This document shows, piece by piece, positions 1 through 64,000 of a stretch of 64,000 nucleotides of DNA. The notes beneath the pieces are model-generated. The model did not search any database. It was given only the letters and a program-made list of their open reading frames with translations, and was not told where the DNA came from. How positions within the stretch are numbered: position 1 is the first letter of the stretch; every line of letters starts with the position of its first letter. Origin of the DNA: Hoplostethus atlanticus (lineage: Eukaryota; Chordata; Actinopteri; Trachichthyiformes; Trachichthyidae); contig JAXDDX010000007.1 of NCBI GenBank assembly GCA_034670405.1, positions 2,446,501 to 2,510,500 on the forward strand, written 5' to 3'. A program made the translations under genes and the position numbers.

Positions 1-350
1 CTGAGCAACCACAGCATCAATATATGAGTATCTGGCTTGTGGCTGTTCCCCAAGAATGGAGAGGAAATTGTACAGTGGCATTGCAGGCAATATGACCTTG
101 GCTGCTGCAATAAGAAATATATACAGCTCATTGAATATATGTTTTGTTTTACTGCCAAGCTTAAAGAAAAAAGGAAAGCAAGACATTGGAGAAGGGCAAG
201 GAATGAAAAGCAGAGAAGTCCAGTGCCAATGTTTGTATTTCAATAGCTAGGATTGGGGGACTAGTTCATCACCCCATATCTGATTGAACTTTCAGTTGGA
301 TGAGTGGTTTATACAAGTGCAAGGGGGATATTTGCTCAGGGTTTAAAACG
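1..350. other. Left edge, probable kdm4c intron
   Basis: No exon, RNA gene or repeat that I recognise. It precedes the Tc1 element and the first visible kdm4c exon, so it is most likely intronic. The short open frames here have no family resemblance. Confidence 0.5.
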
Positions 351-1910
351 TACAGTTCTGGCCAAGATTATTGGCACCCTTGCATTCTATGCAGATAATG
401 TTCAATATTTTCTGAAATAACTGGAAATTGAAACAACTTCACACATTCAGCTATCGATTTACAACAGAACATGATAACAACAAGAAGAATATAAAAAAAT
501 CTTTTATGGTTTCAAAATTGAAAAATGGCCATGATTATTGGCACCCTTTAGATCAATTCAAATCAATGTTGCTGGAGGAAATAGATTCTCATTTGCAGTG
601 TAATTCAACTCACTTGTGACTGGTTGCAGGAGCCCACATGGTATAAATGAAGCAATTATCCATGTTAAAGTGATAAAACAGTCTGTTCTGCTTCCCTGGA
701 GAGAAGAGCTGTCTGAGGATGTCAGAGAAACTATTATCACCAAACAGAAGCGTTCACAAGGCTGTTAGGCATCGCTAGAGATCTCGGTATTCCTGTTTCC
801 ACAGTTTGCAATGTTAAGAGGTTTACTGCTCATGGAATTGTTAAGAATCTCCCAGGACGTGGTGGGAAGAGGAAAATTGATCTCAGATGTCGTCGAAGGT
901 TGGTGCAAGCCATTGAAAAAAACATCTCGCATGACATCCAAAGATCTCAAGGCTGACCTGGAGAGGCCTTTGGTAATGGTTCAACCATACACTGAACCGA
1001 GAAGGGCTTTACAGTCTGAGGCCACAGAACACCCCACTGCTGAAAGAGAAACACAAGAAGCCTGATTGATATTTACCAAGGGAATGTTCTGAGGACCAAT
1101 GAAACCAAATTCTCTTGGCTTTTTCTCTTTGGCAGTGCAGATCAGCTTTGTTTACAGATTAAGCTTTTAAAGAAAAGAACACCCTACCTACAGCCAAATA
1201 CAGTGGAGGTCCCATAGTCCTGTGGGGCTGCTTTGCTGCCTCGGGTACGGTCTTTACATTACAGTCATTTAGCAGACGCTTTTATCCAAAGCGACTTACA
1301 ATGAGTGCATTCAACATAGGTAGGCAAGAAAACTACTAGTCACCAGAAATCGTAAGTGCATTTCCTTCCTAAACAAGCAACTAAGAGCATAACTAGTGTT
1401 AAGGTAAGAGTGCAATAAGTTAGCAACCTACTTTATCTTAAACAAATGAGACAAATAAGAGAATCAAATAAACAAGAGCTAAGACAAATAAGGTCTTGAA
1501 CGTATTAAGGACATCATGACATCAGAAGATTACCAAGGCATTTTGGAGTGCTACCCAGTGTCAGAAAACTGGGTGTCAATCGAAGGTCATGGGTCCTCCA
1601 GCAGGACAATGACCCAAAACACATCCAAAAGCACCCAGGAATGGTTCAAGAGAAAATGTTGAACTGTTCTGGAGTGGCCAGAGATGAGTCCTGATCTCAA
1701 TCCCATTGAGAACCAATGGTGGGACCCGAAATGTTCAGTTGGTGAAAGGAATCCTTCAAACACTGAAGAACTGTGCTGTTAAATAAAACAGATGAAGGTG
1801 TGAAGACCGAAAGTTGTTTTAATTTCCAATTAGAAGAAGATGGCTTCAGAAGATATTGCATGTTATCTTTATAACATGGAAGGGTGCCAGTAATCTTGGA
1901 CAGAACCGTA
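351..1910 (+). mobile_element. Tc1/mariner-type DNA transposon, degenerate copy 1
   Basis: The ends are inverted repeats: the left end starts TACAGTTCTGGCCAAGATTA, and the reverse complement of the right end reads TACGGTTCTGTCCAAGATTA. Both are bordered by TA, the Tc1 target. A subterminal copy of the 'ATTATTGGCACCCTT' motif lies near 535-550. Inside, in broken frames, are a helix-turn-helix-like part of a transposase (about 790-950, including GIVKNLPGRGGKRKID) and a DDE-type part (about 1590-1720, including QQDNDPKH and SPDLNPIEN). Stops and frameshifts show that it is inactive. It is split by a nested insertion at 1255-1491. It lies in a kdm4c intron upstream of the first visible exon. Confidence 0.88.
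1255..1491. mobile_element. Short interspersed repeat nested in Tc1 copy 1
   Basis: Comparison with the second Tc1 copy shows about 240 extra bases here. The insert is flanked by the 6-bp direct repeat GGTCTT (1249-1254 and 1492-1497), as expected for a target-site duplication. It begins with the motif CATTTAGCAGACGCTTTTAT, which I recognise as widely dispersed in teleost genomes, and ends in an A-rich (AAATAA) tail. The class (SINE-like or MITE) is not certain. Confidence 0.7.
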
Positions 1911-2002
1911 GCTGAAGTATGTTCTCATTGTGCAGGGTTACAGATGCCTGTTTCATGGTAAACAGTTGCTTATGATCTTTAAATGATGCTGTCCCTCCAT
2001 AG

Positions 2003-23796
<21,794 letters not shown>

Positions 23797-24840
23797 AGAG
23801 GGGGTGGAGAAGGATCAATGACAAATGAATGCACTGAATTGACAGCGGATGTAAGCGGGAGGTCGTTTGTGTACGTGTGTTGGCATGTGGGTGTGTACAT
23901 GCGCGTGTATGCTTGTGCGAGTGCTTATTGGATCTAGTTCCATCTTGACAACTACGGCCCGTGCAGCTTCCTCTGTGAAATAGATTAGAGGAAGCATTTG
24001 AGAACCTCAAGGGAACGGGCGTCTTGGGTAACGTTGGACGTTAACTTATGTGTGCTTGTACAGTATATCAGTGAGTTGGTGGGTGTGGGGGTGACAGGCT
24101 AGGGATGAATTTGGATTGGACTGACCATCTATAGAATGGTGTAACAGAGTGCATTGTGGCCCGCGGGTGCCTAGTGCTTTCACATCTGTCAGGGAATTTT
24201 AAAGAAAACCCACACAACTTATATTTGTCACATCACCCTTTTTGAAATAAACGACAAACTTTTTCCTTTGTACATGACAAATTCAAACGTCTGAGATTTT
24301 TCTAAATAGCTTACCTACAGTAGCTTTTGGGGGGTCTGCTTTTTCCCAATTTTCATTTTGGATATTTATGCACTTTGCTTGTAGTATTTTCATCACACGT
24401 CCTACTGTTTCCTCCCTGCATGTTCAACATTGTCTCCTACTGCTTCTGCTGGGCCATGTCCAATTACACTACAGTGGCTTCCTCTCCTTGCATCCTTTTT
24501 TTTTTTTTTTTTTCATCTATCAGAAGAAGGTGAAAATTGGCATGAATTATTGTAGAATCTAGAATATTTGTATTTGACTGATAGCATCACCTGTCATTCA
24601 GTTTCCAAGAAAAGGAGCTAAGGAAAGGAGACCAGGATAGGAAGCCACGCTAGACTATTGTGTTGGATTCTGCCCTAATGACATGTGAAATTGAGATGCT
24701 ACTGTTGCTCTGTGTTGAATGAAACACATTGCTGAAATTATTTAAGTTAATATTTGTATTTATTTTTGGCTTGCTATAGATAAAGTATTGCTAACTGCTG
24801 TAAGGAAAACAAAATAAAAAAATCCATATTTGCTTTTTTA
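23797..24840 (+). other. kdm4c: kdm4c 3' UTR
   Basis: Non-coding sequence after the stop with two AATAAA signals, at 24246-24251 and 24813-24818. The second, in an A-rich context and followed by T-rich sequence, is the better candidate for the main 3' end. Confidence 0.7.
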
Positions 24841-25580
24841 TTGAATTGTGTCTGATTTGATTCGTTATTTATTCAAGTATGGTTTAATAAGAATAAATAG
24901 CATTTCCAGGTGGCATACTGGTGACTCTGAATCTTATTCTGAAAACAAAGTGAAAAGATGGCTTGTAATGGTGAACAGTATTTTAAACCATGAGTACATT
25001 GACTAATTTGGGCAATAGTAAGGTTGTGATCCTGAAAACTGACAAAACATTATGACAATAACACCAATATTTGAATGATGCTTTTATTAGAAACATACAC
25101 ATTCTTGTAATATAGTGAGAAGACATTGGTATCTTGAAGAACAGTGGTACTCTGACCAGTGTTCATCATCATTTGTGAATTTTATTGTTACGATTGTAAG
25201 GGGCGGGGCCAGACAGTCGGGTGCAGGGTGCTGTGCCATGAGAGGGTGGATCATTCCCAATGTCAGTAAAACCTTCCTGAAAAACAAGTGACTGATCCAT
25301 ATTCTGATCCATATGTCATCATTACATTTAATTTTCATTAATAACTACGTCCTTCCCATTACATTATTTTTTTTTATCTAGGGTACATTTTTCCTTTAGA
25401 TAGTTCATATCATTTGAAGAATAAAAAAAACTAGTGTTGAGGGATGTTTTCTTTGTTGGTAGACCTTGTTGAGCCAGTAAGTAAAAAGACTTAACAGTTG
25501 CAAGGTCATTGAGAATTTGATTTTCAATGTATTGACATGGAGCCTCTAATAAATGTGGAACTGAACTGTGTGACCAGCTT
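24841..25580. other. Intergenic stretch after kdm4c
   Basis: AT-rich, with no coding frame, repeat or RNA gene that I recognise. Confidence 0.5.
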
Positions 25581-25588
25581 GCAGGTGA

Positions 25589-25864
25589 GAGGCTGCCTTT
25601 TATGCTGAGAGATGGAGCAGGGCGCTTGCTGCCGACCCGGCCCAGAACAGCCTGGTGGAAAAGGCAGGAAGTGGAGTTCTGGAAAACAGACCTGAGATCC
25701 AGGAGCCGGTTAACGTGTACTCACATGGAAACTACACTTCCAGCACGCTCCGAAAGGCTCTTGCTGATATTGAGGCCAAAGCAAGTAAACATCATTCTTG
25801 TCATCCTCGATTAAAAAAAATCAAAAAAAAAAAAAATCAGTGGAGCGTTTCAGCTCCAGGCTGA
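25589..25864 (+). other. Unassigned coding-like tract A
   Basis: Open frame of protein-like composition (AERWSRALAADPAQNSLVEK, later VYSHGNYTSSTLRKALADI). A plausible donor (GCAA|GTAAAC) at 25785 could end an exon. A TGA lies just upstream, so the 5' end would have to be a splice acceptor (for example at GAG/AGG near 25589). I do not recognise the family. It could be one exon of a small gene shared with tract B, or a remnant. Confidence 0.3.
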
Positions 25865-26278
25865 AGCAGATTATATTTGGTGTTTCTGAAAATCGACCCA
25901 GGTGCGTTCCAGAAAGGACTATATAAGCGTGGCCGTCCAGTCACGCACCACCTCCAGTCTTCTCCGGTTCCTTCCATGGGTCCGGGTGCCTGAGGGAAGG
26001 TGGTGATCATACACCCCACTGAGGCTGTATTTTAGACCTTGGTAAATGTACTAGGTTCCAGACCCTGGCGAGGCTCTGGCCATGTTATCCAACAAGCAGG
26101 TATCAAATCACCTAGTAGAAAATAAAGAGGAAGTGCTCCCCAGCCAGAGAATGGCATTGACCCAACCTCTTCCCTGTTTGAATCAACAGTGCTCAGTCAA
26201 GGACCTTGTGATCAAGTTCATGCTGAAGCTGCACCCACTTGATTAACATGAGCTCAACCAACAGGGGATCTCTTCCCC

Positions 26279-26977
26279 GTGTCCCTGATCATGACTGCTA
26301 TCACCTTCACGGTATTGAAAAGGATCCCTGAAGTGTCTTTGAATGACAAGGCTCAAGCTCCCTGGTGTTACATTGGACCCATGCTGCTGAACTGCCACAG
26401 CAGCAGGATAAAAAAAAAGTTTGGGCCAGAGATTCAGCTGAAGAAGCTTACGGCCATGGAAGATGGAGCGGTTCACACACTGTACTTGAGGGAAACAAGG
26501 GAATCAAGTTCGACAAACCTTCAGAGGCTGCAATGGAGAAGAAACTCTTCTTGAAGGGTCTGCTAACGTCCTTGAGGGAGACAATTTCTTCAGCTTGGCA
26601 GAGAAGCATGGAGATATTCCAGAGGGTCTTTCCACCAATGAGAGAGGCCAAAGAAATAGACAGGGATGAGCATGGACCGCTCCGCCTCAGTGATGGTGGC
26701 AATATGCAGACAGGCTGCTTTCTGGAAGCCGTTTCCCAATATGGATATAACAGTCTAACAGCAAGACTGAGGAGGACACCAGATGATTATTCCTTCTCAG
26801 AGCGTATCATCTGTCCACCACCAAGGCCAAAGGAAAATTTTTATAAAATTAAAATGAATTCCATTTGTAAGAGGATGCCATCAATCCAAACGGAGGCTAA
26901 AGAACAACAATGCAATCCTCACACAAGAGGAATGGTTTGACCAACTGTTTGGAGCTTGTTTCTTTAACTGGCATTAG
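26279..26977 (+). other. Unassigned coding-like tract B, possible decayed gene
   Basis: Protein-like sequence in more than one frame: one open frame 26279-26551 ('DKAQAPWCYIGPMLLNCHSS'), a second 26365-26937 ('KKLFLKGLLTSLRETISSAW', 'YGYNSLTARLRRTPDDYSFS') and a third 26858-26977 ending 'EEWFDQLFGACFFNWH' before TAG. The jumps between frames suggest frameshifts in a decaying gene, or short exons that I cannot resolve. No family is recognised. An AATAAA follows at 27173-27178. Confidence 0.35.
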
Positions 26978-27172
26978 AAACATGAAAACCTGCCTTTTTT
27001 TTTTTTTTACATTACCACCATAGTATATAAAGGCAGCCTAACAACACCACCACAGATTCAACTTCAATTTCAAGCTGGTCTTCATGACCAATAGTTTCAT
27101 GTCTTTAATTTCATCATGACAATGTTGATTTTACTGTTTCTTGACGTTAATGTTGCTACTATTTACTGTTGA

Positions 27173-27178
27173 AATAAA
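27173..27178 (+). terminator. Poly(A) signal on + strand
   Basis: AATAAA downstream of tract B, within 50 bp of an opposing AATAAA on the minus strand (27224-27229). Confidence 0.5.
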
Positions 27179-27204
27179 GCCTTGCTATTTAAAAGGACAG
27201 CAGT

Positions 27205-29476
27205 AGCGATTATTTCACTTGAGTTTATTTGTAACAAATGAAACTTGTGTCGACAAAGAACAGAATTCCATACAGACCTCTTTTTTTCGGTTTCACACAC
27301 TCCAAGAACCAATGTATGAAAATAAAAAGCACTTGTTTACTCGGAGCAGAAAACAAACAAACAGAAGAGTTTACATTTACAGACCAATCGGAGGTAACTG
27401 ATCCATGTAACACACCATATTTTTGTTTTTATACAATTTATAAACTCCAGTTTTATCCATCTACATGATACATTGGGGGGAAAATATAACACTTTCTTGT
27501 GAATTTTTCTTTTGTGGTACAACAAATCCACGATGTGACGTATTGCACATACGGCTGTGCCATAATCTGTGATTTCAGGTGCATCCTCCCGTTTTACCAC
27601 TCTGTATATCTGATAGACTTTTATTTCCTCCTCACCATATTCATTCACGTATTTATGCATTTCACTTTTTAGATTATTCTCTGTGTTTTTGTGTTATTTA
27701 CATATACACAACCATGTGAGCGTTACAGGGTCCATCTTTACTGAGTTCAAGTACAAATTTTTTTTTGGGGGTGGGGTGGGGGGGACGGGGCTATCAGAGA
27801 TAATAGGATATTAGTATTAGTGCATAGTACAAAGAGAGAAAGTGCAAGTCTTCCCATAACAGGTGAGACCAAGGGGGGCATCTCAAAAGTGGTACCATGC
27901 ATATAAAAACAACTGGGTTACTGTAAGATGGTGGACAACTGTGAACGGTCCCTTACATGGTGAAGCATTAATGAAGATACAAAAAAAAAAATTAATAATA
28001 ATGACGCTGTAGGTTCTGTGTCATCGGAGACGTAAGCACCTGAAATTCTCTCAGCCTTTCGTCAGTAAAGGAAAAAATGTACAGACATCAGAAGAAAGGA
28101 ACACGGATGAACAGCTGTACTGATCTTAGGTGAAGGGCTTCAGGTGGAAACACACGCGACCATATCTACATGGTTTTTCATTTTGCTTTTCGTCACACGG
28201 ACAGCGCGAGCCACTGCCTTTCAGCTTTATATAGAATCCTACATAGCTGAGTAAGTACGACTTGTCTGAGCCAGTTCACAGTCAGTGCCAAAGTCGTTAG
28301 TGTGGCCAGAATTTCATGGCAGGCAAAACCGAAGTGAAAAAAGTATATACACAAAGCTTGTGCAGAACAGTCCCAGGAAGAAAAGACAGAAAACCTGTCA
28401 ACATAGATTTTTTTTTCCTGTCCAAGAACATTGTTCAGACCGTCTTGCTAATAGCCTGCTTTGAAACCGCTATTCTTTTTCTCTCGAGCTGAAGTCTCAT
28501 ATAACATTTGGATTAAAAGAGATATGGTCATTTTGTTGCTGAGTTGAACGTGATGAGTACAACACATATCCAGCCTACACAGAGCTCTTCCATACAAAAC
28601 TTCACAGCCAAAAACAGAAACACACGAAACACACGTCCACATACCGTAACGTAACAAAATCATATACACGACGCACACGGACGTTCGGTTCACGCACGCA
28701 CGCACAAGCATACATACATAAAATACACGAAAACCCTTCAAAGTAACTTTATCAAAATAGGCGTGTAATATAAGGCACTAGAAATCTAAAATCAAAATAC
28801 TTATTAGATGCTGTTGAAATATGAGTTTGATCATTCGTTGGTTGCTGTGACACGCAGAAGGATGACATCATCTACTGGCATTGTGACATGATAAAAGGAT
28901 CTACTTCCTAGGTCAGAGGTCGTTCCTCTGTTTGGACACATTAAATGATGGCAGGTACCATATCAATCGTAACATCCTCGTGTCTGGAAAAATGATACAC
29001 CGTCGTCGTCGTCGTCATCATCATGGCATATAACTGCAGTTAGTGACTTGACACAAAAATATATAATAATACATCTACTTATTGCACACTGAATCAGACA
29101 GAGAGAAAAGTCATATAGGTGAGCATTCCAGTGAGAAAGATTTTTTCACCCTCCCTCCCCTTTTCCTATTTTTTTATTTGCGGCATCCCTTTCTCCCTCT
29201 CCCTGCTTGAGAAATCTTTGTGAAGCTTATTTGGACACATAAATAGTTGTTTTCCGTAGAACTATTTCGTTTTCTGTGCATACTCTCTGTAGCTGTGTTG
29301 TATCTGGGGGGTTTCTCTCAAAATGCTTCTTGGGACTGTGTGGTAGCAGCAGGTTTCATACTGTGGTCCCTTCTATGGTCCCTGGCTATTCAAAAATGGC
29401 CCTCCTCAGGGTCTCTGACATCACAGGCCGGATAGAAATGAGGTCGAGAGTCTTGTAATAACTGTATATGTATGTA

Positions 29477-29521
<45 letters not shown>

Positions 29522-30650
29522 AAAACAAAAAGAGAAGAAGATAATATAGGAGAGTGACACTCAATGGTGGTGTTGTTCAAAGAACTGTGAACATTTTCAC
29601 GCTAGATTTGATTGTACACTTTAAAACAGTACCATATCATATCGCTTTAAAAAAACAAAACAAACAAAACAAACCTCGCTACAACTCGTTGGAATACAAA
29701 AAAGAAACATTTCGCAACCTTGCCTGTGTATGGTCAGAGGGGACAAAGTCACAAGTCAGTAAAAAAAAGAACAATGTGAAATAAGTAATACCCGGCTTTT
29801 TTTTAAAAAACAAGATAGTCACAGATCTATATTTATTTTTTCTAAAAAACTAAATTAATGTTTTACTTTGTGGTATGCTTTTTAACCTTCCCCCCAAATT
29901 TCCCTTATCTTGTAAAGCATAAGGTTGAACTGGTGGTTTTTTATTACTCTAACGGTAGAAATGTCTTCTTTTTTTCATTCACAGGAAACGAGAGTCTGTT
30001 TCCAAAAACAAAAACACTTCTTGGTGTCTTTTTTTTGGGATGTGTGTCTTTTGTCTTTAATACTGTGTGCTCTGTGTTTTCAGCCTCCTATTGGCAAGTC
30101 CTGGTCCTCAAAGGTCTCTTAGTAGCTCACAAGTCCTCTCAGGTCCACGAGGCTTCCCAAAAGATGGATCCGTAGACGTTTCTAGACAGTCTCAAGATAG
30201 AAAAAATCTAAATTTCCTGTGATAGTTAAATACTGTAGCTGAGTCCTGTGTTTTTAGGTTGGTGATGCTACACTGGTGGTGGTCTGAGGTGAGTTCCACA
30301 CCCAAACAATGTAAAGCAATCTGGGTGCTCACAAAAGCACTGAAACAACTAAAATCTTATTTTTGATCAAGTATTTTGATTGGACCAGCGGTTGAAGTTG
30401 CTTCTTCAGACTGACCAACGGGTGAGTTTGGGCTGAGGGTGGGAGGAAACACCCTTGTCAAGCAGGTCGCTATGGCTCAGGTAGAGGTGCTCGTTCTGGG
30501 TACGGGATAAGCCGATGGGTCCCCCTTCACTCTGGATGTGGCGGCAAAATCTCCAAAAGACACCCTGCTCCCTAGTGCACTAATTTAGACCACGTGTGAC
30601 CTACGAGAAGTGCACTAGGAAGGATGTGATATGGGAGATGGCCATTGGGT
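27205..30650 (-). other. ptprd: Probable ptprd 3' UTR
   Basis: About 3.4 kb of AT-rich sequence with no coding signal follows the ptprd stop. Minus-strand AATAAA motifs occur at 27224-27229 and 27620-27625, and others are possible near 29830. Where the transcript ends was not determined. A (GT)n run lies at 29480-29519. Confidence 0.5.
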
Positions 30651-30719
30651 TTATGTTGCATAGTGGTCAAAGCTCCCCAGGTACTCCAGACTGGCCCGGT
30701 AGCAGAACTGATACTGGTC
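30651..30719 (-). CDS. ptprd: ptprd last exon, end of D2
   Basis: 23 codons: [20 protein letters not shown], then A, T and TAA. This C terminus is shared by all LAR-family receptors. Acceptor CTCCAG. Confidence 0.96.
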
Positions 30720-31658
30720 CTGGAGGGAGACAGAACGATAACATGAGAGAGAGAGGAGACACAGAGAGACTGAGACAGACAGAAAAGATGGGAGTGTTTG
30801 TGTGAAAGAGAGAGAGAGAGAGAGAGAGATTGATAACAGAAGAGTAAAACAAGGGAAGCTGTCTCACCTCTGTCTGAACGGTGGCAGGTCTCTGGGTGCG
30901 CAGCATCTTGACGGTCTGGAAGATGTCCACCACTCCCTCGTACCTCATCCTCTCCAGCACGATGCTGAGGGTGATGAACACCCCGGTCCTCCCTACTCCA
31001 GCACTGGACAGGTGGAAGCAGGAAAATAGTTAGACTAGTGCATCGATCACAGTACGTTGAAATATAGTTGTGGGGGAAGGAATAGGTCTTACCTGCAGTG
31101 CACAGGTAATTGGCCCATCCTGGCCAAACTGCTCTTTAGTTTTGTGCACCTGGCCAATGAAATCAATGAATCCCTCCCCTGACTTTGGCACTCCTTGTTC
31201 TGGCCAATCAGTGAACTGGAACTGACGAACTGTCCGCGATTGGCCATCCTGGAGGAATAGGAGTGTGTTTTTTCCAGAAATAATTTTCATGCAAAGGATA
31301 CACACACACACTGATATACACACACACACACACACTGATACACAAAGCGGTGACTCACCCTGGCGTCGGTGACTTTGAACTCTCGGAGGATGTACTGGGG
31401 CATGTTGTACTCGGCCATGGGGTCCACTACAAAGTACTGGTACCTGGCTGAGCGCTCTGCAGGCCAGTACTGGTGGCACTTCTCCTGCAAGGGGGACGAG
31501 GGACGGGACACACACTCTGTCAAGAGTTGTACTACACCGCCGAGAGGTGAAGCGCGGCAAGCGGAACGATGTCTGGCTACTATGTCATGAAAATGTGATA
31601 CCAGTTGTAGTTAGTCTCGCGCCAGATGAGATATGAGACTCATGAGAAAGAACTCATA

Positions 31659-31709
<51 letters not shown>

Positions 31710-34700
31710 GTGCTCTGTGCATTTTTCAAAGCTCCACAATGCATACAGTTGTATCGTAGTATATTCTGCGATGATACTGTTACAGTACATGCTTAGCAAA
31801 CATGATGATGTAATAAAAATTGGATGTATTCCAGTCAGTGTTGTCCTCCGTCGATATGATGGAGGTGAAGAAATGATTTTACTCAGTACCGTCCAGGGTG
31901 TCAGTCTGTAAAAATCTGCCTCAGCTGCAACCCACCGAAAACAATTTCAGTGCTGTTTCAGAGGCCTTTCCACACTTTTACTCCACAATTGTTTGGCATT
32001 TTTCAACATGAAGATGGTCAAATTCAACAATATTGAATTTCGCCACTAAATATCAGCTATCGGCAATACAAAAATCCCCAAACCCAAATCAGTCGAACCC
32101 TAGTTGTAATCATATTTGGTGCGCTTACTCCTGTCCACTGCTATAGCTCTGTGAGCAGCTCATGTTACCAATACCAACTTCCAGTGGGCCATCCATCCTA
32201 ACAGGTATGCCCCAAAAGTATGACTACAATGGTGTGTCTGTGTGTGTGTGTGTGTGTGTGTGTCTGACGTACCCGTCCCATCTCTCTCAGTTTGGTTAGC
32301 ATGACTACGATGGTGGAGTTGTGTTCCCACAGCATCCTCCAATAGTCCTCTGTGGTCTCAGCCAGTGGGCCTTGGGTTGCTATGTAGGCCTTCTGCTGCC
32401 TACACACACACACACACACACACACACCAGGAATGGATTATACATATATGTATGTTTAATAATGTATCTTCCAGAATAAATGATAAGTACATTTTAATAA
32501 TTGATTCATCTTAAATACACATAACAGAATATGAAATATTAAATTGTTTGATGTCATTGATACATTAAGGCCATTATTGAACACTGCAAGCGCTGCAGAA
32601 TCAATCTATCCCAAAGCTGACAACAGCAACATGGGGTTATGGTGTTTACCATGATTACAGGTGCAGCCGAGTACCATTGGCAGTATTAAAGTGAATTATA
32701 CACTTTGGGTTACCAATGGATGTATACTGACTGAAAGGTTTCTTCAAAGTTATGTACTTGCAACCACATAAGTTGGTATAGTAAGGCTAGCCATGCTTTA
32801 TGGGAATCATCATTAGTTGGATGATAGTGTTTGACCAATCAGATTGCTTGGCTGAAAATAACTTCATAATATATAATCTTTATATATTTTCCACAAATTA
32901 AAATGAAACAAAAAGGCAACCGGGAAAAAAAAAAAAAAAGAAATGTGTACAAATAAGGTTCTTGCTGACCTGTATCCATCGATGAAGCTGGCGTTGATAT
33001 AGTCTGATCCCTCCACCCCTCTGATTGGCTGCAGACAGACACGCGTGGTCTCATAGGGCATGATGTTCACCAGGCGGTTCTTGAACTTGTTACATGGCAG
33101 GTTGGCACTCACAAACCGTGAGGTGTGGGCCTTGGCACTGGCCAGACGCTGGGGGGGGGGAAGAAACGAAGCTTTAATAATATGGTGTTGACCGACGATG
33201 ATGTGGTGGGTTTTATGGACCTCAGGGAAGGACGGAGGGAAGGAAGGAAGGATGGACAAACAGCAGTTCAGACAAACTCATGAACCTTTAAATACGGCTC
33301 TCAGACTGAGATGTGACCATGACTTTGTGTGGGTGTGTTGTTGAGACTAACATTCCAACCTTTACCACATTCAAATGCATGTAACACGAGGCTTGGTTTT
33401 CCTCGGGCAGACAATTAGAAACTAACTGGGCAGACATCGAGACATTTTCTTCAATTGAATAAACAGAGGCAGAAGGGGGGTAGAAAAAGTGGGAGCCATA
33501 GGGTGAAGAGGGCAGCAGAGGGGATCGAGGGAGGGAGTACAATAAACTGAAGGAGAGGAGGAAGAGGAAACTGGATTGGAGGGGGGTTGTACAGGAAACC
33601 ACAAGGCCCCATGCTGTCTCAATGCACATATGTGACCCACAGTTGTTCCTGCATCAGTGAAAACCCCAGAACACACAGATTCATATGCATACATGCAGAC
33701 AGGCAGGCACACACACACACACACACACACACACCCTCTGACCATAAGTTGACACGGGTTAAGAAGAAAGACAGAACAACAGAGGCTAGGCGGAGGGAAA
33801 CCGCAGACTCTGGGGAAACAATGGGGTCTCATGAAGCGTCGGTGGCTACGGGAGCGCTGTGGGAGAAACAAGAGTCCCTTATTTTCTTACAGACAGACCG
33901 AGCTGGAAAATCCCACACTGACCGCAGGTTCACCAGTTCATCTGGGTCCTCTGAATCCAGTTTCCAGTGTCAACAATAGTAATTCTTCATGTCTTCGGTT
34001 TGAAATGTTGCTCTGTCTTATCTAGAAAGTCAAAGTCTCTCATTGTTTCCAAGCCGTTATTTTTTTTACGTCATCTGTTAAGCTGGGATGTAATCGTGCC
34101 CTGCTGGAACCTCTTCAAGTGAACTTTCTCCGAAAGGAAACAATAACATGTCTTAATAGGCTGTCGGGTTGCCAAAACGCTGCCAGGAAGGCTTAACTTT
34201 TTCTTGTCATACACACTTCACTTTCTTCGGGGGAATGCGACACCGCTCCTCCAAGAGAAATTCCATCCTTTTGGTGTTTTGTGGACGACGGTGGAAAAGT
34301 GCTGTTTCAGATGACGCTCCAGAAGGTCTCGTAAGTGCTCAGCGGAGACGAGACCCGGTGACTGAGACAACCCTGGCATATGGTTTACATCAATGTAAGG
34401 CTGAGCAAACAATTCAGCGAGCGAGCGGGGGGCATTGTCATTCTGGCGGAGGGGCCGCTCCCATCGGGGAACAGGACCGCTGTAGCGAGGGATGAAGGTG
34501 ATGCGTGCCTTGCCCTCTGAGCGTTTGAGCAGACATGAACCACACCAGGAAAACGTAAGCCACCTGCTTTCAATGCATACTTGTGTATCTTTATCTCAGT
34601 CTTTATTTAACCAGCCAGGTCAGTGGTCTTATTTTCAATGACGGCCTGGAAAGAGGCAAATGTTAAAGTAAAAAAAAACCGAAAGAAAATGAAAAGTAAG

Positions 34701-37700
34701 CTCACTTCGTATCCCTTATTGACTCACGCTTGTCAGTGGAGTTATTCCTAGCTTCGGTGCTCTCCCTTTGAATGTGATCTGCTTCCTAAACCCCCAAGAA
34801 CGCCAACCTGACCTTTCCCCAAGCTTTTGCAAAGTGCAACTTTCTGGCTCATATTACTTTACTTAGCTTTACTTTACCGCCAGTAGTACCTCCAACTCAA
34901 AAGGTCCAATCCCATAATCCCCTGGAATCTACCCATCCACGACTATATGAAACTCTTACAGTCGGACCGAAACTTTGAGAACCTCCGAGGACCCTGAGAA
35001 AAACACTAGGTGATTATCAAGGCCAAGAATTTCAAGTCGATACTTGTGCCCTTCTGGATAAAAATCCTTCCTAAGTCATCTTGGAGAAGACAAACTTCTC
35101 AAGAAAGCGAGCACAGAGAATATCTTTACGGCTTGAGATGGGCTGTGTGCTGGACGTCACGCTATCAATTAAGACACACGACTGTTCGTTTCCCAGCTGG
35201 GAATTTCCCTACAGGGATCAAAAACGTATCACATTACCAAATGATCATCATGAAATGGGTTTCTGGTGGCTTTACGTAGCTCCTTCAGGGACCTGCGATG
35301 GAAACTTTCCTCACCTTGAACTCCAGCTCCATGCCGGTGACGTTCTCCCCCGGTTCGATCTGCGTCAGCCTCTGGATGTAGGAGTACAGGTTCCTGGCGG
35401 GGACCTCGGTATTCCCGCAGGCCACGGCCTCCAGCAGGGCGTCGTGGATGAAGACGTACTGGTCCTCCGTCTGCACCATGTAGTTCCTCTGGGAGCGCAT
35501 CAGCGTCACGTGGCCGTAGATGTCAATGGTCTTCTCGTGCTTGATTCGCTCTGTCATGGCGTCGATCACGATGAAGCAGCCCGTGCGGCCTACTCCAGCA
35601 CTGATGGGAAGAGAGAAGTTAATGTGGACTTCCCATATAACCTGGGGTATGCATTGTGTGTGTGTGTGTGCGTGTGTGTGCCCTAAAATTAAGATTTGGG
35701 ACACATGTTAATCCAGCCCGGTTTGCAAAACTCTGAGATGAGATATTCCAATAATCCCATACCTATTGTCCCTAAACCAACTAAGTATCATAAAGACGCC
35801 AGCCAGCAATATTCCGCACAAAGGACATAATAATTGACATTAGTGATGAGTCTGCAACACCGTCTCACTCGCATTAGGAGGATGTCCGCTCCTATCGACA
35901 CACAATCCTGAAATATAATACATTTAGCTGCCCACCCAAACACATTTCTGCTGCGCTAGTATCTAAATGGTGGAACACCCTGACCAAGCAGGTTTCTGCA
36001 AGTGAATAAAAACTTTCTTTATATGGTTAAATTAATATCAGTGTGTGTGTGTGTGTGTGTGTGCAGGTGCGCGTGCGTGTTGTTCAAGAGGGAATGAAAC
36101 TCCATTGAGTGATACAGGGGCTGGTAGATATGTTAAGGCACATTATGATGGAGTCTCGCCAGGGTAATTTCATTTGACTGATAATCCTGTTAGATATTCC
36201 ATTTGACTGCTAGGAAGATTAGGAAGATCTCCTCTCCTGCCAACCTCTACCCATCTCTCACTCCAACCCATCACTTTTTCTCTCTTGCATTGGCAGTTTT
36301 TTTTTTTTTTTAAAACCCCATTTTCCCTCTCCCATTCCTTCTTCCTTTAAGTCATTATTTCCATTCATGACGTTCCGGGTTTGACCTCACCTTCTCTCTC
36401 ATTCCGCACATATCTCCTCCTCTAGCTCCCCTCAATCATCATCCCTCAGCTTCCCTCCTCTCTCTCTCTCTCTCTGTACATTTATACCTCACTAATTCTC
36501 CCTCTGTATAGTGTTCCAGCGCTCCAGATTCCCTCTCATTCCCTCTATCTTCTCCCCCTCTCCCCCTCTCCCCCTCTCCCATCCCTGGAGAAGAGCAGAT
36601 AGCGGCTCCGTTCCAGCTCAGTGTGCCAGGATTGCGATGACAAGTTTCCAGAATCTTCCTTCCGACCGACGCGTGTGCCTCCTGCTGCTCAAACTGCGGC
36701 TTATTTTCAATATAAACTTATGAACCCAGATCTACCACCCCGCTTAAACGGTAAATAGTCAACAGTTAAAGCTACTTATGGAAAATGGGGTCAGAGTGAT
36801 GGCTGCTGTTGTTGTAAAACTCGGTGGTATCGGAGGTTGTTTCGGGAGGAATGCGAGCGTCTAAGCCAGTGAGAATGGTTTTGGGGTTTCCGTAATGGTA
36901 GGTCAATCTCAATTTCAGTTCGGGACCCGTGAATGATTTTTTATACGGGAGGTCTTGAACTCGTGGAGTTTCAGTTTCAGAGATTCTAAGGTTTATGAAA
37001 ATTACATTGCCAAGTAAAACCCAAAATAACAGTAAGTAAGTGTTTTCATGCATGCTCACAAACACACACAATCAAAGACCAATTTCTATTCGTAGGCCAC
37101 ATTGGATTGTGTCCTTGAGAATTTTGAGGCACATTATGCAGTACTGTTGCAGAGTGAACTAAACTAAACTAAACTAAAAAAGCAACATGAATGAGGCGAT
37201 ACACACACACACACACACCTGCAGTGGACGACCATGGGTCCTGCGTCTGGAGGGTTGCAGGCCTTGACCCTGCGCAGGAAGGACAAGAAGGGTGTGGGGT
37301 GTTCAGGCACCCCGTGGTCCGGCCATGCCGTGAACTGGAAATGACGAACCTCGCGCTTCTCATTGGAGCCACTCTGGAGGAGGAGGCGGGCAGTGTTACC
37401 ATACACACCTGTCTCAACATCGCATCATGCAGGCTGTTGGCTCGCACACATATTTCAGCAGTATAACAGTATATGTGTCCAAGCGGCATGCACCCAGGCT
37501 CACACAAAGGATGCATTTTACACCAGAAAGTCTGATAAAAATGCACTTCTATATCTATGAAACATAAAAAAAATACCTCAACTATAATAATATACTATAC
37601 AACTAATCGCACATGCATGCACGAATAGCAGCATGGACACACAAACACACACAACCTTGTAGAGGGCGAAGGTCCTGACAGAGTAGGTGGCCAGCTCCAC

Positions 37701-40700
37701 CGTGTCCAGCAGAGTGACCTGGATCAGGCCGTAGGTCTCTGTGCCCCGCGTCGGCCAGTACTGATCGCACTTCACCTACAGAGGAGGAGGAGGAGAGGCT
37801 GTGAGAGATGCGGAGCGGTTTCTGTATGTGTGTGTGTGTGTGTGTGTGTGTGCTGTATGTGCCGGTGTGTGAGAGAAACAGAGAGAAAGAGTGAGAGGGC
37901 TGACTTGGGTGCACGTCTACAAAGGTCAAAACCGGGGGTTTTGTTGAAGTGTTGAAACAGATTTGTGAGACAAAAAGTGCCTATAGAGACATCTGTGTGA
38001 ATGTGAAAGGTGTTTTAGTGAGTGTGTGTGTGTGAGAGAGAGAGAGAGAGAAAGAGAGAGACACACACGCATGCTGAAAGTTCTGCTTTCTAAGGTCTGA
38101 GATCCTGCCTAAGCCGTTTCCAATACTAACAACGGTGTGACGTGAATTGAATGTGCAGGTTGGTGGGCTCTCAAAGGCCAATTAGTACCTAATGTTCAGT
38201 CCTCGTGTGTTTGCACACTGCCCTACATTCCAACCCCCCCAAATCCCTACAAAACTGCACACAGCACACCAACTCCCAGCATGCTTAGCCACCGCAATGC
38301 ATTGAATTCCCCCGTATCCTGCAGCCATGTTTGTAGTTCTTTAGCTCGGCCTCAGAGACCAGAGAGGAGAAAAAAATCCCCAATGGAGAGGAAGGGGGAG
38401 GGGGGAGGGGGGCGCGCTGGCTGGCAGAATCAGGCCAAACCAAACGTTATGTGCTGATCCCTCCAGTCCTCAGATCAAAGACAGCGGGGAGCTCAGCTCA
38501 GCTCGCTCTGCATTCCACTGCTCCAGACTGGGGATTATGCGTTTTGGCCTGGGACGCTCGGGCTGTAATTACAGCTTTTCAACTGCCGTTTTCCCATCAG
38601 GCCTTGAGACGCTGTGGGGCTAGTGGGGACTGGAATGGCTGTCCGCGTAGGGGGGCCCCGACCGCTGCCAAATACTCAGCAGGATTGCCGTAAACGCCTG
38701 GAGTGAAGAATAAAATATACATTGATATATCGGCTAATTACATAAGTTGGCCCCGTCTGGGTGTTGGTACGAGTCCAACGCTAGAGCCATAGACTATATA
38801 TATATCATCTGAGTCTAGAATGGGTAAAGGCATAATGTTAAGTGGTGTTAAATGAGATTAAATAATTTGCCCAAACATACAGCCCACTACCTCCGCACAG
38901 ATATGGAGGTAGTGGGCTGGCGGATAAAGAACTAAGGGCAGCGCTCTGATTGTTTCATTGTTGTGCAGTTTTATAGCTGTGAAGAATTATATGAATCTCA
39001 GCTGGCATTCATAAAGGAGAGATTCGTCAATTTATGACACAGTAGAGTACCGGTTACATGGTTAGATGGTCTGGAAAGCACTAGCTATTATAGAAGTCCT
39101 CAACCCTGCACTGGCGCTGCATGAGGACTGCAGAGGTTTTCCAAATAATTCCCCCGATAATGCAACAAGCATGTGAAAAGTGGTATTTCTACAATGGCCA
39201 CATCTGTACTGTGTAGCCACAAGAGAAAGAGACAGTTGACGGTGTGATCATGCAAACTGTGGACACGAACGTGCCCCGTTTCTTAACTGTTGTGGTCACA
39301 ACGCAAACCCCCGTTTCAGATCGAGTTATGACCGTAAGTGCCTTGTGGTGAGTTGAAAACAATTCAGCATTCTCTCTCAACGCACTGGCTTTTGGACAGA
39401 AAGAAAAAGGGAGTAAAGCAGAAAAAAAAAAAAAAAAAAAGGTACTGGATAGGAAAAAGCGGTAAGGAGAAAACCGTGTGAGGGGAGGTTGCGTTTCACA
39501 AGGGGATTAGCAAAGGAGAGAAAGAGGGGTCTTGCCTTAGAGAAGAAATAAGAGGGCATCTGAGGGTCAAACAGACACAACAGAGACAGTTGGAAAAGTT
39601 GGAAAAGAGAGTTTTAACACAAAGCTCAGGTTATTAGGAAAAGGAGCACATGAGAGGACAGGATCATTTTCTGAACAGGGCTCTAGATATAATTGGTTAG
39701 CACTTAATCATGATTCACACCTCAAGCAGTACTTGCTCATTTCATTCTGACATGACATTACATGGAATATTTACTCAAGCGTACATTCTGTTAACCAGCG
39801 AAATGCCTCGAAGCAAAAAGGGTTTCTAATTCATTACCACTCACTCCAGCTTAGTTGTAATTGTAATCCCCCACAGTATCCCTCTATATTCTATTGTATT
39901 CTATTCTATTGTATTCTATTCTATCCTATCGATCTACTACATTATCCTGACCACCACCCAGTCTCCTCAGTGCTATCTCTACCTCGTCAGTCTTAGCCAT
40001 GACTCCTTTTAGCTTGGTCATCATAATGATAACGATGTTGGCTGCATTTAGGTTTAAGCAGTACTACATGTCCTGTCCTGTCGGTCCGGTCCGGTCCTGT
40101 CCGGTCCGGTCCTGTCCAGTCTGTGCTGTCCTGTCCTGTCCTATCTTGTCCTATCCTGTCCTGTCCTATCTTGTACTGTCCTGTCCTGTCCTGTCCTGTC
40201 CTATCTTGTCCTGTCCTGTCCGGTCCTGTCCAGTCTGTGCTGTCCTGTCCTGTCCTATCTTGTCCTATCCTGTCCTGTCCTATCTTGTACTGTCCTGTCC
40301 TGTCCTGTCCTATCTTGTCCTGTCCTGTCCGGTCCTGTCCAGTCTGTGCTGTCCTGTCCTGTCCTATCTTGTCCTATCCTGTCCTGTCCTGTCCTGTCCT
40401 ATCTTGTCCTGTCCTGTCCGGTCCTGTCCAGTCTGTGCTGTCCTGTCCTGTCCTATCTTGTCCTATCCTATCCTATCCTATCCTATCCTATCCTGTCCTG
40501 TCCTGTCCTGTCCTATCTTGTACTGTCCTCTCCTATCTTGTCCTATCTTGTCCTATCTTGTCCTATCTTGTCCTGTCCTGTCCGGTCCTGTCCTATCTTG
40601 TCCTATCCTATCCTATCCTGTCCTGTCCTATCTTGTCCTGTCCTATCCTGTCCTATCCTGACCTGTCCTATCTTGTCCTGTCCTATCCTGTCCTGTCCTA

Positions 40701-42181
40701 TCTTGTCCTGTCCTGTCCTATCTTGTCCTGTCCTGTCCTGTCCAGTCCAGTCCAGTCCAGTCCTGTCCTATCCTTGTCCTGTCCTATCTTGTCCTGGCCT
40801 GTCCTGTCCAGTCCAGTCCAGTCCTGTCCTATCTTGTCCTGTCCTATCTTGTCCAGTCCAGTCCTGTCCTGTCCTGTCCTATCCTGTCCTGTCCTCTTCC
40901 GCCCCATTCCTTCTTGTCTTGTGATTTCGGCTGGACCCGTCCTGTCCTGCTACATCCATTCCAACCTAATTTGTCCTGTCCTTTTCATTACACTGCATTC
41001 CAACCAAGCATACTCTACCGTACACTACCCTACTCTCCTCAACTGTACCCTGCTAACCCTACCCTAACCCTCTAACCCTACCCTATCCTTCCATATCCTA
41101 CCCCTACGATACCCCATCTTTCCTATCCTACCCTACTGTACTCTATCCTACCATAACTCTGTCCTACCCTGTCCTACCCTACCCTATGCCACCTCATATA
41201 ATAAGGTCCTTACCAATAACCAGTTCTGGCCCCACCCAAAACCTGAGCTATAATTTTATCCCATCTTTCTGCTCCAGTTTGTCTGTGTGCTGTTCTATCC
41301 TACCTGTCCTACTCCAATTCTCCACCTGCCTCCGTCTTCTATTCTGTCCTACCCGTCTTACCCGTGACTTCTCCTCCAGCTTGGTCATCATGATGATGTT
41401 GGCTGTGTGCTGTTCCCAGACCAGCCTCCAGAAGTCGCAGAAGGTCTCGGGAAGGGAGCCCTGCGTGGCGATGTAGGCGTTCTGACGGCGGTAGCCGTCG
41501 ATATAGTTAGCGTTGATGTAGTCGCTGCCCGGGACACCTGGAGGGAGTGGAGGTTAGGGAGGGTGGAGGGAAAGAGAGGGGTGACAACAGAGAGAGAGAA
41601 GGGTAACAGATGAATCAACTAAATGCTACTGAATGTCTCTGCACTAATCACACGAAAACGTTTCCTTGTGCACGCAATTTACCTTACAGATGAACCTTCT
41701 GATTCCTTCTCATTCACAATGAAATCATCTATATGGATTATTTCAAATATATTGCCGTGCAAGCAGCAGGGCTATGTCCCGGTAATAAAGGGTGAGGATC
41801 ATTTGAGGTCGGGGTAGGGAGCTTACTGTTTTCACAGTGGGCCCAGTGTCCTTTGGTGTTGGATTGTTCAGCCGTCTTGTTTTATAATACATGCTAAGAC
41901 GATCACAGGCCTAATCTGACTATACTCTGGATGTGTCGCTTTGAATGGCAATATGACTGTAAGGCCGTCTCTGTGTAAGACTCAGCTGACACTGCTTGTC
42001 CTGGAGGGGAATTGTGTTGCGTGTGTGTGCACGCGAGCGAGCGTGTGACTGTGTGTACATGCATGTGTGTGTGTGTGTGTGTGTCTGTGTGCGTTTGATT
42101 TAGGATCAGTCCTGCTCATCTGGGGCCTAATACCATAATCCCAAAAATCACTGAGTCACAGCTCAAAAACGCACGCACGCA

Positions 42182-42222
<41 letters not shown>

Positions 42223-44716
42223 GTACAGTCAGAGTACAGCCGTGACCTGATTCTGCCGAAGTGGGACACTCTTCTGAGGACAGTTTATATTTAAAAGATA
42301 GAAAAGTCAACGGCCAGACGCTAGAATCACAACATGAAGAAACTCTTTCAGCAGATTCCTCCTCGAGCAGCGCATGCCCCATGCAATCCTACAAACCCAA
42401 CTGACCATCACACACACACACACACACACACACACGAATACACATGTTTAAATGACAGAGGAACGTGAGGTGTTTATACATCTTATTTTAAATGGGGTGG
42501 GAACAGACGGCAAGGAGAGTTTCTAACATATGTTTATCAACCCCAGTCTTTAAAAGGCAGCTTGACTAAAAGCTTTAATGTGCTGCAACTTAATTGCACG
42601 GGAGAACAGCAAAAACCCTGTGCAGTTAGTGGATTACACACACGCGCACACACACACACACAGACATACACACACACACACACACACACCCGAGATGAGT
42701 TTCTACACAGGCTTGGCAGTGAGTGTCTGTGCATGAATGTGTCTGCAAGAGAGTGGCAACAAAGTGCATACACTTTATGAGTGTGTGTGTGTGTGTGTGT
42801 GTGTATGTATGCATCTGCTTGCGTGTGTTTGGACATGCTCAAGTGTATATGTGTTTTTTGAGCTGAAAGAAAGACAGACAGCCAGGGCTCCAGGACAGGA
42901 GGGGGTGGAAGGGCTGCTCACACATGCTCTACCCAGATAAGGCTCATCTGTTCGGGCTTGGCCTCCCACTGCCTCCCTCTCTCCACACTGGAGCTGCCAG
43001 TTTCTCCGCCTCAGGTCTTTCTCGGCTGAGGTGGGTGAGCGAGCTTCAGAACGCACACCGAGAACAGGACTGGGAGAGACTCTGTTTTCTCTTCTCATTT
43101 TAGACCAGCCAGAAGAAGCAAATCCAATATAATGGACGTACTATGAAAATATATGAGTAAATAGTATGTGGAATACAGTGAGTATAGTATCATTTACCCC
43201 CATAGCATTACAAAATGCCCACGAGAGAACATAACAATTCAGTGACTGGGTTCCAGTGTGTGGAAAGAGCAGTTTGAAATGCTGCGTAACCATTGGCAGC
43301 ACTAATGACTTTACAAATTGGAATTGGGAAACACTGAAATAATGTGTTCTGCAGCTGATCTATCTGATGGTCTTCCACAGCACGGCACCTTCTCATCTAG
43401 CACATCTATTGGCCATTAATGGGCCATGCTTCGTGTATTGGCAGCTGTTTTGAGAAACGCTCATCACAGACTTTTACATTCACGCACACACACACACACA
43501 CACACAAATGTATACGTACACATATATCTACCTAAACACACACACAGAGTGTCGTACCTTCGATGCTGGAGAGAATGACCCTGGAGTGGTCGTAGGCGAT
43601 GACGTTTGCGTAACGGTTCTTTGGCTTGTTGACCTCCAAGTTGGAGTTCTCCCATGTGAACTGCTGACCAGGGTCAACGGACTACAAAACACATAGGTCA
43701 AAGGTCAATGGACCAGAGGTCAAAAGAATATAAATGATGAAGATAGCTTGACAGGGTTGCATGTTTTAGTTACGCTTTTATTTAAAAAAAAATGCTCAGT
43801 ATTGGTTTAGTTTTTATTACATTTTAATTTAGGTAGTTTTCAAATACTCATACCTATATAGAGTGTATTCATAGTACGTATTTTGTGCTCTACTATCAAA
43901 GTAAATGTCTTTTGATGGCCATAGCATATATGACGAGAGTCATTGATTGTTAGATGTGGACATCTCTCTTTCCAAATGTCCATGAAATATCAAAGCAACT
44001 GATAACCAACTATAACTGAGTGCCACTTTTCAACCCTTTTAGTGCTGACAGGCCTGAAAGCACTGCACACAGCTGCTCTATGTTGCTGTCTAATTCTCCA
44101 ATACGATGTTACCTGCTTAAAAGGAGGAAGACGTAGCCTGGCGCGGAGGCTGTTAGCTCTTAAAAGCTGCCCTGCAGTCAGGGCACAAATAGTTCTCTAA
44201 AAAGGCAAGCATCAGGCAACTACCATAGATCTGAGTTTACTGGCATTTACCCGTCACGCTGTACCGAAAACAACACGACGCGACAATTAACAAGTCAGCA
44301 TCCTGTTTAAAGCGAGAAACAATCACGTAGGGGCTTTTTTTCTGCAGAAGACCAGGGAAAGATGATGAAAAATGCGCTAAATTCCTCTGGGAGCAAAAGG
44401 ATGGCTGTGTTAGACCAACACATTAAGTTCCTGGAGGGTAATTATAGTGTAACCGTTGCTGTTAGCCGGGAGAGGCAGACATGAGGTCATTATGGGGCTG
44501 TCAATACAGAGGGCCGGAGAGGGAGAGAGCCAGAGCAATTTAGCAATTCTGAATATTTTACGACACATAATTATGGTTAGGTTAGGGGGAAAAAATGGAC
44601 AGGAGTGGGACTGGATGAGTGCATGTGTGTGTGTGTGTGTGTGTACACAGTGCTGCTTTCTGTTCGCTGCCCGCCATCATCATGTGTGTCTGATTATTAC
44701 ACCGCAATCATTTCTG

Positions 44717-44752
<36 letters not shown>

Positions 44753-46786
44753 CGATCCCTCCTCCATCCATCTCTCTCCCTCCCTCGTTAAGGGTTCAGC
44801 GCTGAACAAAGCACACAGTCATCGCCGAGAGAATGTGTGGCTCGACAGAGTGGTTCCAACTCACACCACAATTACATATGGCTTCTCCCTGGCTGTCTCA
44901 CCCCCCCCCCTCCTTTATTCTTTCTCTCCTGTTGCTTTCTCTCTAAAACATTGTTACTCTTTTTCTTTGCACAATTGTTGTCTTTCTCTCCTTCTATACA
45001 TGCATCTCTGTCTCTCGCTCTCTTCTGGTAGCCAATTAGAGCCCTTTGTCTCGGTAGAATTCTCTACCCAGAAGCCATTGGTCTAAACATATTTTTTGCA
45101 GCGGGAAAAAAACCCAATCCCCCCCCCCTTTAATAGCTCTCTGTAGAGCTCATTGTAATAGTAGCACTGTTTGCTACACAGACAGCATGTTGGAAAATAC
45201 TACTGATGTTTTGTTTTGGTAGAGCTATTTAGCTGCACAGCTCAGCACACCGTGTTCTGGCGCATCATTATCTCCAAGCAGATGTGTTTTTTTTTTTTTT
45301 CTGTTTCACATTAAATGCGCCGCAAGTTTTAAGGAAACTAATCAAAAAGCTTTTCTGCAGAGAGCACTTACTTCCCCCTATCTCTCGGTAACTCTGCTCT
45401 GTCTCTCCCCCCTTTTATTTCTATCTCTGCGATTCTCTTTCTCAGCCAGAGCGTAGAAACGAGGGCTTGATAACCATCTGGCTGTAAGCAAAACTGTCTT
45501 TGAGCTCGCAATTTCAATTTCCCCCGACTGGGAGTCTTCATTCAATAGAGACACTCATATTTGTATAGATAACGACGTGACAGCAGAGGGAGGACGAGGG
45601 AGTCGAAAGCGCGCTTTATCTTGTAACTGTCTACGTGGGCAAATCAGGATACAACTTAGCTGAACTGAAATACATACAGCGAGTCCACAGTGTCAACCAC
45701 TGAAGTTGAAATTGAACAAAAAACGAGGCGTCAACAACAATCGTAGCGGCGGGAACTTCGTCGAAACCGGATGAATTACTTGAATTGAAGATTTTCAGGG
45801 AGAGATAATCCGCAGTCGTACCTCGTACTCTTGAGAGAACTTGAGATTGTCGTTCGCCTTCAGGCGCTCGATGTGATCCGCCAGCTCAGAGATGGGGATG
45901 GGCGGGTGACTCGCCATGCCTGCCGAGCACAGAAATAGAGAAAAAAGTGCCATTTTGATACATGGACAGCTGAGCTCCTTTTGGAGGAAAATGTTAAGAG
46001 TTATGATTCTCAGAGGAGGTGTTGTTTAGTGTTCTGTCCACGGCCGGCAGAGGAAGCAAATGGAGTTTTTTGTTAAGTGACCATTTTCTCTCCAGGCAGA
46101 CAGAAGGAACAATGTGCATGTTCTGAAAGTTACTGAGGCATAATAACATGTCCTCAAGAGTGTAGGCACATTGCTGGTGTGGCCAAAAAACAGATTATGA
46201 CACAGGCGGTTAAAAATTCAGCATGACAATGTATCTGGATATTTCAAGACGTATTTCTTGATTTCCCGGGGAGCGTTTTGATGTGAGGTTATGTTGTTTC
46301 ATTTTTTAAGCAGCGTTATCCTTGATGGGATGAAGTTAGTTAGCCTGGTAGCCTGACGATGTGACAAGGAGAGAGAAACAGAGAGAGAAAGGAAAGAAAG
46401 AAAGAAAGAAATAACAAAGGAAAGAAAGAAAAGTAAGAAAGAAACAAAGGAAAGAAAGAAAAAGTAAGAAAGAAACAAAGAAAGAAAGAAAGAACAAAGG
46501 AAAGAAAGAAAAAAGCAAAGAAAGAACAAAGGAAAGAAAGAAAAACTAAGTAAGATAGAAAGAAAGAAATAAAGAAAGGAAGAAAGAAAGCGAGAAAGAA
46601 AGAAAGAGAAGGAAAAAGAAAGAACAAAACAACGCAAACAATGACGGCTGATAGCGGAGAGGATCTTCGGCCAACTAACTTGACAAACGCTGATAACCGC
46701 GGTACACTGATACACGGTAGGCTGAAAAGGGAAACAACACCAGGATTAATCTGATCAATACAAAAACAACCAACAGCATACTGTGC

Positions 46787-46825
<39 letters not shown>

Positions 46826-47543
46826 TTCCGTCGTCTACCTGGAGTCTGGAAGTTGATTCTGCGTAGCTCCACGGGATCGGTGGGATGGTGGGAGGACATG
46901 GCTTTGCTACAGGGAAAACTGCCCTTCCTGCCCTCAGCCTCAGCCCTTTTCCTGGATCAACACAACAACAACACACACACCCTTTAACCTCTCCACGCAC
47001 CTGACGCCACGGAGGAGTGCATCGTTTCAGTAGATTACCACTTTATGATACGTCTATTGGGATCCATTATGGAAAAAGCCATTCCTACTGATACTGAACA
47101 GCCACTGTGGTAACAGGTAGAGTTTGTTTACCTGTCAGGTTTGCTGGATCCAAACAGAGACAGGAGCACATGGAGGAGGAGATGAAGACAAATAACATTA
47201 GTGCTCAGTCTCAAAGCATCCCCAAACCTCCCTCCCTCTCTCTCTCACCCCTTATCACACTGAACACTTTTACCGCCCCTCTTTCTCTCCCTCCCTCCCT
47301 CCTACCTTGCCTCCATCATTCTGCCCTCACCTTTTGAAGAGGAGAATGGCGATGACGATGCAGACGATGAAGATGACAGCCAGCACAGGCCCCACCACCC
47401 ACAGCAGCCCCTCCTCCTCGTCCACGATTGGCTGAGGGTCCACGTCCGATGAGGTCACGGGGTCGGAGTAGGGGCTAGTGGCGTACATAGTCTAGAGGAA
47501 GACAGGACAGGTGGACAGGTTGGCATAAACTGAATACATAAAC

Positions 47544-47590
<47 letters not shown>

Positions 47591-49004
47591 ACACTCACGT
47601 TCTCCGACAGGTCTAGCAGCGCGAGCACGAAGAACACGTACTCCTGTCCGTTCTGCAGCGGGCGGTTGCGGAAGTCGCCGTAGTTCCGCCCATCGCCCAG
47701 TGTGAACTCCAGGGGGAGGGTCTTAAAGTGAGCGGTCACGTAGGACCTGGGATCCGATTGGCTGGCCTGTCTGCGTACGCGGAGGGCGCGGCTGACACTG
47801 GTCCTGTTGATCTCTTTGAGGAGCTGAAGGGGGGGGGGGGGATTGAGGGAGGATGGAGATAAAAAGATAGCATAGAGTGGTAGGATAGAGAGGAAAAGAG
47901 AGGGTGAAGAGAGGGAGGGAGAGAGAGAGTGACGGAGATAAGGAGGAAAGGAGAGAGAGGACAGTGGACTATGATTTGATTTTCATCCTAATGTTCAAAC
48001 AAAGTGCCGCATCAAAGCCCATGCCACTGGGTGTTGAGAGTACTCATCTTTCCTCAACGTTTCCTTTACATTCCTGCATTTTCACAATTTAAAACAACTA
48101 TTTGGAAAAAAGGTTTTGACACTTTTTTCTACACAAAATCCTATGGACTATAGAGCGTTGAGTGTGAATGTCAACAACTGAACTGGCCACCACATTTACC
48201 TGTTGAGAAAGTGAGTCAAAACTCCATCCAAACTAATCTCACACTCCTGTCTCCTCCTGTGCCTTCTGAAAAGTGGACTGAGGGTGATGAAGACTTCAGC
48301 ATAAGGGGGACGTGGAGTTAGGTGGGAAATGTGAAAGCACCGTTTGGATTGAACAGGCGAAGCGTGACCATCGCACCGTGTTGTCACGGCTACAACAGGC
48401 CCGACTCTTTATACAAAAACAAAAACTGCCAGTAGGCTCAACACTTTTGTTTGTTGACTTGAAAATGTTGACACACAATGTTCTCCCATCAATCCAGGGA
48501 AGAAGACACCGTGTCTTGTCAGATACACAAGGAATAAGGTGATGGATGAAACGCAACCCCCTTGGGTGTTGCACATTTTCTCACACAAACCCTCAAAGCT
48601 GTGTGTGTGTGTGAGTAGGTCTGAGGAGACAACTGCATTCACATTGTCTTTAAATATTTAGTTATTCTCAGTCAGATTATTGTTTTCGTTACTGCCTTTT
48701 TTTGTTTTTTGTTTCTTTTGCAGTTTTAATTGATTTTCCAGCATATGGTTTCATAACAAACAGTCAGACACCATCGCTGCAATGCTACACCTCTGAATGT
48801 CACTTGGCCACATCATCACTGTCAGTATTAGACCATCAACTTTACACACACCCTTTCATTACATCAAGTAGCAGACATATTGTTTTATAATGTCATCCTC
48901 ATCATCATCATCACTCACCCTCTACAATAAAACTCACCTTATGTTGAGGTTTTTATCATTCATACTTGATTAATTCATTCACACCACTTCCCATTAACTA
49001 GAGC

Positions 49005-49062
<58 letters not shown>

Positions 49063-49627
49063 TAATAGCCATTAATTAACTATCACCCCCAGCCCGCTGC
49101 ATGTCTCACCTCATCTAGGTTCATCTGGTCCGGCTCCTCCCAGGGATTCAGGAACTTCCCTCCTCTCTGCTTCTTCAGCGGCGCCACCACCACATAGTAA
49201 CCCCTAGCAACACAACGAGCACAAGTATGTGGGTCAGGAAATATGCCACACACTAGACAATTGAAGTGTTTCATTATTTCAGCCTCCGCGGTAAAAAAAA
49301 ATCGATCCTCTTCACAACTGATGTTTCCCATTTTAAAGATGGTCTGTGGAGAAGTTTGTCATTAATATATTGCTGTTGCAATAGTGATGCCGCATTCTAA
49401 CACTTGAAAAAGACCACTGCTGTTCACAAGGGGCCAGCTAGGAGGCACGTCTTTGAAACTAAGTAGAAGAAAACTCTCAACGGAGAGGGGGATTTTTAAG
49501 TAGCGGCCAACCAGCAGAGTGCCAAATTTGAAAGGAATCCACCAGTTTTTGGTAGATTGGCTATTGGTCAACTTACCCATCCGGCGATGAAAACATTGTC
49601 CCCAGTAGATCCTTCACTCCATGTCTG

Positions 49628-49658
<31 letters not shown>

Positions 49659-49684
49659 GTCTGTCTATCTATCTATCTATCTAC

Positions 49685-49719
<35 letters not shown>

Positions 49720-49732
49720 CCTATCTATCTAC

Positions 49733-49797
<65 letters not shown>

Positions 49798-52700
49798 CAT
49801 CCATCCATCCATCTATGCTACAATATGTTCTCATCATTTACCAGGGAAGTTGACCAACAGGTCAATCTCCCTAAAACTCTGGGTATTCCTTTAAGTACAT
49901 CGCATCATTTTTTAATTTGGACTTTTACTTTTCATTGTCTCAAATAAATTATTTCAAATTCCAGCAGTAGTCTACAATTCACTGATGTTTGCTGCCATCT
50001 GAGCTGGAATGGCCTCTTGTGTTAATGCATTACTTTTGAATAGCAGAGGCGATGTGACGGGGACAAGCTAGTGAAACAGTAGTAATGCAGTGCTGCGCTT
50101 GAGGGATGGATGCTGAGGGCTGCATCTTGTTATCTATACTATCCGTGGTTACGACCAGTAGAAATCCCCCCTGATAGACTAATAAACCAAAAGCAGCCGG
50201 GAGGGAAGAGAGTAAAAGCATCTTACTATCAAATAAAAAACAACAACATTGCGTCAAGGAAGTTATAGAAAACATCATGATCATCAAACTCCCCTCACTC
50301 CATCCCTCCCCCTTCCCTCGACACATCCATCTCTCTCTCCATCCCTACCTGACTTTGGCCGTGGTCTGCACAGACGGTAGCTGCACAGTCACCATGCCGT
50401 CAGCGTTGGTCTTCCCCACCAGGGTGGGTTTGGTTTTCAGAATATCTGGGGCGGTGGTGGCAGTGACCCGGTGCTGCAAGCCCCCGGCGCTGTTGGCCCG
50501 GTTGGTGAGCAGGAAGGAGTACTGGGTCTCCGGCTCCAAGGCAGTGATCAGCTTCTGGGTCTGCTTCCCGTCCACTTCCACAGACTGGCCCTTACCGTAC
50601 AGGATCTGCACCGAGGGAGGGAGGTAAAGCGCAAGACAAGATGTTGGTTGAGTTTCATTTTATACACGTAATACGGTAAGACACACACACGTATTTAAAA
50701 AAAAACCTCCAAATCTACGTACGGTGAAGGGCTGGGTGGGGTTCTTGTCTCGGATCTCCCAGGACAGGAGGACAGAGTTCTTCATGGCAGCCTTTACTCT
50801 GAAGTTGGTGGCAAACACTGAGGCACAAACAAAACAAAACATCAATATGATCCCAGAGTCCCACAACCAGCCATGATGGTCCTTACCTGTGCATCATCCT
50901 CTGGTACCAGTCTAGTTTAGCGCTAGTCTAGTGCTGGTCTGATCAACACTTGGATAGGGATACTTTCACAAGACTGTTCTCTTACCTTGGCTTGGGGAAA
51001 GGACTGAGGATCTAAGACTACAGTGACAAGACGACAACAAGGACACTTAGGATGCTGTAACCAGACTCTCTGTGTGTTTATCTGTGTGGGGCTGAGTGTG
51101 CACATGTATGTTAAGCTTTAAGACAGTGAGTACACATGAGTTGAGCTTTCTGAGCAATGAAGATGGATTGTTGGAAAGTGAATGTGTGTGTGTGTATGTG
51201 TGTGTGTGTGATTGTGCGTGTGCCCTACCTTGGTCTATTGGCTGCGTCCTAAACTGGACATTGGGGCTGTACGGCCCAGGGCCGACGGCCGTGAACGCAC
51301 ACACCCTGACATCATACACTGTGTCGGCACTCAGACCTTCCAGCAACACACTCAACCCAGGAGCTGCAACCACAACCTCCGAGGCGTTCCCTCTACTGTT
51401 TATATCCTTGTACAGCACCGAGTACTTCACGGTTTTCCCATTTTGCTCAATCAGAGGGACTGATTTCCACGCTAGCCGGATGGAGGTGGCGGTGGCCTCC
51501 TCGGAGATGATATTCTCCGGGTATCCGCTGGGAGCGTCTTCCGGAGTGGCCACCTCCTTCAGCGACTCCTCTCCGTAGCCCATTTTGTTGCGGGCGGAGA
51601 GTCGGAAGACGTAGCTGGCTCCCTTGTGAATGTCCTGGGCGGCGTAGCGGCTCTCCTTGGCGGGGAACTCCACCACCGTAAAGGGGAGGACGTCGATACG
51701 GCCGAAGGTGAGGCGGTAGCCCAGGAGGGGGGTGGGCGGGCTGGGAGGCGGGTACCACTGAAGCAGAGCGGTACCTGCATCAGTGGCGCTCACTGTCAGC
51801 TTGGGCCTCTCGGGCACTAGGGAGAGGGGGAGAGGGAAGGGGGGGTGAGAGAGAGAGACGGAGGGAGAGTGATGATGAGAAAATGATAATTACACGATAA
51901 TTACCAAGAACATTATAACCTCAAGCAAAATATGATTAATACCGTTGTGCTCAATTATATTTCTAAACCCACTGGCCTCTTATTGGCCTGGGACTATATG
52001 GAAGAATAAGACGTAGCCCATTCAGCGGCTTAATGGCCACTAATGATCCTTAGTGATGCTGTAGTCGCACAGATCATTATGAATGATGAAATGATATTTT
52101 AGTGTGTATGTGTGCGTTGTGTGCAGACACTTACGCGGCAGGGCGGTGCAGACAGTTTGGTGTTTGCTGCGCGCCCCGTCGCCCTTGGCGGTGTAAGCCC
52201 CCACCGATACAGAGTAGGACGTGTCTGCCTTCAAGTCCCCTAGGACCACCTCCTGCAGAACACAACACGAGGCACCATCACCTATACGGCTGCACCAAGG
52301 AAACTGCTTTTTTTTTTTGTGTTTTAAGGTCAAAGGTCGTGAGCAGGGCTTCAATATAACTTCAATAATATAAAACAATACTTTTATGTTATTTTTCTCC
52401 GTTTCATTTGCTCAGTTGCTCACACATGTTGCTGCTTTTTGGAGCTAACTATAGGGGAGCATCTCCAAAAAAAAGTTAGCTACATGGAGCCACTTCTACA
52501 ACATGTGCCTCATTCAGACTTGGCTCCACTAAAACGCACCACAACGATTTCCTGGAACGTCAAAGCCATAAATAAGACCAGTATTTTGTAATTACGGACC
52601 GTAGCAATATCCTCGGATCGCTCGCATCTATGTTTCTTTCCGGGTTCTTTATTAAAAAATCCTGGACAACATAGGATGCAGAAATGAAAGCGTGAGCCCC

Positions 52701-55700
52701 CACTGGATTTTAAGCTCCAGCTCCAGCCTCCTTTGAGATTCTAATACTACAATTTCAAATATGACTCATCTACTGTCCATGCTTCATTATTATTATTGTT
52801 AAATAATAGGTTTACTCACATATTGAGTTGAGTCACCGTATTCCCACTGAGCGATGGAACGGTGGAGAGAAAAGAGGAAAAAACAAACACAGTACTGAAT
52901 AAATGCATCTTCATTCTTAGCTTTTCAATGCTCAAGTGGCAATATAACATCTAATATGTTGTGATTGAAACAAATACGGTGCAACGGAAGTATCAGTATG
53001 AAAGTGTCAGCGGGTAAAAATAGTTAGATATGTACTTTATTTATCCTGGAGGGAAATTCAATAAAGTTGCACCTGATCTTAACCTGATGAAGGCAATACT
53101 CAGACTGTAGCAGGTGTCATGTAGAGACGTGTCAGTCGATTTATCAGTGTAACAGTGTAAAGTCATAATCGGCGTATGCATTACCTGGTTAACAAACAAT
53201 TTCTGCTCAATCTTTTGATTGATTGTAAACACCTCAGTCTGATTTCATTCAGTTTTTTAAAATGTGCCATTTAAGTCACTGAGGAAGTCACTGAGGAAGT
53301 TAATATAGCAGTATAACAGTATTTTGTTCTGTAAGTGAACTACAAAAAATAGCCCCAAAAACGTCCTCCTATCTATAATCTATCACATAAATCCATGTAT
53401 TCTATTGGGCGGTTCATGACACAGTCCAGTTTCATTACAAGGCAGTAGATTATATGAGTGTGTTACCTGAGAGTCCTCGATGAGGATGTCCTTGATGAGG
53501 GGCTGACCCTGAGGCTCGCCGTAGTTCATCCTCACATAGTGGACTTGGTAGCCTCGGACCTGACCGTGCTGCCGTTCGGGGGCCGGTGCCCGCCATGTCA
53601 CCCTAACCGCCGAGGCGTTCACAGTCTCCGCCTCCACCCCTCGCGGAGGACCGCTGGGAACTAGAAATGCATTGTGGGATAGAGGTCAAGGGCACAGATG
53701 ATGGACACTTGTAAACCTCTTGGGTAAAGGTCCTCTCTTTAGTGAAACAAAACTTTATCAAAAATTGATTTGTTTTGAGGTGGGGGGGGGCAGATAAAAA
53801 AAATGCTTGGAAGAAAATACAACCCTCTAAAAAAGGTCTAAAAGCTGCCCGTATGTCTGGGAGGGGAAAAAAAGTCAAAATAGTAAAAAAAAAATGAGAG
53901 TGCTTGAGGAAAAACATGGAGGAAAAAAGCAGTGGAGGATAAGAAGCAAATGCAGAGAAAGATAAGAATGGCAGATAGAAAAGGATTTGTTGCCCGGGGC
54001 AGATAAACAATGGCAGCCAGTCAAAGACAAAATACTGTTATCAAGAAAAACCTCTCTCGTGCTGCCAAGAACTACACTACACCCAAAAAATACTGTGGGA
54101 AAAAACCTCCTGCTATCTGAGTGACCCCGCACTATAAACGCTATAAACAAGGCTGGAGTCAGAAAAAACATATTTCTTATATATGGAAAGTTGGGGGATA
54201 TGGAGCCGGCCTCTCTGGCACATTACATTCAATATGTTATATTGATTGAAGTTACTTAAATTGTATTAAAATAGATGCCTAGAAATAGGAGGCGAGAGAT
54301 TGTCAGGGGGGAAAGCCAGAGGGCAAGGCCGAGGTGCGGCTACAGGTTAAAACACTCCTTGTACTGAAATGATTCCAGCCAAAGGATTTGTCCTGGTTTT
54401 GTTAGTGGGGCATACAATTCTTCCACAGTCGGGGCTTTTCACAAGAGGATCTTTAAAGTGGGTTGTCCAACCATCCCTTTTCTCAAAAAAGGGGAAGAAA
54501 AGGGAAAAAAAAGATGCTGGTAAAAAAAGGAGGATAAAACGGCTGCTGGAGAAAAGAGGGTTGCTTTTGACAAGAGAAAGCAGCGTTGAGGGAACAGCAA
54601 GGGGGAGATTTCCGGATGCTGGAGGTTGTAACAGTTGTGAGGGGAAAAAAAAGGAGAGGTTTTCAGACTTGGAAGGGTTTAACAGTGTTTCCTAAATTCA
54701 CCATCCCTTTGGGGTTGCAGCTCAAGACACAATGCCTTTTATTGGCCAGTAGAAGCAGCTTGCTGTTAGTTTAGGAAGCTTTGAGTTCATTAGTAGCAGG
54801 TTAGAGGGTCAGAGGAAGCCATTCCTAAGACAGGTACGGGGGTTGTTTGGGAACATACCATCTTCCTCGGTGCGGATAAGCAGCTGTAAACTTTCCGGTC
54901 CCTCTCCGGCCTTCGTCTGCGCCCGGATCGTTATGCCGTACTCCGTCCATTTCTCTAGGTTTTCCAGGAGATGTGGAGAACTTCCTGGTGGAATTCCGTC
55001 CACTCGTTTTGAGGTTTTGTTGCGCTCTGTAGTGGAGTACTGGATGGAGTATCCTGTGATGACGCCGTTTTGAAACTCCACAGGGGGCGGGGCCCAACTT
55101 ACCAGGATGCTGGTAGAACTGGGACTGGTGCACGTGACCTCCTGGGGAGGTGCTGAAGGAACTGATTGGCCAGTTTTGAGGAAGCAGGGGTTGTTTGGGT
55201 AAATGTTATTGGTTGGTGTGTGTGATTAATTGTTTGGTGGGTGGAGAGGTGAGGAAGTGGCGGAATGGGGATGAAAATGAGCAGACGAGAGACAGACAAC
55301 AAAAAACAAAGAAACATAAAATGAAAACAAAACACTAGCGACCCGAAGCTCTAAAGAAAATGACCCTGTGACTAGAAAGCAAGATGACTGAACAAGAATA
55401 CTGAATGATGATGTCAACTTCCGTTTGATAGAAATGTTGACTCATGAAAATGAGTGAATGAGTTAAAATATAGATGCAACACACAAACATTGACTACAGC
55501 TCACATCGAACACAAAAACATACCTGTCCATAACTCACTCCATTGTCCTTATAGCCTACTCAAGCCTCTGAGCTTGATCCATGACGAGGCTCTCATCTCT
55601 AGCTACATACCTTCGGCTTCTTACCTTTTGTACTGAATCTCTAACAGACCTCAGATTTATAACACGTTATTGAGCTGTCAATCATCAGGTGCTATATTTG

Positions 55701-55896
55701 TTTAAATAAATAATAAAAGTCCAAATCTGAGGTCTGTTAAGGTCTGGATTCATGATGGCCCCATTCTGACAATGCAAAAAAGCAACGCTGCCAAATGTTT
55801 CACAAAATACTTTTTATACCTTAAAAGGTTTTGATGTCAGACCTCGCATTGTATTTTGGGTTGTATTCTTATTTTGCATTGTCAAAATGACACCTG

Positions 55897-55963
<67 letters not shown>

Positions 55964-58900
55964 GCAGTGTGTGGTTGGACCTACGTGTCTGTGGCGTGTC
56001 GATGGACACCTCATTGGTATAAGCTCCGATGCCGTGCTTGCTCCTGGCAGCCAGCTGGAAGGTGTAGGTGGAGAAAGGCCTCAGGTTCTTCAACAGGTAG
56101 GAGGTGGTGGGCTCAAAGCTCACCTTCTTCTAATGGGAGGAGATGAGGATACAGGGACAGAAATCAAATCCTTCGGTTGGCCCAATGCTCCATCCATCCA
56201 TCATCCATCCATCCAACCATCTACAAACTGACCAATACTGTCAGCTGCCCGTCCCTCGTCTCTCCTCCCTTACCTCCTCTGTGTCGTCAGCTCGTCGGTA
56301 GACCAGTTCATATCCTGTGATCTGGTTGTCGGGGCCGCCCTGGGGCGGGGCCACCCAGGACAGCAGGATGCTGGTCTCTGATTTGGCCTCGCCCTTAAAA
56401 TCTGATGGCTGGGATGGAACTATGAGTGGAGAGAGACACGATTAGTAAATGTACTAGAGGTAAACAAATACAAGGTCACACCATGCATTTTTTGGACACA
56501 CACACACACACACACACTTCACACACCCTATATCAACCCGGCTTCCTTCCCACGCCCCCTGTCTCCTACCTCCGGTCTTGGCTATAATCTGCAGGTCCTG
56601 GGACAGGGGTCCGTCCCCAACAGAGGTGAAGGCCAGGACTCTGATGTAATAGGTCTTGTTCGGAGTCAGACCCTGGATGGTGATGAAGTTTGCGCTGCGC
56701 ACCATCTGCTTCTCCCACTGCACAACACGAGGGGACACGCCCAGACAACACAGACCGTCAGTGGGTAATGATTCACACCAAAGGAACAAGATACAGTAGC
56801 AACAAAACCATACAAACACACACACACACACACACACCTGGTTGACTGGCAGTGTGCTGTCGGAGGTGTAGTAGACTCTGTAGCCCACCACCTGCCCGTT
56901 AGCCTCCTCTGGCTCATCCCAGTGGATGATGGCTGTTGTGGTGCTCAGCATACGACCCCTGACCTGAAGGAAAACAGTCAAAACTGTAAAAATAAAAAGT
57001 GCACTGGCTAAATGTTGTTGAACCTGGGGCTGAAGATAATAGGTTCACTCAACGAAGAACGTAATCAGGTTTCATGTGAAATGCCGGTACGTTAATCAGA
57101 ATGAGAGGTTCATTATACAACAATCAAGCTTGAGGTGACGTGTTTGTGAGGGAAACAAACCGAGTGGATTATTATGGTTTAATCATGACTGACAGTTCAA
57201 GTTCAAATCAAAAGTTGTGTAGTACGTATAGTTCACAACAGGTGTCAATCTCAGGCTCGATGAACGCAGCGATTCAATCAAACACAAACCAGCATGAGGT
57301 TAACATCTTGACTGCTTGAGTAATCAAAAAAAACTTTACTACGCTTTATTATCCTCGATCACTTTTGCACACCGTTTTTGTTTACTCAGATGCACTATAT
57401 GTGATAGCAGAGCATCGTTTGAACTTCACTCAACGCCATTTTTCAAACTCTGCTTCGCCCCGATCAAAGCGTCTCCCTGACCTGTCGAGGAGGCGAGGAG
57501 GGGGCCTGCTCGGCCGTGCGGGCCTCCACCACCTCGCTGGGGGGGCCCTGGCCAATGGTGTTGACCGCCGCCACCCGGAAGTCGTAGTGGGAGTAAGGGC
57601 TGAGGCCGCCCACGCTGTAGCGCGTCGTGGCGATGCCGTCGATCTCTTTATAGGGGTCCTCCGAGCCTTTGGAGCGGTGCTGGAGAGAGAACAGGAAAGA
57701 GAGAGAGAAAGGAGGAAGAATATAGTAAAGGTGCGCAAAAATTTTGAACTTCGGTATGCAGAAATGATGCAACATGACGGCAATAAACTGCACACAGCAC
57801 ACTAAGTTTCCATGAATCACTTCCTGTGCCCATACCCGACAACAGAATTTCATTCAGCCAAACAGGGCAAATCTACTCAGCTAGGGGGGACGATCTCCTC
57901 TACTGCAGCCCCACTTTGTGATTTAGTCGGATTAGAAGGGGGTATGTGCCGGGGTGAGTTCAAAGTGTGTGTGTGTCCGTGCTCGTGTGTCTTCAACCCA
58001 CCTGTATGATGTAGTAGGACACCGGCTCGGGGTTGCCGGAGTCCCAGGTTAGAGTAATGCTCGTTGCAGTTCTCTCTGTTACCACGGGGGTGCCTGGAGC
58101 CTTGGGGAGAGCTAGAGAGAGAGAGACAGAGAGAGTTCATAAAAGAGTAAGACTGACTTCATATCTCTTTTGTAATGGAAATAGTTTCCTTTTTGTTTAC
58201 TCCCCACAGAGCACACGTCTACAGAGGATTGGTTGCGCTGCGGTGGTTTGCTTTTTTTCTTCTTCAAAATGCGACTCCCCTTTTTGACTGAAGCGATCAC
58301 CACAGTCTTCCTGGAGGCAAGGTCACCCCGCCACATAAGTCTCTTCCTCTCTTTCTCCCATCAGCATGCCACACCCTCCTCCCCCCACACACCTCCTCAT
58401 ACGCCTCCTCGTGCACACACATGCCCGACGAACCCACCTTTGACGATAATCTGCGCCACCGCCTCGATCACCCCCAGCGTCGACATGGCGACGCACGTGT
58501 AATTGTTGGACTGGCGCACGTCGGTCAGCTCCAGCACGTTGCGGCCGATGGGCATGTCGTCCTCGGGCGTCAGGTCCTCGGCACCCAGCATCCACTTCAC
58601 GTACGGCATGGGGGAGCCCACCGCCACGCAGGTGATGTTGATATTTCCCCCCGGCATGATCTCGCTGTCAGCGGGAGGGATGGAGAACCGCGGCGGGACG
58701 CGGCGCACTGGGAGGCGGAGGAAAGGGAGGAGGAGACGTTTAGCAAAAAAGCGTCCATCGCTGCACATCATTTACTGCACAATGGGTTACGATTAGGCTG
58801 CGTGTATTGTGGGATGATTATTTTTCTTTGTGCAAACGTGGACGACACAGGTTTCACGGCGTTCGGGGCTTTGAAGCGCTAAAAGCGGGCGAATGCAATT

Positions 58901-59953
58901 CATTCAGATAGTCTTGCACTTCGCGACTCGGGTGGTTTCTACGCGGGCGCATGTGATATCAAAATGTTTTATTCATGGTGTTTTTTTTAGGTGTGCTCCA
59001 TTAAATATTTCATGGATCGAAACACAAAAGATTCTCACAACAACCTCACAGCAAACACACATGCACTCACAGAAAAGAAAAAACAAAACAACACAGTACT
59101 CAGGGTACAGTATATCTGAAACGGGGGAAACCGCACAGGCAGGTTCAAAGGCTTCAACACTGCACATGAAAACAACCCAGACACAAACACAAAACGGGCA
59201 CAAGCTTAATGAAAGAAATGAAATACTCGGGAGGGGAGAAAAGAAAAAAGGCTCACAAAAAAATGCCACACTGTTGTTACTGTACCAACCTTCTCGCAGC
59301 TCTGGAGAGGGAGGGAGGACAGAGCACGGCGGGAGGAAGAGGGGAGAGAGAGAGAGAAGAAAGGAAAACATCAGAGAAGAGAGAGAGAGAGAGAGAGAGA
59401 CAAGAGAAAACATGGCGAGGTGGCAACGTGGAGAGAGAGGGAAAGCAAAAGGAGACAAGAAAGAAAGCAAGAAAGCAATAAAAAAGAAAGAGAGAGAGAA
59501 AGAAAGAGGGACAGGGGAGAGGACAAAGAAGAAAGAGAGAAGGCCATAGTCAGTGTGCTGGCTAAAGGCTTCCTATTTAAGGCAGCCTCCTCTGCTGGCT
59601 ATCTCCACAGACCGCCTGTCAAGATTTTACTGGCCCTGCAAGCACAGTTAAGACTCACATCACTGACTCTGTGGCGTTTGTGTGTGTGTGTGCGTGCGTG
59701 TGTGTGTGTGTGTGTATTTTTGGCGTATGACATTGATGTGTGTATGTGGGTGTATATATGTGTTTGTGTGTGCAACCAATTGTGTGTGTTTCTTATCCCT
59801 GGGAGCGATGTTGGAGTCAGAAAAGCATGCTATGCAGTTTAATGTCTTTTTTTTCTTCTTTTTTTTTATCGCCAGGCAGACAACAGAGCAAAGGGGGCCC
59901 GGGGAACAAAAATGTCTCCAAGATCCAAACATTTGGTGGGAAGGGTGGGTTTG

Positions 59954-59984
<31 letters not shown>

Positions 59985-60599
59985 GGAACAGAGAGGGAAA
60001 CAGCGCCCGAGGAGGTGAGCTGCCTGTCAGATTTGGGGAGAAACACAAGTCTTAACCAGACAATGATTTGTTTTTCCCTCAGAGGTCTAAAGGCTAAGAA
60101 GGGAGGGCAGAGAGATTAATAGCCTGAGTGAAACATTCAACCTCCCTCAATGGATGTGAAGGCGCCCCCCCCCCCCAGTTTGGAACCGTCCTGGTTTATG
60201 ACTTGGTACTAACGGGCTTTATGGCTAAGACATATAACACAGCAGGTTTAATAGCATCGTATCACATTAATATGACAAACATCCATAATAGAAGGTTTTT
60301 TATTCACTATGTCAGTGTAAAAAGCTTAAACGTATGAACAACTTCGGAGAAAAAGCTTTGCCAGTTTGCCAACATCACCGTAACCCTAAAATCGAAGTGC
60401 CGTACTTAAGAGCGGCGGCTCTGAGGGAGCAGGTTGCCAGATTGGTTACTACCCTTACCTCTGACATAGAGGTTAGCCGGGGTGGAGTAGCGCGTCCCAT
60501 CGCTGTTGGTGGCAACGCACTCATATTTCCCCTGGTCGGACTCCTCACTCAGCTCTATCTGGAGGGCACCTGGATGGAGGGATGGAGGATGGGAGCAGA

Positions 60600-60644
<45 letters not shown>

Positions 60645-63633
60645 CAGAAAGACAGAAAGTGTAAAACATCTGATAATTGTGCAGTGACACAGCAACACAG
60701 AAATGGGAAGAATTGCATAAAAGGGTAAATGAGTCTGGATCAGCTGAGCGGGGGTTTCAGCAAAAAACAAGCTGAACTCTGTATAAGGAGCACTGGGCTA
60801 AAAAGGGACGCCAACTCTATGGGGAAACATTTACAAGTTTCTACCGCTCAGCAAAAATACACCCAAAACAAGGGTGAGCTGCCTTATTTGTAAATGGAAA
60901 AAAAAATCCCCAAAATGCACTCATATAAAGTCTACAAAAACGGAGAATGTTCTTCATGCAAGCAAACAAATAAACCAAACAGCCCAAAAATGTGGAGGAA
61001 TCCACTCACACTCATACAGTATTTTTGAAAAGTCTTTGCTGAAAATTGAGATACAGTTATATTAGGGAGCAATGTTCATTTTCTTTTTTAGTTTTCAAGG
61101 ATAAAATGTTACCAAGATATCCCCATGCCCGTTAGGATCCACCAATGGGATCAGGAGTGTGATGTCATTTAAAACAATAAGGAGGCAAAGACATCAACCA
61201 ACCTCCGTCAAGGCCAACAGATACAAAAAAAGGAACGACATACGCAAAGCCTTGGAAAGAGACCGATGCTTTCTCGCTCCCTGAAAATAGAAAAACTGTC
61301 AAAAAAAATGTCATCAAGAGGTTTTGTTTTTTTTTAAAGATGGGGTGGTAAGGCAAAAAAGCGCCCAGAAAAAACTTTATCAAAAAAGTGGTTGTTTGGG
61401 GCTTTTTGTCAGTAATGAGAGAGAAAAGAGACTTTGAATGGTAGAAAATGTAGGTGTGTGTGAGTGTGTGTGTGTGTGTGTGTGTGAGAGAGTATGTCTG
61501 TAAGTGTGCCTGAGTCTTCACCATCTGGACTTTTCAGGCTGAGCGCATAACAGCTGGGAGGGAAAACAAAACTGGGACGTTTGATTGGGCAAATATAGAC
61601 GAGGTAGGAGGGGAGGCGGGGTCAAGATCAGGTCAAGATCCCGAAAAAAAACAAAACAAAAAAAAAAAACTCAAGGAAAACTCAAACTCAAGTCCACAAT
61701 AAAAAAAATAAAGAACCAAACAAACAGAGGGGAAAAGTGATAGTGTGCTTTGTCACCTCAAACTATTCAACAAAGAAGTAAAAACACAACCAAAGACAAA
61801 AAACACGGCAAAGACTGAAAACGAAGCAGACGTTGTAAAAAAAAAAAATGCTAAATGATGTTAAACTGAAGGAATGGGGTACACAAAGGAGAAGATCACA
61901 ATATGGACGAGGAAAGGAAGCGATGGATCTCTTAAGTATTACGGATTAAATGTCGAGGTTGAGATGGAGGTTAGGAAGGGATGAAGGGATGATAGAAGAC
62001 GAGAGGAGGGGAGGTGATTAAAAAGTCACTGTATAATGAATTGCTTGCTCAATTCCAATTCCCCCTCTGGCCCCCCGATTGCCACGGCCTTCTTTCAGAT
62101 CTGAAAGCGACTGGGTAGGTGTCACCAATATGGCGGAGCCTCCAGAGAGCAACAAGTCTGGACTGGGTTCCCCCGTACGGACGAACCCAACCGGAGCCGT
62201 TTCAGATCGACGAGAGAAGCGGGGGACTTAAGGGTCGGAAATGGAATCGGGCCACTGTGTCGTGTTGGTCCTCCCAGCGGTCTTACCTCGTATGGGCGTG
62301 CCACCTGAGTGGGCAATGAATGCACGAGATTAGAGAGGAAGAAGAAGAAGAAAATGTTAGTACCACAGAAGGAGAAGCGGGGTGGGATACTGAAAAAGGG
62401 GGAGGGGGGGGGGGGGCTTGGGGGGGGGCAGGGGGGCTTGGAAAGGAGAAGAATCAAATTAGAGAGAAAGACTCAATATACAGATCCTTAGAAAGTGAGA
62501 GAGAGAGAAAGAAAGAGAGAGAGAAAGAAAGAAAGTGAGAGAGAAAGAAAGAGAGAAAGAAAGAGAGAGAGAAAGAAGCAACAAAAAGAAAAAGACAGAA
62601 TTAATAGAGAAAGACTGAGAGGAGAAAGACAGATACGAGATAGACAGAGTGACAGACAGTGACAGAGCTTTAAGGAGGTGGGTTATTGATCTGACTTTAT
62701 TGCCTTGCAGCAGGGGGGAGATGGGGCTGTGGGAGGCGGGCAGCGTTTACACTACTCTATGGGATGTCTGCACTCGTCCTCGTCCTTCAGTACACCACCT
62801 AACTCTCTTCCTCCACACATGAAACCATGAGGTGCAAGGATGGACTTACTCTTTTTGTACTCTCTTGGACCATGTACTGTACAAATATGGTGTACACAAC
62901 ACATAGTATACTGTTTAAATGCATTGAATATCTATTCTTAACTGACCTAAATGATATAAAGTTAAAATGTACATGGCCAATCCTTTGCTTGTGTGCAGCA
63001 GTATGCAGGCTAGAGGAGGACTCGCTATATAAACTGTGCAGTAAAGAGTCCACCGTGAAGTGTAGCAGCCTGAAACCTAGTAGCCATTGATTTTCTAACC
63101 GTGGCTCCACTAGAAGCCTTTACCCAACAGCCATCTGGAGTTGAGGGCTTATTGACGGGTAACTCTATACAGCAGAGGAGGAGGGAGTGAGTGAAGGGAA
63201 GAGAGTGACTGAATAAGTGAGGGTAGCGGAGAGAGGAGTAAATCGGTGAGTGTGAGGAGAAAGTTACGTTCGTTCTTTTTGGGTGTGGAAAGGCTTGTAG
63301 GTGCACAGATAAGGGTGAGGCCGGCTACCTCTAGGGTGACAGAGATGTGTGACTGTGTGTGTGTGTGTGTCCTGTTAGTAGCGTCTATGTGTGGGTGCAT
63401 GCGAGCTTGTTGTACAATGTGTGTGTGTGTGCAACTGTCTTACGTGGTGTCTGTGTGTGTGTGTGTGCCCAGTGTGACCGTTAGTAAAATGCATGCCATG
63501 CATTTTAATAACAGCTCAGTGTTGTCAAGGTGAGCAGCAGCAGAGCAGCAACAGTAGCAACATTAGTGTGTGTAGAGAGAGAGAGACAGAGTGAGGGTGT
63601 GGGCCTCGGAACAGAAGCACTTACCAAAGGACT
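30651..63633 (-). CDS. ptprd: ptprd, LAR-type receptor tyrosine phosphatase delta (5'-partial, 34 visible exons)
   Basis: Type I membrane adhesion receptor and phosphatase; in vertebrates PTPRD is a presynaptic organiser that binds Slitrks, IL1RAPL1, IL1RAcP and others. About 1,737 codons are visible. From the 5' side (high coordinates): microexons meA3 and meA6, end of Ig2, microexon meB, Ig3, eight fibronectin III domains, furin-like RVRR, transmembrane helix ([20 protein letters not shown]), D1 ([19 protein letters not shown]) and D2 (WPEQGVP), ending [11 protein letters not shown]. Over PTPRS/PTPRF, PTPRD is supported by [42 protein letters not shown] and [12 protein letters not shown]. 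Teleosts often have two ptprd copies; which one this is cannot be told. One exon (31093-31248) has an extra base. The signal peptide, Ig1 and most of Ig2 are outside the window. Confidence 0.95.
30868..31003 (-). CDS. ptprd: ptprd exon, D2 after the signature Cys
   Basis: Encodes [20 protein letters not shown] and [17 protein letters not shown]. Donor GTGAGA. Following the frameshifted upstream exon, this exon would be read in a different frame, which is also free of stops. Confidence 0.95.
31093..31248 (-). CDS. ptprd: ptprd exon, D2 with WPEQGVP; one-base insertion
   Basis: Encodes [18 protein letters not shown], then [20 protein letters not shown]. The length is 156, whereas 155 is needed for phase. 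Near the 3' end the coding strand reads ATTACC-T-GTGCACTGCAG; without the T (31104, + strand a) it would encode the expected I-T-V-H-C-S. Either a sequencing or assembly error or a real frameshift. Confidence 0.93.
31359..31484 (-). CDS. ptprd: ptprd exon, D2
   Basis: 42 codons, [20 protein letters not shown] then [17 protein letters not shown]. Acceptor TTGCAG, donor GTGAGT. Confidence 0.96.
31659..31706. repeat. (TC)n microsatellite
   Basis: CT dinucleotide run in a ptprd D2 intron. Confidence 0.95.
32273..32399 (-). CDS. ptprd: ptprd exon, D2
   Basis: Encodes [20 protein letters not shown], then [20 protein letters not shown]. The Arg codon is split with the upstream exon. A (GT)n run lies just past the donor and a (CA)n run borders the acceptor. 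Confidence 0.96.
32970..33148 (-). CDS. ptprd: ptprd exon, start of D2
   Basis: Encodes [20 protein letters not shown], then [20 protein letters not shown]. Acceptor preceded by a C run, donor GTCAGC. Confidence 0.96.
33149..35314. other. ptprd intron between D1 and D2
   Basis: Contains (CA)n near 33708-33734. I see no exon or mobile element here. Confidence 0.5.
35315..35600 (-). CDS. ptprd: ptprd exon, D1 signature loop and C-terminal half
   Basis: Starts with the Ser that completes [12 protein letters not shown] and runs through [20 protein letters not shown] to [11 protein letters not shown]. 286 bases, in phase. Catalytically active phosphatase domain. Confidence 0.96.
37219..37373 (-). 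CDS. ptprd: ptprd exon, D1 with WPD loop and catalytic Cys
   Basis: Encodes [20 protein letters not shown], then [18 protein letters not shown] supplies the general acid and the VHC Cys is the nucleophile. The 155-base length is the correct phase here, unlike the equivalent D2 exon. Confidence 0.96.
37656..37775 (-). CDS. ptprd: ptprd exon, D1
   Basis: 40 codons, [20 protein letters not shown] then [20 protein letters not shown]. Acceptor TGTAG, donor GTTGTG. Confidence 0.96.
39890..39931. repeat. Short (ATTCT)n pentanucleotide run
   Basis: About eight units of CTATT/GTATT type with a few substitutions, 135 bases before the large pentamer array. Confidence 0.85.
40066..40905. repeat. Pentanucleotide (CCTGT/CCTAT)n array with higher-order units
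   Basis: About 840 bases of 5-bp units, mostly TGTCC with TATCC, TATCT and GGTCC variants. A marker, CAGTCTGTGC, recurs at 40117, 40231, 40340 and 40429 (spacings 114, 109 and 89), so a longer unit of roughly 90-114 bp was itself duplicated. With a 5-bp period and no stop in the unit, all three frames stay open; the long frames here are not genes. Confidence 0.96.
41362..41537 (-). CDS. ptprd: ptprd exon, D1
   Basis: Encodes [20 protein letters not shown], then [12 protein letters not shown] and [13 protein letters not shown]. One residue differs from the usual family 'GDFWR': the sequence here reads CDFWR. Confidence 0.95.
42187..42220. repeat. (CA)n microsatellite
   Basis: CA run in a ptprd intron; other CA/GT runs lie at about 42410-42434, 42642-42690 and 42780-42804. 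Confidence 0.9.
43558..43681 (-). CDS. ptprd: ptprd exon, D1 start
   Basis: Encodes [20 protein letters not shown], then [20 protein letters not shown]. Acceptor TTGTAG, donor GTACGA; joins the next exon through a split Gly. Confidence 0.95.
45822..45919 (-). CDS. ptprd: ptprd exon, juxtamembrane wedge
   Basis: Encodes [20 protein letters not shown] and [12 protein letters not shown], the segment that leads into D1 in LAR-family receptors. Donor GTACGA. Confidence 0.95.
46370..46630. repeat. Purine tract (GAAA/AAAG)n
   Basis: About 260 bases of almost only A and G on the + strand, with AAAG/GAAA units. Low complexity; the open minus-strand frames rich in Phe and Ser are artefacts. Confidence 0.95.
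46787..46824. repeat. (GT)n microsatellite
   Basis: GT run ending about 13 bases from the donor of the adjacent ptprd exon. Confidence 0.95.
46839..46951 (-). CDS. ptprd: ptprd exon, cytoplasmic juxtamembrane
   Basis: Encodes [20 protein letters not shown], then [17 protein letters not shown]. Equivalent to PTPRD 'KRAESDSRKSS...[19 protein letters not shown]'. Acceptor ATCCAG, donor GTAGAC. Confidence 0.93.
47331..47491 (-). CDS. ptprd: ptprd exon, transmembrane helix
   Basis: 53 codons: [28 protein letters not shown], the hydrophobic helix [20 protein letters not shown] and the stop-transfer LLFKR. 'SPYSDPV' and 'DPQPI.DEEEGL' point to PTPRD. Confidence 0.96.
47599..47823 (-). CDS. ptprd: ptprd exon, membrane-proximal ectodomain with furin-like site
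   Basis: 75 codons: [20 protein letters not shown], then [20 protein letters not shown] and [14 protein letters not shown] matches the place where LAR-family precursors are cut by furin-type proteases. A run of C (G on the + strand) lies beside the acceptor. Confidence 0.95.
49006..49063. repeat. (CAT)n trinucleotide microsatellite
   Basis: About 19 CAT units, ending some 45 bases from the donor of a ptprd exon. Confidence 0.95.
49110..49203 (-). CDS. ptprd: ptprd exon, FN8 end / membrane-proximal region
   Basis: Encodes [20 protein letters not shown], then [11 protein letters not shown]. Close to PTPRD 'GYYIIIVPLKKSRGKF'. Acceptor TTGCTAG, donor GTGAGA. Confidence 0.94.
49624..49812. repeat. 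(ATCT)n tetranucleotide microsatellite
   Basis: About 47 units of ATCT with GTCT, ACCT and ATCC variants, in a ptprd intron. Confidence 0.97.
50349..50605 (-). CDS. ptprd: ptprd exon, FN8
   Basis: Encodes [40 protein letters not shown] and [10 protein letters not shown]. Matches PTPRD ([17 protein letters not shown]). Acceptor GTGCAG, donor GTAGGG. Confidence 0.95.
50723..50817 (-). CDS. ptprd: ptprd exon, FN8 start
   Basis: Encodes [20 protein letters not shown] and [11 protein letters not shown]. Joins the upstream 588-base exon through the split Val of 'DQV'. Confidence 0.95.
51229..51816 (-). CDS. ptprd: ptprd exon, FN6 and FN7 in one exon
   Basis: 588 bases, two fibronectin III domains: [40 protein letters not shown] (FN6), [20 protein letters not shown] and [20 protein letters not shown] (FN7). 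The long frame continues into the intron but the donor GTAGGG fits the phase. Confidence 0.95.
52135..52252 (-). CDS. ptprd: ptprd exon, FN5 end
   Basis: Encodes [20 protein letters not shown] and [19 protein letters not shown]. Acceptor CTGCAG, donor GTAAGT. Confidence 0.94.
52820..52846 (-). CDS. ptprd: ptprd 27-nt microexon in FN5
   Basis: Nine codons WEYGDSTQY between a CAG acceptor and a GTGAGT donor. It aligns with 'WEFDDTTEH' in human PTPRD. Both flanking exons join in phase 0 with or without it, so it can be skipped without breaking the frame. Confidence 0.88.
53467..53660 (-). CDS. ptprd: ptprd exon, FN5 start
   Basis: Encodes [20 protein letters not shown], then [20 protein letters not shown] and [11 protein letters not shown]. 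Acceptor TTCTAG, donor GTAACA. Confidence 0.95.
54859..55152 (-). CDS. ptprd: ptprd exon, FN4
   Basis: 98-residue FN domain: [40 protein letters not shown] and [20 protein letters not shown]. Donor GTATGT. Confidence 0.95.
55901..55964. repeat. (TC)n(CA)n microsatellite
   Basis: CT run changing into a short CA run, about 20 bases from the donor of the FN3 exon. Confidence 0.95.
55985..56129 (-). CDS. ptprd: ptprd exon, FN3 end
   Basis: Encodes [20 protein letters not shown], then [20 protein letters not shown]. Acceptor CATTAG, donor GTAGGT. Confidence 0.94.
56274..56419 (-). CDS. ptprd: ptprd exon, FN3 start
   Basis: Encodes [20 protein letters not shown], then [18 protein letters not shown]. 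Acceptor CATAG, donor GTAAGG. Confidence 0.94.
56570..56717 (-). CDS. ptprd: ptprd exon, FN2 end
   Basis: Encodes [20 protein letters not shown], then [20 protein letters not shown]. Acceptor GTGCAG, donor GTAGGA. Confidence 0.95.
56838..56963 (-). CDS. ptprd: ptprd exon, FN2 start
   Basis: 42 codons: [20 protein letters not shown] then [21 protein letters not shown] (CA)n run overlaps the GTGTGT donor. Confidence 0.95.
57482..57679 (-). CDS. ptprd: ptprd exon, FN1 end
   Basis: 66 codons: [50 protein letters not shown]. Matches PTPRD closely. Confidence 0.95.
58002..58111 (-). CDS. ptprd: ptprd exon, FN1 start
   Basis: Encodes [20 protein letters not shown], then [16 protein letters not shown]. 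'[13 protein letters not shown]' is the PTPRD form. Acceptor TCTAG, donor GTGGGT. Confidence 0.96.
58438..58707 (-). CDS. ptprd: ptprd exon, Ig3
   Basis: 90-residue immunoglobulin domain: [60 protein letters not shown] and [20 protein letters not shown]. Both Ig cysteines are present. Donor GTGGGT. Confidence 0.96.
58708..60458. other. ptprd intron between Ig2 and Ig3
   Basis: Apart from meB, it holds a purine-rich tract (about 59305-59545), a GT-rich stretch (59678-59720) and a (GT)n run (59955-59982). No other exon seen. Confidence 0.6.
59290..59301 (-). CDS. ptprd: ptprd microexon meB (ELRE), 12 nt
   Basis: AGCTGCGAGAAG between CCAG acceptor and GTTGGT donor. With the split Glu and Val codons of its neighbours it encodes the four residues E-L-R-E between Ig2 and Ig3, as in mammalian PTPRD meB. 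Inclusion or skipping keeps the frame. In mammals meB governs binding to several postsynaptic ligands. Confidence 0.9.
60459..60569 (-). CDS. ptprd: ptprd exon, end of Ig2
   Basis: Encodes [20 protein letters not shown], then [16 protein letters not shown], with the second Cys of Ig2 in KYEC. Phase allows direct joining to Ig3 or passage through meB. Confidence 0.96.
60570..62286. other. ptprd intron, Ig2
   Basis: A-rich with a short GA run (60601-60639) and a GT run (about 61453-61486). I see no exon or element in it. Confidence 0.5.
62287..62304 (-). CDS. ptprd: ptprd microexon meA6 (GGTPIR), 18 nt
   Basis: GTGGCACGCCCATACGAG between CTCAG acceptor and GTAAGA donor. With split Gly codons it encodes G-G-T-P-I-R, identical to mammalian meA6 in Ig2. 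Frame-neutral. Confidence 0.9.
62330..62640. repeat. Purine tract with long G runs
   Basis: GA-rich low-complexity sequence on the + strand. At 62380-62441 there are several runs of 6-12 G separated by one to four bases, a pattern that can form G-quadruplexes. Confidence 0.85.
63625..63633 (-). CDS. ptprd: ptprd microexon meA3 (ESF), 9 nt
   Basis: AGTCCTTTG between CACAG acceptor and GTAAGT donor. With the split Glu it encodes E-S-F, where mammals have E-S-I (meA3), directly before meA6. Frame-neutral. So short an exon is supported mainly by its place, phase and flanking sites. Confidence 0.78.
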
Positions 63634-64000
63634 CTGTGGTTAAAAAGATACAAAGAGAGAAGAAACAGCATAGACATGGCATTACAATCGGACCATTTGG
63701 ATACACAGAGGAGTTGACTTAGTAGAAACACCTTCAACAGTACTGGAACTCCAAAAAAAGGTCAAGGATAATGGATTATCTACAAAAGAGGACTAACATC
63801 ATCTATTGGTGCAATCATCACATAGAAGAACTAAAATATGAAATATTTGTGTTGACATTTTGAGCTGTAACAATAGCTTACTTTTTCTTCTTCTTCTTTG
63901 TTTTTTTTTGGTTTAGCAATCGTAAAATAAAAGGTCAAAGAGGGAGTCTGGACAGGGGGAGTGTCGAGGTTTGAAGCCAGAGATAAAAAACGTGGGGGGC
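63634..64000. other. Right edge, ptprd intron
   Basis: No exon found. The earlier Ig2 coding sequence must lie beyond the window. Confidence 0.5.

Follow-up and report, generated by a model that had tools for sequence, protein, structure and literature searches.

A surplus base in the D2 signature exon of a Hoplostethus atlanticus ptprd gene, probably a residual consensus error

The minus strand of the window (the whole 64,000-nucleotide stretch of Hoplostethus atlanticus contig JAXDDX010000007.1 analysed here) encodes a LAR-type (type IIa) receptor tyrosine phosphatase between ~60.6 and 30.65 kb. Its reading frame is broken once, by a single surplus base in the signature motif of the second phosphatase domain (D2). 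We consider it highly probable (roughly 0.82) that this base is an insertion error of one base left in the assembly consensus, sitting within a normal, functional ptprd gene, and we infer that the DNA of the sequenced animal lacks it. The error would have arisen in the consensus sequence and would leave the gene itself intact. This verdict follows from priors and from conservation: the 31 exons contain a single lesion and undamaged splice sites, and the conservation of the native frame continues unchanged past the break.

Gene model and position of the extra base

The sequence-only reading had named the gene ptprd, and on sequence comparison this appears to be the better name by a moderate margin. 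For the Ig3–FN1 stretch (194 residues), the top three distinct chains are all PTPRD (4yh7, 404.8 bits; 4yfd, 390.2 bits; 4yfg, 389.8 bits), followed by the PTPRS chain 4pbx (377.6 bits), and it is this ranking of PTPRD above PTPRS that makes ptprd the preferred name. These are whole-chain scores that include weak matches of other domains; the main domain of 4yh7 alone scores 357.2 bits. For the cytoplasmic part, the best scores belong to two-domain PTPRS and LAR structures, among listed matches that hold no two-domain PTPRD chain.

The exons were found by hand and spliced by script. The set holds recognisable exons, so optional mini-exons may be missing, and it starts at position 60569, with exons further 5′ outside its scope. 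The assembled coding part (30651–60569, minus strand, identified by its ectodomain) comprises 31 exons and 5,166 coding bases; all 31 acceptors are AG and all 30 donors are GT. A single open frame runs from 60569, the start of the first exon in the set, up to the D2 signature exon, and is continuous past the transmembrane exon when the juxtamembrane exon (46839–46951, minus strand) is included. Between these two exons there is a 12-base micro-exon (47132–47143, minus strand; CAAACCTGACAG) with AG and GT sites, which yields SKPDR across the joints; a PTPRS-like KPDS micro-exon is a possible parallel.

The gene encodes two tandem PTP domains. The first (D1) has an intact signature and is covered by Pfam PF00102 (Y_phosphatase) over its full length (1–234 of 234). 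On the minus strand, the D1 exon equivalent to the affected one (37219–37373, 155 bases, ending in GPMVVHC) and the D1 exon that follows the signature and carries SAGVGRTG (35315–35600, 286 bases) are both intact, as are the first three exons of D2 (32970–33148, 179 bases; 32273–32399, 127 bases; 31359–31484, 126 bases). The D2 signature exon comes next (31093–31248), followed by an exon of 136 bases (30868–31003) and the last coding exon (30651–30719, 69 bases), which carries the native end SFDHYAT.

The D2 signature exon extends from a CAG acceptor before 31248 to a GTAAGA donor after 31093 and contains 156 bases where 155 are expected; its coding strand ends in ATTACCTGTGCACTGCAG, followed directly by GTAAGA, so that native residues give way to a shifted CALQ. 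Both exon lengths had been given in the sequence-only reading, and the spacing of the two domains agrees with them. The exons that lie just after the D1 and D2 signature cysteines start 874 coding bases apart, whereas the AGVGRTG motifs are separated by 291 residues (873 bases) in 5 of 5 two-domain LAR-family chains with printed alignments (three PTPRS and two LAR; motif positions 230/521, 225/516, 218/509, 223/514 and 232/523). There is thus one surplus base between the two signatures. Because GPIT is in frame before the break and the native residues that follow are in another frame, the surplus base lies near the end of the exon, within the I-T-V-H-C signature (31104–31106, minus strand). 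Its exact identity is ambiguous: the string ATTACCTGTGCAC can be derived from ATT ACC GTG by adding a T or from ATT ACT GTG by adding a C, and T31104 is therefore one of three equivalent placements, the others being C31105 and C31106. The earlier claim of an extra T at 31104 stands with respect to the single surplus base, but not to a unique position. No further stop or shift occurs in the 5,166 coding bases, and the other 30 exons are intact. Tandem repeats near the D2 signature exon concern introns only.

The D2 domain as written

Read as written, the shifted frame passes through the 136-base exon without a stop and terminates at a TGA in the last exon (30667–30669, minus strand) that begins 16 bases before the native TAA (30653–30651). 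This confirms the course described in the sequence-only reading, in which the first stop was placed in the last exon a few codons ahead of the normal one. The shifted frame supplies 66 residues in place of the last 71 native residues and ends 5 residues short. As had been predicted, the D2 signature cysteine and the family C terminus are lost: PF00102 covers only 1–173 of 234 on D2, and a Pfam search with the 66-residue shifted tail gives no family at E 0.001. A complete D2, with both its HC(X)5R signature and its SFDHYAT end, is not encoded in any one frame as written; both pieces of the domain are present in the native frame on either side of the break. A stop codon in the last exon allows a transcript to escape nonsense-mediated decay, and the escape that had been proposed for this transcript holds given the position of the TGA.

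That the shifted frame is open is unremarkable and is no evidence of anything. In the rest of the coding sequence, 283 of 1,582 overlapping 66-codon stretches at the same offset are also free of stops (125 of 1,582 at the other offset), and a 62-codon version at the same offset gives 321 of 1,586. An interpretation of the open frame as a sign of selection was rejected on these counts.

In mouse PTP-δ numbering, where the pseudocatalytic cysteine of D2 is Cys1440 (PMC6994669), our mapping places the last native residue at Thr1437 and the start of the replaced segment at V1438. The six residues described in that study as contacting liprin-α SAM1/SAM2 (Tyr1373, Leu1380, Arg1397, Phe1399, Phe1430 and Asp1433) all precede the break and, by the same mapping, 6 of 6 are unchanged here. 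Phe1503, Asp1504 and Tyr1506, whose contacts with the N-terminal helix of liprin have a small effect on binding (PMC6994669), map downstream of the break and fall within the replaced part. The SAM contacts would thus be kept without the remainder of the fold that supports them, and a D2 made as written is expected to be non-functional.

It had been suggested that loss of D2 might be tolerable because the domain is non-catalytic. The premise holds, but as an argument for tolerance it is weakened by published deletion experiments. Removal of D2 and the C-terminal tail from PTP-δ is reported to abolish presynaptic, synapse-inducing activity in neuron culture (PMC6994669), and deletion of D2 from PTP-σ likewise abolishes synapse induction in culture, as does deletion of D1 (PMC6540616). 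Phosphatase-dead PTP-σ is described as having no defect in synapse induction (PMC6540616), and earlier phosphatase-dead mutants gave partial recovery, as cited in PMC6994669. As far as these accounts go, D2 is non-catalytic but not dispensable, and its fixed loss would probably be costly. The engineered deletions of PTP-δ (delta-D2C) and PTP-σ (PMC6994669, PMC6540616) resemble the product predicted here in that D1 is retained and the D2 fold and C terminus are gone; they differ in that the six liprin-α contacts are still encoded in the present gene, where the change begins at V1438. If the lesion were real, it would offer a natural test of the role of the non-catalytic D2 domain.

Conservation and the origin of the extra base

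Before the break, D2 is identical to PTPRS 2fh7 at 185 of 191 positions, to LAR 1lar at 181 of 191 and to PTPRS 3sr9 at 180 of 191. After the break, the native frame retains 63 of 67 identities to 2fh7 and 62 of 67 to 1lar (3sr9 is outside this count). The corresponding values for D1 are lower (258/303 for 2fh7, 261/303 for 1lar and 256/303 for 3sr9), so that D2 is the better conserved domain both upstream and downstream of the break. A D2 more conserved than D1 may be general in the LAR family, and the telling point is that the difference holds across the break. Since identity is maintained after the break, no decay is seen downstream of it, and by this comparison full constraint seems to have acted on the downstream part until recently. 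In the native frame, GC content at the three codon positions is similar on the two sides, with 0.57/0.44/0.77 upstream of the break and 0.55/0.41/0.79 downstream. Together with the deletion experiments on synapse induction (PMC6994669, PMC6540616), the conservation of D2 above D1 on both sides makes a tolerated D2-null allele unlikely.

The reference comparison also picked out residues that depart from positions where all three references agree, 17 in D1 and 3 in D2. Two of those in D1 are drastic, namely a Gly-to-Cys change (TGC; 41437–41439, minus strand) in ETFGDFW, the segment that reads ETMGDFW in LAR, and a Leu-to-Thr change (ACA; 35552–35554, minus strand) in AMLERIK, which reads AMLERMK in LAR. 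These could represent divergence, error or relaxed constraint.

A consensus error would be expected to appear as an isolated lesion with no other decay, and this is what is found. Long homopolymers are the commonest site of consensus indel errors, and the extra base lies outside any long homopolymer, which counts against an error of this kind. In the Vertebrate Genomes Project, the commonest errors in long-read contigs before polishing are described as short indels that lead to amino-acid frameshifts, at Q30–35, and the residue after polishing is put at one error per 10 kb (PMC8081667). At that rate, ~0.5 errors of all kinds in a 5 kb coding sequence would be ordinary, by our own estimate. The ptprd lesion resembles the residual long-read indels of that report in being a short indel that produces an apparent frameshift in an otherwise intact coding exon, and differs from them in that its site is not a long homopolymer. 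The sequence-only reading had called an assembly error the simplest explanation; the prior and the conservation now back that view, short of proof. If the base is an error, annotation pipelines could label this ptprd as truncated or as a pseudogene, and the correction would be simple.

A second observation that counts against a consensus error is a perfect inverted repeat with 7-bp arms, which extends over the exon end and the splice donor and is complete only with the extra base. The left arm (TTACCTG, 31103–31109, minus strand) holds the extra base, the right arm (CAGGTAA, 31089–31095, minus strand) crosses from the exon end into the donor, and the two are separated by a 7-base loop (31096–31102). 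When 20,664 single-base insertions were simulated across the exons of this gene, 132 fell inside a repeat with arms of 7 or more bases and a loop of 3–10 bases, and 263 did so with a loop of 3–20 bases (0.6–1.3%). As the repeat was noticed after the site had been inspected, this post hoc fraction is not a clean test. Folded as DNA, the strand forms this hairpin with a z score of –1.74, and 10 of 200 shuffled sequences fold equally well or better.

The repeat gives some substance to an unlikely alternative, namely that the base is real and marks a loss-of-function allele, rare or private, for which the sequenced animal is heterozygous and which arose by template switching in a quasi-palindrome at the exon end. 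Polymerase template switching is known to perfect imperfect inverted repeats (PMC7202029). The ptprd lesion is like the quasi-palindrome mutations of that report in being a frameshift that turns an imperfect inverted repeat into a perfect one; here the arms are just 7 bp and the event is read from sequence alone. The post hoc repeat test does not separate errors made by polymerases in vivo from those made in vitro, and library amplification or in vitro polymerases might create the same pattern. The product of such an allele would keep the ectodomain, the transmembrane segment and D1, whereas its D2 would be cut short and followed by 66 foreign residues; the last-exon stop would permit it to be made from transcripts that escape decay. 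The strong constraint on D2 argues against it. A germline version, in which a hairpin template switch across the donor left a membrane PTP-δ with its ligand-binding ectodomain, D1 and the liprin contacts up to Asp1433 in place and D2 unfolded, is marginally less probable again. If true, it would constitute a natural separation-of-function or dominant-negative synaptic receptor.

A human parallel also speaks for a rare allele. We take human PTPRD to have 1,912 residues with the D2 cysteine at position 1844, so that a variant p.S1845Rfs*2 would fall directly after the D2 signature cysteine. Such a variant is listed in a review as one case in an intellectual-disability sequencing study (PMC9900141). 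On this assumed numbering, both frameshifts lie at the D2 signature, in seemingly near-identical places, the human one apparently adjoining the cysteine. They differ in that the human frame stops after 2 codons and that of ptprd here reads on to the last exon; the human variant comes from a patient, by targeted sequencing (PMC9900141).

A very unlikely alternative is a fixed lesion in a duplicated fish genome with several copies of ptprd, the present copy either beginning to decay or having turned into a receptor without D2. Teleosts carry extra gene copies, and the 17 departures in D1 against 3 in D2, including the Gly-to-Cys and Leu-to-Thr changes, would suit such a history. Against it stand the intact splice sites and the other 30 intact exons, as well as a D2 that, before and after the break alike, has a higher identity to PTPRS than D1 has, from which it follows that any fixed loss must be recent. 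Pseudogene decay as such was rejected: in place of several disabling changes or relaxed constraint, the 5,166 coding bases show a single lesion, and D2 matches PTPRS at 185/191 and 63/67 positions, although D1 does have unusual residues relative to the three PTPRS and LAR references. A real base rendered harmless by splicing is barely credible and was rejected, as nothing was found in its favour: in a scan of GT donors and AG acceptors up to 60 bases from the two junction ends, phase would be restored by just two sites, a GT lying 37 bases ahead of the donor and an AG located 52 bases inside the next exon, and use of either would delete signature residues.

Relatives of D2 and other features of the window

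Sequence searches with the D2 segments found relatives in one case. The 67-residue piece matched 128 pattern stretches in genome contigs, of which 3 are relatives, all from chlamydial metagenome-assembled genomes with 44–47% identity and uninformative on the extra base; the 48-residue piece gave 149 stretches and 0 relatives in the same contigs, and the two pieces gave 11 and 14 stretches, respectively, with 0 relatives in viral contigs. A distant blastn search of phages and plasmids with the exon returned no match, and the relatives found for the exon include no vertebrate sequence. The tyrosine-phosphatase-like segments on the three chlamydial contigs (L001–L003; Protochlamydia and Parachlamydia), resembling as they do an animal D2 segment, are possible products of transfer from eukaryotes, or of contamination.

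Elsewhere in the window, a single open frame of 683 amino acids on the plus strand (8062–10113) is rich in Ser and Glu, has an acidic run near its end and has no Pfam match at E 0.001; possibly it forms one large exon of a different gene. On the minus strand, a UnaL2 LINE 3′ element lies at 1259–1309 (Rfam, 65.7 bits), and transposase remnants at ~18970–19540 are presumably of the Tc1/mariner family. A long tandem repeat of the GGACA/GACAG type occupies ~39990–41000 on the same strand, with several frames open and GGACA occurring 97 times in 1,011 bases.
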